Shown: positions 1-64,000 of the stretch, one piece after another
Position numbering within the stretch: the first letter of the stretch is position 1
Layout of the letters: each line of letters opens with the position of its first letter
NCBI RefSeq assembly: GCF_006704125.1
Contig: NZ_VIGH01000002.1
Span: 124,001 to 188,000 of the forward strand
Direction of reading: 5' to 3'
DNA from: Rhodococcus spelaei
GTDB taxonomy: Bacteria > Actinomycetota > Actinomycetes > Mycobacteriales > Mycobacteriaceae
Length of the DNA stretch: 64,000 nucleotides
Notes under the pieces: model-generated
The model's input: the letters and a program-made list of their open reading frames with translations, nothing else
Told to the model about the DNA's origin: nothing
Database searches by the model: none
Made by a program: the position numbers and the translations under genes

Positions 1-1
1 C

Positions 2-700
2 GAGGTCACGCTCCTGGCGGCTCACGTCCCGCCGCCGGAGTACGCGGGCCGCGCCGACGAATACGTCACGATGGCGGTCGACGAGATGATCCCCGCCTGT
101 GCCCCGCACGCCAAGTGGATCGACGTGTTCTGCGAGCGCGGCGCGTTCACCCTCGAGCAGTCGCGCGCCGTTCTGCGCGCCGGCGTCGCGCACGGCCTGA
201 TCCCCCGGGTGCACGGCAACCAGCTCGGTGAGGGCCCCGGTGTACAGCTGGCCGTCGAGATGGGCGCCGCGTCCGTCGACCACGTCACCTACGTGAACCA
301 GGCCGACATCGACGCCCTCGCAGGCAGCTCGACGGTGGCGACGCTGCTACCGGGCGCCGACTTCTCCACCCGAAACCAGTACCCCGGAGCCCGGGCCCTG
401 CTCGCCGCGGGCGTCACGGTCGCGCTCGGCGCGGACTGCAATCCGGGCACCTGCTACACCACCAGCCTGCCGTTCTGCATCGCGATCGCGGTCCGGGACA
501 TGCACATGACGCCCGCGGAGGCCGTCTGGGCGGCGACCGCCGGCGGCGCGAGGGCTCTGCAGCGCGAGGACGTGGGCAGCCTGAGGATCGGCGCCCGCGC
601 CGACGCGATCGCCCTGGATGCCCCGTCGTACCTGCACCTCGCCTACCGGCCGGGGGTGCCACTGGTCCGCGAGGTCTGGAAGGACGGTGTGCTCGCATGA
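2..700 (+). CDS. hutI: Imidazolonepropionase, 3' part (5' end outside window)
   Basis: This is the C-terminal ~232 residues of an amidohydrolase-superfamily enzyme that opens imidazolone-5-propionate to N-formimino-L-glutamate in histidine breakdown. The frame is open from base 2, so the true start lies left of the window. Visible family features are AHVPPPE near the start, PRVHGNQLGEGPG (metal-site His region), DHVTYVNQADI, LLPGADF and ALGADCNPGT, the last carrying the conserved metal-binding Asp. The stop overlaps the next gene's start in an ATGA, so the two are translationally coupled. The pairing with hutG makes the call secure. Confidence 0.93.
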   Translation, partial: EVTLLAAHVPPPEYAGRADEYVTMAVDEMIPACAPHAKWIDVFCERGAFTLEQSRAVLRAGVAHGLIPRVHGNQLGEGPGVQLAVEMGAASVDHVTYVNQADIDALAGSSTVATLLPGADFSTRNQYPGARALLAAGVTVALGADCNPGTCYTTSLPFCIAIAVRDMHMTPAEAVWAATAGGARALQREDVGSLRIGARADAIALDAPSYLHLAYRPGVPLVREVWKDGVLA

Positions 701-1662
701 GCCACGACATCGCTGTCGACATCGCGCCGCAGCCGTGGACCGGTCGGTCCGACGGAGAGTCGCCCGAACACCTGCGCTGGCACCACGCGATCACGCCGTA
801 CTCCGCCGAGCCCGGCGTCGGTAGCGTCCTGATCGGCTTCGCCAGCGACGAGGGTGTGCGACGCAACAAGGGCCGACGCGGCGCGGCCGCCGGACCGGAC
901 GCCCTGCGCGCGGCGCTCGCGTCGATGGCGCTGGCGCAGCCGCTGCCACTCGAGGACGCCGGCACGATCGCCGTCACCGGGGAAGACCTCGAAGTCTGCC
1001 AGGCTGCCCTCGGCCGGGCCGTCGCCACCGCCATCGACGCGGGCAGGCTGCCGGTGGTGCTCGGCGGCGGCCACGAGGTGGCCTTCGGCACCTACCAGGG
1101 CGTCGCGGCCGCCCAGCTGCGTCGGGCCCGCCCCCGGCTGGGGATCTTGAACCTCGACGCGCACTTCGACCTGCGCGGCGACCCCGTGCCCAGCTCCGGC
1201 ACCTCGTTCCGGCAGATCGCCGAGGCCGAGCACGCGGCCGGCACCGCACACCGTTACGACGTTCTCGGCATCAGCCAGCCCAGCAACACCACGGCCCTGT
1301 TCGACACCGCGCACCGGCTCGGCGTCCGCTACCTGCTCGACGAGCGTTGCGGCGTCGCGGATCGCGCGGAGGTGGACGAGTTCGTCTCGACCTTCCTCGA
1401 CGACGTCGACCTGGTCTACCTGACCATCGACCTCGACGTGCTGCCCGCCGGCGTCGCCCCCGGCGTCAGCGCCCCGGCCGGATACGGCGTGCCGCTCGAG
1501 ATCATCCAACGGGTCTGCGACCGCGTCACCACCAGCGGCAAGCTCGCTGTGGTCGACGTCGCGGAGCTGAACCCGACGTTGGACGTCGACAACCGCACCG
1601 CGCGCACCGCGGCCCGACTGCTGCACCGCATCGTCACCGCGCACGTCGCGCCCGCACGCTGA
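697..1662 (+). CDS. hutG: Formimidoylglutamase (arginase family)
   Basis: A 321-aa arginase/agmatinase-fold hydrolase, predicted to split N-formimino-glutamate into glutamate and formamide at the end of the hut pathway. Mn-binding motifs are visible as GGGHE (~residue 126), NLDAHFD (~150) and TIDLDVL (~246). Length fits HutG. The start is the ATG inside the ATGA overlap with hutI. An agmatinase or another ureohydrolase would share these motifs; the HutI neighbour decides the call. Confidence 0.9.
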   Translation: MSHDIAVDIAPQPWTGRSDGESPEHLRWHHAITPYSAEPGVGSVLIGFASDEGVRRNKGRRGAAAGPDALRAALASMALAQPLPLEDAGTIAVTGEDLEVCQAALGRAVATAIDAGRLPVVLGGGHEVAFGTYQGVAAAQLRRARPRLGILNLDAHFDLRGDPVPSSGTSFRQIAEAEHAAGTAHRYDVLGISQPSNTTALFDTAHRLGVRYLLDERCGVADRAEVDEFVSTFLDDVDLVYLTIDLDVLPAGVAPGVSAPAGYGVPLEIIQRVCDRVTTSGKLAVVDVAELNPTLDVDNRTARTAARLLHRIVTAHVAPAR

Positions 1663-1680
1663 CGCTGACGCACTGACGCC

Positions 1681-1732
1681 GAACGGGCGATTCCCTGAGC
1701 ATCGGCCGAGAGGCTTTCCAGGAAACCGCCCG
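1681..1732. repeat. 52-nt hairpin repeat, copy A (bidirectional terminator-like)
   Basis: It begins gaacgggcgattccctgagc and ends ccaggaaaccgcccg. It matches copy B at 2693-2744 at 50 of 52 positions in direct orientation. The ends pair (CGGGCG with CGCCCG) and a GGCC inner stem is possible in copy B, so the RNA folds on either strand. It lies between the convergent ends of hutG and the DUF559 gene, where a shared terminator would be expected. Confidence 0.75.
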
Positions 1733-1739
1733 GTCGTCG

Positions 1740-2612
1740 TCAGACCGGGGCGCCGGCCGCGCGGAGTTTGCCGCGAACCCGGCGGACCAGATCGCCCGGT
1801 CGGTCGTACAGCAGCTCCGCGCCGACGCGGACCACCGTCCACCCGAGCGCCTCGATCCGTGCCAACCGCTCGATGTCCCACGCCCGCTGACGCCGATCCT
1901 TCCAATGGTGCTCGCCGTCGTATTCGACCAGCACCGACCACTCCCGCCAGCCCAGGTCTGAGCGCGCGAACTCCCAGCCGTCGTTGTCGACGATCACGAT
2001 CTGTGTCTCGGGGCGCGGCAGTCCGGCATCGACGATGACCAGCCGGGTGTGGGTTTCGGGCGGTGACTCCGCGCCACCGTCGACGTCCGGCAGGATCGAG
2101 CGCAGTCGGACGAGTCCCCGGGCCCGCGGGTGCCGTTCCGCGAGCCGCGCGATCTCCTCGGGCTTGAGTCCCGTAGAACTGCACAGGGCGTCGAGCGCGA
2201 CGATCGCCGGGATCCGCGGCAGCCGGCGACCGAGGTCGAACGCCGCGCGAGCAGGGGTCGCGGTTCGGATACCGTCAACGACGGTCGCCTCGCCGGGTTC
2301 GAGCCGGAAGTCGTGAACGAGGAGCTTCGTCGTCGACCGGTGATGTCCCTCGCGGATGACCTCGGCGGGCTCTCCCGGATCGATCCACGTGGACCCGTGC
2401 AGGGCAGCAGCCGAGAAGCCGGTCAGGGTCGCGTCCGGACCGGCGAACAGCCACGCCGCGCGGGCCCGCACAGCGGCGGTGAGCTCGGTGCGCTTGCTGA
2501 GGTAAACGCCCTGGTAGATGCGTGCGAAGTCGTGGTAGAGCTCGTGCTGTGTCAGCAGTCCGTCGGCAACCGCATGTGAGCCGAGAAATGGTGCGTCATA
2601 TCCCCCCATCAC
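1740..2612 (-). CDS. DUF559 / AbiEi-antitoxin-like protein
   Basis: A 290-aa protein of a widespread actinobacterial type. The N-terminal half resembles the winged-helix region of AbiEi-type antitoxins (LTQHELYHDFARIYQGVYL, then a 'FSAAALHG' segment). The C-terminal ~100 residues resemble DUF559, a Vsr/PD-(D/E)XK-like nuclease fold (VLVEYDGEHHWKDRRQRAWD, with plausible acidic and basic catalytic residues, then a GW.VVRV strand). No AbiEii toxin partner is adjacent, so a toxin-antitoxin role is not supported by context. The gene sits alone between two direct copies of a 52-nt hairpin repeat. Function unknown. Confidence 0.75.
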   Translation of the reverse strand: MMGGYDAPFLGSHAVADGLLTQHELYHDFARIYQGVYLSKRTELTAAVRARAAWLFAGPDATLTGFSAAALHGSTWIDPGEPAEVIREGHHRSTTKLLVHDFRLEPGEATVVDGIRTATPARAAFDLGRRLPRIPAIVALDALCSSTGLKPEEIARLAERHPRARGLVRLRSILPDVDGGAESPPETHTRLVIVDAGLPRPETQIVIVDNDGWEFARSDLGWREWSVLVEYDGEHHWKDRRQRAWDIERLARIEALGWTVVRVGAELLYDRPGDLVRRVRGKLRAAGAPV

Positions 2613-2692
2613 CTCAGCGTGCCGTCTCGGCGCGCCCGAAATCGCGGGCGACCTTCAGCCTGTGGACAAGTCGCACCGTTGTCCACAACGGC

Positions 2693-2744
2693 GAACGGGC
2701 GATTCCCTGAGCATCGGCCGAGAGGCCTGCCAGGAAACCGCCCG
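2693..2744. repeat. 52-nt hairpin repeat, copy B
   Basis: Direct repeat of 1681-1732 with two mismatches. Here the hairpin is more complete: GCGAACGGGC at 2691-2700 pairs with GCCCGTTCGC at 2741-2750, and an inner GGCC-GAGA-GGCC stem-loop is present. It lies just past the stop of the Bax-inhibitor-like gene on the minus strand, so it probably works as that gene's terminator. With copy A it brackets the DUF559 gene; the copies are 1012 bp apart. Confidence 0.75.
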
Positions 2745-2766
2745 TTCGCGGTGAAGCGTGCTGCTG

Positions 2767-3615
2767 CTAGTCGTTGTTGAAGTAGCTCAGCAGTCGCAGG
2801 ATCTCGACGTACAGCCACACCAGCGTGACGGTGAGACCGAATGCGACGCCCCAGGCCGCCTTCTCCGGCGCCTGCGCGCGGATCAGCTGGTCGGCGGCGT
2901 CGAAGTCCAGCAGGAAGCTGAACGCGGCGATGCCGATGCAGACGAGGCTGAAGACGATCGCGAGGCCGCCGCCGTCACGAAGGCCGAGACCGCCCGAGAT
3001 GAAGAAGCTGGCGACCAGGTTGCCGAGCGCGAGGACCACGACGCCGATCAGGGCGCCGACGATCATCCGGGTCAGCCGTGGGGTGACGCGGATGGCGCCG
3101 GTCTTGTAGACCACGAGCATGCCGAAGAACACACCGAAGGTGCCGAGCACGGCCTGCCCGATCAGTGCGGTGCCGCCGACGCCGCCGAACTCGATGTTCG
3201 TGAACATGAACGACAGCGCGCCCAGGAACACACCCTCGGCCGCGGCGTAGGCCAGCACGATCGCCGGGTTGTCCATCTTGCGACCGAAGGTGGCCACCAG
3301 GACCAGGACCAGGCCGACGAGGCCGCCCACGATGACGAACGGGCCGGCGAGGCTCGTGTTCCCGTGGACCAGGCTGTAGGAGATGATCGCGGCGATGGAC
3401 AGCACACCGAGCGTGATGCCGGTCTTGGTGACCACGTCGTCGATCGTCATGGCCCGCTGCGCGGGACCGGTCGTGTAGGGCTCGGCCTGGGTGTACTGCG
3501 GCTGGCCGAACTGCTGAGTCATCTGCCCGGCGCCCGCCGTGGCAGAACCGAACGAGGCGTATCCGCCCTCCTGCTTGGGGAGGTTGCGGAACACCGGGTT
3601 GCTGGTGGTGCGCAC
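2767..3615 (-). CDS. Bax inhibitor-1 / YccA family membrane protein
   Basis: A 282-aa protein. The ~75-residue N-terminal cytoplasmic segment is rich in Gly, Gln and Pro. About seven hydrophobic helices follow (for example ITLGVLSIAAIISYSL, FVIVGGLVGLVLVLVATF and LTVTLVWLYVEILRLLSYF). This is the actinobacterial YccA/Bax1-I layout; family members act in the inner membrane as pH-sensitive Ca2+ leak channels or protease-associated proteins, and no specific role can be assigned here. The GTG start is preceded by an AGGGA-like ribosome site. Confidence 0.88.
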   Translation of the reverse strand: MRTTSNPVFRNLPKQEGGYASFGSATAGAGQMTQQFGQPQYTQAEPYTTGPAQRAMTIDDVVTKTGITLGVLSIAAIISYSLVHGNTSLAGPFVIVGGLVGLVLVLVATFGRKMDNPAIVLAYAAAEGVFLGALSFMFTNIEFGGVGGTALIGQAVLGTFGVFFGMLVVYKTGAIRVTPRLTRMIVGALIGVVVLALGNLVASFFISGGLGLRDGGGLAIVFSLVCIGIAAFSFLLDFDAADQLIRAQAPEKAAWGVAFGLTVTLVWLYVEILRLLSYFNND

Positions 3616-3847
3616 CGTGCGTGTCCCTTCTTTCGTGGACCCTCGCGGGGGTCTGTCGCGCCATTGTGGCCCGACCGCTGCGGGTTCGCACCCGCTCCTG
3701 TTTGGTCAAACGACTGGCATCCACCCGGAAGTTCCCGTCGCGACCTGCGCGACCGAAACCATGGTCGGACAAAACGGACTCTACCGTCCGCCGAGGTGCC
3801 GTCGCGACCGTCTGCGCGCCACTCGCCCCCTCCATCGAGGAGCGAGC

Positions 3848-4984
3848 TCACTGCCCCTTGACGGAGCGGGTGACGGTGAACTTCGGGTTGCGCCCGACCT
3901 CCTCGGTCCGCCCGACGAGCACACGCAGCGAACTCCGGTAGGCCAGGTGCGAGTTGTAGACGGTCCACAATTCCCCGCCTGGTCGCAGCACCCGGCCCGC
4001 CGCGCGGAACATCGCCTGCGCCGCGCCGGTGTGCACCGCCGCGCCGACATGGAACGGCGGATTGCACACGATCAGGTCCACCGAGTTGTCGCCGAGGCTC
4101 GACATGACATCGTCGCGCAGCGCGGTGACCCGGTCGCCGACGCCGTTCGCTGCCGCTGTTGCCGCGGCCGAGTCGACGGCCGCCGCGGACTGGTCCGTCG
4201 CGATCACGGCGAGCTCGGGTCGCACCCGGGCGAGCGCGACCGCGAGAATGCCCGTCCCGCACCCGAGGTCGACGGCGTCACGGGCGGACAGCTCGGTTCG
4301 GGGCAGGAAGTCGAGCAGGAAGCGGGTGCCGATGTCGAGTTTGGTGCCCGCGAACGCCGCCCCGTGCGCGACGACCTCCAGGTCCAGTTCCTCGATCCGC
4401 TCGCGCAGCGGGAAGGTCGGTGCCACCGGAGCAGGCAGTGCGCCGCGCGCGACGAGCACCCTCGACTTCTGCCGCGCGAGGGTCGCGTGGACGTGGGTGA
4501 AGCTGCGGGCGAGCACCTCGTTCATCGCGACCGACAGGTGCTTGACGCGACCGCCCGCGTACACCACGACGTCCGGGTCGCCGTAGCGGGCGATCGCCTC
4601 CGCGATCTCGGCGAGTGCGGTGAGGCTGCGCGGCAGTTGCAGCAGCACCACCGTGGCACCGGTCAACAGATCCGCGTCGAGCGCGCAGTGCCGGAAGCTG
4701 TCGACGAGCCCGGCACGCTCCGCATTCGCGGTCAGTGCACGCTCGCCGGTGAGCGGATCCTGGTGCACCCGAACGTCGTTCGTACCGAATCCGGCAACGG
4801 CACCGAGGGTAAGCGCGCCGTACCGGTCGCCGATCACCGTGACCGTCCCCGGCCGCGCCGCCAGCAGGGCCTGCCCGGCCTCGTCGAGGATCAGCCGGTC
4901 CGCGCCGTCGACGGCGAACAGGTTCGGCGCCTCCACGTCGGGGAAGCGTCGCAGCTGGGCGAGGAGTTCTTCGGGAACCGGCAC
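3848..4984 (-). CDS. Class I SAM methyltransferase, RsmC/RlmG type
   Basis: A 378-aa protein with the two-domain layout of rRNA guanine-N2 methyltransferases. The N-terminal half looks like a degenerate methyltransferase domain (TVIGDRYGALTLG). The C-terminal half carries the catalytic signature: DLGCGTGILAVAL (SAM motif I, ~residue 243), ATDQS (motif II) and CNPPFHVG (NPPF motif IV, typical of exocyclic-amine methylation). Length equals that of RlmG-type enzymes. The exact rRNA target cannot be told from sequence. GTG start. Confidence 0.85.
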   Translation of the reverse strand: MPVPEELLAQLRRFPDVEAPNLFAVDGADRLILDEAGQALLAARPGTVTVIGDRYGALTLGAVAGFGTNDVRVHQDPLTGERALTANAERAGLVDSFRHCALDADLLTGATVVLLQLPRSLTALAEIAEAIARYGDPDVVVYAGGRVKHLSVAMNEVLARSFTHVHATLARQKSRVLVARGALPAPVAPTFPLRERIEELDLEVVAHGAAFAGTKLDIGTRFLLDFLPRTELSARDAVDLGCGTGILAVALARVRPELAVIATDQSAAAVDSAAATAAANGVGDRVTALRDDVMSSLGDNSVDLIVCNPPFHVGAAVHTGAAQAMFRAAGRVLRPGGELWTVYNSHLAYRSSLRVLVGRTEEVGRNPKFTVTRSVKGQ

Positions 4985-5014
4985 GCGGTCCAGTGTTTCA
5001 GGTGGGCCGGCGCA

Positions 5015-5698
5015 CTACCGCGACACCCAGCTGACCACAGCGTCCTGGTCGGCCCGGGTGGTGCGGAAGCCGTTCGCCGGGTGTTCGATGTCCGGATAGC
5101 CGAACGAGATGGCGCACACGACGTTTCGCCCCTCGGGGATGCCGAAGAAGTCGCGCAGGTAGGGCGAGCAGCCGGCCAGCGCGGCCTGCGGGATGGTCGC
5201 GACTCCGAGGCTCTGCGCGGCGAGCAGGAAGGTGCCCACGTAGAGACCGCAGTCCACGGCGCCGTACGTGCCGAGTGCCTCGTCCGTGGTCACGACCGCC
5301 ACGTGCGGCGCGTCGAACAGGTCGAAGTTACGCATGGTCTGCTGCGCCGAGGCCGCGCGGTCGCCGGCGATGCCGAGACTCGAGTAGAGCTGCAGTGCGC
5401 ACTCGCGGCGGCGGTCGCGGTACACGCCGTGGTACTCACGCGGGAACTCGATGTCGCTGGCCTGCGCGACCGTGCGCAGTGCCTCGGCGAGCCCGACACG
5501 GAAACGGTCGGTCGCCTCGCCCTCGGTGATCGCAACCTGCCAGGGCTGCGTGTTGCACCAGGACGGGGTGCGCTGCGCCAGCGTGAGGATCTGCTCGATC
5601 ACCTCGTGCGGAACCTGGTCCGGCAAGAACGCGCGGCAGCTGTACCGGGTGTCGAGCAGTTCGGTGAGAGATTGTGCTGTGAGGGTCGACTCGGTCAC
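5015..5698 (-). CDS. Nitroreductase family protein
   Basis: A 227-aa FMN-dependent nitroreductase-fold oxidoreductase. Motifs visible are RYSCRAF (FMN-phosphate Arg/Ser near the N-terminus), PSWCNTQPWQV (flavin-binding loop) and a C-terminal AISFGYPD. The start chosen is the GTG at 5698, whose GTGA overlaps the stop of the upstream M23 peptidase gene; longer readings lie entirely inside that gene and are not credible. Substrate unknown. Overlap with a cell-wall peptidase gene suggests co-expression rather than shared function. Confidence 0.85.
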   Translation of the reverse strand: MTESTLTAQSLTELLDTRYSCRAFLPDQVPHEVIEQILTLAQRTPSWCNTQPWQVAITEGEATDRFRVGLAEALRTVAQASDIEFPREYHGVYRDRRRECALQLYSSLGIAGDRAASAQQTMRNFDLFDAPHVAVVTTDEALGTYGAVDCGLYVGTFLLAAQSLGVATIPQAALAGCSPYLRDFFGIPEGRNVVCAISFGYPDIEHPANGFRTTRADQDAVVSWVSR

Positions 5699-6471
5699 TG
5701 GTCGTTGTGTCCGTTGCCGGTCCAGGTGACCGAGACACCGTTGTCGCGCAACCACTTTGCGGGGTCGATCTTGGTTCCGGCCGGGTCCCAGACCTCGAAG
5801 TGCAGGTGCGGACCCGTGGACTCGCCACGGTTGCCGACGGTCGCGATCTGCTGGCCCGCGACGACCTGCTGGCCCACCTGGACCTGGTAGTCGTTGACGT
5901 GGCCGTACACCGTGATCGTGCGGTCCTCGTTCATCACCCGGACCCACTGGCCGAACCCGGAGGCCGGGCCGGCGGAGATGACGGTGCCGTCGGTGGCGGA
6001 CCTAATCGGAGTCCCGATCGGGGCGGCGATGTCGAGACCGCCGTGGTGGGCGCCCCAGCGCGAGCCGAAGTCGGAGGTCAGCGTGCCCGACACGGGTTGG
6101 ACGGTGCGCGCCTTGAGCGGACTGAGCTGCTTGACCTGATCGTTCACCCACTGCTTCGCGGTGGCGAACCCGGGAATCGAGTCGGCGGCCGGTACGTCCG
6201 GCACCTCGATCGAGGTGGGCAGTTCGACGCCCGCGGGCAGCAGGTTCGCCGCCTCGGCGGGCAACGTCGGCAACTGGATCGGGGCAGCGGAGGCACTGGC
6301 CGCGCCGAGCTGGGCCCCGCCGGCGAGGATCGCACCGGTCGCCGCGGCGACGGTCGCGGCCTTGACACCGGCGCCGCTTCCCGACGTCTGCGCGCGGTGA
6401 CGCCCGCGCATCGCGTCCGGATCGACGCGGAACGCCGTCGCGCGATTGTTCGACCTTCGGTGATCTCCCAC
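5695..6471 (-). CDS. Exported M23 metallopeptidase, copy 1
   Basis: A 258-aa exported LytM/M23 protein predicted to cut peptidoglycan cross-bridges. A long basic N-region precedes an export signal ending in ASASAA. A linker then leads to the M23 domain: SDFGSRWGAHHGGLDIAAP holds the first Zn-ligand His (HxGxD), and STGPHLHFEVW holds the HxH Zn motif. Both are intact, so an active enzyme is likely. It is a tandem paralogue of the gene at 6596-7276; the two catalytic domains are similar almost throughout while the linkers differ. Confidence 0.9.
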   Translation of the reverse strand: MGDHRRSNNRATAFRVDPDAMRGRHRAQTSGSGAGVKAATVAAATGAILAGGAQLGAASASAAPIQLPTLPAEAANLLPAGVELPTSIEVPDVPAADSIPGFATAKQWVNDQVKQLSPLKARTVQPVSGTLTSDFGSRWGAHHGGLDIAAPIGTPIRSATDGTVISAGPASGFGQWVRVMNEDRTITVYGHVNDYQVQVGQQVVAGQQIATVGNRGESTGPHLHFEVWDPAGTKIDPAKWLRDNGVSVTWTGNGHNDQ

Positions 6472-6595
6472 GGCGTCAGTACCTCATCCGTTGTCGGCTG
6501 GCGGGGCACTTTCCGTGCGCACCGTTTGTCCGGTCCGAACATAACAAAACGATATCGGCGCCGTCTACCGTTACCGGATCTTGATGTTGAACGGG

Positions 6596-7276
6596 TCAGG
6601 AACCCCAGGTCACGCCGACGCCCCGGTCGGCGAGCCACGCGCTCGGGTTCGTCCGGTTGCCGTTCGCGTCCCACGTCTCGAAGTGCAGGTGAGGCCCGGT
6701 CGACTCGCCGCGGCTGCCGACGGTCGCGATCTGCTGACCTGCCTCGACGCGCTGGCCGACACTCACCAGGTAGGTCTCGACGTGGCCGTAGACGGTGACG
6801 ACGCCGTCGTCGTGCCGCACGCGCACCCACTGCCCGAATCCGGACGCGGGGCCGGCGGAGATGACCTCGCCCGCCGCGGCGGACTTGATCGGGGTGCCCA
6901 TCGGGGCGGCAATGTCGATGCCACCGTGCTGAGTACCCCAGCGCGCGCCGTATCCGGAGCTCAAGGTGCCCGCGACAGGCTGAACGGTCAGGGCCTTCGG
7001 CGCGACGCTACCGGCACCCAGGGAGCCGACGAAGTCGGTCAGCCACTGACCGGCCGGGCCGGGCGGCGTCTCGATCACGGGGACCACAACACCGGCGGGG
7101 AGCACGCCGGGGGCGACCTGCAGCGGCGCCGCGGAGGCGCTCGCGGCACCGAGCTGGGCTCCGCCGGCCAGGATGGCGCCGGTCGCGACCGCGACAGTCG
7201 CAAGCTTGAGGCGGGTGGGCAGTGCGTGAGAACGATTGAACGTCCTGTGGTGAATCGCCACAGTTACTTCCTTCAT
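6596..7276 (-). CDS. Exported M23 metallopeptidase, copy 2
   Basis: A 226-aa secreted peptidoglycan peptidase. The signal peptide runs roughly over residues 1-50 and ends ASASAAP. A short Pro/Val-rich linker precedes the M23 domain, where TQHGGIDIAAP and STGPHLHFETW supply all Zn ligands. A hydrophobic stretch of the signal (TGAILAGGAQLGAASASAAP) is nearly identical in copy 1, which points to recent tandem duplication. A 124-nt gap separates the copies, so the second may have its own promoter. I searched the 269-nt upstream gap for a ydaO (c-di-AMP) riboswitch core and saw none. Confidence 0.9.
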   Translation of the reverse strand: MKEVTVAIHHRTFNRSHALPTRLKLATVAVATGAILAGGAQLGAASASAAPLQVAPGVLPAGVVVPVIETPPGPAGQWLTDFVGSLGAGSVAPKALTVQPVAGTLSSGYGARWGTQHGGIDIAAPMGTPIKSAAAGEVISAGPASGFGQWVRVRHDDGVVTVYGHVETYLVSVGQRVEAGQQIATVGSRGESTGPHLHFETWDANGNRTNPSAWLADRGVGVTWGS

Positions 7277-7545
7277 CTTCGTCGGCTCGGCCGAGCTCCC
7301 GCTTCCGCGGCCTCGGTCCCCGTCGCAAACGAAGGTAACGACTTGGTATCAACTCGTCGATCGTGACCAAATATTTATCAAAGTATGATCTTGCTTTACG
7401 CCGTAAGGGCAGCGCTGTGCGCAGCGACTATGCGGATTCGACCGGCCCGGACATGACTCCGGTCACATAACGCCTGGTCTGCGCGTTTTTCACGGTGATC
7501 GCCCGGTTGCGGCCCGGATGAAACCGGTTCTGGCTACGATGCGCC

Positions 7546-7995
7546 ATGCGCACCCTCCGAAACCTCGCCCTGTCCGCCGCCGGCGTCGCAGTGGTACTGA
7601 CCACCGGCTCCGGAATTGCCGCCGCTGCGCCGAACGCCGCCGACACTCCACGCGAGGCGATCGCCCGTGCCTACATCGACGCTCTGGTCTCACACAACGC
7701 GGCCGACGTCCGGTTCGCCCCCGACGCGACCCGAGTGGAGGCCGGCCTCAAAACCGGCTTCTCCGGCCCACAGATGACGCGGGACCTGGAGCAGGGTCTG
7801 CAGTACCGGGTCATCCAGGGCATCCGAGACCTCGAGATGTCCGAGGCCGGCAATACGGTCTCCACGACGTACCTGCTGGACGCGGGCGTCGCGGGCACCA
7901 AGTTGATGACCGTCGAGATCACCGAGACCTTCGACGTCCCGGACGGCACGATCCACGCCATCGTCGCGGACATTGCGCCGAAGTCGCTGTCATAG
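7546..7995 (+). CDS. Small secreted protein (NTF2-like, DUF8021 type)
   Basis: A 149-aa protein. Residues 1-29 form a clear signal peptide (RTLRN basic region, hydrophobic core, cleavage near AAAAP). The mature part begins with a helix containing IARAYIDALVSHNAADVRFAPD, the pattern of NTF2/SnoaL-like domains, followed by strands. This resembles actinobacterial DUF8021 proteins of unknown function. It is divergent from the M23 pair and is followed by a strong hairpin at 8085-8123. Confidence 0.72.
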   Translation: MRTLRNLALSAAGVAVVLTTGSGIAAAAPNAADTPREAIARAYIDALVSHNAADVRFAPDATRVEAGLKTGFSGPQMTRDLEQGLQYRVIQGIRDLEMSEAGNTVSTTYLLDAGVAGTKLMTVEITETFDVPDGTIHAIVADIAPKSLS

Positions 7996-8084
7996 ACCGC
8001 GGTCGCCGACTCGCCGGTCTGGTACGCGCGAGTAACGAACCTTCTTCGCTACCGTGATGCCCGCGTCGCCCCTCCAGTGACGCA

Positions 8085-8123
8085 GACCCCACCAGCCTTG
8101 CCCTCCCTCGCGCTGGTGGGGTC
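8085..8123. terminator. Bidirectional terminator hairpin
   Basis: A perfect 12-bp stem (GACCCCACCAGC at 8085-8096 with GCTGGTGGGGTC at 8112-8123) around a 15-nt loop. It lies between the secreted-protein gene on the plus strand and the 3' end of tRNA-Leu on the minus strand, so it can serve both. No strong T-run follows, which is usual in high-GC actinobacteria. Confidence 0.8.
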
Positions 8124-8172
8124 ATTCATGTGCCGGGACGTCCGCCTTCGTGGCTCGTGCGTTCCGCACCTG

Positions 8173-8246
8173 TGCCCCCACCGGGACTCGAACCCGGACT
8201 GAGCGGATTTTAAGTCCGCTGCCTCTGCCAATTGGGCTATGGGGGC
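8173..8246 (-). tRNA. tRNA-Leu (anticodon UAA)
   Basis: A 74-nt cloverleaf. The acceptor GCCCCCA pairs with TGGGGGC, the anticodon stem is GCGGA/TCCGC around the loop CTTAAAA (anticodon UAA), and the T-arm CCGGG-TTCGAGT-CCCGG is perfect. CCA is not encoded. The variable loop is only about 5 nt (TCAGT), unlike the long arm usual for leucine tRNAs. It would read the rare codon UUA. Confidence 0.9.
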
Positions 8247-8330
8247 GTGGCCGCTCGCCACCCGGCCGAGCCGAAGGTGGCTGCACGGGATGCTAGCGTG
8301 CCGACCCGCCCCGACAGCAGGTCTTCACCG

Positions 8331-9275
8331 TCACAGGATCGAGAGTGCGATCCCGTCCAGGATGTCGTGCTCGCTGACCACGAGTTCGTCGATGCCTGCG
8401 CGCCGCGCCAACTCCTCGGCCAGCGTGTCGGCGACGATCGCTCCCCCGCCGATCACGTCGACCCGTCCCGGATGCATCGGGCCGATGGCCGCCCGCTGCT
8501 CGTGGGTCATGTGCAGCAATCGAGCGTCCACTTCGTGCAGCCGCGGCAGCGACATCCGCGACAGGTGCACCCGCTCCGCGTCGTAGTGCGGCAGGTCCAG
8601 GGAGACCGCGGCGAGGGTCGTCATGGTTCCGGCCACGCCCACCCAGGTGTGCGCCTGCTCGACGGGCACCCGCTCGAACGCCTCGGCCAGCTTCGCCGAC
8701 GCGAACTCGCGCGCCTGCGCGATCTGCTCGGCGGTCGGCGGGTCGTCGTGCAGGCACCTCTCGGTGATCCGTACGCAGCCGATGTCGGTGGAGTAGGCCG
8801 CCCGCACGCCGTCGCCGTCGCCGAGCACCACCTCGGTGGACCCGCCACCGAGGTCCACCACCACGAAAGGCCCTGTCGCCGGGTCGAGTTCACCGACGGC
8901 ACCGGAGAACGACAGTCGCGCCTCCTCGTCGCCGGTGATCACCTCGGCCTGTGCCCCGGCGATCACCGCGCCGAGCACCTCGCGGGTCATGGCGAAGAAG
9001 TCCTCGCGGTTGGCAACGTCGCGGGTCGCGGAGGTCGCGACCATCCGCACGGCGGTCGCGCCGGTCTCCCGGATCATCCCGGCATACTCTTCGAGCGCGA
9101 CGCGGGTCCTCGCAATCGCCTCGGGCGCGAACTCGCCGGTCGCGTCGACACCCTGACCGAGGCGCACCACCCGCATCTCGCGGCGGACGTCGTGCAGCCG
9201 GCCGGACTCGTCGGCGTCGGCGATCAGCAACCTGATCGAGTTCGTGCCGCAGTCGACGGCGGCGACCCGGGTCAT
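8331..9275 (-). CDS. ppx: Exopolyphosphatase / guanosine pentaphosphatase (Ppx/GppA)
   Basis: A 314-aa ASKHA-fold phosphatase expected to hydrolyse polyphosphate and/or pppGpp. The N-terminal VAAVDCGTNSIRLLIAD is the phosphate-1 motif; FVVVDLGGGSTEVVLGD is the second phosphate loop; WVGVAGTMTTLAAV follows. Length fits the short actinobacterial form (Rv1026-like). The start is the ATG in the ATGA overlap with the DUF501 gene; longer readings fall within that gene. It is the last member of the eno-ftsB-DUF501-ppx run. Confidence 0.9.
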   Translation of the reverse strand: MTRVAAVDCGTNSIRLLIADADESGRLHDVRREMRVVRLGQGVDATGEFAPEAIARTRVALEEYAGMIRETGATAVRMVATSATRDVANREDFFAMTREVLGAVIAGAQAEVITGDEEARLSFSGAVGELDPATGPFVVVDLGGGSTEVVLGDGDGVRAAYSTDIGCVRITERCLHDDPPTAEQIAQAREFASAKLAEAFERVPVEQAHTWVGVAGTMTTLAAVSLDLPHYDAERVHLSRMSLPRLHEVDARLLHMTHEQRAAIGPMHPGRVDVIGGGAIVADTLAEELARRAGIDELVVSEHDILDGIALSIL

Positions 9276-9838
9276 TCGGCGTCGCCCTCCGCGCGCCCAC
9301 CCTCGGGGCCCTGGTACTCCGGCCAGTCCGCGGGAATCGCGGTGCCGCGCAGTTTGCCGGTGGCCGCGAGGGCCACCGACTCGTCGCCGAGCGGGTTGAC
9401 GCCCGGTCCCTTGGCGAGCGAATGCGCCATCAGCACATGCAGACACTTGACCCGGTCCGGCATGCCTCCGCCGGTGAAATCCGTTCCGAGTGAGTCAATT
9501 TCGTTGCGCTCGGCAAGGTACGACTCGTGTGCCCGTCGGTAGGCGGCGGCCAACTCGGGGTCGGCGGCCAGACGCTCGGTCATCTCGCGCATCACCCCGG
9601 CGGACTCCTGCCGGCTCGCCTCAGCGGTCAGCCGCGGGTCGGTCAGGTAGTACAGCGTGGGAAACGGGGTGCCGTCGGGCAGTCGCGGCGCGGTCTTGAC
9701 CACGCCGGGCGCTCCGTCCGGGGCGCGGTACGCGATGGCGAGCACGCCGCGCGGGTCGCGGCCCAACTGCGCGGCCACCGCCTCCAGGTCCTCGGCGGAC
9801 ACCGCGGGATGGGAATTGCTGTCGGCAGGCTCGGTCAC
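9272..9838 (-). CDS. DUF501 family protein
   Basis: A 188-aa protein of the actinobacterial DUF501 family (Rv1025 type), function unknown. Recognisable are the opening AAQLGRDPRGVLAIAYR, the segment TLYYLTDPRLTAEASRQESAG, and a Cys/His-containing PDRVKCLHVLMAHSLAKGPG. The GTG start lies in a GTGA overlap with ftsB, and its stop overlaps ppx, so the three are translationally coupled. Conserved linkage to ftsB and eno is the main clue to role. Confidence 0.88.
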   Translation of the reverse strand: MTEPADSNSHPAVSAEDLEAVAAQLGRDPRGVLAIAYRAPDGAPGVVKTAPRLPDGTPFPTLYYLTDPRLTAEASRQESAGVMREMTERLAADPELAAAYRRAHESYLAERNEIDSLGTDFTGGGMPDRVKCLHVLMAHSLAKGPGVNPLGDESVALAATGKLRGTAIPADWPEYQGPEGGRAEGDAE

Positions 9839-10539
9839 CTGACTGGCCCTCCTTGATCGTGTGGGATGGTCATCGATCCCGGGTTCGCCGGATCGGGCGC
9901 GGCAGGCGCCGGGGCGGGCGGTGTCGGCGCCGGCGTGGCCTGCGGTTCGACGATCGGCCGCCACAGGTCGGTGTACCAGGGATTGCCGCTGCGCTTCGGC
10001 TTGTTCAGCGTTTCGATCGGCGGTGCCGTGGCACCGGGCAGTTGCACCTGGTACGGCGTCTCGCCGGGCATCACGTACTGCAGCCGGTCGCGGGCCTCGG
10101 CCTTGATCCGCGCCGGGTCGTTGCTCTGCTGCTTCTCGCGGGTCAGCCGCGCGACATCGTCCTCGAGTTGCTGCTGCTGGTCGGCGAGCTGCTCGGCTTC
10201 GCCGCGCTGAGTCAGGTAGGTGCGCAACGGCATTGCCAGCGTCAGCGCCAGCGCACACACCACCACGGCAAGCGTCACCGCCTTCGCGGTGGACAGGCCG
10301 AGAAAGGTGCGTTCCGGGTTCTCACCCGACGCACCCTTCCGACGACCGGCCCGCGCGCCCACCGGCTTCTCGGTGGGCGACGCGGCGCCGAGGTCGGGAT
10401 CGGCGTCACCGGGGACGCCACGGCTGCCCGACGCGGTAGGTCCAACGGACCGGGTGCGCGACGGTCGACGCGCAGCCGCCCCGTCCCGAACCCGACCGCC
10501 CGGGCTCTGGCCCGGACGAGACCTACCGCGTCCGCTCAC
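9835..10539 (-). CDS. ftsB: Septum formation initiator FtsB/DivIC family
   Basis: A 234-aa cell-division protein. A ~75-residue basic, disordered N-terminal region precedes one membrane helix (AVTLAVVVCALALTLAMPL), then a coiled coil (GEAEQLADQQQQLEDDVARL) with the DPARIKAEARDRLQYVMPGE segment typical of DivIC. The C-terminal ~50 residues are Pro/Ala-rich and extracellular. It is predicted to join FtsL and FtsQ at the septum. GTG start, 23 nt after eno, in the eno-ftsB-DUF501-ppx operon. Confidence 0.9.
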   Translation of the reverse strand: MSGRGRSRPGQSPGGRVRDGAAARRPSRTRSVGPTASGSRGVPGDADPDLGAASPTEKPVGARAGRRKGASGENPERTFLGLSTAKAVTLAVVVCALALTLAMPLRTYLTQRGEAEQLADQQQQLEDDVARLTREKQQSNDPARIKAEARDRLQYVMPGETPYQVQLPGATAPPIETLNKPKRSGNPWYTDLWRPIVEPQATPAPTPPAPAPAAPDPANPGSMTIPHDQGGPVR

Positions 10540-10562
10540 CGCTGCGCCCTACTCCGCCGCGA

Positions 10563-11870
<1,308 letters not shown>

Positions 11871-12017
11871 TTATTGGCGGCTTCGATGTGTTGGCGACGC
11901 CAGCGATGCGTGCGGTGACAGCACCGCCGACGATTTCGCTACATAGTGCCAGGTCTGAGCCTAACGGCAGTAACCGGCCAGGACGGTAACGGCGCGCGGT
12001 CCTGGGGGAGCTACAGG

Positions 12018-12761
12018 TCACGGACGGACGCCGACGGAGTAGGCGGCGGCGCGGTCACGGACCTCGGCCAGGTACTCGGTCGACTGGTTGTAGGCCATCA
12101 GCGCCCGACGCCAGCCGTCGGCCGCGGTGAGGTCGCCGCCCCGCTCGCACAGGTACCGCGCGGCAGTCAGTGCGGCGTCGTCGATGTTGTCGGGGTCGGC
12201 GACGCCGTCACCGTTGGCGTCGACACCCCACCGCTTCCAGGTCTCGGGAATGAACTGCAGCGGCCCCATCGCGCGGTCGTGCACCGGGTCGCCGTCCATC
12301 GCGCCACCGTCGGTGTCGGGAATCTCGGCGAGTCCGGGCGCGCCGTCGAGCGGCACCCCGCGGATCGGCGGGCTCACCTTGCCGTCGGGCGCCACCCGCG
12401 ACCCCCGGTAGGTGCCGTGCCTGCTCTCGACGCCGGCGATACCCGCGATCGTCGTCCACCCGATGCCGCAGTCGGGCCGCGACCGCGCCATCACCGCAGC
12501 TGCGTACCCGTACGCCTCGAGCGCGGTCACCGAGATACCGAGCGCATCGGACTGCCCGGCAGCCCAGTCGGCCAACTGCTCGGCGCTGCGTCCGGGGGCG
12601 TCGACGTCGATCGGCGGCAACGCCGCGCCGGGGCCCGGTGGGATGCCCTGCGGGATGGCGATCCTCGGTTCGCTCGCGCATCCGGCGAGGACGGCGGCGC
12701 CGACCACGACCGCGGCGACGCCGCTGAGGAGTCGCCTGTTCCGGGTGGTCACCGGGTCCAT
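12018..12761 (-). CDS. lpqU: LpqU-like lytic transglycosylase lipoprotein
   Basis: A ~247-aa lipoprotein with a lytic-transglycosylase domain. The signal has a basic start (TTRNRRLLSG) and lipobox VLAGC. In the catalytic domain GIAGVESRHGTYRG holds the presumed catalytic Glu, and DRAMGPLQFIPETWKRWG matches the GPLQF motif, followed by an EF-hand-like DANGDGVADPDNIDD loop. Upstream of eno it matches LpqU (Rv1022). The start is uncertain: GTG 12773, ATG 12761 and GTG 12752 are all possible and none has a strong ribosome site. Confidence 0.87.
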   Translation of the reverse strand: MDPVTTRNRRLLSGVAAVVVGAAVLAGCASEPRIAIPQGIPPGPGAALPPIDVDAPGRSAEQLADWAAGQSDALGISVTALEAYGYAAAVMARSRPDCGIGWTTIAGIAGVESRHGTYRGSRVAPDGKVSPPIRGVPLDGAPGLAEIPDTDGGAMDGDPVHDRAMGPLQFIPETWKRWGVDANGDGVADPDNIDDAALTAARYLCERGGDLTAADGWRRALMAYNQSTEYLAEVRDRAAAYSVGVRP

Positions 12762-12866
12762 CATCCACGGCACACGGAGGTCGGCGGCGATCCGGGCATA
12801 TCGGGCGGGGCGACTGCGCGCTTCACGGGCGCCGTGTGGTAAGTGCTACCTTAGTCGGGTTCCAGA

Positions 12867-12885
12867 GAAGGTTCGCCTTGCCTAT
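12867..12885. promoter_or_regulatory. IdeR/DtxR-like iron box upstream of efeU
   Basis: gaaggttcgccttgcctat matches about 15 of 19 positions of the IdeR/DtxR consensus, with AGGT and CCT half-site cores and the central GC. It lies 38 nt before the efeU start, where iron-bound IdeR would block transcription. Binding is inferred from sequence and from the iron-uptake operon that follows. Confidence 0.55.
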
Positions 12886-12923
12886 ATCGCGGCGGGTGGA
12901 CACGCACAGATGAGGAGCCCTGC

Positions 12924-13835
12924 GTGCTCATCCTCGCCTCGGGCGCGACCGCGCCGAGCATCGCGACACAACTGTTCGGCAGTGGTCTGATCGGCGTCCG
13001 CGAGGGCCTCGAAACCGGCATCGTCGTGATGATCCTGATCGCCTTCCTGGTCAAGTCCGACCGTCGCGACGCCCTCAAATGGGTGTGGCTCGGCGTGGCG
13101 GCCGCCGTCGCGATGGTCGCGGGAATCTTCGCGGCCATCCACTTCGGCACCTCCACCGTCACCGGCATGGCCGCCGAACTGATCAGTGGCATCGCCTCAC
13201 TCGTCGCGGTCGTGATCGTCACCGCCATGGTGCTGTGGATGCGCAAGGCCGCCGCCTCGATCTCCGGGCACCTCAAGGCCGGTATGAGCAAGGCCCTCGC
13301 CGTGGGGCCGCTGGCCGTCGCGGCGATGGCATTCTTCGCGGTCGGCCGGGAGGGCGTCGAGACGGCCCTGCTCCTGGTCGGCTACGCCGAGAACGCCGCG
13401 GGCAGTGCCTGGCCGCTCGTCGGGCTGATCCTCGGGATCGTGGTCGCCGCCGCGCTCACAGTGCTGCTCTACTTCGGCGCGGTGCGGATCGACTTCGCCA
13501 AGTTCTTCCGCTACACCGGCATCTTCCTGATCGTGGTCGCCGCGGGCATCCTCGCGTACGGCGTGCGCGCGCTGCAGATCGCGGGTTGGCTGCCCGGCGG
13601 CTCGCACCTCGCGTTCGACGTCTCGTCGGGCTTCGACACCTCCAGCTGGTACGGCACCGTGCTGCAGGGCATCTTCAACTTCCGGCCCGACCCGACCGTG
13701 TTCCAGGTGATCGCCTGGCTCGTCTACGTGGTCGTGGTACTGGCACTGTTCCTCCGCCCGACTCCCCCGAAGCCGGCGCAGACCCCTGCTGAGGAGCGCG
13801 GCAGCGCCGATCAGACTTCCGACCTCCCCGCATAA
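12924..13835 (+). CDS. efeU: Ferrous/ferric iron permease EfeU (FTR1 family)
   Basis: A 303-aa polytopic permease of the EfeUOB system. The first FTR1 motif is REGLETG (~residue 30) and the second is GREGVETALLLVGYAENA (~residue 137); both hold the iron-transferring Glu residues. About seven membrane helices are visible. The GTG start at 12924 adds ~23 residues before the usual family beginning (GLIGVREGLE), so an internal start is possible, but ATTs with a clear ribosome site are absent. EfeO follows after 17 nt. Confidence 0.92.
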   Translation: MLILASGATAPSIATQLFGSGLIGVREGLETGIVVMILIAFLVKSDRRDALKWVWLGVAAAVAMVAGIFAAIHFGTSTVTGMAAELISGIASLVAVVIVTAMVLWMRKAAASISGHLKAGMSKALAVGPLAVAAMAFFAVGREGVETALLLVGYAENAAGSAWPLVGLILGIVVAAALTVLLYFGAVRIDFAKFFRYTGIFLIVVAAGILAYGVRALQIAGWLPGGSHLAFDVSSGFDTSSWYGTVLQGIFNFRPDPTVFQVIAWLVYVVVVLALFLRPTPPKPAQTPAEERGSADQTSDLPA

Positions 13836-13852
13836 TCGAAAGGCCCCCGCTC

Positions 13853-14986
13853 GTGCGTCGTTCCACCACTGCCCTCGCCCTCGTGGCGATCGCGCCCCTT
13901 GCCCTCGCCGCCTGCACCTCCAAGTCGGATGAGACGGCGGAGTCGATCGCGGTCACCGCGACGGACACCACCTGTGACGTCGCGGCGAACACCGCCACCG
14001 CAGGCACCACGACCTTCTCCATCACCAACAACGGCTCGAAGGTCACCGAGTTCTACGTCTACGGGGCGGGCGACCGGGTGATGGGCGAGGTCGAGAACGT
14101 CGGTCCGGGCCTGACGCGGCAGCTGATCGTCAACCTGCCCGAGGCGGGCACCTTCCACACCGCCTGCAAGCCCGGAATGGTCGGCGAGGGCATCCGCGCC
14201 GAGTTCACCGTGACCGGCAATGCCGCCGCACCGACCGACGAGTCCGGCCAGCTCGCCACGGCCGCGGCCGGCTACAAGCAGTACGTCACCGGGCAGGTCT
14301 CGGCGCTGCAGGAGTCCGCCGCCAAGTTCGTGGCCGCGATCAAGGCCGGCGACATCGAGTCGGCGAAGGCCCAGTACCCCCTCGCCCGCACGTACTACGA
14401 GCGCATCGAGCCGATCGCCGAGTCCTTCCCCGACGACCTCGACCCGCGCATCGACCTTCGCGAGGCGAACGTCGAGCCCGGCCAGAAGTGGACCGGCTTC
14501 CACCGTCTGGAGAAGGACCTCTGGGTGACGGGACCGCAGCCGGATACCAATGCGATGGCCGACCAGCTGCTCACCGACCTGAAGGAGCTCGCCGACGGCA
14601 TCGCCGCCGACGACTTCGCCATCGACCCGATCCAGGTCGCAGGCGGCGCCCAGACTCTGCTCGACGAGATCTCGCGTACCAAGATCACCGGCGAGGAGGA
14701 CATCTTCAGCCACACCGACCTGTGGGACTTCCAGGCTAACGTGGACGGCTCGCAGGCCGCGATCGCCTCGGTGCGCCCGATCCTGGACGAGCGGAACAAG
14801 GACCTGGCGGCCCGGATCGACCAGCGGTTCGCGGAGCTGGACGCCGAGCTCGCCCAGTACCGCCGCGGCGACGGCTTCGTGTTCTACGACACCGTGACCG
14901 AGCCGCAGCGGCAGGCCCTCTCGCACAAGATCGACGCATTGTCCGCCGAGGTGAGCCAGGTGCAGGGTGTCGTCGCCGGACAGTAA
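13853..14986 (+). CDS. efeO: Iron uptake lipoprotein EfeO (cupredoxin + imelysin/M75)
   Basis: A 377-aa exported component of the Efe iron importer. The signal ends in a lipobox (LALAACTS). Residues ~25-125 form a cupredoxin-like domain (TFSITNNGSKVTEFYVYG, with Cys near GTFHTACKPGMVG). The rest is an M75/imelysin-like helical domain with the family HxxE-type patch at GFHRLEKDLW. It binds iron outside the membrane and passes it to EfeU. Its 3' end overlaps the efeB start by 20 nt. Confidence 0.92.
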   Translation: MRRSTTALALVAIAPLALAACTSKSDETAESIAVTATDTTCDVAANTATAGTTTFSITNNGSKVTEFYVYGAGDRVMGEVENVGPGLTRQLIVNLPEAGTFHTACKPGMVGEGIRAEFTVTGNAAAPTDESGQLATAAAGYKQYVTGQVSALQESAAKFVAAIKAGDIESAKAQYPLARTYYERIEPIAESFPDDLDPRIDLREANVEPGQKWTGFHRLEKDLWVTGPQPDTNAMADQLLTDLKELADGIAADDFAIDPIQVAGGAQTLLDEISRTKITGEEDIFSHTDLWDFQANVDGSQAAIASVRPILDERNKDLAARIDQRFAELDAELAQYRRGDGFVFYDTVTEPQRQALSHKIDALSAEVSQVQGVVAGQ

Positions 14987-16295
14987 CGAGCCCATCCAGA
15001 CGAGTCCGCAGCCGGCCAAGATCTCCCGGCGCCGTCTCTTCGGCGCTGTCGGGGCCGGCGCGGTCATCGCGGCCGGCGCGGGCGCGGCGGTCGGGCGCCT
15101 GACCGCGCCCGAGTCGGCGTCCGAGTACGGCGACGTCGTCGCGTTTCACGGTGAACATCAGGCCGGGATCGTCACTCCCGCGCAGGACCGGATGCACTTC
15201 GTCGCCTTCGACGTGACCACCGACTCGCGCGACGCACTCGTGGCCTTGTTGCGCAAGTGGACCGAAATGGCCGAGCGGATGACCGTGGGCGAGGAGGCTC
15301 ACCCGGACGGCGCGATCGGGGCCGGCGAGTACAAGCCACCGAGCGACACCGGCGAGGCCCTCGACCTCGACGCCTGCCAGCTCACGCTGACCATCGGCTT
15401 CGGTCCGTCACTGTTCACCACACCCGACGGCCGGGACCGGTTCGGCATCGCCGACAAGCGTCCGACGGCGCTGGTGGAACTGCCGAAGTTCACCGGCGAC
15501 GCGCTCGAGCCGGCCCGCAGCGGCGGCGACATCTGCATCCAGGCCTGTGCCAACGATCCTCAGGTGGCGGTGCACGCGATCCGGAACCTGGCCCGCGTCG
15601 GTTTCGGCACGGTCGCGGTGAAGTGGTCGCAGCTCGGCTTCGGACGCACCTCCTCGACGTCCACCTCACAGACGACGCCGCGAAACCTGTTCGGGTTCAA
15701 GGACGGAACCCGCAACATCAAGGCCGAGGAGACATCGACGGTGTCGGACTTCGTCTGGGTCGACCCGAAGGACGACCAGCCCTGGATGGGCGGCGGCTCG
15801 TACCTGGTGGCCCGGCGGATCCGCATGCTGATCGAGCCGTGGGACCGGACCGTGCTGCACGAGCAGGAACGAGTCATCGGGCGCAGCAAGGGAACCGGTG
15901 CACCACTAGGACAGAAGGCCGAGTTCGACGAGCTCGACCTCGACTCGAAGGGCCCTCGCGGTCCGCTCATCGACAAGGATGCGCACGTCCGACTCGCGTC
16001 CAAGGAAGAACTCGGCGGGATCCAGATCCTGCGCCGCGGTTACAACTTCACCGACGGCTCCGACGGTTTCGGCCACCTGGATGCGGGACTGTTCTTCATC
16101 GCGTACTGCCGCGACCCGCAGAAGCAGTTCGTACCGATGCAGCAGTCGCTGGCCCACAACGACGCGATGAACGAGTACATCAAACACGTCGGCTCGGCGC
16201 TCTTCGCGGTTCCACCGGGGGTCCGCGCGGGCGAGTTCTGGGGTTCGTCGCTGTTCGGGGCGCCTCCGGGGCCGGTCGCTGAGGCCGAGAAGTAG
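14967..16295 (+). CDS. efeB: Deferrochelatase / Dyp-type haem peroxidase EfeB
   Basis: A 442-aa Tat-exported Dyp-type peroxidase. The twin-arginine signal SRRRLFGAVGAG starts at ~residue 25. The catalytic GFKDGT motif (distal Asp) is present at ~residue 249, and the haem-ligand His and Arg region is seen around GFGHLDAGLFFIAYCRDP. It is thought to oxidise Fe(II) or release iron from haem for EfeU. Its TAG stop abuts the stop of the convergent sigma-factor gene with no spacing. Confidence 0.93.
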   Translation: MSSPDSNEPIQTSPQPAKISRRRLFGAVGAGAVIAAGAGAAVGRLTAPESASEYGDVVAFHGEHQAGIVTPAQDRMHFVAFDVTTDSRDALVALLRKWTEMAERMTVGEEAHPDGAIGAGEYKPPSDTGEALDLDACQLTLTIGFGPSLFTTPDGRDRFGIADKRPTALVELPKFTGDALEPARSGGDICIQACANDPQVAVHAIRNLARVGFGTVAVKWSQLGFGRTSSTSTSQTTPRNLFGFKDGTRNIKAEETSTVSDFVWVDPKDDQPWMGGGSYLVARRIRMLIEPWDRTVLHEQERVIGRSKGTGAPLGQKAEFDELDLDSKGPRGPLIDKDAHVRLASKEELGGIQILRRGYNFTDGSDGFGHLDAGLFFIAYCRDPQKQFVPMQQSLAHNDAMNEYIKHVGSALFAVPPGVRAGEFWGSSLFGAPPGPVAEAEK

Positions 16296-16934
16296 TTACG
16301 GGAACACGCCCTCGCCGAGGATTTCACGTAGGTGGGTCAAACATCGTCCGCGCAACGGCCCGATTCCCCCGACCGCGCGGCCGAGCCGTCGAGCCATCTC
16401 GACATACGAGGGCTCGGCAGGATCGAGGAAGAGTCCGCACAGCAGATCCCGACACGGCGAGTCGAGACGCTGTAATGCGTTGTACACGACGGAGGATCGC
16501 TCCCAGTCCCCGATCGGATCATCATGGCAAGCCACATCGTCGGGAAGTTGCTGGTACTCGTGGCGCCCCTGGCACGCACGCCACGCCTGCCGGCGTGCCA
16601 CGGTGATCAACCAGAAGGGCAGTCGCTCGACGTCGCGGACCTGATCGATCGAGTTGAAGAGCGCAATGAACGTCGTCTGGGTGACGTCGGCAGCGTCATC
16701 CCTGGTGAGCCCGTTTCGCAACGCGGTACTGAAGACGAGCCGTTCGTATCGAGTGACCACTTCGGTCCAGGCCGCGGACTCACCGCACCGGCACCGCTGC
16801 AGGAGGTCATGATCCACAGGTACATCGACGGCTTCGCAGCCGAGGCACGGCGGCGACCGGTGCGAATCGCAGAGGGCCGACGGCGACACTCGGGTTTCAA
16901 TACCTAACGTTTGAAACTCCATTAGAAACCACAC
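16296..16934 (-). CDS. ECF-type sigma factor
   Basis: Up to 212 aa. Region 2 is visible as AWTEVVTRYERLVFSTALRN through DDAADVTQTTFIALF (the DVTQ-F motif), and region 4 as LQRLDSPCRDLLCGLF with a recognition helix near VEMARRLGRAVGGIGPLRGR. No anti-sigma gene is adjacent. The first ~40 residues do not look sigma-like, and the true start may be the GTG giving VDHDLLQRC. Next to the glycan locus it could regulate that block, which is inference only. Confidence 0.85.
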   Translation of the reverse strand: MWFLMEFQTLGIETRVSPSALCDSHRSPPCLGCEAVDVPVDHDLLQRCRCGESAAWTEVVTRYERLVFSTALRNGLTRDDAADVTQTTFIALFNSIDQVRDVERLPFWLITVARRQAWRACQGRHEYQQLPDDVACHDDPIGDWERSSVVYNALQRLDSPCRDLLCGLFLDPAEPSYVEMARRLGRAVGGIGPLRGRCLTHLREILGEGVFP

Positions 16935-17232
16935 CTTTTCCCCGTTTCAAGCATTGACGATACACACCAAACCTCCTCAAGTCCCCTATCAGAGGCGATC
17001 GGATATGATTTGAAGCTCAGAAACAGGGCGACCGATGACGCGGACAAGCCCTCGTTGCGCACGGCCTTCAGAAGGCCCGCTCAGAGAGCCCACTACGACG
17101 AACGCGACGAGACCGCCACCGGAATTCGGAGCCGCGCCAACGCCTTCTTCGCAGACCGGCACCTTGCCCTCGGGGCGCCTGACTTTGCCGAATCCTGCTA
17201 CAGATCAATGAAGTTCGCCTGAATAGACGAGG
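16935..17232. other. AT-richer spacer upstream of the sigma-factor gene
   Basis: These 298 nt are visibly richer in A/T than their surroundings. Near 16900-16960 several GAAAC/GTTTC words occur in both orientations (gtttgaaac, tagaaacc, gtttcaag). They could be operator or -35 elements for the sigma gene reading leftwards. A 70-codon open frame from a TTG at 17010 has no ribosome site and no recognisable content. No RNA gene was seen. Confidence 0.35.
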
Positions 17233-18003
17233 TCAATGCCGCCGGCTGTCCAACTCGATCAGCTTCCGCGTGATCCACGACCTCGCCATCGAGAATCGAT
17301 ATACGCTCTGTCCCGCAATCCGTTGAATCTCGGTGTGGAACTTGATTTCACAGTTCGGTTCCGAAGACCAGGTGTCCAGGAAGCGCACCCATGGTCTCGG
17401 ATCTCCCCAGGTCGCATACAGTTTCGCAGGGGAGAGCGCAATGGGATTCAAGCCGCGATCGATGGCTGCCCAGACAGCTGCGGGAACACCAGGTGTGTGT
17501 TCAGACCGAATGTCGTCGAACACGACGACGCCCTGGGGCGCTGACAGAGTGCGCGTCGACTCGACGTCAGTCTTCACATGCTCATAGAGATGGGATCCGT
17601 CGACATGCACGAACCGGTGCGTGCCGTGGGACGCACGGTTCGCGATGATCGAACTCGACCCATGGACGATCACCGGCAGCGAGTCGTGAAATTCGAGATA
17701 CTTGCTCCGAAACCGCTGCTCCGTCAGCTTTCCGTAGTTGCGCGCGTTTTCCTCGTTGTTCTCGATGTCATCCGCAGGAGAGCCGAAAAGATCGACCACC
17801 GTGAAGGTTTCACCTGGTGCGAGCGAGGAGCCGATCAAGATTGCACTCTTCCCGAAGTATGTGCCGATTTCGGCAAGATCTCCCCTACCGACGATCCGCC
17901 GCGACTCGGCGAGGAACACCCTGAACAACGCCTGATCGAGCGGCCAAAACCAGCCCGGCACCCTATTCAAGTTCTTGGCGCAGATCGGGAGCTGGGATCC
18001 CAT
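17233..18003 (-). CDS. Class I methyltransferase (Methyltransf_24-like), glycan-locus type
   Basis: A 256-aa protein from the ATG at 18003. A SAM-binding pattern is present: LAEIGTYFGKSAILIGSSL (motif I), FTVVDLFGSP (motif II), FVHVDGSHLYEHVKTDVE and VVVFDDIR (metal-binding Asp positions as in catechol/sugar O-methyltransferases). This matches enzymes that methylate sugars or small molecules in polysaccharide loci. The frame stays open to 18150, but the extra residues look unlike the family. It is transcribed divergently from the nine-gene glycan operon. Confidence 0.7.
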   Translation of the reverse strand: MGSQLPICAKNLNRVPGWFWPLDQALFRVFLAESRRIVGRGDLAEIGTYFGKSAILIGSSLAPGETFTVVDLFGSPADDIENNEENARNYGKLTEQRFRSKYLEFHDSLPVIVHGSSSIIANRASHGTHRFVHVDGSHLYEHVKTDVESTRTLSAPQGVVVFDDIRSEHTPGVPAAVWAAIDRGLNPIALSPAKLYATWGDPRPWVRFLDTWSSEPNCEIKFHTEIQRIAGQSVYRFSMARSWITRKLIELDSRRH

Positions 18004-18338
18004 GCCCAGTGATGCTACGCCAGCTCGTTCAGATTGCCCTGGGGAATCTAGCCATCTCCCGCCGGGGATGGCGGCGATCCGGGCAGCCAGCACCCGGCGC
18101 TTCACTACACTGCAGCGAATGTCAAGTGCGGGTTCGGTTTCCAAGCCCAACCTGCCTGATGGGACGACACCGATACCGTCGCCACGAAATATTCATGCCG
18201 GCACGGGATCAGACCGGCCGTCGCAGCGCACTCATCTAAATAAGTGTTCACAGCAGACTCCTCCTGTCGTCGCAGGGCTTGTGTGGCGATCCACGAGGTT
18301 CGCGGTGAACAGGGCACTGGCGGGGAAGGGACGCAATC
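18004..18338. promoter_or_regulatory. Divergent promoter region of the glycan locus
   Basis: 335 nt between the leftward methyltransferase and the rightward glycosyltransferase operon. It contains A/T-richer stretches (gaaatattcatg near 18187 and catctaaataagtgttcac near 18233) fit for promoters. No gene-like frame has a ribosome site, and no RNA element was recognised. The operon's first gene has a good site (GGGAAGGGACG) 5 nt before its ATG. Confidence 0.45.
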
Positions 18339-19160
18339 ATGACGCCGGCATCGGCTGCAACAAGCAGGACGAACAACCAGCCACGAGAGCCATCGCCCCG
18401 CAGCGATGCGGTAGCAGCTCCGATCCAGGACAGCCGGACCGGAACGGTAAGCCTGATCATCCCCACCAAGAACGAGGCACGAAACCTGGCCTGGGTGTTG
18501 GAGCAGGTTCCCGACTGCATCGATGAAATCGTGTTGGTGGACGGAGAGTCCGTCGACGCCACACGAACCATGGCACTCGCGTGCCGCCCGGACATTCGGG
18601 TTGTCGCGCAGAACGGCCCCGGCAAGGGCAACGCTTTGCGCACCGGATTTCTGGCAAGTACCGGTGACGTCGTCGTGATGATCGACGCCGATGGCAGCAT
18701 GTCGGCCCAGGAGATTCCCCATTACCTGCACTTTCTGGACAATGGATACGACTTCGTGAAGGGGTCGCGGTTCATCTGCGGCGGCGGTTCACTGGACATC
18801 ACCATCTTCAGGCAAGCGGGCAACCGTGCGCTCCTCCACCTGGTCAATGTGCTCTACGGGACGAATCTCACCGATCTGTGCTACGGCTTCTGTGCATTCC
18901 ACCGTCGGTATCTGGACCATCTCCACCTCACCGCGTCGGGCTTCGACATCGAGGCCCAGATGACTATTCACGCTGTGCAGGCCGGGCTTCGGATTGCCGA
19001 AGTGCCCAGCCTGGAGTTGCCGCGCCGTAGTGGTCGCTCGAACTTGCACGCAGTCTCCGACGGGAGCCTGGTCCTGCGTGCCATTCTGCGCGATCACCGG
19101 ACCGGCCTGTCAGGAAGGCTGGTCCAGGCGCTTCGCCGCGACGGAACACAGCCGCTATGA
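18339..19160 (+). CDS. Family 2 glycosyltransferase (DPM1/dolichol-phosphate-mannose-synthase-like)
   Basis: A 273-aa GT-A fold enzyme. SLIIPTKNEARNLAWVLEQV (~residues 38-57) binds the nucleotide; MIDADGSM (~residue 114) is the metal-binding DxD; DFVKGSRF and LTDLCYGFCAFHR are typical of the polyprenyl-phosphate sugar synthase branch. No membrane helices are present. It could load a polyprenyl-phosphate with a first sugar. First gene of a nine-gene operon; its stop overlaps the next start (ATGA). Confidence 0.88.
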   Translation: MTPASAATSRTNNQPREPSPRSDAVAAPIQDSRTGTVSLIIPTKNEARNLAWVLEQVPDCIDEIVLVDGESVDATRTMALACRPDIRVVAQNGPGKGNALRTGFLASTGDVVVMIDADGSMSAQEIPHYLHFLDNGYDFVKGSRFICGGGSLDITIFRQAGNRALLHLVNVLYGTNLTDLCYGFCAFHRRYLDHLHLTASGFDIEAQMTIHAVQAGLRIAEVPSLELPRRSGRSNLHAVSDGSLVLRAILRDHRTGLSGRLVQALRRDGTQPL

Positions 19161-20470
19161 GTCGGCCCGCTGCCGGGGCGATGGAGGCGGTGCTCGTCGG
19201 CGACCTGGACGTAGACGCTCCGATTCCAGCGCTCGAGCGCGCCGGCAGGTACAGAGAGGCTCGACTGCTCGTGCGACTGCACACCCGCCCGGTGGGTGAG
19301 GTCGTCGTGCCACTCTCCCACGATCGACTGGCGCCGGATCGAGTGGTCGAGGCCGTGTGGTCCCAGCTGGGCGACCGCATCGTCGATCACATGGTGGTCG
19401 ACCAGTTGCCGGCCCCACGGATGCTGTCCACGGCGGGGCTGATCGACTCCCCCGCACCGCCGTGTCTCGAGCGGAGGTCCACCATGACGGTCCCGTCCGT
19501 CACCGTGATGGTCGCAACCAGAGACCGCACCGAAAGCGTGCTGCGCTGCCTGAAATCACTAGAAGCACTGGACTATCCAAGTTTCGATGTGGTCGTCGTG
19601 GACAGCGCACCCAGCACACCCGAGACCGAGCGGGCGCTGACAGGCGGTCACTCGTGGAGATACCCGTTCACATACGTTCGCGCCGACCGGCCCGGCCTCG
19701 CGTTCGCGCACAACACCGCACTGCCGGCCGTCACAGGCGAGGTGGTGGCGTTCACCGACGACGACGTCCAAGTGGATTCACACTGGCTCATGGCCCTGGC
19801 CGAGGGTTTCGACGACCCGGCAGTAACCTGTGTGACCGGTCTGATCCTGGCCGCCGAGCTCGAGACGCCCGCCCAGTTGTTGTTGGAGCAGTCCGGCGGA
19901 TTCGCACGGGGATACGTCGAGCGACGATTCAGCCTGAACAACCCGCCGGACGACCAACTGTTCCCGTTCACCGCCGGGCGTTTCGGCTCCGGTGCCAACA
20001 TGGCTTTCCGGACCGATTGGCTGCGCGGACACGGGGGCTTCGACTGGGCCACCGGCGCGGGGACCCCGGCGCGCGGGGGTGACGACCTCCTGTCCTTTCT
20101 TCACGTGATCCTCGACGGCGGTGACCTCGTCTACCAGCCGGCGGCGATCTTGCGGCACTGGCACCGGCGCGAGTATGCCGGGCTGCGCCGACAGGCCTTC
20201 GGATACGGGGTCGGACTGGGTTCGTACCTCGCCGCCTCGGCCTGCGCGCAACCGTCCCTGGTGCCGGTGATGCTTCGGCGTGGAGTACCGGCGCTTCGGC
20301 ACATGCTCGGATCTGCCTCGGCCAAGAACCGGGGCAGGCGCCCGGGCTTTCCTTCGGAGTTGATCTGGCGGGAGCGCGCTGGACTGGTCGCCGGACCGTT
20401 CGCGTACACCGCGAGCCGGTGGCGCTACCGCGGCACCCGCGACTCGACGCGTCAAGGAGCCGATCGATGA
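19157..20470 (+). CDS. Family 2 glycosyltransferase with extra N-terminal domain, paralogue 1
   Basis: A 437-aa protein. Residues ~12-85 form a separate module beginning VGDLDVDAPIP and including ARLLVRLHTRPVGEVVVPL. The GT2 domain follows: VTVMVATRDRTES (~114), FTDDDV (~200, DxD), GRFGSGANMAFR and a GTPARGGDDLLSF acceptor/base motif, then a helical tail with HRREYAGLRRQAFGYGVGLG. It closely resembles the gene at 23281. Substrate unknown; ATGA overlaps on both sides. Confidence 0.86.
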   Translation: MSRPAAGAMEAVLVGDLDVDAPIPALERAGRYREARLLVRLHTRPVGEVVVPLSHDRLAPDRVVEAVWSQLGDRIVDHMVVDQLPAPRMLSTAGLIDSPAPPCLERRSTMTVPSVTVMVATRDRTESVLRCLKSLEALDYPSFDVVVVDSAPSTPETERALTGGHSWRYPFTYVRADRPGLAFAHNTALPAVTGEVVAFTDDDVQVDSHWLMALAEGFDDPAVTCVTGLILAAELETPAQLLLEQSGGFARGYVERRFSLNNPPDDQLFPFTAGRFGSGANMAFRTDWLRGHGGFDWATGAGTPARGGDDLLSFLHVILDGGDLVYQPAAILRHWHRREYAGLRRQAFGYGVGLGSYLAASACAQPSLVPVMLRRGVPALRHMLGSASAKNRGRRPGFPSELIWRERAGLVAGPFAYTASRWRYRGTRDSTRQGADR

Positions 20471-21465
20471 GCGAGCCCGAGCCCGCACTTGCGAGGCACC
20501 GCGCCAATCCGACTGTGTCGGTGGTGATCTGTTGCTACACACCACAGCGCTGGACGCAATTGACCGCGGCGATCGAGTCGGTCGGACAGCAGACTCTGCC
20601 CGCATCCGAGGTTCTGGTGGTGGTCGATCACTGCCCCGCGCTGACGGAGATGGTGCGTCGGAATCACCCGAACGTCCGAACGCTGGAAAATGTTGGCCCA
20701 CAAGGACTGTCGGGTGCCCGCAACTCCGGAGTGGCCGCCAGCGGAGGCGACATCGTCGCCTTCCTCGACGACGATGCCGTCGCGGCGTGCGACTGGCTGG
20801 AGGTGCTGGTGGCCGCCTACACAGACGACCGGGTGCTCGGCGTCGGCGGGCATGTCGAGCCGGCCTGGCAGTCCGGGCGCCCCGACTGGTTCCCGCACGA
20901 ATTCGACTGGGTCGTGGGTTGCAGTCACCCGGGACAGCCTTCCGTACCCGCGGCGGTGCGCAACTTCATCGGTGCGAACATGTCATTCCGTCGCCTCGAA
21001 CTAGCCGAAATCGGCGGGTTTCGTACCGATCTGGGGCGCATCGGTACACGACCACTCGGATGCGAAGAAACCGAACTGTGTCTCCGGCTCGCCGCCCGCC
21101 GCCCGGACGGCATCCTCCGTCACCAGCCTGCCGCGACCGTTCACCATCACGTGCCCTCTGCGCGAGGCACCTGGACCTATTTTCGGCAACGCTGCTTCGC
21201 CGAAGGACTTTCGAAGGCTGTGGTCGCGCGATCGTGTGGGCCGCACCGCGCACTGGCGGCCGAGCGCCCCTACATGGTGCAGATACTGCCGCGGGGGTTC
21301 GCACGCGCATTGGTCGCCCGAATCGACGGCACGGATCCGGCGGGAATGCGGCGGGCCGCCGCCCTCCTCGCCGGTCTGATCATCACGTGTGGGGGCTACG
21401 CCACCGGACGGATGCGACGGCCACACGCGGCGACACTCGCCGGACACCTCAGGACCGCCCGATGA
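20467..21465 (+). CDS. Family 2 glycosyltransferase
   Basis: A 332-aa protein starting at the ATG in the ATGA overlap. Motifs are SVVICCYTPQRWTQL (donor site), NSGVAASGGDIVAFLDDDA (DxD), FIGANMSFRR and CEETELCLRLA (catalytic ED region). The C-terminal 60 residues contain a weak hydrophobic helix (AAALLAGLIITCGGY). It lacks the N-terminal module of its neighbours. Likely adds one sugar to the lipid-linked glycan; specificity cannot be read from sequence. Confidence 0.87.
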   Translation: MSEPEPALARHRANPTVSVVICCYTPQRWTQLTAAIESVGQQTLPASEVLVVVDHCPALTEMVRRNHPNVRTLENVGPQGLSGARNSGVAASGGDIVAFLDDDAVAACDWLEVLVAAYTDDRVLGVGGHVEPAWQSGRPDWFPHEFDWVVGCSHPGQPSVPAAVRNFIGANMSFRRLELAEIGGFRTDLGRIGTRPLGCEETELCLRLAARRPDGILRHQPAATVHHHVPSARGTWTYFRQRCFAEGLSKAVVARSCGPHRALAAERPYMVQILPRGFARALVARIDGTDPAGMRRAAALLAGLIITCGGYATGRMRRPHAATLAGHLRTAR

Positions 21466-22313
21466 CTGGGCCGTTCCCCGTGCTGCTGTATCACGCGATC
21501 GGGACCGACCGCTCGTCCTGGATCGCGCCGTTCTCGGTGTCAGCCAGCACATTCGAGCGGCACCTCGAACTCGTCTCCTACTCCGGACGCACCGCGCTGA
21601 CCGTCGGTGAGCTGCGTTTGGGCATGGCGGGCAACCCGCCGCTGCCTGCGCGACCGGTCGTCATCACCTTCGACGACGGGTTCGCCGAGATTGCCGATGT
21701 CGCAACGCCACTGTTGGCCCGGTGGGGAATGCCTGCCACCGTCTACCTCACCACCGGATTCGTCGGCTCGGTGAGCCCCGGCGGCGACCGGATGCTGAGC
21801 TGGGCGGCGGCCGGGGAAGTGGCCGACGCAGGCCTCGAGATCGGCGCGCACTCCGTCACCCACCCGCAGTTGGACACGCTGTCGATTGCCGACGCCCGCG
21901 CCGAAGTCACGCGATGCCGAACCGAGTTGCAGGACCGGCTGGATGTGCCGGTGGGCAGCTTTGCCTATCCGCATGGCTACTCCAGCCGCGCTGTTCGACA
22001 GCTCGTCGCGCAGGCCGGTTACGACTCGGCCTGCTCGGTCAAGAATGCGCTGGCCACCGCGTCGGACCCGTGGTACTCGATCGCCCGGCTCACCGTCACC
22101 GACCGGACCACCGACGAACAGCTCACGGCCTGGCTCGGCGGCCGCGGAGCGCCTGTTGCCACACCTGGCGATCGGATGGCAACTCGCCTCTGGCGCATGT
22201 ACCGAAGAACTCGCACCCTGGCGACCCGTGGGCGCCAACGGCCGCACGCCGAATCCGCCGAGCGGCCGTCGTCGCCGGAGGGCCCGCACCATCCCGGAGG
22301 AGGACTGCCATGA
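21462..22313 (+). CDS. Polysaccharide deacetylase (NodB domain, CE4)
   Basis: A 283-aa protein with the NodB fold: TFDDGF (D71/D72, catalytic and metal Asp), HSVTH (H130 and H134, metal ligands) and FAYPHGYSS (motif 3). All key residues are intact, so it should remove N- or O-acyl groups from a sugar. No signal peptide or membrane helix is seen, so it would act in the cytoplasm on a precursor, unlike most CE4 enzymes. The C-terminal ~40 residues are basic and Pro-rich. ATGA overlaps on both sides. Confidence 0.88.
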   Translation: MTGPFPVLLYHAIGTDRSSWIAPFSVSASTFERHLELVSYSGRTALTVGELRLGMAGNPPLPARPVVITFDDGFAEIADVATPLLARWGMPATVYLTTGFVGSVSPGGDRMLSWAAAGEVADAGLEIGAHSVTHPQLDTLSIADARAEVTRCRTELQDRLDVPVGSFAYPHGYSSRAVRQLVAQAGYDSACSVKNALATASDPWYSIARLTVTDRTTDEQLTAWLGGRGAPVATPGDRMATRLWRMYRRTRTLATRGRQRPHAESAERPSSPEGPHHPGGGLP

Positions 22314-23284
22314 TCTTGCTCGTAACCGGCGGAGCCGGATATATCGGTACGCACGTCGTCCGCGCACTACTCCGTGACGGCCACCGAGTTGCCGTGATCG
22401 ACGACCTCTCCACCGGGAATCCGGATCTGCTGCCGGCCGAAGCACCGTTGCAGGTCGGCTCGGTGCTCGACACCGACTTCCTCGCCGGGGTCATGCTCGA
22501 GTACGGCACGCAAGGCGTCGTCCACCTTGCCGGACGCAAAGCCGTGGACGAATCCATCGCGCAACCACTGCTCTACTACCGGCAGAACGTGCTCGGGGTG
22601 CACAGTCTGCTGACAGCCATGGTTCGCGTCGGCGTCCCGCGGATCGTGTTCTCCTCCAGCGCTGCGGTGTACGGCACACCCTCGACCGGACTGGTCACGG
22701 AAGAGTCGCGAACTGTTCCCGAGACCCCGTACGGATGGTCGAAGCTCATGTGCGAACGAATGATTCGCGACACCGCCCGCGCCGAGAGGCTGAGCTGGTC
22801 TGCGCTGCGGTATTTCAACGTCGCCGGTGCAGCGGAACCTCGGCTCGCCGATCGGGGTATCCACAATCTGATACCGCGGGTCCTTCGGGCCGTCAGCTCC
22901 GGCACCCGCCCGCAGATTTACGGCGATACCTATCCGACGCCGGACGGCACGTGCATCCGCGACTACATCCACGTCGCGGACTTGGCCGCGGCGCACGCCG
23001 TCGTCGTCCGACGCATGTGCACGACGGACGTCGCCGCCACCTACAACGTCGGCACGGGATGCGGTGCGAGCGTTGTGCAGATCATGCATGCCGTCCGGCG
23101 CGCGACCGGCGTGGACTTCGAATGGGAGTTCACCGCAGCCAGACCCGGCGACCCAGCCCGCGTCGTCGCCGACGCGCGCCTGATTCGCGCCAGTCTCGGA
23201 TGGTGCCCGATCCACGACCTCGACGACATCGTCCGCAGTGCGTGGGCAGGGTGGTCGGCAACTGCCACCGTGGGGCGGTCATGA
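22310..23284 (+). CDS. galE: UDP-glucose 4-epimerase-like (SDR) enzyme
   Basis: A 324-aa extended short-chain dehydrogenase. It has GGAGYIGTHV (NAD Rossmann loop), DDLSTGN, HLAGRKAVDES, SSSAAVYG (catalytic Ser) and YGWSK (Tyr141/Lys145). These are classical GalE motifs, and the enzyme probably supplies UDP-galactose or a related C4-epimer to the neighbouring glycosyltransferases. An epimerase for UDP-GlcNAc/GalNAc is possible. ATGA overlaps on both sides. Confidence 0.88.
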   Translation: MILLVTGGAGYIGTHVVRALLRDGHRVAVIDDLSTGNPDLLPAEAPLQVGSVLDTDFLAGVMLEYGTQGVVHLAGRKAVDESIAQPLLYYRQNVLGVHSLLTAMVRVGVPRIVFSSSAAVYGTPSTGLVTEESRTVPETPYGWSKLMCERMIRDTARAERLSWSALRYFNVAGAAEPRLADRGIHNLIPRVLRAVSSGTRPQIYGDTYPTPDGTCIRDYIHVADLAAAHAVVVRRMCTTDVAATYNVGTGCGASVVQIMHAVRRATGVDFEWEFTAARPGDPARVVADARLIRASLGWCPIHDLDDIVRSAWAGWSATATVGRS

Positions 23285-24591
23285 GACCGGAGGGGCCAGC
23301 GTCCATGCTGGTCGGCGACCTCGACCTCGACCGCCCGATTCCACGGGTCCCATGCGGTGCACAACACGTCGCCGCAAGGCTTCTCGTGCGGCTGCACACC
23401 CTACCGGTCTGCGAGGTCGTCCTTCCGACGGACGGAAAGGCGTTGCGCCCGGTCGACATAGCGACCTCGATCTGGCCGCAGATCCGCTCCAGGGTGGCTG
23501 CGCACCTCGACGCAGACGGGGTTCCGGTTCCTGATCGACTCCCCCTCACAGGACTCCCCCGTCTCCCGGCTCCGAATTGCCTGCGCGGCCAGACCCTGAC
23601 GGCGCCAGAGGCACCGACCGCCACCATCGTCATAGACGCCGACGACCGTCCGGCAAGTCTCATCCACTGCCTTGCCTCGCTGTCCCGGCTGGACTATCCG
23701 GCAGAGTTCGACGTGGTGGTCATCGACAGCACACCGGGCGGTACGACCACCGCGGAAGCACTCGGCAAGACCTCCGCATGGCCGTTCGAACTGCGCTACC
23801 TTCGGACTGCTCGACACGGGTCGGCGCTCGCACACAACACCGCGCTGCCATTCGTCACCGGCCGGCTCGTAGCCTTCATCGACAACGACGTCGAGGTCGA
23901 TCCACGCTGGCTGGCCGCGCTCGCCGAAGGTTTCACCGACCCCTCCGCGACCTGCGTGACCGGACTGATCCTGCCGGCAGAGCTCGAGACGCACGCACAA
24001 CTGTGGATGGAACAGGCCGGCGGCTTCACACGGGGGTTCACCCGCCTCGACTATCGGAAGGGTCGGCCACCGCCCGACGGACTGTTTCCGTTCACCGCAG
24101 GTCGCTTCGGATCCGGGATGAACATGGCCTTCCGAACCGAATGGCTGTTGGGTACAGGAGGATTCGACCCAGCGACTGGGGCGGGAACGCCGGCCAGAGG
24201 CGGGGACGATCTGATCGCGTTCCTCCGGGTGATCATGGACGGAAAGTTGCTCGTCTATCAGCCGGCCGCGATCGTGCGGCACCGACACCGGCGCGAGTAC
24301 GCCGGGCTACGCAAGCAGTCCTACGGCTACGGCGTCGGGCTCGGCGCATATCTGACCGCCTCGCTCTGCGAGGACCCCGCACTGCTGGCTCCGATGCTGC
24401 GGCGCGCTGCCCCCGCAATGCGATACCTGCTCGGCCGCGGCTCCGCAAAGAACGCGGGCAAACAGCCCGGGTTCCCGCTGGAACTGGTGTGGCGCGAGCG
24501 ACTTGGCCTGTGCGCCGGACCATTTGCCTATGCGACGAGTCGGTGGCAACACCGCAAGACCGAACGGCCGACGTGGAAGGTCGCCGGGTGA
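23281..24591 (+). CDS. Family 2 glycosyltransferase with extra N-terminal domain, paralogue 2
   Basis: A 436-aa protein with the same build as the 19157 gene: an N-terminal module (VGDLDLDRPIPRV, then ARLLVRLHTLPVCEVVLP), then a GT2 domain (TATIVIDADDRPAS, FIDNDVEVDPRW, GRFGSGMNMAFR, AGTPARGGDDLIAF). DxD reads DND here rather than DDD, and the first motif is IDADD rather than VATRD, so specificity may differ. It lies three genes after its paralogue, so duplication followed by rearrangement or insertion is likely. Confidence 0.86.
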   Translation: MRPEGPASMLVGDLDLDRPIPRVPCGAQHVAARLLVRLHTLPVCEVVLPTDGKALRPVDIATSIWPQIRSRVAAHLDADGVPVPDRLPLTGLPRLPAPNCLRGQTLTAPEAPTATIVIDADDRPASLIHCLASLSRLDYPAEFDVVVIDSTPGGTTTAEALGKTSAWPFELRYLRTARHGSALAHNTALPFVTGRLVAFIDNDVEVDPRWLAALAEGFTDPSATCVTGLILPAELETHAQLWMEQAGGFTRGFTRLDYRKGRPPPDGLFPFTAGRFGSGMNMAFRTEWLLGTGGFDPATGAGTPARGGDDLIAFLRVIMDGKLLVYQPAAIVRHRHRREYAGLRKQSYGYGVGLGAYLTASLCEDPALLAPMLRRAAPAMRYLLGRGSAKNAGKQPGFPLELVWRERLGLCAGPFAYATSRWQHRKTERPTWKVAG

Positions 24592-26921
24592 ACGCGGCCC
24601 AGGCGTTGGCGCGCCGGTTCGCGGCCTCGTGGCGCGAGCCGATGTACCGCAGCGGATACCTACTGGTGGCCAATTCGGCACTCACCAGCGCGGCCGGAGT
24701 GGGGTTCTGGACGCTCGCGGCCCGGTTGTACCCACCCGAAGTGGTGGGTGCCAACTCCGCAGCTGTCTCGGCGATGATGTTCCTCGCCGGAATCGCACAG
24801 TTGAACATGATGAACGTTCTTCTGCGCTTCGTTCCGATCGCAGGCACCGACGCACGTCGCATGACCACCACTGCGTTGATCGTCGGCGCCGGCCTGTCGG
24901 GGCTGGCCGCGGTCGTGTTCCTGGCCGGTTTGCGCCAGTGGTCCCCCGGGTTGACCGAACTGCTTCGCGGCCCGATCGCGTTGAGTTTCGTTGTCGCCAC
25001 CATGGGCTGGGCCGTGTTCGTGATTCAGGATTCGGCTCTGGTGGCGGTCGGTCGGGCCGTCGCGGTTCCAGCGGAGAACTTGGGCTTCGCGCTGGTCAAG
25101 GTCGCGCTGGTGGTCTGGTTCGCGCAGCTTCTTCCCGGCGCTGGGATCTGGGCCGCCTGGGCAGCGGCGATGATCGTGGCGGTGTCGATCACCACGGGGT
25201 ACCTGTTCGCTCGGGCGATCCCGAGGTTCGCTGCCACCGCTCACTCCGCGAGCAGGGCGCACTCGTTGCGCGTTGTAGGCCGCTATCTCGGCCCCGACTA
25301 CCTCAGTTCACTGGCCTGGATTGCCTGCACCTCGCTGATCCCGGTGCTGGTGCTCAACATCGCCGGGGCCCGGGAAGCCGCGGTGTTCGCGCTGGCCTGG
25401 TTGGTGGGCACAGCACTGTACGACGCGCCATCGGCTTTCGGTCAGTCGTTGGTTGCCCACGGCGTGGGCGACCAGACGCGGTTGGACGAACGGTTTCGGC
25501 AGGTTCGCCGGCACACGCTGGCGCTGGTGATACCCGGCGTTGTCGTGCTTGTGTTGTTCACGCCCTTCGTGCTGACGTTCTTCGGGCCGTTCTACGCAGC
25601 GAACGGGACCGCGACGCTGAGGCTGTTCGCCCTGTCCGCGATACCCAACGTCGAGGTGGCACTGTCGGTGAGCCGGGCGCGCGCAGCCAGCGACATGCGT
25701 ACGGTGGTGGCCGCGATGACGACCCTCGCCGCAATCGTCATCGGGCTCACCGTGATTCTCGTCCCCCACATCGGCATCGCCGGTGCCGGAGTGGCCTGGT
25801 TGACTGCGCAGCTCGTCGTGGCCGCGGCATTGGTCGTGCGCCGCCGGCCTACCCGGGTAGTGCCCGTGCGTCTGGGCGCGATGCCGCACACCGTTCGTCT
25901 CGGGCCCGCGGGCAAATCGACCCGCACCGTGCGCCGCATCCTCGCCGACGTACCCGGGAAGTGGGACGTGGAACGGCCCATTCCCACGGTCGCCGACACG
26001 GCAGTGATCCTGGTGCGGTCCCACTCCGGTCGTTCTGGTGTCCTCAAGATGAGCACCACAGATCGCGGCGCCGAGGATCTACGGCGGGAGGTCGACATAC
26101 TTCGGCGCCTGCGGGAGGACAACCGGCTCGGCGCCTGGCGAGCGCTGATACCCGTGGTCCTCGAGGCCACGCACAGTGAGTCCGGCGACTACCTGCTGGC
26201 CAGCCGACTGCCCGGCCGAGACGCGCGGGACCGGGCGTGCCTCCCCTCGGCGGCGCTGGACGCGATCGAGCCGCTGCACCAGCTCGACGCGCGCACGACG
26301 ACAGCCGATGCCACACTGCTGGTTCGGTGGGTCGATGAACCGTCAGAGGTGCTCCGGCGCGCTGTCCGTCCCGGAAAGTCGTGCGCCGCAATAGATCGCC
26401 TGGTCGCAGCGCTGCACGACGACTTGGAGGGCCGGCCGGTCCGGCTCGGCTGGACGCACGGCGATTTCCACCCCGGGAATCTGATGCTGGCCGACAGCGG
26501 CTCCGTGAGCGGGATCATCGACTGGGGGCGGGCACACCCCGATGACCTCGCCGTCCTCGACACCACACATTGGCTGTTGACCTCACCCGTACCGGGCCGC
26601 CGCAAGGAGTTCGGCAGACGGGTCGCGGACCGTCTCGCTGCCGAGAGCTGCTGGAGCCCGGCCGAAACACTGATGCTGCACAGCAGCCAACCGGCCGACC
26701 CGCTCCCTGCACGCGCATTGTTGCTGCTGAGTTGGCTCCGCCACGTCACCGACAACCTCTCGAAGTCTCAACGCTACACATCCAGTCCAATCTGGATGCA
26801 CCGCAACGTCATTCCTGTTCTACGTCAGGTCGGCACAATGAACTACGGCACCCACACACCGACGCCGGACACAACCGCCCTCACCTTGTCGCCGGCCCAC
26901 TACATTCGGCGCATGACATGA
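24588..26921 (+). CDS. Fusion: Wzx-type flippase + APH-like kinase
   Basis: A 777-aa protein. Residues 1-~425 have 12 or so membrane helices in the MATE/polysaccharide-flippase pattern (ending LVPHIGIAGAGVAWLTAQL). Residues ~480-740 are a cytosolic APH/choline-kinase-type domain: GRSGVLKMS (ATP-binding Lys), THGDFHPGNLML (H624, catalytic D626, N631) and SGIIDWGRAHPDD (metal Asp). All catalytic residues are intact. The kinase could phosphorylate a sugar or lipid carrier at the flippase mouth. GTG start overlaps the upstream stop; its stop overlaps the next ATG. Confidence 0.85.
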   Translation: MNAAQALARRFAASWREPMYRSGYLLVANSALTSAAGVGFWTLAARLYPPEVVGANSAAVSAMMFLAGIAQLNMMNVLLRFVPIAGTDARRMTTTALIVGAGLSGLAAVVFLAGLRQWSPGLTELLRGPIALSFVVATMGWAVFVIQDSALVAVGRAVAVPAENLGFALVKVALVVWFAQLLPGAGIWAAWAAAMIVAVSITTGYLFARAIPRFAATAHSASRAHSLRVVGRYLGPDYLSSLAWIACTSLIPVLVLNIAGAREAAVFALAWLVGTALYDAPSAFGQSLVAHGVGDQTRLDERFRQVRRHTLALVIPGVVVLVLFTPFVLTFFGPFYAANGTATLRLFALSAIPNVEVALSVSRARAASDMRTVVAAMTTLAAIVIGLTVILVPHIGIAGAGVAWLTAQLVVAAALVVRRRPTRVVPVRLGAMPHTVRLGPAGKSTRTVRRILADVPGKWDVERPIPTVADTAVILVRSHSGRSGVLKMSTTDRGAEDLRREVDILRRLREDNRLGAWRALIPVVLEATHSESGDYLLASRLPGRDARDRACLPSAALDAIEPLHQLDARTTTADATLLVRWVDEPSEVLRRAVRPGKSCAAIDRLVAALHDDLEGRPVRLGWTHGDFHPGNLMLADSGSVSGIIDWGRAHPDDLAVLDTTHWLLTSPVPGRRKEFGRRVADRLAAESCWSPAETLMLHSSQPADPLPARALLLLSWLRHVTDNLSKSQRYTSSPIWMHRNVIPVLRQVGTMNYGTHTPTPDTTALTLSPAHYIRRMT

Positions 26922-29590
26922 CCGCCACAGTGTCCCCCCAGGTGAATGTCCCCACAGCGCCCCTGCAGGCGGCCAACCTGCTGTGCACCGGTGAGATGGT
27001 GGCGGACCGGCTCCAGGAGGCGCTGCGGCGCCGGGACTGGCTCGATGCGTTCCTGCTCGCAGCCGGACTGGTCCAGTTGATCGAGGACCGGCTACACCCC
27101 GACCCGATGCAACTCCGTCGAGCGGCCAGCTACATGCGTGCACACGGCTCGGCACCAGCGCGCGCCGCCGGCGCGCTCGCCTCTGCCTGCGCGACGGTCC
27201 TGAGCCGGCCCGCCCAGCGGCGAACGTTGATCGAGATCCGCAATGCGCTGGCCGCCCTGACGTCTGCGCTGGCCGCGCTGGTTCTCGATCCTGACGCGGT
27301 GACTTCCGTCGAACCCGATTCGCTGCCACCGATCCCACCCGGCGCATTCGGCCTCGATGTGATCCGATTGCCCGCCTGCTTCACCAGCTTCGACCAGCAC
27401 CCTGACGACGCGAGATGGATGGCCCGCACATATCTCGATCAGTACCCCGACCGCGGCGCGCCGATCGCGGTGGTGGGAGTACGCACCTCCGGCGACTACC
27501 TCGCCCCGCTGCAGGCGGCCGCGCTGGAGGCAGCGGGCGTGACTCGCGTAGAGGTACTCAGCTATCGGCCCGGGCAGCCATTTCTGCGCACGGACGAGTG
27601 GCGGCTGCGTGACATCGCGCGGTCCGGCGGTCGTGTGCTGATCACGGACGACCCGCCCGGGTCCGGCGGGTCGCTTGCCGCCGCGGCAACCGCGGTCGGC
27701 GCGGCGGGCGTCCCAGATTCTTCGATCGTGTTGCTGATTCCCCTGTTCGCCGACACCGAGGATCCTCCCGTCGCGCTGTTCCGATGGCCCGCGGTCACCC
27801 AGCCGTGGACCGAGTGGAGCGTGCATCAGCGACTCACCCCCGACTCGGTCGGTCGGGCGCTCACCCGACTGCTCGGCGCCGATTGGCAGGTTCAACTGCC
27901 GAGACCGAGGCCGCTCCCCCCGTCAATCCGTCCGCGCGGCCACGTCCGGTGCCGGTTCCTGGTTCGAGTGGTCAACCGCAGTACGGGGCAGACCGAGGAT
28001 CGGGACATCCTGGTGGAGGGCGCCGGACTCGGTTACCTCGGCCGGCATTCGATAGCCGTCGCCGAAGGACTCGACGGCCACCTTCCCCGGGTGTACGGGT
28101 TCGACGACGGTCTCCTCTACCGCGACTGGCTGCCGTCCGCCGGGCGGCCACCCACGGAACAGGCGGTGATCCGCGCGATCGTCGACTACGTCACGGAAAG
28201 AAGCAAGAAATTGGCTGTACGCACGGATCCCACTCCCCGGCTGCGCGGCCGAGCCCCGGCCTGGGAGGTCGCGGCCGAACTTCTGGCGAAAATGTACGGT
28301 CCGCTGGCACCGCCCGCGCAGTTGTGCCTACTCGAACCTGTTGTTCGGCGGCTGATGTTCGCAGCCGAAACCAATGTGGTGGACGGCAAGACCGACACCC
28401 GACACTGGTTGGCCGACCCGGCCGCCGACGGCCTGCTACGCAAGGTCGACTTCCACGACCGCGCGTTCAGCAACCTCGAATTGGTCTGCTACGACCCGGT
28501 ATTCGACCTCGCCGGCGCCGCGGCCGACCCCCCGTCCGCGGCGTTCGGCGCTCGGCTCCGTGCGGCCTACGAACATACAACCGGACAGCACGTGGACGGC
28601 GAACGCTGGCTGCTGTACCGCCTCGGCCAGCTGTGGCGACTGGACAGGACGGGCGAGGTTCCAGCGGCACGAATGGCGCGCCAATCCGCGGCCGCCGTCC
28701 ACGACTATCTCGCCGACCTGTACCTGGCCGACCTGCGACCGACGAGTGGTCCACTCTGCGCGATCGACCTGGACGGCGTGCTGGAATCGGACCCACTCGG
28801 TTTTCCGGCCACGACCCCGGCCGGTGTCCTCGCACTACGGGCACTGACCAGCCACGGATATCGGCCGGTGCTGGTCACAGGTCGCAGCCTTGTCGACGCG
28901 CGCGACCGCTGTGTGTCGTTCGGCCTCGCCGGCGCGGTCGCCGAGTACGGCGCGGTCTGCTATCGACGCGAAAGCGGAACGGTGACCGACCTGCGCCGGA
29001 CCGACCAACGCGCGATGCTCGACCGGATCCGCGCCGCACTCGGTCGGCACCCGGACGTCCAGATCGACCCCGACTACCAGTACATCGTCCGTGCGAGGCT
29101 GCGGGACGGCCCGCTGCCCAATGGCTTGCTCGACCAGATTCCGGAATCAGCGGATCCCGCAGTCCGGGTAATCCACGGCCAAGGCCAGACCGACCTGATC
29201 GTCGAGGGCATCGACAAGGGCGCGGGTCTGCGGGCCCTGGCGGGCGAGCTGTCCGCCAGCGAATGCGCATTGGCAGTTGGCGACTCGGCGCCGGACCTCG
29301 CGATGTTCGACCTGGCCGCACTCGCCCGCGCCCCGCGCAACGCCGATAGGGCAGTGCGCTTCGCCGGCATACCGTTGACCCGGCGCGCGTACCAGTCGGG
29401 ACTCGCGGAGGCATGTGCCGATCTGCTCGGACACCGACCGGGCGGGTGCCCGACCTGCCGGACGCCTGCACTTGCTCCGCGCTCGACCGTTCTGCTCACC
29501 GTGCTCGGCCTACGCGAGGACGATCTCCGAGCCCTCACCACCCGCACCGCGCGGCTGGTCGCCCTCACTCTGGGGAGGTCGCGATGGTAG
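26918..29590 (+). CDS. Three-domain fusion: PRTase-like + kinase-like + HAD phosphatase
   Basis: An 890-aa soluble protein. Residues ~165-290 resemble a type I phosphoribosyltransferase: IAVVGVRTSGDYLAP, then the PRPP-loop-like VLITDDPPGSGGSLAAAA (~239). Residues ~345-590 look like a divergent APH-type kinase (LYRDWLPS; VDFHDRAFSNLELVCYDPVFDLA at ~508, where the usual HGD is changed). Residues ~610-850 form a Cof-type HAD phosphatase (AIDLDGVLE, VLVTGRS, AVGDSAPDLAMFD). I know no characterised protein with this order. It may make or trim a phosphorylated glycan precursor; this is inference. Confidence 0.75.
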   Translation: MTATVSPQVNVPTAPLQAANLLCTGEMVADRLQEALRRRDWLDAFLLAAGLVQLIEDRLHPDPMQLRRAASYMRAHGSAPARAAGALASACATVLSRPAQRRTLIEIRNALAALTSALAALVLDPDAVTSVEPDSLPPIPPGAFGLDVIRLPACFTSFDQHPDDARWMARTYLDQYPDRGAPIAVVGVRTSGDYLAPLQAAALEAAGVTRVEVLSYRPGQPFLRTDEWRLRDIARSGGRVLITDDPPGSGGSLAAAATAVGAAGVPDSSIVLLIPLFADTEDPPVALFRWPAVTQPWTEWSVHQRLTPDSVGRALTRLLGADWQVQLPRPRPLPPSIRPRGHVRCRFLVRVVNRSTGQTEDRDILVEGAGLGYLGRHSIAVAEGLDGHLPRVYGFDDGLLYRDWLPSAGRPPTEQAVIRAIVDYVTERSKKLAVRTDPTPRLRGRAPAWEVAAELLAKMYGPLAPPAQLCLLEPVVRRLMFAAETNVVDGKTDTRHWLADPAADGLLRKVDFHDRAFSNLELVCYDPVFDLAGAAADPPSAAFGARLRAAYEHTTGQHVDGERWLLYRLGQLWRLDRTGEVPAARMARQSAAAVHDYLADLYLADLRPTSGPLCAIDLDGVLESDPLGFPATTPAGVLALRALTSHGYRPVLVTGRSLVDARDRCVSFGLAGAVAEYGAVCYRRESGTVTDLRRTDQRAMLDRIRAALGRHPDVQIDPDYQYIVRARLRDGPLPNGLLDQIPESADPAVRVIHGQGQTDLIVEGIDKGAGLRALAGELSASECALAVGDSAPDLAMFDLAALARAPRNADRAVRFAGIPLTRRAYQSGLAEACADLLGHRPGGCPTCRTPALAPRSTVLLTVLGLREDDLRALTTRTARLVALTLGRSRW

Positions 29591-30624
29591 CCATGCGAGT
29601 CGACAGCCCTGCACCCCGCGGGGAGTGGCGCGACATCATTGCACGCGACGCCGAGGCACTGCCCGAGCACGCGCCGGAATGGGTCGATGCCCTCTGCGAG
29701 GGCCACGAATTCGCGGATGCGAGTCGCCTGTACGAGTTTTCCGACGGTCGCCGGTTCGTGCTACCCCTGGTCCGGCGCCGAGGACCTGCCGGCGTCGGCG
29801 GCTGGCTCACGTCCTACCCGATTGCCCGGGGAATGGGTGGGCTGATCGGCAACGACCTCGACGCGGGCGTCGTGTCTTCAGTCGTCGCCGATCTCCGCCA
29901 GTCGGGAGCGACGCGGGTCTGGATTCGTCCCAACCCGCTCACTGCGAACCAGTGGACATCGTCACGCGGAACGGGCGTCACGGCCATAGCACGGCGGGCA
30001 CACGTCATCGATCTCGCGGGCGGCCCCGACGCCGTACTGACCCGTATGCACCGCTCCACCCGTCGAGGACTGCGCGTGGCGGAGCGTTCGGGGGTGCGGA
30101 TCGAGATCGACCGAACCGGACGGCTGCTGCCCGTCCACTACGAGCTCTTCAACGCGTCGGTGGAACGCTGGGCTCGACATCAGCACGAGCCGCTGGTGCT
30201 GGCACGGTGGAGGGCGCAACGACGCGATCCGCTGCGAAGGATGCAATGCATCGCCCGACACATGGGCGATGCCTTCGTCGTGCTGGTGGCTTTCGTGGAC
30301 GACACCCCGGCGGCATCGGGTATCACCCTGCTCGGACAGACTGCGCACGACATTCGCGCGGCGATGGACCGGGACATCGCCGGCCCGAGCCGAGCGAACG
30401 AACTACTCCAATGGCACGCGGTCAGGCTTGCCTGCGAACGCGGGTGCGCCCGGCACCACCTGGGCGAGTCCGGGAATTCGGTCGGACTGTCCCAGTTCAA
30501 GGAACGCTTCGGCGCCGCCGCCGTCCCGTACGCGGAGTATCGGATCGAACGATTGCCCTACACACCCCTCGACCTGGCATTGCGAGGCATGGTCAAGAGG
30601 GTCCTGGGGTTTCACGATTCGTGA
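29584..30624 (+). CDS. FemAB/BioF2-like GNAT-fold acyl or aminoacyl transferase
   Basis: A 346-aa protein resembling FemX/FemAB and Acetyltransf_6 proteins. Features are the PLVRRRGPAGVGGWLTSYP segment, the basic TRMHRSTRRGLRVAERSGV helix seen in FemAB-like folds, and a C-terminal CARHHLGESGNSVGLSQFKERFGA matching the family FK..FG motif. In exopolysaccharide loci such proteins add acyl or aminoacyl groups to the glycan. It has a strong ribosome site (GGGGAGG) and overlaps the upstream gene by 7 nt. Its last 32 nt overlap the convergent GGDEF-EAL gene. Confidence 0.72.
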   Translation: MVAMRVDSPAPRGEWRDIIARDAEALPEHAPEWVDALCEGHEFADASRLYEFSDGRRFVLPLVRRRGPAGVGGWLTSYPIARGMGGLIGNDLDAGVVSSVVADLRQSGATRVWIRPNPLTANQWTSSRGTGVTAIARRAHVIDLAGGPDAVLTRMHRSTRRGLRVAERSGVRIEIDRTGRLLPVHYELFNASVERWARHQHEPLVLARWRAQRRDPLRRMQCIARHMGDAFVVLVAFVDDTPAASGITLLGQTAHDIRAAMDRDIAGPSRANELLQWHAVRLACERGCARHHLGESGNSVGLSQFKERFGAAAVPYAEYRIERLPYTPLDLALRGMVKRVLGFHDS

Positions 30625-32422
30625 TCAGCAGGTCACGCACCATGTCTGCCGGCAGCGGGCGGTGCAGCAGGAAACCCTGGGCTCGATAGCAACCGAGGTC
30701 GAGGAGGGTGCGAGCGGCCATCTCGGTCTCCACCCCTTCCGCCACCAGAATGAGATCGAACGACTTCGCAAGAGTGACAATGGATTTGACAATGGCCAGA
30801 TCGGCCGGACTGTCGCCGAGATCGCGAATGAATTCGCGGTCGATCTTGAGGACGTCGAACTGCAGCTGCTTGAGCTGTGCCAGTGAGCTGTAGCCGGAAC
30901 CGAAGTCGTCGATAGCCACCTGAACACCCAGGCCCGCGAGCCCGCGCAGTGCACGTCGGGTGCGATCGACGTCGCTCACCACTGCGTTCTCGGTGATCTC
31001 GAGGCATACGTTGCCACCGTCGATGCCGTACTCACCCAACTCTCGGGCGATGGAGTCGACGAAGTCCGCACCGACCAATTGCCCTGGCGACACGTTGACC
31101 CGCAGGACCACGTCCAGACCTGCGATCTCCGACCACCACTGGGCATACTGACGGAACGCGCTCCGAATAACCCAGGTACCCAACTCGGTTGCGAGGTTGG
31201 TCGACTCCGCGACGTGGATGAACGACTCCGGCATCAGCAGGCCGAGGAGCGGATGTTCCCATCGCAGCAGCGCTTCCACCGCAACGATCACACCGCTGCG
31301 CATGTCCACCTCGGGTTGGTAGACCAGATGCAGGCAGTCGTCGCTTATCGATGACCGCAAGCTCAGCTCGACGATGTCGCGACTCTCGCTCTCGGCCCGA
31401 ATCTCTTCGGTGAACGCGGCGATACCATTGCCGCCCCGAGATTTCGCGGCAAGGAGAGCCTGATCAGCCTGCCGCAGCAGGTCCGCACTGGAGCATTGCC
31501 CAGGTATGCCCACTGTGACGCCGATGCTCGCACTTCTTGTCACGAAGACGCTGCCGATGGCTACCCTCTCGCTGACGATGTCCATGATCCCCGTCGCCAT
31601 GATCTGGGCAGCTGCAAGGTCGAGTTCCCGACCGAACACCACGACAAATTCGTCCCCGCCCAATCGGGCGACGACGTCCTCCTGGCCGAGGTGGTCTTTC
31701 AGCCGGGCACCCACTGCCATGATGAAGGCATCTCCGGCAGTGTGACCGAGGAAGTCGTTGACGGATTTGAGTCTGTCCAGGTCGAGAAACAAGATTGCGA
31801 CAGGGCCCGGCATTCCGGGAGCAATCCGGTGCTCGAGGTACTCCGCCAGGAACCGACGGTTCACCAGACCGGTCAGTTCGTCGTGGTCAGCCGAGTAGCG
31901 CAGTTGCTCCTCCGCGCGCACCCTCTCCTGGACCTGGGTCAGCAACGAGGCAATTGCCTTGAGCACGTTCACTTCCGCGGCGGTCCAGGAGTGGTCGCCG
32001 TATTTGATGAAGCCCAACGTACCGGTCGTCACGTCCCCCGAGACGAGAGGAACCGCAGCCAGCGTCACTTGCGGCACTCCCGCGCCCCTTGCCACTCGTT
32101 CCTGATACTCGGAGTTGTCCTGGCCCGGACGAACGAATCCGACCTCCTTCAGGTTCGCTGCTTGTGCGAATTCTGGTTCGGCATCGGCGAAGTAGACGAC
32201 GCCGAGCGGGTCCGGATCTGGGATGACCTGCCTCTTCGGCCATTCGGCAACCAGGATGGTCGCACCGATTACATGGTCGTTACGCCTCAGCAAGCACGCA
32301 TCGAGTTCGAAGTGGTCGACCAGGTCGCGCAGAACCTGCTCGGCAACGGTCACCCACGTCTCCGCATACGCTGCGCTCAATCGCGAAGCGACGGCGGTGA
32401 CCAGTTCCTCGAGACTGCGCAC
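30593..32422 (-). CDS. GAF-GGDEF-EAL protein (c-di-GMP cyclase/phosphodiesterase)
   Basis: A 609-aa protein like Rv1354c of M. tuberculosis. Residues ~1-165 are a GAF-type sensor domain. The diguanylate-cyclase domain has RLGGDEFVVVF intact (~residue 254). The phosphodiesterase domain has VEALLRWEHP (EAL motif, ~382), IDDFGSGYSSL and LVAEGVET, so both activities are possible. No membrane helix, so it is cytosolic. The start is the GTG at 32422, 17 nt after the ThiF-nitroreductase gene. Confidence 0.9.
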   Translation of the reverse strand: MRSLEELVTAVASRLSAAYAETWVTVAEQVLRDLVDHFELDACLLRRNDHVIGATILVAEWPKRQVIPDPDPLGVVYFADAEPEFAQAANLKEVGFVRPGQDNSEYQERVARGAGVPQVTLAAVPLVSGDVTTGTLGFIKYGDHSWTAAEVNVLKAIASLLTQVQERVRAEEQLRYSADHDELTGLVNRRFLAEYLEHRIAPGMPGPVAILFLDLDRLKSVNDFLGHTAGDAFIMAVGARLKDHLGQEDVVARLGGDEFVVVFGRELDLAAAQIMATGIMDIVSERVAIGSVFVTRSASIGVTVGIPGQCSSADLLRQADQALLAAKSRGGNGIAAFTEEIRAESESRDIVELSLRSSISDDCLHLVYQPEVDMRSGVIVAVEALLRWEHPLLGLLMPESFIHVAESTNLATELGTWVIRSAFRQYAQWWSEIAGLDVVLRVNVSPGQLVGADFVDSIARELGEYGIDGGNVCLEITENAVVSDVDRTRRALRGLAGLGVQVAIDDFGSGYSSLAQLKQLQFDVLKIDREFIRDLGDSPADLAIVKSIVTLAKSFDLILVAEGVETEMAARTLLDLGCYRAQGFLLHRPLPADMVRDLLITNRETPGPS

Positions 32423-32439
32423 GGATATTCGATTCTCCG

Positions 32440-34581
32440 TCAGACCCGCCGGCGCGGAGTGGCCTGGTCGCCCGAAAGGAAGCGCCGACTGCGGACCGAG
32501 GGGCGAGGGGCGTGGCTCATGCGCAGGATCAACACGAGAGTCTCTTCCGCCGCAACGCCGAACATCTCGCGCATCGCCCGCCGCCCCTCGGACAGCTGTG
32601 TGGTGTAGGCCGGCGCCAATTCCTCCAGGTCCGCCGTGTCCAGTCCGTACAGGAACACCGGCGAAATCGGCTGCACGGCCAGCCCGTGTTCCTCGGCGCT
32701 GATCCACACAGCCTCCAGCGCCGATCCCCCACGAACGAAGTCCAACGGTTGGTGTCCGTCGATGACCACCGCCGCGAGTGCCGAACTGGATCTGACCCGG
32801 TCGCGTGTCGTCGCCCCCAGGCTTCGCCCCAGTTGCCACTCGGCCAAGTGCGCCATTGCGTCGGACCTGCTCACAACCCGCAGCGTCGACGCGTCTGTGG
32901 CATCAAGTTCGAGCGATCGCATGTCGATGCCCGTCTCCAGGTTGTCCTCTCCCGGCCACCGCAGCTCGCCGATCATCTCGGCGTGGAGTCGAGGATCGAG
33001 AAAGCGCACTCGCTCCGACGCCGCAAACAGCTCTGACGCCGCGGTGATCGCACGCCGGTCTGTGATGATCCGCAGCCGCGCACCCTCCTCCTCCGCCGCT
33101 GCCGCCAGCTCCCGTGACGCCCGATCGCCAATGCGCTGTGGAACGCCGCGATGACGGTTGGTGCCACGGCGCAACATCCGGTCGTATCGACGTGCGAGCG
33201 CAGCATCGGACGAAGTACCGAAGGCCATCGTCGCCACCAACGTCGGGGTCTTTCGGTCGCCGAACATCTCGATCGACCCGAGAATGCCGAAGGCGGCGGC
33301 CGCAACCCGTGCGTTGTAGAGCGCTGCGCCGAGCGCGACGTAACTGCCGCGGAACTGCACGTCCATCGTCGAGGTACGGTCCGGATCCAGGAAGAGACGC
33401 AGCTCGGTGCGATCGGCCACCACCTTCCAGGGTTGCGCGTTTCCCCCGGAGGGCGCCGCATGCGCGGCGTGCACCACAGCACCGCGCCCGTCGACCGGCG
33501 CCGGCGGGGGCTCGACGTCGGTCGGATGGGCGCCCGTGCCGCCCGCCGCGGCCGTTGGCGAACTCAGCACGTCCAGCACGGCATCGAGATCGATCCGGAC
33601 ACGACCCGAGGGCAGCGCCCGTCCCAGGCCGAACCTTCGCACAGCAGCCGCGATGCTGGCTCCCCCGAACAACACGTCACCGCCGAGCTGCGGCCAGGTC
33701 GAGATGGTGGTGCCGATCTCGACGAGAGACGCGGCCATTCTCGAGGAGAGGTCCGCGGCACCCAGCACTCGAAGCATGTGCGGCACCTTCTCCCGCGCGG
33801 ACAGCCCCGCCAACAACGCGCTGTCGACGTCTCCGAGCAATCCGTGGAACAGCGGCCGATCCGGTTCGAGGTCGAACCGCTCCACATCGATCAAGCCCCG
33901 GTCACTCGTCTCCATCACCACGGGAATCCGCTGTGAGCGGGCTTCCTCGCGCACCGCGACCTTCATGTCCAGCGAGTCGCACTCCTCGATCACCAAGTCC
34001 AGACCGTCGAGGAAATCAGAAATCGTGCCGACCGTAACTCCACCGGTGTGCACGGACACCGTGAGATAGGGGTCGACTTCAGCTATCCGGCGCGCTGCCA
34101 CCACGGCCTTGTTGACGCCAAGGTCGAAGACTGTGGCCGGCACCCTGTTGAGGTTGGACAGGTCCACCGTGTCGAAGTCCGCGAGCCGAATCTTGCCGCA
34201 CGTGCCCTCCAGGGTCAGCGCCAGCGCTACCGCATGACCGACGCTGAGTCCGACGATCCCGACCTCCAGCTCCGCGAGCCGATCCTGTTCCGCTCGGGTG
34301 ATCTTGTTGCGGTTCCGGTCAAGTCGCAGGAGCCGGAACGCCGCCTGGTCGAGCAGTCGGACCGCTGCCCGTCGCCACGGGTAGTACGCCCAGACCGGCG
34401 ATTCCTCGATACCCGCCGAGTCGGATGTCGACAGGATTCCTCGGAGGCTGGCGCGCTGCGCCTCGTACTTGTCGTGGAACTCGATCGCGGGACTCGCCCG
34501 GAGGCGGGCAAGCCTCGCCGCGTCCTCGGGGAGTCGCTCATCGAGCAGCGTCGCAGTGCACTCCTCGCAAGACAGATCCAT
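32440..34581 (-). CDS. Rv1355c-type fusion: ThiF/E1-like + nitroreductase
   Basis: A 713-aa protein (Rv1355c, often labelled MoeY). Residues ~100-300 are an E1-like Rossmann domain: LEVGIVGLSVGHAVAL, where the usual GxGxxG is altered, then IRLADFDTVDLSNLNR and a catalytic-type IEECDSLDMK, but no metal-binding Cys pairs near the end. Residues ~350-680 are nitroreductase-like (APSGGNAQPWKV, GAALYNARVAA). The molybdopterin label rests on ThiF similarity and is doubtful. It lies 17 nt upstream of the GGDEF-EAL gene, an order also found in M. tuberculosis. Confidence 0.82.
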   Translation of the reverse strand: MDLSCEECTATLLDERLPEDAARLARLRASPAIEFHDKYEAQRASLRGILSTSDSAGIEESPVWAYYPWRRAAVRLLDQAAFRLLRLDRNRNKITRAEQDRLAELEVGIVGLSVGHAVALALTLEGTCGKIRLADFDTVDLSNLNRVPATVFDLGVNKAVVAARRIAEVDPYLTVSVHTGGVTVGTISDFLDGLDLVIEECDSLDMKVAVREEARSQRIPVVMETSDRGLIDVERFDLEPDRPLFHGLLGDVDSALLAGLSAREKVPHMLRVLGAADLSSRMAASLVEIGTTISTWPQLGGDVLFGGASIAAAVRRFGLGRALPSGRVRIDLDAVLDVLSSPTAAAGGTGAHPTDVEPPPAPVDGRGAVVHAAHAAPSGGNAQPWKVVADRTELRLFLDPDRTSTMDVQFRGSYVALGAALYNARVAAAAFGILGSIEMFGDRKTPTLVATMAFGTSSDAALARRYDRMLRRGTNRHRGVPQRIGDRASRELAAAAEEEGARLRIITDRRAITAASELFAASERVRFLDPRLHAEMIGELRWPGEDNLETGIDMRSLELDATDASTLRVVSRSDAMAHLAEWQLGRSLGATTRDRVRSSSALAAVVIDGHQPLDFVRGGSALEAVWISAEEHGLAVQPISPVFLYGLDTADLEELAPAYTTQLSEGRRAMREMFGVAAEETLVLILRMSHAPRPSVRSRRFLSGDQATPRRRV

Positions 34582-34596
34582 GGCACGCTCCGAGCG

Positions 34597-35331
34597 TCAC
34601 ATCGAACGACTCAGCCTGATGGGTTCATCATGGTCGGTTGCGGTCGTCCGCGTGCGAGACCGCGCAAATTTGCTCGCGCCGATCCCGCCGGACGGACGCT
34701 GACGATCCCACCACATCATTCGCGTCCGATATCGCTCGTCTGGATACGGAGTTGCCGGTATGTGCTCGGCCACCTCTCCCCCGGACGACACCCACAACTG
34801 CAAGACATGCTCGGCCGCGGTTGCCAGCAGAAACTGCACGTCCAACATCTCCAGCGTGCAGTAGCCGATCCCGGCAAGTGAGCGAAGCAGCTCGCGTCGA
34901 TGCGAGGCGTGGTCTGCCACCCACGCCGCTTTCATCTCGACGACGCCGAACGGGAGACGATCGGAGATCATCGTCCGAACCGCTTTCGCCCCGGGATGCG
35001 CCGCCCACTCGACGATGGCGTGGGCCTGTTCCGCGGACGAGTAGGGACCTTGCGCCCGCAGTCCGCCTATCACCGACCCGTCGGACGAAATGGCGACGAA
35101 GAACAATGCCGTTGACGAGCCGTCGCAAGTTGCCTCGTATTCCAATGCCTTCTCGGCGCCGTACTTGTGGTAGCCGAGCTGAGCCCCCGCGAGATATTCC
35201 GACCACAGCGCCGGCTCCGCGGCGGGACGTGCAGCAACGAATCGACATTGGGACCGCGGATCCCATACACTTCTGGTTTCAATCTTCTGGTAGATGCCCA
35301 GGTCTCTCGCATACGCATATTGACATGCCAT
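34597..35331 (-). CDS. GNAT/N-acyl-synthase-like hypothetical protein
   Basis: A 244-aa protein with no clear family match. The pattern ALFFVAISSDGSVIGGLRAQGPY and a later SLAGIGYCTLEMLDVQFLL resemble an acyltransferase (GNAT or FeeM-like) fold. No membrane segment. It ends 15 nt before the ThiF-nitroreductase gene, so it is probably in the same operon. In M. tuberculosis a hypothetical gene (Rv1356c) sits in the same place; whether they are orthologous I cannot tell. Confidence 0.55.
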   Translation of the reverse strand: MACQYAYARDLGIYQKIETRSVWDPRSQCRFVAARPAAEPALWSEYLAGAQLGYHKYGAEKALEYEATCDGSSTALFFVAISSDGSVIGGLRAQGPYSSAEQAHAIVEWAAHPGAKAVRTMISDRLPFGVVEMKAAWVADHASHRRELLRSLAGIGYCTLEMLDVQFLLATAAEHVLQLWVSSGGEVAEHIPATPYPDERYRTRMMWWDRQRPSGGIGASKFARSRTRTTATDHDEPIRLSRSM

Positions 35332-35409
35332 ATCAATTGGTCCATTCCGGAATCGAGTTGCGGACTACAGGACACGCGGGGCAACCGTCCCGATGAATCG
35401 TCCCACGCT

Positions 35410-35835
35410 CTAAGCGAGTGAAATGAAGAGCTCGACCTCACTCGCGTCTCGGGTTATCTCAATTTCTTCGGCGAAGGCGCGATCTATTCTTCCCTCCTGT
35501 GCGGCTGCCTCCACCTGCATCCACACATCCGCAACAGGATCGGCGACCGGACCGTCAGGAGTGAACACCGCGAAATATCCGCTCGGTACGCGAACATGAA
35601 CGTCGCCCGTCACGGGGTCGTCGGAGCTGTCGCACTCATATCCGATCACCGCCGTCCAGCCGCCGTCTCCGTTCGGGACGAAGACGGTGACGATATCGAC
35701 GACCCCCCGCTGCAGGATTCGTTCACGGGTGAATTCCATCAGGTCGCCGTAGCGTCCACCCGTCCCTGTCTCGACGTTCGGCAGAACCAGACCGCCGAAG
35801 TCCCGCACACCCTGCTTGACTATTTCAAAGCTCAT
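35410..35835 (-). CDS. GyrI-like / effector-binding domain protein, copy 2
   Basis: A 141-aa stand-alone domain of the AraC-effector-binding (GyrI, SOUL/GyrI superfamily) type. Supporting segments are WTAVIGYECDSSDD, RVPSGYFAVFTPDGP, DVWMQVEAAAQEGRIDRAF and a C-terminal VELFISLA strand, close to integron-associated effector-binding proteins. These bind small hydrophobic or cationic ligands. No DNA-binding domain is attached. Its ATG lies in an ATGA overlap with a similar upstream protein. Confidence 0.7.
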   Translation of the reverse strand: MSFEIVKQGVRDFGGLVLPNVETGTGGRYGDLMEFTRERILQRGVVDIVTVFVPNGDGGWTAVIGYECDSSDDPVTGDVHVRVPSGYFAVFTPDGPVADPVADVWMQVEAAAQEGRIDRAFAEEIEITRDASEVELFISLA

Positions 35836-36308
35836 GGCCGACACTCCCCCGCCATCGGCCCAACCGGGATGTACAGGTCTATTCGGTATTCGTTCGGATA
35901 GCATTCGAAGGCGCCCGTGAACCCGATGTCGATCCGCCCGGATTCCTCGGCGTCCCGTACCTGGTCCCACAGACCGCGCACCAGATCCGGGAATTCGCCC
36001 ATCGAGGCAAACCGCGCATACAGTCCGCCCGGCACCCTGGCGAGAACGTGCCCCCGCAGCACCTCGTCGATCGACGAACACCGGTATCCGACGACCTGGG
36101 TGTAGTACGCATGGTTCTCTTCCGAGTGATCGGTGTAGATCGATGCCAACGACCCCGGTGGGTCTCTCTGGAGGATGAGCGACCAGGCCCGCTCGACATC
36201 GCGGTCACGCAACTTTCCGAGCGGACGCTTCGGGCTCCGCACTGGGAGCCCGGCGACGAGCGTCTCTCCGAGTTCGACGAACTCCATCTCCCTTGGTCGA
36301 CTGTCCAT
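35832..36308 (-). CDS. GyrI-like / effector-binding domain protein, copy 1
   Basis: A 158-aa paralogue of the next gene with the same fold markers: QVVGYRCSSIDE, LARVPGGLYARFASMGE, GLWDQVRDAEESGRIDIGF and a final YRIDLYIPVG strand. Ribosome site GGGAGGA lies 9 nt before the ATG. The two copies overlap by 4 nt and probably form a heterodimer or a two-site binder, since GyrI domains are themselves internal duplications. Ligand unknown. Confidence 0.72.
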   Translation of the reverse strand: MDSRPREMEFVELGETLVAGLPVRSPKRPLGKLRDRDVERAWSLILQRDPPGSLASIYTDHSEENHAYYTQVVGYRCSSIDEVLRGHVLARVPGGLYARFASMGEFPDLVRGLWDQVRDAEESGRIDIGFTGAFECYPNEYRIDLYIPVGPMAGECRP

Positions 36309-36420
36309 CACGATCGATCCTCCCTGGAACGAGCCGCAAGTACGGTCACGGCACGACCTCGACTCGCGCCCCGCGTAGGTCAGGGTTGCACCCACCCGCG
36401 GACACCACAAGGGGCTCCAC

Positions 36421-37332
36421 TCACTGCTTGGTCATCTGAATAGCCGACGGGTCCGGCCCCGCCTGCTGCATCCGCGCAAGCTCGGAGGGAAGCGGTTGGT
36501 ACACCGCAACCCAGTCGACTTCCACCCCCACATGATCGGGATGCGGTCCGCTGGGGTCGCACGGCGGAAGGCCCAGCTCTTCTCGCTGCTGACACGCCCC
36601 CGCTTCGGCCTGCATAGCCAGCCCCATCGGCTCGTTCGGGACCATCACCTTCGAATGAGCTTCCGCCCAGACAACCCCGTCCAGCAGGTATCGCACCACG
36701 CCCGGCCCCCACTCGACCCCGACGGTGTGCCACTGCGAGAAATCCCCCATGACCGTCGCCCCGCTCTGGGCGTTCTCACCGTCCGTGTCGACCCAGTGCA
36801 GGAATGCCGATATGGCCGTGCGCGGACCGGCACTCTCGGCGAAATCGATTTCCGGCGGCCAGTCGTTGCCTGCCGGCCAGAGCAGCATGTGGTACGAAAT
36901 GTCGTCACTGTTGTCGGCGCGCATCCGAATCTCCCAGCGACCGTACGTTTGTTCAACCCCGTGATTCGAGACGCCACCGCTGATCCAGCCGGTTGCGGTC
37001 TTCTCTGAATCCAACCTCAGCATTCCGCCCTGGTCACTGACCATCTTCGGATCCCACCAGCCATTGGGGTTGCCGCCAGGTTGTCCGGAGTACAGACTCC
37101 AACTCGATCCGAGGCTGCACCGGTTGAAGTCGTCAACGAAGATCTGGTGCCAGCCGGGTAGATCGCCCATCGGTGCCCCCACGCCGCCCGGAGGCGACGA
37201 TGGTGCGCAGGAGGTCGAGGCAACCGGGATCACTTGATGAGGTACTGGTGGGGCGCTGCAGGCTGTACACCCGATGAGCGCTAGGGTCGCCGCGGCAAGC
37301 CTGCCGGCCATCACGGTCATCACTGCTGTCAC
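36421..37332 (-). CDS. GH16-family glycan hydrolase, lipoprotein
   Basis: A ~303-aa exported glycosidase. The N-terminus has a hydrophobic signal with lipobox-like LALIGC or LIGCTAC. The GH16 jelly roll is shown by WHQIFVDDFNRCSLGSSWSLYS, the substrate-platform RWEIRMRADN, and the catalytic EIDFAE (E161, D163, E166; ExDxxE intact). It would cut beta-1,3/1,4 glucans, galactans or related glycans outside the cell, possibly trimming the product of this locus. Four nt separate it from the upstream small membrane-protein gene. Confidence 0.88.
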   Translation of the reverse strand: MTAVMTVMAGRLAAATLALIGCTACSAPPVPHQVIPVASTSCAPSSPPGGVGAPMGDLPGWHQIFVDDFNRCSLGSSWSLYSGQPGGNPNGWWDPKMVSDQGGMLRLDSEKTATGWISGGVSNHGVEQTYGRWEIRMRADNSDDISYHMLLWPAGNDWPPEIDFAESAGPRTAISAFLHWVDTDGENAQSGATVMGDFSQWHTVGVEWGPGVVRYLLDGVVWAEAHSKVMVPNEPMGLAMQAEAGACQQREELGLPPCDPSGPHPDHVGVEVDWVAVYQPLPSELARMQQAGPDPSAIQMTKQ

Positions 37333-37336
37333 CTCG

Positions 37337-37534
37337 CTACGTGGACAAATCGATCAGATGCCGGTAGGTGAGCGCGGCCGCGGCGACGAGCGACGCGAGG
37401 AGACACACCCACAGGACGTGCGCCAGCCGACCGCGTCCGATGGACCCGGTCGGGGGAACCTCCCATTCACGAATCGCTGCACAAGCAGCGAGGAGGCCGC
37501 CGGACAGCAGATAGAAGAAGACGCCCGCACTCAT
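37337..37534 (-). CDS. Small two-helix membrane protein
   Basis: A 65-aa protein with two membrane helices (GVFFYLLSGGLLAACAAI and VLWVCLLASLVAAAALTY) around a short polar loop. No family was recognised. It is supported by the ATGA overlap with the upstream 751-aa membrane protein gene and by the short 4-nt gap to the GH16 gene. It could be an accessory subunit of the large membrane protein. Confidence 0.65.
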   Translation of the reverse strand: MSAGVFFYLLSGGLLAACAAIREWEVPPTGSIGRGRLAHVLWVCLLASLVAAAALTYRHLIDLST

Positions 37535-39786
37535 GGAACCTCCCCGATAGGCGGGCTGTCTGTTCGACGAAGAATGAGAATGGTGGGCTTGTCGACCATC
37601 GGGACGTAATGCCCCGAGTCGACTATTTTCGTTATCGCCTCACTGAGACGGTCGTAGGTCACACCGTCCTGAAATTCCAGCATGCCCATCCCCTGACTCG
37701 TGATGTAGATGTAGGAAGGTTGTTGATCGAGCGCGCACGTTCCGAGGTCGGCTAGGCACGGGGGTTTGTCGACGAAGACGATATCCGGCGTCTGGGAACC
37801 AATAGTGTTGGCGCCCAGCGCCGGAGGAGAGTAGCTCCACGACATTATCGAACTGCTCGGAGAAGCCGATGCGACGAATTCATCCGTCGCCGCCACCAGT
37901 TCGGGCGTCGTTGCCTCGAATGCGGTGTTGAGGCCACGATTCGTCGTCACCACGATGCCCAGGGCGGTCAGCACGACGGCCAGTGCGGCCACCATCGACC
38001 ACCGGAGAGGGGCCGTGACGGCACCATCGCGAGTAATCCACAACCGCTGTGATGCTCGACTGATGCCAAATGCGGCGAGCGGAGCCAACATCGGTGCGGA
38101 GAGCACGAAACTGCGGATGACAACCTCGCCGTCATATCCCTGCAACGCAATCAGGAGAAACGCTGCTCCGAAGAGAGCACCGGAAAGCAGCCACGACCGA
38201 CGCCCACGCATGGCGATCCAACCCATGAATCCGAGAACGGCGAAGGCCGCGGACGCACCGATCCGGAGGTATTGCATTTTCTTGTAGACGGGATCGCCGG
38301 TAAGACGGTCGCCGACACCCTCAGTGACGGAACTTCCGACCTTCCCTACCTCGCTGAAGATTCCGTACAGATGGCCCATCCAGTAGTCCGACGCGCCGTA
38401 GGTGAACCACGCTGCAAAAATGAGGCCGGCAACCAGCCACAACACCCGGTATCTGGTGGCGCCGAGCAGCGAGAAGAATCCGAGCGAGATGACGACCAGC
38501 AGCGGAGTGATCTGATGGGTGACCACATTTGCGGCGATGAGAACGATCAGAGCCGCGCCGATCGCGGCCGTACGCGCTCGGCCGAATCCAGGTACCAGGC
38601 CGAGGGTTCGGCGAGGCGCTGTCGTCAGGAATCCCAGCACACCCGGATCGAGACGCGGCAGTGGTGCACACCGAAATTGCCAGAGCAGGGTTGCAATGAT
38701 CGTCGAATAGAAGACAAGTGCGACAGATTGCGGCGCGAAGTAGTCCTGTTGATACCAGTTGAACAGTTGGTACAGCACTACTGCGAGCCAGGCGACGCGT
38801 GTCCTCCCCGTCACCGCAACAGCGATCGCATAGACAGGAAACGCGAGCACACAATTGAAGTACAACGGCGCCAACGCCATGAAAGGTTGGCTGTCGGGCA
38901 GATGCGCGACCGATGTCAGGTGCGCACCCGCGGAAAAGAACCCGGCCCAACTGAACCGGGCGTCGACAGCCTTCGGTAGCGCCCCCTCCTGCATGATTGC
39001 CGTGATGAATCCACGGTGCACGAACGCGGTCGGGAAGGACGACTCACCGGTGGCGATCGGCACGAGCAGGGTCGCATACGTGATGAGCACGACCGTCGAA
39101 GCCGCCATCACGACATGATCGATCCGGGACCGTGTGAGGGTCACCGCGACGATGCAACTGATCAGGACGAGCCCTGCGACGTACGGCCAACCAACCTCGG
39201 TGATGATGCCGAACTTGCCTGCGGCCATGTAGTCGAGCGTCGACGTCTGCCGAGCGAAGAGAACCACTGCGGCAACGAGCGCGACCAGTTCGGTTGCACG
39301 CCATCTGTCCATCCACAGCGCATTCTGGTAGCGGTTGCGCGACACCCGGAACCTCGACGGGAGTCGGAGCCACACTGCGACGCAGAGCACCAGAGCCGAT
39401 ACGCCGAGAACCGTTTGAGTGCGGTACGGGTTCCACCAGTGACCGATCAGGGAAAACTGACTCACCAGGATCGTCGTAGCCAGGGACAGCGCGACTGCCA
39501 GGCTCGCGGCAAGTGCGCGCCCCGGGATGCGCAGCGCGATGACGATCGGGATACCGGGAACGAAGGTTGCGCCGAATATCACCAGGGCGGCCCGCAGTTC
39601 CGGCGGTAGCCATTGGTCCTGACCGTTCCCGCCGACGAGTGGCACCAGCATTGCCGCTGACGCCAACACTCCGACCAGCAGCGCCGCACGAGGTGACCAA
39701 CCGAAGGAGGGCAACCGTCCCGCCGGCTCGATGTCGAGGGGGGAAGGGCCGGCGTCCGTCGCCGTCAGAGCGCGGCTGACGGCCAT
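37531..39786 (-). CDS. Large polytopic membrane protein, candidate glycan polymerase or GT-C transferase
   Basis: A 751-aa protein with roughly 14-16 membrane helices over residues ~30-600 and an extracellular C-terminal domain of ~130 residues. The shape resembles GT-C glycosyltransferases or Wzy-like polymerases; an extracellular loop carries acidic and aromatic residues (FNWYQQDYFAPQSVAL). No diagnostic motif was recognised, so the role comes from topology and position in a glycan locus. It is the first gene of the minus-strand block, and the spacer before it probably holds the promoter. Confidence 0.6.
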   Translation of the reverse strand: MAVSRALTATDAGPSPLDIEPAGRLPSFGWSPRAALLVGVLASAAMLVPLVGGNGQDQWLPPELRAALVIFGATFVPGIPIVIALRIPGRALAASLAVALSLATTILVSQFSLIGHWWNPYRTQTVLGVSALVLCVAVWLRLPSRFRVSRNRYQNALWMDRWRATELVALVAAVVLFARQTSTLDYMAAGKFGIITEVGWPYVAGLVLISCIVAVTLTRSRIDHVVMAASTVVLITYATLLVPIATGESSFPTAFVHRGFITAIMQEGALPKAVDARFSWAGFFSAGAHLTSVAHLPDSQPFMALAPLYFNCVLAFPVYAIAVAVTGRTRVAWLAVVLYQLFNWYQQDYFAPQSVALVFYSTIIATLLWQFRCAPLPRLDPGVLGFLTTAPRRTLGLVPGFGRARTAAIGAALIVLIAANVVTHQITPLLVVISLGFFSLLGATRYRVLWLVAGLIFAAWFTYGASDYWMGHLYGIFSEVGKVGSSVTEGVGDRLTGDPVYKKMQYLRIGASAAFAVLGFMGWIAMRGRRSWLLSGALFGAAFLLIALQGYDGEVVIRSFVLSAPMLAPLAAFGISRASQRLWITRDGAVTAPLRWSMVAALAVVLTALGIVVTTNRGLNTAFEATTPELVAATDEFVASASPSSSIMSWSYSPPALGANTIGSQTPDIVFVDKPPCLADLGTCALDQQPSYIYITSQGMGMLEFQDGVTYDRLSEAITKIVDSGHYVPMVDKPTILILRRTDSPPIGEVP

Positions 39787-40019
39787 GAGAACGCCCTAGC
39801 CGAGCGACGAAGTAACGGTCCACACGTACCGCTCGCGCCGAACGCGTGGACCACGGAGTCCACTCGAGATGTGTTGTCGCCGACTACCACGATCACCTCG
39901 TTCCCGACTCGCGAAACGTTCCTCCGAGGTGAAGGCGCTTCGGTCGAGGCAGTGCCAGGCGCAACCCAGCCTAACAACATGCAACGACCGTAACGCCGCA
40001 TTCGAGGGATTGGCCGAGG
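39787..40019. promoter_or_regulatory. Spacer with probable promoter of the minus-strand glycan block
   Basis: 233 nt between mazG and the 751-aa membrane-protein gene. An inverted repeat GGTCCAC ... GTGGACC (around 39818-39854) is a candidate operator. GGAAC words on the minus strand (near 39900-39930) resemble ECF sigma -35 elements, but no matching -10 is clear. A 78-codon leftward frame here ends inside the next gene and looks fortuitous. Confidence 0.3.
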
Positions 40020-40694
40020 TCAGCCGACCCAGTACTGCGCCCACTCCGAAGCGGTGAGCTGCCCCGGCCCGGTCCCGCCCGCCTGCGCGGACAGCTCGGT
40101 CGCCCGGATCCGCGCCACAAACGACAGCGTTGCCTTGCGCAACACGTCCTCGGCATTCCCGGGATCGCCGAGCCTGATCACCAGAATCTCGGGCGGGACC
40201 AGCTCGCGGGGCAGACCCGCCCTGCTCGCCCGCTCGATCACCTTCTCGGCCAGTGCGAGGGCCGGCTGCGCCATCGCGATTCCGTCCATGCAGGACGCCC
40301 GCGCCTTCTCCGCGGTCTTGGCCACTTCCCAGGCCGCCTCCTGCTCGGCCACGTCGACGGGACCGGTGTGGCCGTTGGTCAGGTGCGGACTGCGGTGCGT
40401 CAGCTTCGCGACCAGGGTGGCGGCGACGTCGTCGACGGTGAACCTGCCCGCGGCCTGCGCGATGCGCGAGTGGAAGAGCACCTGCAGCAACAGATCTCCG
40501 AGTTCCTCACGAAGCCCCTCCGGATCGCCCTCCTCGATCGCGTCGAGCAACTCGTAGGTCTCCTCGAGCAGGTACCGCCGCAGCGAGTCGTGGGTCTGGG
40601 TGATCTCCCAACCGCCGAAACCCCACAGCCGGTCCATCACCTCGGCGGCCTCGGCGAGCCCCTCTCCTACCCGGGGTGCGTCCGTGTCGCTCAC
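40020..40694 (-). CDS. mazG: Nucleoside triphosphate pyrophosphohydrolase MazG
   Basis: A 224-aa all-alpha NTP pyrophosphohydrolase. The [19 protein letters not shown] segment and [14 protein letters not shown] give the two EExxE/ExxD Mg-binding motifs. It converts (aberrant or oxidised) NTPs to NMP and PPi. The C-terminal ~80 residues match the actinobacterial extension. GTG start in a GTGA overlap with mfd. In M. tuberculosis the corresponding gene is followed directly by lpqU; here the accessory block intervenes. Confidence 0.92.
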
Positions 40695-43600
40695 GCGGGC
40701 GCACCCACCGGCAGCGACACGTCCACGGCCCCGGCAGCCTTGCCGTCCATCGCGAGCAGGAAGTCGGCGATGTACTGCAGCAGTTCCACGTCCCGCACGC
40801 GGTCGGCGCCCACTCCGCCGGATCCGGTGCGCGGCAACGGCATCTGCACCATCCCGGTGGTCGCACGGTATTGCGCGGCGGAGTACAACCGCTTGAGTCG
40901 CAACTGTTTCGAGTCCGGCAGCTGCATCGGCGAGATCTTCAGCTGGGTCCCTGCGACCGACACCTCCTCGATCTCGTACTCGCGGCACAGCAGTCGCAAC
41001 TTGGCCACCGAGACCAGCCTGCCGACCTCCTCGGGCAGCGGTCCGTAGCGGTCCACCAACTCCTCGACGACGGCGGTGATCGCGGCGTCCTGTGTGGCGG
41101 CGGCCAGCTTCCGGTACGCCTCGAGGCGCAGCCGGTCGCTGGTGACGTAGTCCGGCGGGATGTGCGCGTCCACCGGCAGGTCGATGCGCACCTCCTTGGT
41201 GCCTTCGTCGGTGACGATCGGCCTGCCGTCCGCAGCGGCCCGGTAGGCCTCGACTGCCTCGCCGACCAGGCGGACGTACAGGTCGAAGCCGACGCCGGCC
41301 ACGTGCCCGGACTGCTCGGCGCCCAAGACGTTTCCGGCGCCGCGAATCTCGAGGTCCTTCATCGCGACGGCCATACCGGCACCGAGGTCCGAGTTCTGCG
41401 AGATGGTCGCGAGCCGGTCGTACGCGGTTTCGGTGAGCGGCTTCTCCGGCGGGTACAGGAAATACGCGTAGCCGCGTTCGCGACTGCGCCCGACCCGGCC
41501 GCGCAGCTGGTGCAGCTGGGACAGTCCGAGCGAGTCGGCCCGCTCCACGATGAGGGTGTTGGCGTTGGAGATGTCGAGGCCGGTCTCGATGATGGTGGTA
41601 CACACCAGCACGTCGAACTCGCGCTCCCAGAAGCCCTGCACCGTCTTCTCGAGTGTCTCCTCGTTCATCTGACCGTGTGCGACCACCACCCGCGCCTCGG
41701 GCACGAGTTCGCGAAGTCGCTTGGCCGCCTTGTCGATCGAGCTGACCCGGTTGTGCACGTAGAACACCTGACCGTCGCGCAGCAGCTCGCGGCGGATGGC
41801 GGCGGCGACCTGCTTGTCGGCGTAGGCGCCGACGTAGGTGAGGATCGGGTGCCGCTCCTCCGGCGGGGTGAGGATGGTCGACATCTCGCGGATCCCGGCC
41901 ATGCTCATCTCGAGGGTGCGCGGAATCGGGGTGGCGGACATGGTGAGCACGTCCACGTGGGTGCGCAGCGCCTTGATGTGTTCCTTGTGCTCGACGCCGA
42001 ACCGCTGCTCCTCGTCCACGACGACCAGGCCGAGGTCCTTCCAGCGAACGCCGGTCTGCAGCAGCCGGTGCGTTCCGACCACCACGTCGACCTCGCCGTC
42101 GGCCAGCTGCGCGATGATCTCCTTCGACTCGCCCGCGTCGGTGAACCGGGACAGCCCGCGCACCTTCACCGGAAAACTGGCCATCCGCTCGGTGAAGGTC
42201 TGCAGATGCTGTTGTGCGAGAAGGGTTGTCGGCACCAGAACCGCGACCTGCTTGCCGTCCTGAACGGCCTTGAACGCGGCCCGCACCGCGACCTCTGTCT
42301 TGCCGTAGCCGACGTCGCCGATGACGACGCGGTCCATCGGGACCGGCTTCTCCATGTCGGCCTTGACCTCGTCGATGACGGTCAGCTGGTCCTGTGTCTC
42401 GGTGAACGCGAAGGCGTCCTCCATCTCCTTCTGCCACGGGGTGTCGGGGCCGAAGGCGTGACCGGGCGCCGCCTGGCGCGCCGCGTACAGCTGCACCAGC
42501 TCGCCGGCGATCTCACGAACCGCCTTGCGCGCCTTGCGTTTCGTGTTCGCCCAGTCGGAGCCGCCGAGCTTGCTCAGCGCAGGCAACTCGCCGCCGACGT
42601 AGCGCGACAGCTGGTCGAGGGACTCCATCGGAACGAACAGCCGGTCGCCGGGATGGCCCCGCTTGCTCGCCGCGTACTCGATGACCAGGTACTCCCGGCG
42701 GGCACCGCCGACGGTCCGCTCCACCATCTCCACGAACCGGCCGATGCCGTGTTGATCGTGCACGACCATGTCGCCGGCGGCCAGCGCCAGCGGGTCGACC
42801 TGGTTTCGGCGCTTGGCGGGCAGCCGTTTCCCGTCGCCGGCCGCGGTGACCCGGTTGCCGGTCAGGTCCGACTCGGAGATCAGGACCAGGCCGACATCAC
42901 CGTCGGTCGCGGCCGGGAAGACGAGACCGTCGTGGAGGCTGCCGCACAACACCTCGACCTGACCGCGCAGAGGATCGCCGCCAGGCGCCAGCGCGGCGGC
43001 CGGTACCTCGGCCTCGCCGAGCCGTTCGAGCACGCGGTGCGCTGTGCCGGAGCCGGCGACCACCACCGCGGCGCGACCGCCGGCGGCAACGTGTGCGCGC
43101 AGCATCACGAACAGTTCGGCGAGCAGGTCTTCGGAACCGCGGACCTCGGGCGCGGGGCGAAGGTCGAGGACCAGTTCCTCGTCGCGCCCGGAGGCGAGCG
43201 GGCTGACCGTCCACCAGGGCCTGCCGTTCGCTTCGGCACTCTCCCGCACCTGCCGGAGGGACCGATACGCGGACGCCCCCAGGTCGATGCCCCGGGTGTC
43301 GAGAGGCGCCGCACCACCGATCGAGGCCGCGGTCCACGAGGCCTCCAGGAACTCCTGACCGGTGCGCACCAGATCCGTTGCGCGGGTACGAATCTTCTCG
43401 GGGTCGCAGAGCAGCACGTGTGTGCTCGCGGGTAGCACGTCGGTCAGCAGGACCAGCTCGCCGCCGAGGAGTACCGGGAGCAGGGCCTCCATGCCCTCGA
43501 CCGGGATACCGGCGGAGAGCTTGTCGAGCATCTCCACGAGCGCGGCGTCGGCCTGGTTGTCCTGGGCCAGCACCGCCGCGCGGTCGCGGACCCGCTCGGT

Positions 43601-44401
43601 GAGCAGCAACTCGCGGCACGGCGGCGCGATCAGCATCGCGACCTCGAGCTCCGGAATCGACCGCTGGTCCGCCACCGAGAAGGCTCGCAGCTCGGTCACC
43701 TCGTCGCCCCAGAACTCCACCCGCACAGGGTGATCGGCGGTCGGCGAGAACACGTCGAGGATCCCACCGCGGACCGCGAACTCGCCGCGCTTGCCGACCA
43801 TGTCCACACGGGTGTACGCCATCTCGACCAGTCGCTGGATCAGTCCGTCGAACGGGGTCTCGGTGCCCACCCGCAGCGTCACCGGTTCGATCTCGCCGAG
43901 CCCTGGAGCCATCGGCTGCACCAGCGAGCGCACCGTGGTGACGACCACGCTCAGCGGCGGGCCGTAGTCGGCGTTGTCGGGGCAGGCGAGCCGGCGCAGC
44001 ACCTCGAGTCGCCTACCGACCGTGTCCGCGCCCGGCGAGAGCCGCTCGTGCGGCAGCGTCTCCCAGGACGGGAACTGCGCAACCGAGTCGCCGAGGATCT
44101 CGCGCAGCTCCACGGCCAGGTCGTCGGCCTCCCGGCCGGTGGCGGTGACCAGCAACAGCTGGGCGCGCTGTGCGATTGCGGACGCGACGAACGGGCGCGC
44201 AGGGTTGGGGGCGACGATGTCGAGGGCGGCCCGTCCGACCGCGTCCCGCACGTCGGAGAATGCAGGGTGCGCGAGTGCGACGCGGGCGACACCGGCGAGC
44301 GGAAGCTGCTCGTGCGTCACCGGGGTCGAGGCGTGCTGGGAACGGGAGGGCAACGTCGATGCTCCTGTGTGGACGAGCGAGGCCGCCACGTCGACGGCCA
44401 C
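40691..44401 (-). CDS. mfd: Transcription-repair coupling factor
   Basis: A 1236-aa ATP-dependent DNA translocase that removes stalled RNA polymerase and recruits UvrA. Visible in order are a UvrB-homology region ([16 protein letters not shown]), the RNA-polymerase interaction domain ([20 protein letters not shown]), RecG-like helicase motifs ([18 protein letters not shown] Walker A, DEEQRFG box, [18 protein letters not shown]) and the C-terminal domain. Length matches mycobacterial Mfd. The start is a GTG; a downstream start would remove ~20 residues. Confidence 0.97.
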
Positions 44402-44440
44402 GTCGATTCTAAGCCGGGCCGCCGACAGAGTCAGCGACGG

Positions 44441-45076
44441 TCATCGGCGCGAGCGGCGCACCGCGAACTCACGGAAGTAGTCGATCTTCCCGGCTGCGAC
44501 CAGCGACGGCAGGATGAAATGCCACGCCCGCTCAGTCCGGGCGTTCAGCTGATCGAGCGTTCCGGTGGCGTGCGCCACGACCCGGGCGCCGAACAGGGCC
44601 TCGAAGATGAACATTCCGACGTCCCGGGCGTCGGAGTCCGCGGCCACATCGCCCTCGTCGATCGCACGTTCGGCCATCGTCACGAAGTACTCCTGCCAGG
44701 TCTCGACGACATTGTCGCCGGTCCCCCGATGGTCGCCGACCTCGTGGTGCAGGCGGTACATGGCCGCGACGATCGGGTCGGCTGCGGCCACGTCGGCCGC
44801 GAGGTAGGACAGCCCGATCATCGTCTCCAACGCGGGGTTCCGCAGTTCCACGAGCGGCGCACAGGCCACGCCGAGGCGTCGGGTCCCCTCGTCGATCACG
44901 CCCCGGGCCAGGTCTTCCTTGGACGCGAAGTGGAAGTAGAGCGAACCCTTCGTGGCACCCGACTGGGCGACGATCTCGCTGAGGTTCGCCTGCGCGTACC
45001 CCAGCCGGGCGAACACTTCCGCGGCGGCGAGCAGGACTGCGTTCCGCGTCGCCTCGGCACGTTCCTGCCTTGCCAT
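44441..45076 (-). CDS. TetR regulator, gamma-butyrolactone-receptor (ScbR/ArpA) type
   Basis: A 211-aa TetR-family repressor. The N-terminal helix-turn-helix reads ARQERAEATRNAVLLAAAEV and SGATKGSLYFHFASKEDLA, the sequence style of ArpA/ScbR-type gamma-butyrolactone receptors. The C-terminal half is the ligand domain. The start is the ATG at 45076. An inverted repeat and an ARE-like element lie 30-70 nt upstream, consistent with autoregulation. No butyrolactone synthase gene was seen in the window. Confidence 0.82.
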   Translation of the reverse strand: MARQERAEATRNAVLLAAAEVFARLGYAQANLSEIVAQSGATKGSLYFHFASKEDLARGVIDEGTRRLGVACAPLVELRNPALETMIGLSYLAADVAAADPIVAAMYRLHHEVGDHRGTGDNVVETWQEYFVTMAERAIDEGDVAADSDARDVGMFIFEALFGARVVAHATGTLDQLNARTERAWHFILPSLVAAGKIDYFREFAVRRSRR

Positions 45077-45104
45077 AGACCGCCTCCTGCCGACCGACAA
45101 CCCG

Positions 45105-45144
45105 CAGTCGGTTGCGACTGAAAAATACCACCGGTTCGGTTAAT
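45105..45144. promoter_or_regulatory. Candidate operator(s) of the ScbR-like regulator
   Basis: Two elements are seen. CAGTCG-gttg-CGACTG at 45105-45120 is a perfect 6-bp inverted repeat. At 45121-45144 aaaaataccaccggttcggt resembles the autoregulatory elements (AREs) of butyrolactone receptors, with imperfect dyad symmetry around ACCGGT. Both precede the ATG at 45076 by 29-68 nt. Confidence 0.4.
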
Positions 45145-45201
45145 CGCTCGGAATTGTGACCGCGGGTTGCACGATCAGCCGAGTTCGGTACCTGCGAGGC
45201 G

Positions 45202-45888
45202 CTACTCCCCGAGCTGCGGGTCCGCCTCGAGATTGGTCAGGCCGTTCCAGCACAGGTTCACCAGATGCGCGGCCACCACCTCCTTCGGCGGGGTCCGCTC
45301 GTCGAGCCACCACGTCGCCGTGGTGGCGACCATCCCGACCAGCGCCTGCGCGTACAGCGTTGCCAGACCCGCATCGAACCCGCGGCGCGAGAAGTCGCCG
45401 GCGAGGATGTGGCCGACCTGGGTGACCGCCTCGTTGAGGAGGCTCGAGTACGTGCCCTCCTTCGCCGACATCGGGGAGTCGCGGACCAGGATCTGGAAAC
45501 CTTCGGTCCGCTCCTCGACGTAGGTCAGCAACGCCAGTGCTACCCGCTCGACCCGCACCCGGGAACGGTTCTGGGCGAGCGACGAGGTGATCATCTGCAG
45601 GAGGGTGGACATCTCGCGGTCCACCACGACGGCATAGAGGCCCTCCTTGCCGCCGAAGTGTTCGTAGACGACCGGCTTGGAGACGTTGGCCCTGGCGGAA
45701 ATCTCCTCGATCGAGGCAGCCTCGTAGCCACGCTCTGCGAAGACGCTGCGACCGATCTCGATCAACTGCTCGCGACGCTGGGTTCCGGTCATCCGTGTCC
45801 GCTGTGACTTGATCGGCACAGCCGACTGCGACTTGATCGACATATCCGACTGGGATTTGCCGGCGGGGGCCTGCGGCGGTCGGGACAT
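45202..45888 (-). CDS. TetR family regulator (Rv1019-like)
   Basis: A TetR protein with an HTH typical of the family ([38 protein letters not shown]) and a C-terminal ligand domain. Between the ATG at 45888 and the ATG at 45792 the reading has an 8-aa tandem repeat (SDMSIKSQ / SAVPIKSQ, encoded by a 24-bp repeat), which may be a disordered tail or may be outside the gene. The short start gives 196 aa, the size of Rv1019. It sits between mfd and glmU, as in mycobacteria. Confidence 0.82.
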
Positions 45889-46040
45889 GTGGTCCAGCGT
45901 ATCGGCCACGCGCGCGGCTACCGGCGAGGCGGTTCGCACGGAAGCCGGGTGGCGTGCGAGGATCGTGGGCGCACAGCGGGGCCCGATCGACGCTGGATCG
46001 AGCTTTCACCATGGATCGATCGAAACCGCAGGTGCGGCAA

Positions 46041-46111
46041 TCCGCCGTAGTGTAATGGCAGCACCTCTGATTTTGGTTCAGATAGTTCAGGTTCGAGTCC
46101 TGGCGGCGGAG
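46041..46111 (+). tRNA. tRNA-Gln (anticodon UUG)
   Basis: A 71-nt cloverleaf: acceptor TCCGCCG pairs with CGGCGGA, the anticodon stem TCTGA/TCAGA holds loop TTTTGGT (anticodon UUG), the T-loop is TTCGAGT and the discriminator G. CCA is not encoded. It lies just upstream of glmU, as in mycobacterial genomes. Confidence 0.93.
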
Positions 46112-46141
46112 CGTTCCAGACAGTCGATTTCGAGGAGCTTC

Positions 46142-47614
46142 ATGCCAGTCGAGACCGCCGTGATCGTCCTCGCCGCGGGCGCGGGGACACGAATGCGGTC
46201 CAAGACCCCGAAGGTGCTGCACAGCCTCTCGGGTCGGACGATGCTCGCCCACTCCCTGCACGCCGCGGCCGCGCTCGATCCGACCCATCTGGTCACGGTG
46301 ATCGGGCACGAACGCGAGGCCGTCGGTGCAGCCGTCGCCGATGTCGCCACCGAACTCGGAGTCAAGATCGCCACCGCGGTGCAGGACGAGCAGAACGGCA
46401 CCGGCCACGCGGTCGCGTGCGGGCTCAGCGCACTCCCCGACAACTTCGCGGGCACGGTCCTCGTGACATCCGCCGACGTGCCGCTCCTCGACGGCGAGAC
46501 CCTGCGCGGCCTGCTCGACACGCACGTCCAGGCGCCGGCCGCCGCGGTCACCATCCTCACCTCCACGGCCGCCGACCCGACCGGGTACGGCCGGATCCTG
46601 CGCACCACCGACGGCGAGGTCAATGCGATCGTCGAGCAGGCCGACGCCACCGACTCGCAGCGCGCGATAACCGAGGTCAACTCGGGAGTGTACGCATTCG
46701 ACGCGGCTACTCTGCGGTCCGCACTGACGGAACTGAGCTCGGACAACGCCCAGGGCGAGCTGTACCTGACCGACGTGATCGCGATCGCGCGGCGGTTCGG
46801 CGGCAAGATCCGGGCACAGCGCCTCGAGGACTCGCAGCTGGTCGCCGGCGCCAACGACCGGGTGCAACTGGCGGACCTCGCGCGAGAGATGAACCGTCGC
46901 ATCCTCGACGCCCACATGCGCGCGGGTGTCTCGGTGATCGATCCGTCGACCACCTGGATCGACGTGGACGTGACCATCGACCGCGACGCGACGATCAAGC
47001 CCGGCGTGCAACTGCACGGCCGCACCGAGATCGGTGAGGACGCGGTGGTGGGACCGAACAGCACACTCACCGACGTCGTCGTCGGCGCGGGCGCGTCCGT
47101 CGTCCGGACACACGCCGACCGCGCGCGCATCGGTGCGGGCGCGACCGTCGGACCGTTCACGTACCTGCGCCCGGGCACGGTCTTGGGTGAATCGGGCAAG
47201 CTCGGCGCCTTCGTCGAGGTGAAGAACTCCGACATCGGCGATCACTCGAAGGTCCCGCACCTGACCTATGTCGGCGACGCGAGCATCGGCCACCACAGCA
47301 ACATCGGGGCGTCGAGCGTGTTCGTCAACTACGACGGGGTCAACAAGACCCGTACCGTGGTGGGGTCGCACGTGCGCACCGGGTCGGACACCATGTTCGT
47401 GGCGCCCGTCCGGGTCGGCGACGGCGCGTACACGGGAGCGGGCACGGTGCTGCGGTCCGATGTCCCGCCCGGGGCGCTCGCCGTCTCCGGGGGCAAGCAG
47501 CGCAACATTGACGGCTGGGTCGAGCGCAATCGACCCGGCACAGCGGCCGCCGAGGCAGCCGCTATGGCACAGCAGCACAACATCGAGAACAACGAGGACG
47601 GCGAAGAGCAGTGA
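46142..47614 (+). CDS. glmU: Bifunctional UDP-GlcNAc pyrophosphorylase / GlcN-1-P acetyltransferase
   Basis: A 490-aa enzyme making UDP-N-acetylglucosamine. The N-terminal uridylyltransferase has [18 protein letters not shown] and QNGTGHAV. The C-terminal left-handed beta-helix acetyltransferase shows hexapeptide repeats ([30 protein letters not shown]) and the active-site segment NYDGVNK. The Asp/Glu-rich C-terminal tail is typical of actinobacteria. The start is the ATG at 46142 after GAGGAG; the stop overlaps prs (GTGA). Confidence 0.97.
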
Positions 47615-48591
47615 CCGCGAATTGGATCGACAACCAGAAGAACCTCATGCTCTTCTCCGGTCGCGCGCATCCCGAACTGGCCGAGCAGGTGGCGAAGGAA
47701 CTGGACATTCAGATCACCCCGCAGACCGCGCGCGACTTCGCCAACGGCGAGATCTTCGTGCGATTCGAGGAGTCGGTGCGCGGCTCGGACGCCTTCGTCC
47801 TGCAGAGCCACCCCGCGCCCCTGAACCAGTGGATCATGGAGCAGCTCATCATGATCGACGCGCTCAAGCGTGGATCCGCCAAGCGCATCACCGCGGTGCT
47901 GCCGTTCTACCCGTACGCCCGCCAGGACAAGAAGCACCGCGGCCGCGAGCCGATCTCGGCCCGCCTGATCGCGGACATGCTCAAGACCGCCGGTGCGGAC
48001 CGGATCATCACCGTCGACCTGCACACCGACCAGATCCAGGGCTTCTTCGACGGCCCAGTCGACCACATGCACGCCCAGGGTCAGCTCGCCCAGTACGTCC
48101 GCGAGAACTACGGCACCGAGAACATCTGCGTGGTCTCCCCGGACGCCGGTCGCGTCAAGGTTGCCGAGAAGTGGGCCGACGCCCTCGACGGCGCGCCGCT
48201 GGCATTCGTGCACAAGACCCGCGACCCGCTGGTGCCGAACCAGGTCAAGTCGAACCGCGTCGTCGGTGACGTGAGCGGCCACACCTGCGTGCTGATCGAC
48301 GACATGATCGACACCGGCGGCACGATCGCCGGCGCGGTGAAGGTGCTCAAGGACGCCGGCGCGGGCGACGTGATCATTGCCACCACGCACGGTGTGTTCT
48401 CCGACCCCGCAGCCGAGCGCCTCGCGTCCTGCGGCGCCAAGGAGGTCATCACGACCAACACGCTGCCGATCCCGGAGGAGAAGCGCTTCCCGACGCTGAC
48501 CATCCTGTCGATCGCCCCGCTGCTCGCGCGGACCATCAAGGAGGTCTTCGAGAACGGCTCGGTGACCTCGCTCTTCAACGGCAGCGCCTAG
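47611..48591 (+). CDS. prs: Ribose-phosphate pyrophosphokinase
   Basis: A 326-aa enzyme that makes PRPP from ribose-5-phosphate and ATP. Motifs are [16 protein letters not shown] (flexible loop), [16 protein letters not shown] (ATP/regulatory loop), [11 protein letters not shown], and the PRPP-binding [20 protein letters not shown] start in a GTGA overlap with glmU, an ancient pairing. A strong hairpin at 48603-48650 ends the operon. Confidence 0.97.
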
Positions 48592-48602
48592 GCGGCTGCG
48601 CC

Positions 48603-48650
48603 GCCCGTGAGTCTTTCCGGCCCACTGAGGGGCCAGAAAGACTCACGGGC
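48603..48650 (+). terminator. Strong terminator after prs
   Basis: A 20-bp stem with one mismatch: left arm 48603-48622 (starts gcccgtgagtctttcc), right arm 48631-48650 (ggccagaaagactcacgggc), loop of 8 nt, followed by ...cctttt. It ends the glmU-prs transcript. The next gene begins only 16 nt later. Confidence 0.88.
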
Positions 48651-48665
48651 GCTAGCCTTTTGTTT

Positions 48666-49304
48666 GTGTTCTCCGGATTCTCCGACGCCGCCCTGGACTT
48701 CTACGAGGACCTGGAGGCGGACAACAGCAAGACATTCTGGACCGCCCACAAGGCGGTCTACGAGTCGTCGGTGCGTGCGCCCATGGTCGGGCTGCTGGTC
48801 GAGCTGGAACGGGACTTCGGCGAGGGCAAGGTGTTCCGGCCCTACCGCGACGTCCGGTTCTCCAAGGACAAGACCCCGTACAAGACCCATCAGGGCGGCG
48901 TCGTCATGGTCGGTCCCGGCATCGGGTACTACGTCCAGATCGACGCGTCGGGCCTGTTCGTCGGCGGCGGCTTCTACCAGAACACGCCCGACCAGGTCGC
49001 GCGGCTGCGTGCCGCCGTCGACAGCGACCTGCGCGGCGAGCAGTTGGTACGACTGACGCGCGCACTGGAGAAGTCGGGATTCGAGATCGGCGGAGACCGC
49101 CTCAAGACTCGTCCGCGCGGGTTCGCCGAGGACCATCCGCGGCTCGAGCTGCTGCGTCACCGCACGCTGACGGCGGGGCGCAGTTACGGCTGCCCGCAGT
49201 GGCTCGACAGCGCTCGGACGCTCACCGAGGTGCGCGCTTCGTGGGAGTCGCTGCGCCCGCTGACGGAGTGGCTGACCGACGTCGTGGGCGGACCGACGGG
49301 ATAG
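48666..49304 (+). CDS. DUF2461 / TIGR02453 family protein
   Basis: A ~212-aa protein of the DUF2461 family, function unknown. Family marks are ADNSKTFWTAHKAVYE near the start, FRPYRDVRFSKDKTPYKTHQG in the middle, and GLFVGGGFY. The GTG at 48666 lies 15 nt after the terminator and no ribosome site precedes it; tagcct sits ~13 nt upstream as a possible -10, so leaderless transcription is likely. Confidence 0.8.
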   Translation: MFSGFSDAALDFYEDLEADNSKTFWTAHKAVYESSVRAPMVGLLVELERDFGEGKVFRPYRDVRFSKDKTPYKTHQGGVVMVGPGIGYYVQIDASGLFVGGGFYQNTPDQVARLRAAVDSDLRGEQLVRLTRALEKSGFEIGGDRLKTRPRGFAEDHPRLELLRHRTLTAGRSYGCPQWLDSARTLTEVRASWESLRPLTEWLTDVVGGPTG

Positions 49305-49465
49305 ATCTGCCCGCCGGGAAACCGCTTGCGCGGCAAGAGTTTGCCTGCGCACGGCCACTACCGAACCGAGTTGGCCATGAGATTGATCACGTCTGACACT
49401 TCAACCGCAGGAACGTAACGATCCGGTGTCGTGTGCCGGCGAGCTCTGCCCTATTGTCATGCGTC

Positions 49466-50143
49466 GTGATTGACGCGCAGACTCTCGATGTCCCGGCCGG
49501 AACCACAACGATGCAGACGGCTCGGCGTTGGGTTCCCGGCGCCTGCGTCTGGTGCGGCGACGACGTCGCCGTGGAGATGTACCGCAACGAGCCGCGGTGC
49601 GGCACCTGCCGTGAGAACGAAGAGATCATCGAGGGCGCGCGCCGGTTCCTCGGCATGTACGGCCTGCGCCCGCTCGGCGGCACCCTGCAGTCCGACGACG
49701 AGGAGGAGCGCGAGTGGCGCGTCACCGCTCGCGACGCCCGCGCCGCCCTGAACCAGACCAAGCTGGCGTCCCCGCCCGACCCGGCATTGGTCCGTAAGGC
49801 GTTGCGCCCCCGCGCCGCCGCCGTCGTCGCCGAGACCGTCGTCGCGTCGCGCGCGTCCACCGCGACGGGATCGGCAACCCGCGCGGCCGCCACCGCACGC
49901 ACGACCCGTTCGGCGGCCGGGCAGGCGGCGGTCAGTTCGGACGCCGTCGACCTCGACGAGATCCAGGCGCGGGGACTGGCCCTGCTGGACCAGATGAGCT
50001 CCGTCGACGCTCAGCTCGCTCAGGTCGCCGACCAGTCGGGCCTGGCGGCCCGCGCCCGCCGCAGCGATCTCGAGAAGCAGAAGGCGACGATCATGCGCAC
50101 CCTCGGCGCACTGGAGAAGGCGCGGCAGAGCGCGCAGCGGTAG
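49466..50143 (+). CDS. Zinc-ribbon plus coiled-coil hypothetical protein
   Basis: A 225-aa protein. Near the N-terminus CVWCGDDVAVEM and RCGTCREN give two CxxC pairs, a zinc-ribbon pattern. A low-complexity Ala/Thr/Arg-rich linker (~residues 110-165) follows, then a predicted coiled coil (LDEIQARGLALLDQMSSVDAQ). No enzymatic motif. The GTG start lies ~7 nt after tattgt, a plausible -10, suggesting a leaderless message. Function unknown. Confidence 0.65.
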   Translation: MIDAQTLDVPAGTTTMQTARRWVPGACVWCGDDVAVEMYRNEPRCGTCRENEEIIEGARRFLGMYGLRPLGGTLQSDDEEEREWRVTARDARAALNQTKLASPPDPALVRKALRPRAAAVVAETVVASRASTATGSATRAAATARTTRSAAGQAAVSSDAVDLDEIQARGLALLDQMSSVDAQLAQVADQSGLAARARRSDLEKQKATIMRTLGALEKARQSAQR

Positions 50144-50166
50144 CTGGCGTGCGTCACGATGGTGTG

Positions 50167-50673
50167 GTGACCATCGTGATCCGCGACGCCCACGCCGACG
50201 ACCTGCCCGGCATCCTGGAGATCCACAACGAGGCGGTCCGCAACACGACCGCGATCTGGGACGAGGAGCCGGTCGACATCGACGACCGTCGCGCGTGGCT
50301 GGACGGCCGCGAGCGGGCCGGGTTCCCGGTGTTGGTCGCGGTCGACACATCGGTGGGAGTCGACCGAGTGGCCGGCTATGCGACCTACGGCGTGTGGCGG
50401 GCCAAGAGCGGCTACCGGCACACCGTGGAGAACTCGGTGTACGTCCACGTCGACCATCACCGCAAGGGCATCGCCTCGCAGCTGATGGCCGCGCTGATCG
50501 AACGGGCCCGCGCCGGCGGCATCCACGTGATGGTCGCGAGCATCGAGTCGACGAACACCACCTCCATCGCTCTGCACGAGCGGTTCGGGTTCCGGACGGT
50601 CGGGGTGATGCCGGAGGTGGGCGTCAAGTTCGGGCGGTGGCTGGACCTGACTTTCATGCAGTTGACGCTGTAG
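50167..50673 (+). CDS. GNAT acetyltransferase (phosphinothricin acetyltransferase-like)
   Basis: A 168-aa GNAT enzyme. Family motifs are IRDAHADDLPGILEIHNEAV at the N-terminus, VENSVYVHVDHHRKGIASQLM (acetyl-CoA loop, RKGIAS) and IALHERFGFRTVGVMPEVG at the C-terminus, as in Pat/bar-type enzymes acting on amino-acid-like substrates. The GTG at 50167 is chosen because translation from it begins on the first beta strand. It is 23 nt downstream of the zinc-ribbon gene. Confidence 0.85.
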   Translation: MTIVIRDAHADDLPGILEIHNEAVRNTTAIWDEEPVDIDDRRAWLDGRERAGFPVLVAVDTSVGVDRVAGYATYGVWRAKSGYRHTVENSVYVHVDHHRKGIASQLMAALIERARAGGIHVMVASIESTNTTSIALHERFGFRTVGVMPEVGVKFGRWLDLTFMQLTL

Positions 50674-50869
50674 ACCTCCCGGCGGTGTCGAGCATCGTCA
50701 GTGCTGGTGGTTCGACGATTTCGAGGACAAGCATCGGCTGGCCTTACGCTGTACATCAGGTCGAACCGGTTGCATGTGTAGCGCTCGCCGCTTGCTGGAC
50801 GATGTACGGAATGACGTGATGCGTCGCCGGGGCAGGGCGCATGTCAGAGAGTCGAATTTGGGAGTGGGC

Positions 50870-52567
50870 ATGACACCTCGAGGATTCTTCGCACGCCATC
50901 GCATCGCATCGGGCCTGATCGCGCCCGGAATCCTCGGCGTGGCCGCCTTGGTCACGCTGCCATGGGCACTGTCATCCGGGCCCCGTACCGCCGACACAGA
51001 ACTCACGTCGTCAGTGACCGAGTGCCACGACATGGTCACCGTCTCGATCGCCGGGCGCGGTGACACGCCCTCGGCGGACACCCCGAAGCTCGTCGACGCC
51101 AACGGCAATGCGCTCCCGGCCGCGCTGTCGACCGACTACAGCAGCAAGTGGCTCGATCCGGTCGCCAACGCCCCGGCTGCCAGCGTCAACCCGAACTCGT
51201 ACGCGTCGGTCTACGTCGCGTACCCCGCGAACATGGACAGCTACGAGAGCGCCGTCACCACGGGCGTGGCCAACGCCGAATCGGTGATGCAGCAGATCCA
51301 GCAGTCGTGCCCGAACACCCGGTTCGCGATCGTCGGCTACAGCGAGGGCGCCGACGTCGCGCGGCGGGTCGCGATGGACGTCGGGCATCAGACCGCCGAC
51401 GCCAAGGGCGGGTACGGGATCGTCAATCCGGCGAACGTCACCGGTGTCGTCATCTTCGCCGACGCCGGCCGCGCGGACGGTACGGGTCCCTTCCCGGGCG
51501 CGACGAACCCGTTCACCAACCCGAACGGTTTCAACCAGGCGTACCAGACCGGTACCACCCCGGCCGACGGACAGGGCGCGGTGCAGGGTACCGGCGGTTC
51601 CGACTTCGGCGCCCTGAACGGCAGGATCGCGTCGTTCTGTTCGGACGGCGACCTCACCTGCTCGGCGCCGCAGAACATCTCGCTGCTCAACCTCGCGGTC
51701 AACGTGGGTAGGCAACTGAACGTCGACTCACTCGAGAAGAACGGTCTCACGCTGGACAACGGACAGGGCGTCGCAGTGGTGCTCGGGCAGATCGCGTTCA
51801 ATGCGTTCCAAGAGATTCGGGCGACGCCGAACTGGATGCAGGGCAACGAGACGTTCCTCGACGTGCTGCTGAAGGTGTCCGACCCGGCCTACAAGCCCGG
51901 ACAGACGACTGCAGTGACGGACACCGCGCAGGACGCGTCGATCTCCACCAACCAGATGTCACCGCTGGCCTATCTGCCGCAGAAGATGTTCAAGGAGATC
52001 GTGGGGCTCATCGCGACGAACCAGAACACCATCCCGGTGGTCATGAGTGACCCGTACAACCTCACCCTGGGCCCGGATGCCAAGGGGCATCACTTCGACT
52101 ACTGGCGTGACGCGAACACCGCCGACGGCAAGCCACTGACGTCATCGCAGTACGCGGCGGCCTGGCTGACGCAGCTCGCTCAGCAGGCGCAGGCAGGACA
52201 GCCGCTCGACACGACGGTCAAGCCGGACGCGACGACGGTCAAGACTGTCGTCGATCAGGTGACGGCGACACCGACGCCGACCTCGGCTGCCGCCACGACG
52301 TCGGGCACTGCGACCACGTCCACGTCTACATCGAATTCGGCGACACCGACCGACTCGGCTTCCGCTTCCGCGACAACGACTGCGCCGACCACGGCTGCAC
52401 CCACGCCGGCGGCAAATGAGGTCGACGCTTCGACGAGCGTGACCCCGGAGACGACGAGCGCGGCCCCGACGGTGGAGACGCAGACCGCGGCGGTTGTCCC
52501 CACGACGACCGCGGCGGTGTCGACCACCCCAACCACGACCCCGGCGGTTCCGAGCTCGACCAGGTAG
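50870..52567 (+). CDS. Exported cutinase-family esterase with Ser/Thr-rich tail
   Basis: A 565-aa secreted or surface alpha/beta hydrolase. Residues 1-~45 are a signal or anchor helix. The cutinase core has FAIVGYSEGADVARR (GxSxG nucleophile elbow, Ser ~162), and a plausible Asp and a late His at GHHFDYW. Cys residues (SVTECHDM, QQSCPNTR, SFCSDGDLTC) could form disulfides. The last ~105 residues are almost only Thr, Ser, Ala, Pro and Val, a wall-spanning or glycosylated stalk. Start ATG 50870 after GGGAG. Confidence 0.88.
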   Translation: MTPRGFFARHRIASGLIAPGILGVAALVTLPWALSSGPRTADTELTSSVTECHDMVTVSIAGRGDTPSADTPKLVDANGNALPAALSTDYSSKWLDPVANAPAASVNPNSYASVYVAYPANMDSYESAVTTGVANAESVMQQIQQSCPNTRFAIVGYSEGADVARRVAMDVGHQTADAKGGYGIVNPANVTGVVIFADAGRADGTGPFPGATNPFTNPNGFNQAYQTGTTPADGQGAVQGTGGSDFGALNGRIASFCSDGDLTCSAPQNISLLNLAVNVGRQLNVDSLEKNGLTLDNGQGVAVVLGQIAFNAFQEIRATPNWMQGNETFLDVLLKVSDPAYKPGQTTAVTDTAQDASISTNQMSPLAYLPQKMFKEIVGLIATNQNTIPVVMSDPYNLTLGPDAKGHHFDYWRDANTADGKPLTSSQYAAAWLTQLAQQAQAGQPLDTTVKPDATTVKTVVDQVTATPTPTSAAATTSGTATTSTSTSNSATPTDSASASATTTAPTTAAPTPAANEVDASTSVTPETTSAAPTVETQTAAVVPTTTAAVSTTPTTTPAVPSSTR

Positions 52568-52718
52568 GTCGCACGGCGGATTCGTCAGTTGTCCGGCGTG
52601 ACCGGAATCCAGGAGCCGCATCGCTTCCGAGGGGTCAGGATCGCCGTCGGTGTGACCACGCAACCGAGGTTGGCTGACCGATGGCCCGGAGGAATAAGAG
52701 CCTCGTTCGGCTAGCCGG

Positions 52719-54635
52719 TCAGAAGGGCGCAGGTTCGCTGAGGTCGACGACGAGGACCGGCTTCGGCGATGGGTCGACATCACGGTCGCGGTTGCGCCAG
52801 TCCGGCGCGAGCGCGTCGAGGATGTAGACGAGATCGTCTTCGACGCCGCGGCCGCGGTGTGGGCCGAAGAGTCGTTCCATGGTTGCGTCGTCGGTGAGTG
52901 GCCCGAATGGGAGACCCACGTCGGGGTCGGCGAAGGCGCCGGCCGGTTCGGTGACGGTGACGATCCCGTTCGGATCGGTCCACTCGAGACGCCCGCCCCC
53001 GACTTGCCTGACCTTCCATCGGCCGCTCGTCTTGAGGCGGTGGTGCCGACGGCACAGGCAGGCCAGGTTCTGTTCGACCGTCCACCCGCCCGCTGCCGGA
53101 TCGGCATGATCGAAGTGCACGGTGTGGTCGATGTCGCAGGTGGAGGCCCGCGCAGTGCATCCCGGAAACCTGCACGTCCCATCCCTGGTGCGGACTATCT
53201 CGACCAATCTTGCGGAGGGCCGATATGTCAGTGCTTCGCGGCGGCGCCGGGTACGTTCGCGGACCGCGGCGGGAGTGATGCCGGCCGCGGACAGACTGCG
53301 GCCGATGCCGAGGATCGGGCCGTGTGCCGCGGTGTCGACTCGTCGACCGGTGAGCCACACGGTGTCCGGGTCGGGATCGGGCACGCCGGAATCTCCCGAA
53401 CCTGCGCGACCACTCCCCTCCGTTCCGCACAGTGCGTCGAGAATCGCTTCGCGGTCAGATTCGCTGAGCGTCAACACCTTCCGCCATGTCCCGTCCTCGG
53501 CAAGTTCCCGTGCCAAGTCCGCATCGATCGGCCCGTATCCGGCGAGGTAGCCGGGCAGGTCATCCAGGCCGAGGAGGGTGGTCGCGTTGACCCCGACCAT
53601 GATCGTCGCCTTCGGCAGCGGCGGCAGGGCAGGCGGAGTTGACGTCGTCGCAGAGGGCACGCCCAGTGCCACGGCCGTTGCGGCTGATGCGACACCGTGG
53701 CTTGCAGTGTCACTGCTGCCATTAGCAGAATCCTGGCCGCCGGGTTCCGCGGCAACTGTGGCGGAGGAGTTCAGGTCACCGTCGCTCACGGCGAGCTCGA
53801 CGGCATTCCCGGAATCCTGGCCGCCGGGTTCCGCGGCGTTGGGAGTGATGGGCGGGACACTCACGCCCGACGACTTCGGAACGTCGTTCGCGGTGCACTC
53901 CCGGCGTCCGCACAGGCATTCCAGTCGGCCGTGGCCTTCGGCGAGGGCTTGCAGCGCATCGGCGCGCCGCTGCGCGAAGGTCCGCGGATCGTGGGCGCAG
54001 ACGTCGAATGCCATGGACCGCAGACGCATCGCGACCACTTGGCCCGCGGCGGCCGGCATCAGCCCCTCGAGCGTGCACATTCCGTCGTCGGCGGCCCGCA
54101 CCCGGACGTCACGGTCCTCGACCGCGCGCTCCCGCCGACTCCGCGCACCCTCCGGATCGTGACGAGCGATCAACCGCTTTGCCCGACGCCGCAACGCCGT
54201 CGACGTGCACCGCGCCGCACCCTCGACCATCCGCCGTTCGAGTTCGTCGAGCGCATCCTCGGAGACGTTCGCCAGTGCATCCGAAATCACGGTCGCCTGA
54301 ACCAGATCGAGCTTCCCGGCGGCGAACAGCGCCGACACTCGGTGCAGCCTCCACCGCAGATCGCAGCCGAGCCCGATGAGATTCTGCGCCGCCGCCTCGG
54401 TGATGTGCAGGATCCCCGCGACCTCCACGTGCGCGAACTCGCCCTGGAACGCCTCGTTCCGGCCGCGCCGCGCGTCCTGCGCGCACCGCGCGATGTACAC
54501 GGTGGCTGCCGCGTCCACTTCACGGAACTGCGCCCGCGCGATCGCCGCGTGCTGGTCCACCAACGCCGACGGCCACTCGCAATCAGGGATGCCGTCGAGC
54601 ACCCCTGCCTGCGAAGATCCATCGGATTCGAACAC
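52719..54635 (-). CDS. HNH endonuclease, DUF222 (13E12) family
   Basis: A 638-aa protein of the DUF222-HNH type that is multicopy in mycolata. DUF222 covers residues ~30-230; the HNH nuclease lies at ~490-550 (CRFPGCTARASTCDIDHTVHF, then LCRRHHRLK, with the DH and zinc Cys residues). A ~100-residue Ser/Ala/Gly-rich linker separates them and holds the duplicated segment EPGGQDS (26-nt direct repeat at 53728-53753 and 53812-53837). These proteins are often called REP13E12 and may be relics of mobile elements; function unproven. Confidence 0.85.
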   Translation of the reverse strand: MFESDGSSQAGVLDGIPDCEWPSALVDQHAAIARAQFREVDAAATVYIARCAQDARRGRNEAFQGEFAHVEVAGILHITEAAAQNLIGLGCDLRWRLHRVSALFAAGKLDLVQATVISDALANVSEDALDELERRMVEGAARCTSTALRRRAKRLIARHDPEGARSRRERAVEDRDVRVRAADDGMCTLEGLMPAAAGQVVAMRLRSMAFDVCAHDPRTFAQRRADALQALAEGHGRLECLCGRRECTANDVPKSSGVSVPPITPNAAEPGGQDSGNAVELAVSDGDLNSSATVAAEPGGQDSANGSSDTASHGVASAATAVALGVPSATTSTPPALPPLPKATIMVGVNATTLLGLDDLPGYLAGYGPIDADLARELAEDGTWRKVLTLSESDREAILDALCGTEGSGRAGSGDSGVPDPDPDTVWLTGRRVDTAAHGPILGIGRSLSAAGITPAAVRERTRRRREALTYRPSARLVEIVRTRDGTCRFPGCTARASTCDIDHTVHFDHADPAAGGWTVEQNLACLCRRHHRLKTSGRWKVRQVGGGRLEWTDPNGIVTVTEPAGAFADPDVGLPFGPLTDDATMERLFGPHRGRGVEDDLVYILDALAPDWRNRDRDVDPSPKPVLVVDLSEPAPF

Positions 54636-54727
54636 AGTTTCGAGTATATGCCGAATAGCCTTTCAGCGCGCCGTTTTCGCGATTCGATACTTCCCTAATC
54701 GCGGAAGTGAGCGCACCGTCGCCGCAG

Positions 54728-55009
54728 TCAGGAGCAGTAGTCGGGTTCGCCCTGCTTGACCACGGAGAGCACCGCGTCGCCCTCGCCGAAGGTCGATCCG
54801 GCGGGCGGGGTCTGTCCGACAACCACCCAATTGCGGTCAAGCACGGGGGCGCGACTCTTCCCGGTGGCGTCCTTGCTGCGGGAGGAGAAGACACCGGCCG
54901 CCTGGATGGTGTCCTGGGCGTCCTGCAGATTCACTACGAGCAGAACACCATGGTCCTCGGCGACCCAGGCCGGCGGCAGCACCACCGTGCCCAAGCTGAA
55001 GGTGAACAT
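54728..55009 (-). CDS. PASTA-domain small protein
   Basis: A 93-aa protein matching short actinobacterial PASTA proteins: VVNLQDAQDTIQAAGVFS then DRNWVVVGQTPPAGS, with a final DAVLSVVKQGEPDY. PASTA domains bind muropeptides or beta-lactams. No signal peptide is visible in this reading, and residues ~14-30 (WVAEDHGVLLV) differ from the usual VGMNLQDAQ context, so the 5' end may be incomplete or altered. It lies 29 nt downstream of the dienelactone hydrolase gene. Confidence 0.6.
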   Translation of the reverse strand: MFTFSLGTVVLPPAWVAEDHGVLLVVNLQDAQDTIQAAGVFSSRSKDATGKSRAPVLDRNWVVVGQTPPAGSTFGEGDAVLSVVKQGEPDYCS

Positions 55010-55038
55010 GATCGAGGTGACCGGCTAGCGGTGCGCAA

Positions 55039-55863
55039 TCACGTCGGCGACGACAGCAACCGCGTGCGCATGAGGTCGAGCACCCGCTCGACGGCGGCGA
55101 GCGTCGGCTGGCCGGGCTCGTCGACGAGATGCTCGGTGAGCACCGAGTGCGGTGGCAACGCCCCCTGCGGATTGGCGCTTGCGCCATCGAGTTCGACGGC
55201 GACGAACGCTTCACCGAGCTGTTCGCGCAGGAACTCGAACCGCTCGGCGGGCACGAACCGGTCCCCTACGAACCGCAGCCCGAGCACGGTCAATCCGCCC
55301 GCGCATCGCTCCTTGACACGTGCGAGGTCCTCGGGCGAGATGTCGATCGTGGCCCGCCGCCCCGCAGTGACGGCGAGCGGCAACGACGGCTGCGAGAGCA
55401 CCGGTGCGAGCAGGACGTCGTCTGCGGCCATCGCGAGGGCGAAACCGCCGGTGAAGCACATTCCCACCGCGCCGACCCCGGGGCCGCCGCAGCGCGCGTG
55501 TTCGTGCCGGGCCAGTGCCCGCAACCAGCCGATCACCGGCGAGGTGCGCCCGGTCGCGAGCACGGTGAACTCGCGATTGATGCAGATCGGGATAATCGTG
55601 GACGCCGCATTGACGGCCGCGGCCGCGATCCCGTGCGCGTCCGGGTGCGGGTCGCGGCCCGGGCGCCCGAACAGGTGCGGGAGCACCGCAGTGCAGCCGA
55701 TATCGGAGATGCGTCGGGCAAAGTCGAGGACCTTCGGCGTGATGCCCGGGACCTCGGCCATCACGATCACGGCTGGCCCCGTGCCGCGACGGAAGACGGT
55801 CCGGGTCGCGCCGTCGTGGGTGAACTGATCGCGGTCGAAGTCGCTCAGCTCGTCGTCGGACAT
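55039..55863 (-). CDS. Dienelactone hydrolase family protein
   Basis: A 274-aa alpha/beta hydrolase with the Cys nucleophile elbow VGMCFTGGFALAMA (G-x-C-x-G-G), a catalytic Asp around RFVGDRFVPAERFE and a likely His at GALPPHSVLT. It would hydrolyse small lactones or esters. The ATG at 55863 follows gaggggcgtgcg, a usable ribosome site. No aromatic degradation genes accompany it, so the substrate is open. Confidence 0.85.
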   Translation of the reverse strand: MSDDELSDFDRDQFTHDGATRTVFRRGTGPAVIVMAEVPGITPKVLDFARRISDIGCTAVLPHLFGRPGRDPHPDAHGIAAAAVNAASTIIPICINREFTVLATGRTSPVIGWLRALARHEHARCGGPGVGAVGMCFTGGFALAMAADDVLLAPVLSQPSLPLAVTAGRRATIDISPEDLARVKERCAGGLTVLGLRFVGDRFVPAERFEFLREQLGEAFVAVELDGASANPQGALPPHSVLTEHLVDEPGQPTLAAVERVLDLMRTRLLSSPT

Positions 55864-56321
55864 CGCACGCCCCTCTCGTCAACGACCATCTTGCCGTAGC
55901 CCTCCCCTGATGAGCGGCCAACGCCACGGTACTGCGCCCACCAAGACGGCCCTTGCTGGTGAGCTGCTCGCAATCAAGCACGCGCTCAAGCGATTTCCGC
56001 GCCGAGGCCTCCACAACCTCACTGACGGCCTGGGCGCACGCCTGCCTCGCCCGGCACTGCTCGATCGACACACCGGCGACGTGGCACGGCGGTCACCCGC
56101 AACCGGGATATCGGCCCGGTGTCACGCCAGTGCGCGCGAGCACTGCAGCCTGACCTGGGCACATGTCCACCATGCAGCCTGTCCGCTTTGCGCGTTTTGT
56201 GACTGGGCGCACATCGTTCCCGTTCAGTGAGACTCGCCACTTCGCCTCGGCGGCGCTCCCGTATCAATGTCTCCAGCACTGAGATGTGCGTCACAACACC
56301 ACCTCACAAGGAGCACACACC
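55864..56321. other. Gene-poor spacer upstream of the peptide pair
   Basis: 458 nt with no gene I can support. The minus strand near 55877-56071 has a short in-phase frame with high GC3 and no ribosome site, possibly a remnant. Near 56262 the word tatcaat could be a -10 for the first peptide gene. The sequence tgcgtcac just before the first peptide is repeated before the second (56692). Confidence 0.4.
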
Positions 56322-56462
56322 ATGGGTTCTACCGAAGTTCTCGGCGGCCTCAAGACCATCCAGCCGTACCTCGGCATCGCCACCGGGCTCATGAGTGGCG
56401 CCGGCGCGCTGGTCGGCCTGACCCTCCTCGCCGCACCGATGCTCGCGTCGGCCTCCGCCTGA
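56322..56462 (+). CDS. 46-aa hydrophobic peptide, copy 1
   Basis: A short gene with an AAGGAG ribosome site 9 nt before the ATG. The product starts MGSTEVLGGLKTIQPYLGIA, has a Gly-rich hydrophobic middle, and ends with AAPMLASASA. It has one Lys and one Glu, no Cys, and no basic N-region. It differs from copy 2 only at residues 4 and 5, while third-codon bases differ more freely (gaa/gac, gtt/gtc, ggg/ggc, agt/agc, gcg/gca), the mark of a selected protein. A perfect 13-bp hairpin follows. Function unknown. Confidence 0.8.
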   Translation: MGSTEVLGGLKTIQPYLGIATGLMSGAGALVGLTLLAAPMLASASA

Positions 56463-56474
56463 TTCAGGTTGCAC

Positions 56475-56512
56475 GTGGCCGGTCCCGCTCGTTCGACAAC
56501 GGGACCGGCCAC
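56475..56512 (+). terminator. Terminator of peptide copy 1
   Basis: A perfect 13-bp stem, GTGGCCGGTCCCG (56475-56487) with CGGGACCGGCCAC (56500-56512), 12-nt loop, 12 nt after the stop of the 46-aa gene. Confidence 0.88.
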
Positions 56513-56732
56513 ACCTGGTCATCTGACCAAACCGCTGGTCACAGACATCTACTTCCGACATTTCTTGCAATTCGGACGGTGTCCGTAACTCAATGTTGAT
56601 ATTCCTTATCAGCGATTTCTCATATATTGATACGCAGGATTACCGGATCCTTTCGCTTGTGATACGAATTACTCGGCGCAGGCACTGAGACCTGCGTCAC
56701 TCCCCCACCCTCAAGCAATTAGGAGTCACCCC
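56513..56732. promoter_or_regulatory. AT-rich promoter region of peptide copy 2
   Basis: 220 nt, much richer in A/T than the rest of the window, especially 56575-56675 (ttgatattccttatcagc, tctcatatattgatacgc). Several -35/-10-like words occur, for example ttgata and tatatt. The last part (gcactgagacctgcgtcac) resembles the sequence before copy 1, so the duplication includes the upstream region. Confidence 0.5.
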
Positions 56733-56873
56733 ATGGGTTCTTCCGACGTCCTCGGCGGCCTCAAGACCATCCAGCCGTACCTCGGCATCGCCACCGGCCT
56801 CATGAGCGGCGCCGGCGCACTGGTCGGCCTGACCCTCCTCGCCGCACCGATGCTCGCGTCGGCCTCCGCCTGA
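56733..56873 (+). CDS. 46-aa hydrophobic peptide, copy 2
   Basis: Tandem duplicate of the gene at 56322, with TAGGAG 8 nt before the ATG. It starts MGSSDVLGGLKTIQPYLGIA and ends LLAAPMLASASA; only residues 4-5 (SD for TE) differ from copy 1. The segment GALVGLTLLAAPMLASASA resembles the hydrophobic core and AxA cleavage site of a signal peptide, but the stop follows at once, so there is no passenger. Small size and hydrophobicity recall corynebacterial PorA/PorH or leaderless bacteriocins, but I see no sequence match. Confidence 0.8.
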   Translation: MGSSDVLGGLKTIQPYLGIATGLMSGAGALVGLTLLAAPMLASASA

Positions 56874-56881
56874 CTCCACCG

Positions 56882-56911
56882 GCCGGCCCCGCTCGATCGA
56901 GTGGGGCCGGC
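56882..56911 (+). terminator. Terminator of peptide copy 2
   Basis: A 9-bp stem, GCCGGCCCC (56882-56890) with GGGGCCGGC (56903-56911), 12-nt loop, 8 nt after the stop. It also lies just beyond the 3' end of egtD on the minus strand and can end that transcript. Confidence 0.85.
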
Positions 56912-56937
56912 TGCCGGATCCGGCCGCTGCCCGACCG

Positions 56938-57912
56938 TCAGCCCGCCCGGTCCGCGAGGATCAGCGCGAACCGGTCCAGCGGATCCGTCCACACCCGATC
57001 ACTGCCGAAGCCGGCCGCGGCGAGCTCCTTGCAGATGCCCTCGACGCGGAACTTCGCCGAGATCTCTGTTCGCATCTGCTCACCCGCCGCGAACTCCACC
57101 TCCAGGCCCAACGCGGGAACCTGCACGGTCATCGGTTCGACCGCCTCCACACGCATTTCGATCCACTCACTGACCTCGTCCCACAGCGCCACGTGCCGGA
57201 ACCGGTCGAGGTCGAAGTTCGCCCCCAACTGGTCATTGAGCACCGACAACACGTTCAGGTTGAACCGCGCGGTGACGCCGGCGGCGTCGTCGTAGGCAGG
57301 CACCACTACCGCGGGATCCGTGACCAGCCCGACCCCCAGCAGCAACTGCTCACCCTCCTCGAGCACCTCGGCGACCGAGGCGAGGAACTCGGCCCGCTCC
57401 TCCTGCACCAGGTTGCCGAGCGTGCCGCCGAGGAACGCGATCATCCGCCGGCCACCACGCGGGAGGTTGTGCAGCGTGTCGGTGAAGTCGCTGACGATCC
57501 CGTGCACCGTCAACGCTGGGAACTCCGCCGCCACCTGGCGCACTGCCGACGCGAGCGCCGCCTCCGACACGTCCTGCGGCACATACCGCTCCAGCGTGCC
57601 GTGCTCGGTGAGGGCGCCGAGCAGCACTCGCGTCTTCTCCGACGACCCCGACCCGAGCTCGACGAGGATCTGCGCTGACGTTGCCTCCGCGATGTGCGAG
57701 GCACTGGCCCGCAACAACTCCCGCTCGGTACGGGTCGGGTAGTACTCCGGCAGCCGGGTGATCTCCTCGAAGAGTTCACTGCCCTTGGCGTCGTAGAACC
57801 ACTTGGGCGGCAGCCACTTCGGAGTCGCAGTCAGGCCGAGACGCGCATCGGCCCGCAGATTCTCGTGCAGTTGCCGCGGCGCCAGGTGAACCTCGACGGT
57901 CGGTTCGTTCAT
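56938..57912 (-). CDS. egtD: L-histidine N-alpha-methyltransferase
   Basis: A 324-aa SAM enzyme that trimethylates histidine to hercynine, the first step of ergothioneine synthesis. Motifs are WFYDAKGSELFEEITRLPEYY, ILVELGSGSSEKTR (SAM motif I), IAFLGGTLGN and the C-terminal AKFRVEGI. The start is the ATG at 57912 in an ATGA overlap with egtC. Last gene of the egtABCD operon. Confidence 0.96.
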   Translation of the reverse strand: MNEPTVEVHLAPRQLHENLRADARLGLTATPKWLPPKWFYDAKGSELFEEITRLPEYYPTRTERELLRASASHIAEATSAQILVELGSGSSEKTRVLLGALTEHGTLERYVPQDVSEAALASAVRQVAAEFPALTVHGIVSDFTDTLHNLPRGGRRMIAFLGGTLGNLVQEERAEFLASVAEVLEEGEQLLLGVGLVTDPAVVVPAYDDAAGVTARFNLNVLSVLNDQLGANFDLDRFRHVALWDEVSEWIEMRVEAVEPMTVQVPALGLEVEFAAGEQMRTEISAKFRVEGICKELAAAGFGSDRVWTDPLDRFALILADRAG

Positions 57913-58658
57913 GCACTTGCCTCCAGTTCGGTGATCTCCAGATGCCCGGGCCGTGCCTCGAGAAGGTGTCGGTCGGGCACCACCAGCCACCCCTCCTCCT
58001 CGTCCACCGGTTCCGAGGCCACCACTGCGACCGACTCGTCGACACGGACCGACAGCGAGTGGTACACCGCCGACGCCCACAGCCCCGTCCCGTCACTCAG
58101 CAGCAGGTTCAGCCGCGACAGCGGCGCCGCCTCCAGCACGTCGATGAGCACACTGCGCAACGCCTGACCCGGTTCCTCGGTGTCGAGCCGTCGCCGCACC
58201 ATCGTCCACAGCAGAGCCGAATCGGTGAGCGCGGGCATTCGCAGCAACTCCACCGCCGGCAACCACTCCGCGAGCGCCGCAATCGAATCCGGCCACCCGT
58301 CGATACTGCCGTTGTGGCTGAACGCCCACTTGCCATCAGTGAACGGGGCGCAGGCCTCGCGGGTCAGCGGCATTCCGACGGTGGCCGAGCGCACCGCGGC
58401 CACCACCGCAGGCGCCGCCACCTCGCCGAGCGCCCCCTCGACCGCCGGATCGGACCAGACCGGCGCGGGGTTCCGGTAGGCGACCGGGTCGCGACCCGGC
58501 GGCCACCACGCGGCGCCGAAGCCGTCGGCATTGATCACGCCACCGCCACGCATCTCCCGCGGCGCCCACGACTGGGTCAGCAGGCTGCGCTCCCCACCCG
58601 CCGTCAGCACATCCGCGACCGTCCGCGACGGGCCGAGATACCCGAGATGCCTACACAT
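57909..58658 (-). CDS. egtC: Gamma-glutamyl-hercynylcysteine sulfoxide hydrolase
   Basis: A 249-aa class-II glutamine amidotransferase-fold enzyme that removes glutamate from the ergothioneine intermediate. MCRHLGYLG gives the N-terminal catalytic Cys2; ADGFGAAWW and FSHNGSIDGW are the usual substrate-binding segments. Its start abuts the egtB stop with no gap. Overlap with egtD (ATGA). Confidence 0.95.
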   Translation of the reverse strand: MCRHLGYLGPSRTVADVLTAGGERSLLTQSWAPREMRGGGVINADGFGAAWWPPGRDPVAYRNPAPVWSDPAVEGALGEVAAPAVVAAVRSATVGMPLTREACAPFTDGKWAFSHNGSIDGWPDSIAALAEWLPAVELLRMPALTDSALLWTMVRRRLDTEEPGQALRSVLIDVLEAAPLSRLNLLLSDGTGLWASAVYHSLSVRVDESVAVVASEPVDEEEGWLVVPDRHLLEARPGHLEITELEASA

Positions 58659-59963
58659 CTATTCGGATACGTCTCGTGCGCAACGGAACCCGGCGAAGAT
58701 CTGGCGGCGCACCGGATGGTCCCAGTTCCGGAACGTCCCGCGGCACGCCACCGGATCGGTGCCGAACGAGCCACCGCGCAACACCTTGTAGTCGCCGCCG
58801 AGGAACACCTCCGAGTACTCCCGGTACGGGAACGCCGAGAAGCCCGGGTACGGCAGGAAATCCGACGACGTCCACTCCCACACGTCGCCGATCAGCTGGT
58901 GCACACCGAGCGGGGACCGGCCGGCCGGATAGGCGCCGACCGGTGCCGGCTCGAGGTGCCGCTGGCCGAGGTTCGCGTGCTCGTCGGTGGGTTCCTCGTC
59001 GCCCCACGGGAATCGGTGCGAGGTCCCGGTCCGCGGATCCCACCGGGCCGCCTTCTCCCACTCCGCCTCGGTGGGCAGCCGTTTGCCCGCCCACCGGGCG
59101 TAGGCATCGGCCTCGAAATAGCTGACGTGCACGACCGGGCGATCCGGCGCCACCGGCGCTCGCACACCGAATGCGCGCCGCCACCAGTCGCCCGAGGTGT
59201 CCCGCTCCCAGAACTGCGGGGCCACCAACGCGGCCGACTGCCGGTGCCGCCAACCTCGCTCGCTCCACAGTTCCGGTCGCCGGTATCCGCCGTCGCCGAT
59301 GAACTGGAGGTACTGCCCGTTCGTCACCGGCGCGGCATCGAGCGCGAACGTCGGTACCTCGACGCGATGCGCAGGCCGCTCGTTGTCCAGCGCCCACGGG
59401 TCCGTGGAGGTCCCCATCGTGAACGCGCCGGCCGGCACCACCACCTCGTCCGGGACGGCCGTGTCGATCGCGGGCGGCACCGGTTCGGCCGCGAGCACCG
59501 GTGCACCGCTGCGCAATTGGTGGGTGGCGAGCATCGTCTCGTCGTGCTGCTGTTCGTGTTGGGCGATCATCGCGAACGCGAACCCGTCGTGTTCGAGCGG
59601 CCTGCCGCGCAACGGTGAACGGTCCAGCACGTCCCAGGCCTTCTCACGGACCTGCGCCACGTAGCCGCGGGCCTGCGCAGGGTCGAGCAACGGCAGGGCC
59701 GGCCGGTCGGCGCGGGCGTGCTTGAACGCGTCGTACAGCTCGTCGATGTCGCGGCGCACCGGCTCACGGCCACCGACGTCCCGGACCAGCCACAACTCCT
59801 CCTGGTTGCCGATGTGCGCGAGGTCCCAGACCAGCGGGCTCATCAACGGCGAGTGCTGGGCGATCAACTCCCCCTCGTCGACGCATTCGGTGAGTGCGAG
59901 GCTGCGCTCGCGGGCCCGGGCCAGCACGGTCGCGAGATCGTCGCGCAACGCGTCGGTACTCAT
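58659..59963 (-). CDS. egtB: Hercynine oxygenase (sulfoxide synthase)
   Basis: A 434-aa non-haem iron enzyme joining gamma-glutamylcysteine to hercynine. The N-terminal DinB-like domain has the iron ligands (WDLAHIGNQEE His and the HEQQH HxxxH). The C-terminal FGE-sulfatase domain has NGQYLQFIGDGGY, RLPTEAEWEKAARW, DVWEWTSSDF and VLRGGSFGT. The ATG at 59963 overlaps the egtA stop. Confidence 0.96.
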   Translation of the reverse strand: MSTDALRDDLATVLARARERSLALTECVDEGELIAQHSPLMSPLVWDLAHIGNQEELWLVRDVGGREPVRRDIDELYDAFKHARADRPALPLLDPAQARGYVAQVREKAWDVLDRSPLRGRPLEHDGFAFAMIAQHEQQHDETMLATHQLRSGAPVLAAEPVPPAIDTAVPDEVVVPAGAFTMGTSTDPWALDNERPAHRVEVPTFALDAAPVTNGQYLQFIGDGGYRRPELWSERGWRHRQSAALVAPQFWERDTSGDWWRRAFGVRAPVAPDRPVVHVSYFEADAYARWAGKRLPTEAEWEKAARWDPRTGTSHRFPWGDEEPTDEHANLGQRHLEPAPVGAYPAGRSPLGVHQLIGDVWEWTSSDFLPYPGFSAFPYREYSEVFLGGDYKVLRGGSFGTDPVACRGTFRNWDHPVRRQIFAGFRCARDVSE

Positions 59964-61216
59964 GCGTCGGCCTCCTGGACGGGGGTGCGGCCGCGACGAC
60001 ATCGCTGCGCCGCGGCGGACAGTTCCACCGAGAAGGACCGTGACTTCGATGCCGCCAACGACAGCAGACCGACTGCGGCACAGCGTAATTCGGTGTCGAC
60101 CAGGCCGAACTCGGCAGCGTCGCGCCAGCGACCAGCCGTGCCCGCGGACAACGCGGCTGCCTCGGCGACAGTCTCACGGTCGCAGAGCAGCGCATCCAAC
60201 GCGGCGATCGGCACCCGCCACAACTCCCCCGGCTGCGCGTCGAGGTAGCGCACCTCCAGATGGCCCGCGGCGCGGACCGGCGGGAACAGCGTGCTCAGGT
60301 GGTAGTCGAGGTCGCGGTGGTCCGGACGACGGCCGATCACCTCGTCGAGCTCGCCCGCCATCCAGTCGGCGAAGGTGGCATCGCCGGCCAGGGACCAGTC
60401 GTCGGGACAGTCGCCGCAGCCACCGATGACGCACAGCATCGGCGCGTCCAGGGCCCACCGCCCGTAACTGCTGATCGGGTCGGCCAGCGGTGGCGGGTCG
60501 GTGCGCCCGGGGTCCAGTTCGAACCAGGCCCGCATCCGCTGCGACGCCCAGGCGCCGTCCGGAATGCCCCACAGCCGGGGCGAGCAGGCGAACGCCGCGA
60601 GCAGCGCGGGCCCCACCGCGTGCAGGACCGTCCAGCGCTCCGACACCTCGACGGCATCCGCACCGGCGTCCACGCTGACCTGCGTGGCCGCGGTGTTGCA
60701 CATCATCAGTCGGCCGTAGGGGCCGATCCGGTCGAATCGCTCTTCCATCGCCCGGTAGCGAGGCAGCTGCAGGATTCGATCGGCCGGACGGGCGGGGTCC
60801 GCGGCGGCGTCGACCATGGCGATGTCCGCGCGGGCGAGCCTGCTGCGGAGCTGCTCGGAGTCGGCCGTGAGTGCGGCGCACAACTCCTCCACCGACGGGA
60901 GTGGAGTGCTGGAGAGTTCGATCTGGCCGCCGGGCTCGAGCGTCACGGCGCTTCCGGCCGGGAGCGGGCGGGCGGGCGAATCGGGGGCGATGCTGGTCGG
61001 GGCGTGCGGCGCGAGGACCGACGCGAGGTCGTGCAGGTCGGGGCGGTGCGGATGGGACGGATCGTCGGCGCGACAGTGCAGGGTCAGCCACTCCAACTCG
61101 GCACCGATCAGCCGCGGCGGCCCGAGTTTGAAGCAGACGCCGCCGATGTAGGCCTCCGCCGCGGCCCTGGTGGTGAGCCGCGCGGACCTCACTTCTCTTG
61201 CCAAAGTCACTGCCAT
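59960..61216 (-). CDS. egtA: Glutamate-cysteine ligase (ergothioneine type)
   Basis: A 418-aa GCS2-family ligase making gamma-glutamylcysteine. Visible are the ATP/Mg acidic site IGAELEWLTLHC, LEPGGQIELSSTP, and RLMMCNTAATQVSVDAG. The start is the ATG at 61216 with GGAGCG just upstream; a GTG at 61219 is possible. First gene of egtABCD; the 149-nt spacer to the divergent class-V gene holds both promoters. Confidence 0.94.
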   Translation of the reverse strand: MAVTLAREVRSARLTTRAAAEAYIGGVCFKLGPPRLIGAELEWLTLHCRADDPSHPHRPDLHDLASVLAPHAPTSIAPDSPARPLPAGSAVTLEPGGQIELSSTPLPSVEELCAALTADSEQLRSRLARADIAMVDAAADPARPADRILQLPRYRAMEERFDRIGPYGRLMMCNTAATQVSVDAGADAVEVSERWTVLHAVGPALLAAFACSPRLWGIPDGAWASQRMRAWFELDPGRTDPPPLADPISSYGRWALDAPMLCVIGGCGDCPDDWSLAGDATFADWMAGELDEVIGRRPDHRDLDYHLSTLFPPVRAAGHLEVRYLDAQPGELWRVPIAALDALLCDRETVAEAAALSAGTAGRWRDAAEFGLVDTELRCAAVGLLSLAASKSRSFSVELSAAAQRCRRGRTPVQEADA

Positions 61217-61365
61217 CACGCGCTCCGATCATCGGGCGGGCACCGCTACAGGACGTACGGGTGATGAGGGTAGATGCCGTCACCGACACTAAACCGAGAT
61301 CGCTGATCGTGTCACCCGCCAGATGTAGCGTCGAGGGTCAATGCCGACCACCACCGGGAGGTTCG

Positions 61366-62535
61366 ATGCTCGACCAGCAACGAGTCCGGGAGGACACCCC
61401 CGGTTGCCTCGACAAGGTGTTCCTCGACAGCGCCGGGTCGTCGCTACCGCCGCGCCCGGTGGTCGACGCCGTGGTGTCCCACCTGCGACGGGAGGCCGAG
61501 GTCGGCGGTTACCGCGCCGCCGCGGAGCGCGCCGACGACCTGGCGGAGGTGAAGGCCTCGATCGCCGAACTGCTCGGTGCCCGACCCGAGGACATCGCGC
61601 TCGTCGAGAGCGCGACACGCGCCTGGGCGGATTTCTTCTACGCGGTACCGCTGTCGCCGGGTGACCGCATCCTGATCACCGAGGTCGAATATGCGAGCAA
61701 CGCGATCGCCGCGCTCCAACGCGCCCGCACTGCGGGCGCACACGTCGAGGTGGTGCCGTCCACCCCGACCGGCGAACTCGACCTCGAGGCGTTGCACAAG
61801 ATGCTCGACGAACGGGTCCGGGTGGTCTCGCTGGTGCACGCGCCGACCAACGGCGGACTGCTCAACCCGGTCCGCGAGGTGGTCGACCTCGCCCACGGCG
61901 TCGGCGCACTTGTTCTGCTCGATGCATGCCAGTCGCTCGGGCAGGTCCCCCTCGACGTCGTCGAACTCGGAGTGGACGCCCTGTCCGCGACCGGCCGCAA
62001 GTGGCTGCGGGGCCCGCGCGGCACCGGACTGCTGTACCTGCGCCCGGAACTGGCACGGACCATGGAACCGGCGGCACTGGACCTGCACGGCGCCCAGTGG
62101 GCCGAGGAGTCCGGCTACCGGCTCGCGCCGGACGCGTCGAGGTTCGAGTTCTGGGAGTGCAGCGTCGCGAGTCGGCTCGGGCTCGGCGTCGCTGTCCGCT
62201 ACCTGCTCGACCTCGGCATCGACGAGATCGAGCAGGCGGTCTCGGCCCGCGCCGAGTACGCGCGCACCGAACTCTCGACCCTTTCCGGCGTCACCGTGCG
62301 CGACCTCGGCGGCCAGCGCAGCGGCATCGTCTCGTTCACCGTGGACGGCGTGGACCCGAACGTCGTCCGGAAGTCCTTGGCGGACAAGGACGTCACCGTC
62401 ACCGTCAGTGGCCGTGGTTCGACCTTCGTCGACATGAGCAAACGGAACCTGGACGGTGTGGTCCGCGCTTCCCCGCACTACTTCAACACGTTCGAGGACA
62501 TCGACAGGCTGGTCGCGGCGGTGGCAGAACGGTAG
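61366..62535 (+). CDS. Class-V PLP enzyme (aminotransferase/lyase; EgtE-like candidate)
   Basis: A 389-aa PLP enzyme of the class-V aminotransferase/cysteine-desulfurase fold: VFLDSAGSSLPP start, VLLDACQSLGQ (PLP-binding Asp), and ALSATGRKWLRGPRGTGLLYL (Schiff-base Lys in GRKWL). It could be the ergothioneine C-S lyase EgtE, which no other gene here supplies, or an unrelated desulfurase-like enzyme. Ribosome site GGGAGG lies 5 nt before the ATG. It is divergent from egtA, not downstream of egtD as in M. tuberculosis. Confidence 0.78.
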   Translation: MLDQQRVREDTPGCLDKVFLDSAGSSLPPRPVVDAVVSHLRREAEVGGYRAAAERADDLAEVKASIAELLGARPEDIALVESATRAWADFFYAVPLSPGDRILITEVEYASNAIAALQRARTAGAHVEVVPSTPTGELDLEALHKMLDERVRVVSLVHAPTNGGLLNPVREVVDLAHGVGALVLLDACQSLGQVPLDVVELGVDALSATGRKWLRGPRGTGLLYLRPELARTMEPAALDLHGAQWAEESGYRLAPDASRFEFWECSVASRLGLGVAVRYLLDLGIDEIEQAVSARAEYARTELSTLSGVTVRDLGGQRSGIVSFTVDGVDPNVVRKSLADKDVTVTVSGRGSTFVDMSKRNLDGVVRASPHYFNTFEDIDRLVAAVAER

Positions 62536-62559
62536 GCCTGCCACCGCCGCGTCCCGGCT

Positions 62560-64000
62560 TCAGCTCAGGTGGTGCACTTCCTGCAGCCCGTACACCGGGG
62601 TTGCGATCCCCTCGTAGCGGGCCTTGAGCTGCAGCGCCAGGTACAGCGAATAGTGCCGGGACTGGTGCAGATTCCCGCCGTGGAACCACAGCGACTCCTG
62701 CTGGGTGGGCTTCCACATGTTGCGCTGTTCGCCCTCCCACGGTCCCGGGTCCTTCGTGGTGTCCGAGCCCAGACCCCACACCTTGCCCACCTTGTCCGCA
62801 ACGTCCTGTCCGATCAGGTCCGCGACCCAGCCGTTCATCGAGCCGTAGCCGGTGGCGTAGACGACCACGTCGGCGTCGAGTTCGGTGCCGTCCTCGAGGA
62901 TCACGCTGCGTTCGGTCAGTTCGCGGACGTCGCCGTGGGCGAGCTTGATGTCGCCGTTGGCGACGAGTTCCGCTGCACCGACGTCGATGTAGTAGCCCGA
63001 TCCGCGGCGCAGGTACTTCATGAACAGCCCGGAGCCGTCGTCGCCCCAGTCGTGCTCGAAACCGGCCTGCTCGAGCCGCTCGTAGAAGTCCTTGTCCCGC
63101 TCGCGAATTGCGTCGTACACCGGGATCTGGAACTCGTGCATGATCCGGTACGGCAGCGACCCGAACGTCAGATCCGCCTTGTGCGTGGTCACGCCGGCCG
63201 CCAACGCCCGCTCCGAGTAGAGGTCGCCCAACCCCAGGTCCATCAACGAATCGGACTTGACGATGTGCGTGGAGCTGCGCTGCACCATCGTCACGTCGAT
63301 GCCGTGCTCCCACAAGGCACCGCAGATGTCGTGCGCGGAGTTGTTGGCGCCGATCACCACGACCTTCTTGCCGACGTACTGGTCGGGACCGGGATGCTTG
63401 CTGGAGTGGTGCTGATCGCCGAGGAAGATCTCCTGCCCCGGGAAGGTCGGCACGTTCGCCTTGCCGGACATGCCGGTGGCCATCACCAGGTGCTTGGGCC
63501 GCAGGGTCAGCTCCTCGCCGTCCCGGTCGACCTCGACCGTCCACTCGCCGCGGACCTCGTCGTAGGCGGCGGAGGTACAGGTGGTCGAACTCCAGTACGG
63601 GACCTCCATGACCTTGGTGTACATCTCGAGCCAGTCGCCGATCTTGTCCTTCGGCGCGAACACCGGCCAGTTCGACGGGAACGGCAGGTAGGGCAGGTGG
63701 TCGTACCAGACCGGGTCGTGCAGGCACAGCGACTTGTAGCGGCCGCGCCACTGATCGCCGGGCCGCGCGTGGCTGTCGATCACGACAGCGGGGACCCCGA
63801 GCTGACGCATCCGGGCACCGAGGGCGATGCCGCCCTGCCCGCCGCCGACGATGACGACGTACGGCTGAACGGTGCGACCGAGTTCGCGGTCCTCGATCTC
63901 GCGTTCCTCCGCCCAGGTCACCCGGTTCTTGTCCGCGCCGTGCTTGGCGCCGCGCGGCCGACGCGTGCCGGTTCCTTCCTCGAAACCCTTGAGTTCCTGC
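62560..64000 (-). CDS. Flavin-containing monooxygenase, 3' part (start outside window)
   Basis: At least 480 residues of a class B flavin monooxygenase. FAD Rossmann loop VVIVGGGQGGIALGAR, NADPH loop VVVIGANNSAHDICGAL and a C-terminal FHGGNLHQSRHYSLYL are present, as in NAD(P)/FAD-dependent monooxygenases of actinobacteria. The frame is open to the window edge; codons before VTWAEE (GADKNR) match the linker from an N-terminal SnoaL-like domain, so the true start lies beyond base 64000. An internal GTG at 63921 is not the likely start. Confidence 0.88.
   Translation of the reverse strand, partial: QELKGFEEGTGTRRPRGAKHGADKNRVTWAEEREIEDRELGRTVQPYVVIVGGGQGGIALGARMRQLGVPAVVIDSHARPGDQWRGRYKSLCLHDPVWYDHLPYLPFPSNWPVFAPKDKIGDWLEMYTKVMEVPYWSSTTCTSAAYDEVRGEWTVEVDRDGEELTLRPKHLVMATGMSGKANVPTFPGQEIFLGDQHHSSKHPGPDQYVGKKVVVIGANNSAHDICGALWEHGIDVTMVQRSSTHIVKSDSLMDLGLGDLYSERALAAGVTTHKADLTFGSLPYRIMHEFQIPVYDAIRERDKDFYERLEQAGFEHDWGDDGSGLFMKYLRRGSGYYIDVGAAELVANGDIKLAHGDVRELTERSVILEDGTELDADVVVYATGYGSMNGWVADLIGQDVADKVGKVWGLGSDTTKDPGPWEGEQRNMWKPTQQESLWFHGGNLHQSRHYSLYLALQLKARYEGIATPVYGLQEVHHLS

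Follow-up and report, generated by a model that had tools for sequence, protein, structure and literature searches.

The tandem pair of genes described here lies in a window of 64,000 nucleotides from Rhodococcus spelaei, and sequence comparison places both genes in an unrecognised family of tiny one-helix peptides, called GS-peptides in what follows. The family is real, unannotated and taxon-restricted, and has a striking recombination pattern, whose mechanism we infer.

The two genes (Table 1) encode, as the preliminary description had reported, peptides of equal length that differ at two of 46 residues. Six codons are different: two of them give the changes T4S and E5D, and the other four are synonymous, in agreement with the claim that silent sites had diverged. 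Since just six codons differ, selection is unproven from the tandem pair alone. Each gene is preceded by the expected AGGAG-type site, and each is followed by a hairpin whose folding is far stronger than that of shuffled sequences. The description of these hairpins as terminators is plausible only: both are without a T run, and a terminator scan of positions 55500-57500 reported none.

Table 1. The tandem gene pair and its surroundings, in window coordinates
Feature	Position	Strand	Remarks
Proximal element CTGAGATGTGCGTCAC, copy 1	56279..56294	+	43 bases ahead of ATG
Shine-Dalgarno AAGGAG, copy 1	56308..56313	+	8 bases ahead of ATG
GS-peptide gene copy 1	56322..56462	+	46 aa, stop TGA included
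Strong hairpin 3' of copy 1, without T tract	56464..56518	+	z -4.1
Proximal element CTGAGACCTGCGTCAC, copy 2	56685..56700	+	48 bases ahead of ATG
Shine-Dalgarno AGGAG, copy 2	56721..56725	+	7 bases ahead of ATG
GS-peptide gene copy 2	56733..56873	+	46 aa, stop TGA included; AlphaFold2 predicts a single helix, 3-45
Strong hairpin 3' of copy 2, between the convergent stops of copy 2 and egtD	56880..56913	+	z -6.4
egtD (histidine methyltransferase, ergothioneine synthesis), convergent neighbour marking the conserved locus	56938..57900	-	

The starts of the two copies are 411 bases apart. Their coding sequences are 96% identical. Outside them identity is 65% in the nearest 60 bases on the upstream side, 51% beyond those and 59% on the downstream side; shuffled controls for these flanks have means of 48-52% and maxima of 53-58%. 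An independent second tandem pair, in genome G029 (L101, 4914-5381), combines a coding identity of 94% with flanks at 56-62%. The coding unit is therefore kept alike or copied in such pairs, and high coding identity within strongly diverged flanks suggests gene conversion in both. A third copy is found in the window's genome, on contig C12.

The neighbours of the pair in the window are egtD and a dienelactone-hydrolase-like gene. On the minus strand, positions 56938-61219 hold an ergothioneine cluster, in which egtD is accompanied by what we take, from Pfam matches, to be egtC-, egtB- and egtA-like genes. Positions 50774-52567 encode a cutinase-family protein with a long C-terminal tail rich in Ser, Thr and Pro.

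The family and its loci

In a first protein search, 6 of 61 genomes had a match at E <= 0.01. The true relatives were those of the window's own genome, L002, L003 and the copies of G029 (L005, L008), and the rest were chance: L004, L006 and L009-L012 were rejected because they match a long open frame that starts MGV[ST]DPLGGIN, presumably that of the carbon-starvation protein CstA. With alignments A1 and A2, matches at E <= 0.001 were obtained in 34 of the 401 genomes of the taxonomic-family sample, and 31 were accepted as carriers, three g14 genomes with weak matches being dropped. The carriers comprise five of the six genomes of the window's genus (the R. triatomae clade, including R. triatomae BKS 15-14 and Rhodococcus sp. 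RD6.2), 14 Prescottella (g10; among them Prescottella equi, defluvii, agglutinans and subtropica), 11 of the 28 Rhodococcus genomes sampled in g23, such as Rhodococcus sp. IEGM 1409, and one genome in g25. A sample of the order (298 genomes, 76 genera) and one of the phylum (198 genomes, 148 genera) each yielded a single matching genome, the window's own; these samples bound the spread of the family only loosely, because each genus is thinly represented in them and the known carriers in Prescottella and Rhodococcus escaped them. The preliminary description had allowed that these might not be real genes if no other genome had similar peptides: such relatives exist, and chance open reading frames are thereby excluded.

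A genome may hold up to six copies (G216). The member set used below counts 76 GS-peptides, 74 of them distinct, of 36-52 residues. It leaves aside L130 and L131, for which the start rule found no start codon, the matches G165:C1:3259528, G018 and G103, and L147, a 52-residue peptide without Gly-Ser from a g14 genome, which was dropped before the anatomy counts.

No Pfam or NCBIfam model covers the family. The two window peptides have no Pfam match at E up to 1, and ten relatives gave none above cut-off and none to PF09203, the model of the MspA porins. Weak matches of family peptides in Pfam, NCBIfam, PDB and PHROG were rejected as chance, including those to the pLS20_p028 conjugation protein (NF045890), with 17.3 and 16 bits against a curated cut-off of 150. 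A plasmid search with one Prescottella-type member as query gave no relative; 34 stretches of viral contigs matched the A3 patterns, which represent the DLALIKQIQP subfamily only, and none was confirmed. Six fragments of family peptides were looked for in the text of the papers searched, and none was found.

ATG is the start codon of all 76 members, and 72 match the Shine-Dalgarno sequence at five or more of six positions, two counts biased upward by a start rule that favoured both features. Near the N-terminus, the Gly-Ser columns hold Gly in 70 and Ser in 70 of the 74 distinct peptides, a constancy that is overstated because members were found with a model containing the motif. Gly-Ser is not a mere start-codon context, since 10 distinct peptides retain it after an extended N-terminus. 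Charged residues are concentrated in the first 18 positions (213, versus 19 beyond), and the net charge is -1 or 0 in 58 of the 74. One column of the core is Gly in 73 of 74 peptides, and 73 of 74 cores contain GxxxG, against 55.0 +/- 3.6 in shuffles that count related rows as independent; small residues gather on one face of the helix (volume moment, p 0.02). AlphaFold2 models copy 2 of the window with a mean pLDDT of 86.1 and a pTM of 0.46. The predicted anatomy is thus that of a hydrophobic, nearly charge-free helix with a glycine zipper. Inspection of the 76 members revealed no conserved n-region or AxA pattern of a signal presequence; the AxA end that had been likened to a signal-peptide core is not conserved across the family, and the resemblance is incidental.

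Judged by substitution patterns, the members are under purifying selection. In 33 pairs within related groups, dN/dS ranges from 0 to 0.51, and it is at most 0.3 in 26 of them; L078 and L079 differ with dN 0 and dS 0.32, and L105 and L106 with dN 0 and dS 0.14. Most genes are followed by a hairpin, with z below -2 in 62 of 76 (63 of 77 with L147), as measured against simple shuffles in 80-base windows that possibly reach into neighbouring genes. The Shine-Dalgarno region is mostly unpaired when 53 bases are folded (mean 0.61, below 0.5 in 15 of 76). At L117 (4979-5286) and L120 (4973-5262), two different GS-peptides are encoded by a likely bicistronic pair with a single hairpin, an arrangement that recalls porH-porA. 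The first gene of each pair is without a hairpin, as expected if each pair is one transcript.

Each orthologous group of loci has different neighbours, and no partner gene is common to all loci. Of the six genomes in the window's genus, five have a GS gene convergent with egtD within about 4 kb. The gap is about 60-75 bases in the window, L088 and L148, and widens to about 0.7 kb in L099 and to about 3.7 kb in L093; genome G004 has egtD and no GS gene beside it. A second locus, where the GS gene is convergent with a 3-hydroxyacyl-CoA dehydrogenase gene, is found 11 times in Prescottella and twice in the R. triatomae clade. The GS gene adjoins an L,D-transpeptidase gene at 12 Prescottella loci, lies between an SDR gene and a gene that is P450-like by eye at 10 Rhodococcus loci, and adjoins an MFS transporter gene in one further group (L075 and others).

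Replacement of the coding sequence

At the SDR/P450 locus, 10 of the 28 Rhodococcus genomes share one and the same 19-base leader, which stands six bases ahead of the ATG. Identity among these ten loci is 86-98% for the SDR, 88-99% for the P450-like protein, only 68-97% for the hydrolase and 74-99% for the 130 bases upstream, whereas the peptides fall into five classes that are 25-45% identical to one another. The contrast is cleanest among L077, L116, L137, L139 and L144, where upstream identity is 88-98% and SDR identity 95-98%.

Its boundaries can be followed along a multiple alignment of the locus in bins of 60 bases. In five pairs of different class, identity is 0.80-1.00 in the bins ahead of the start codon, falls to 0.26-0.55 over the first 120 bases and is 0.75-1.00 again from +180 onwards, the exception being an indel in L077, from +660 to +780; three pairs of the same class display no drop. 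For L116 and L144, the upstream bins are at 0.80-1.00, the first two coding bins at 0.33 and 0.26, and those from +180 at 0.78-0.95. Aligned alone, the coding sequences of L116 and L144 are 0.54 identical (shuffles have a mean of 0.43 and a maximum of 0.51), the level to be expected if the two are remote relatives within the family. Point mutation explains the pattern poorly, as it would require silent sites to have diverged much more than the DNA on either side; the simple reading of these alignments, which compare one genome per species, is that the coding sequence was replaced by recombination.

The pattern differs between loci. Coding identity lies at least 0.15 below the identity of the 130 bases upstream in 36 of 45 pairs at the SDR/P450 locus. 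The L,D-transpeptidase locus has 21 such pairs out of 66, and the dehydrogenase locus, with 11 of its 13 loci compared, has none out of 55. There is none out of 10 at the egtD locus, represented by window copy 1 only and with flanks too diverged to judge; EgtD itself is 83-85% identical there, and the counterparts of window copy 2 that were compared, three of four (L093 left out), are 33-49% like it. Precise replacement of the coding sequence at one locus suggests a diversifying pressure on a peptide of roughly 40 residues.

Candidate functions in the cell envelope

The explanation to which we lean, by analogy and with somewhat less than even confidence, is that GS-peptides are small leaderless oligomerising mycomembrane proteins that work like PorA, PorH and ProtX, are possibly O-mycoloylated, and are diversified by phages. 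The peptide would be exported by whatever route the leaderless corynebacterial porins take, and would enter the mycomembrane, where helices could pack by their glycine face into oligomers; these might form a channel, or a structural protein resembling PorA, PorH or ProtX. The conserved serine of Gly-Ser may carry the O-mycoloylation. Exposure at the surface would make the peptide a phage target, which would explain why alleles are swapped without a co-changing partner gene. The tandem pair would then be two expression sites for one allele, with gene conversion keeping the copies alike.

The model for this proposal comes from Corynebacterium. The known small mycomembrane porins are helical, oligomer-forming and without presequence (PMC5944148), and leaderless helical mycomembrane proteins of this size include PorA, PorH, PorACj, PorACur and ProtX (PMC5944148, PMC3792995, PMC12632848, PMC9671496). 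PorA is modelled as two helices (PMC11927696), PorACur and PorACj are just 10% identical, such short porins being barely alike among themselves (PMC5944148), and phage Cog probably uses ProtX as its receptor (PMC9671496). PorA, PorH and ProtX are O-mycoloylated, at mapped sites that are mostly Ser, with neighbouring Gly, Ala and Ser slightly enriched and no strict consensus (PMC11066868, PMC11927696); in the portions of the literature searched, the modification is documented in Corynebacterium only. An anion-selective channel is on record for R. equi (Riess 2003, as cited in PMC9233653).

GS-peptides match the leaderless peptides of Corynebacterium in their size, their predicted helix, the missing presequence and the kind of bacteria that carry them, and their Gly-Ser motif suits the comparison. 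Like PorA/PorH, PorACj and PorACur, they have fewer than 60 residues, lack a presequence and occur in mycolata; their helix is predicted. The porH-porA gene pair has a parallel in the paralogue pairs of L117 and L120. They share a tiny size and a predicted helix with ProtX of C. glutamicum, an envelope protein, and a role as phage receptor would account for the swapping of alleles. The almost invariant Ser in its Gly-Ser context is suggestive only as a site of O-mycoloylation. Differences from the small corynebacterial porins are also evident: a single predicted helix, a glycine zipper, up to six dispersed copies, and co-occurrence with MspA. No homology to C. glutamicum PorA or PorH was detected with the family HMM, which gave 3.4 and -0.6 bits against these very short sequences. 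Among the candidates put forward in the preliminary description, a mycolata porin-like peptide is the best by anatomy, being leaderless, predicted helical, below 60 residues and from mycolata; the interpretation offered there is partly supported.

Several points weigh against the mycomembrane reading. The predicted core holds few polar residues to line a water-filled pore, and an uncharged hydrophobic helix suits an inner-membrane role equally. Swapping is not seen among the 55 pairs at the dehydrogenase locus, nor among the 10 at egtD, where the flanks are too diverged to judge, and close to the swapped locus the hydrolase gene, too, varies, with an identity of only 0.68-0.97. MspA-type porins (PF09203), the known mycomembrane channels of the same genera, are present in all 31 accepted carrier genomes, so that another porin is not obviously needed and GS-peptides would be additional envelope proteins; the MspA type is unrelated, and consists of beta-barrels of around 200 residues with signal peptides.

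In a bolder form of the same proposal, GS-peptides are an unrecognised Rhodococcus class of mycomembrane proteins, O-mycoloylated at Gly-Ser, and act as phage receptors that escape by cassette exchange of the whole coding sequence between a fixed promoter and terminator. We regard this as speculative, with a rather poor chance of being right in all its parts; a literature search on Rhodococcus phage receptors found nothing. If true, protein mycoloylation would extend beyond Corynebacterium, and GS-peptides could supply the anion-selective channel of R. equi, for which we know of no identified gene. A small channel protein of R. erythropolis was reportedly sequenced in part by Lichtinger et al. 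in 2000. The outer-membrane proteins of mycolic-acid bacteria, besides MspA-type porins and PE/PPE, are poorly known, and a family with a fixed motif provides candidate small channels and phage receptors in Rhodococcus, and candidate targets of mycoloylation in a genus other than Corynebacterium.

Many bacterial small membrane proteins consist of one helix, and GS-peptides could be inner-membrane proteins of this kind that regulate an envelope enzyme or transporter or belong to it as an accessory subunit. We consider this unlikely, if worth serious attention: the lack of a signal peptide and the single, nearly uncharged helix with GxxxG packing agree with it, but no partner gene is common to the loci, a peptide bound to one fixed partner would hardly be expected to have its whole sequence replaced behind a fixed promoter, and carriers were found, in the samples searched, in one family of mycolic-acid bacteria only.

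Bacteriocin and pheromone systems are known to swap alleles, and the exchanged classes could be types or specificities of a secreted membrane-active peptide: a leaderless bacteriocin, a surfactant resembling phenol-soluble modulins or, as had also been suggested, a signalling peptide. GS-peptides are indeed leaderless, hydrophobic, multi-copy and tandem, and one group of loci has the MFS transporter gene. Such readings are improbable in our opinion, and are weakened because neighbours vary by locus and no gene for immunity, maturation or a receptor recurs among them, and because the SDR (86-98%) and P450 (88-99%) genes stay alike where the peptide class changes. Most leaderless bacteriocins are cationic, unlike GS-peptides with their net charge of -1 or 0 in most members.

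Size, hydrophobicity, tandem paralogues and strong hairpins also bring to mind the hydrophobic toxins of type I toxin-antitoxin pairs, such as Ldr, Ibs and Fst, held under antisense RNA control; these toxins and the leaderless bacteriocins are short, hydrophobic and often tandem. That GS-peptides are such toxins is very improbable: positions 55500-57500 have no Rfam match at E up to 1 (novel RNAs would escape), the Shine-Dalgarno regions are mostly unpaired, and the conserved loci, one of them common to two genera, with at most six copies per genome, are unlike those of sporadic toxins. The Gly-Ser motif and the conserved loci, with no antisense RNA or immunity gene recognised, set the family apart from both groups. 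Finally, the frames are very short, their hairpins strong and their annotation family absent, but the idea of non-functional by-products of small RNAs or repeats can practically be dismissed, with amino acids conserved despite synonymous change (L078/L079, L105/L106) and start codon, Shine-Dalgarno site and length kept across members.

Upstream elements

The proximal elements of Table 1 are instances of CTGAGAYNTGCRTCAC, which is found 43-48 bases 5' of all six egtD-linked genes examined in the window's genus, once with one mismatch. Six genomes of the genus contain six exact matches, five of which precede egtD-linked GS genes; with at most one mismatch the matches number 18, versus 3 for a reversed control. 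The only other exact match in the window's genome (L171, G000:C14:142971-142986) precedes a gene that is alpha/beta-hydrolase-like by eye.

A palindrome, GTCYCACTSAGTGRGAC, ends 90-190 bases before GS members in three genera; six forms of it were looked for in the text of the papers searched, and none was found. Five genomes hold five sites with at most one mismatch, and three of the five precede GS genes. Some weaker matches precede genes that are catabolic in appearance, by eye; those at L174, L178 and L181, in three genera, stand 59 bases before similar genes that look hydratase-like, hinting at a shared regulator of catabolic genes.
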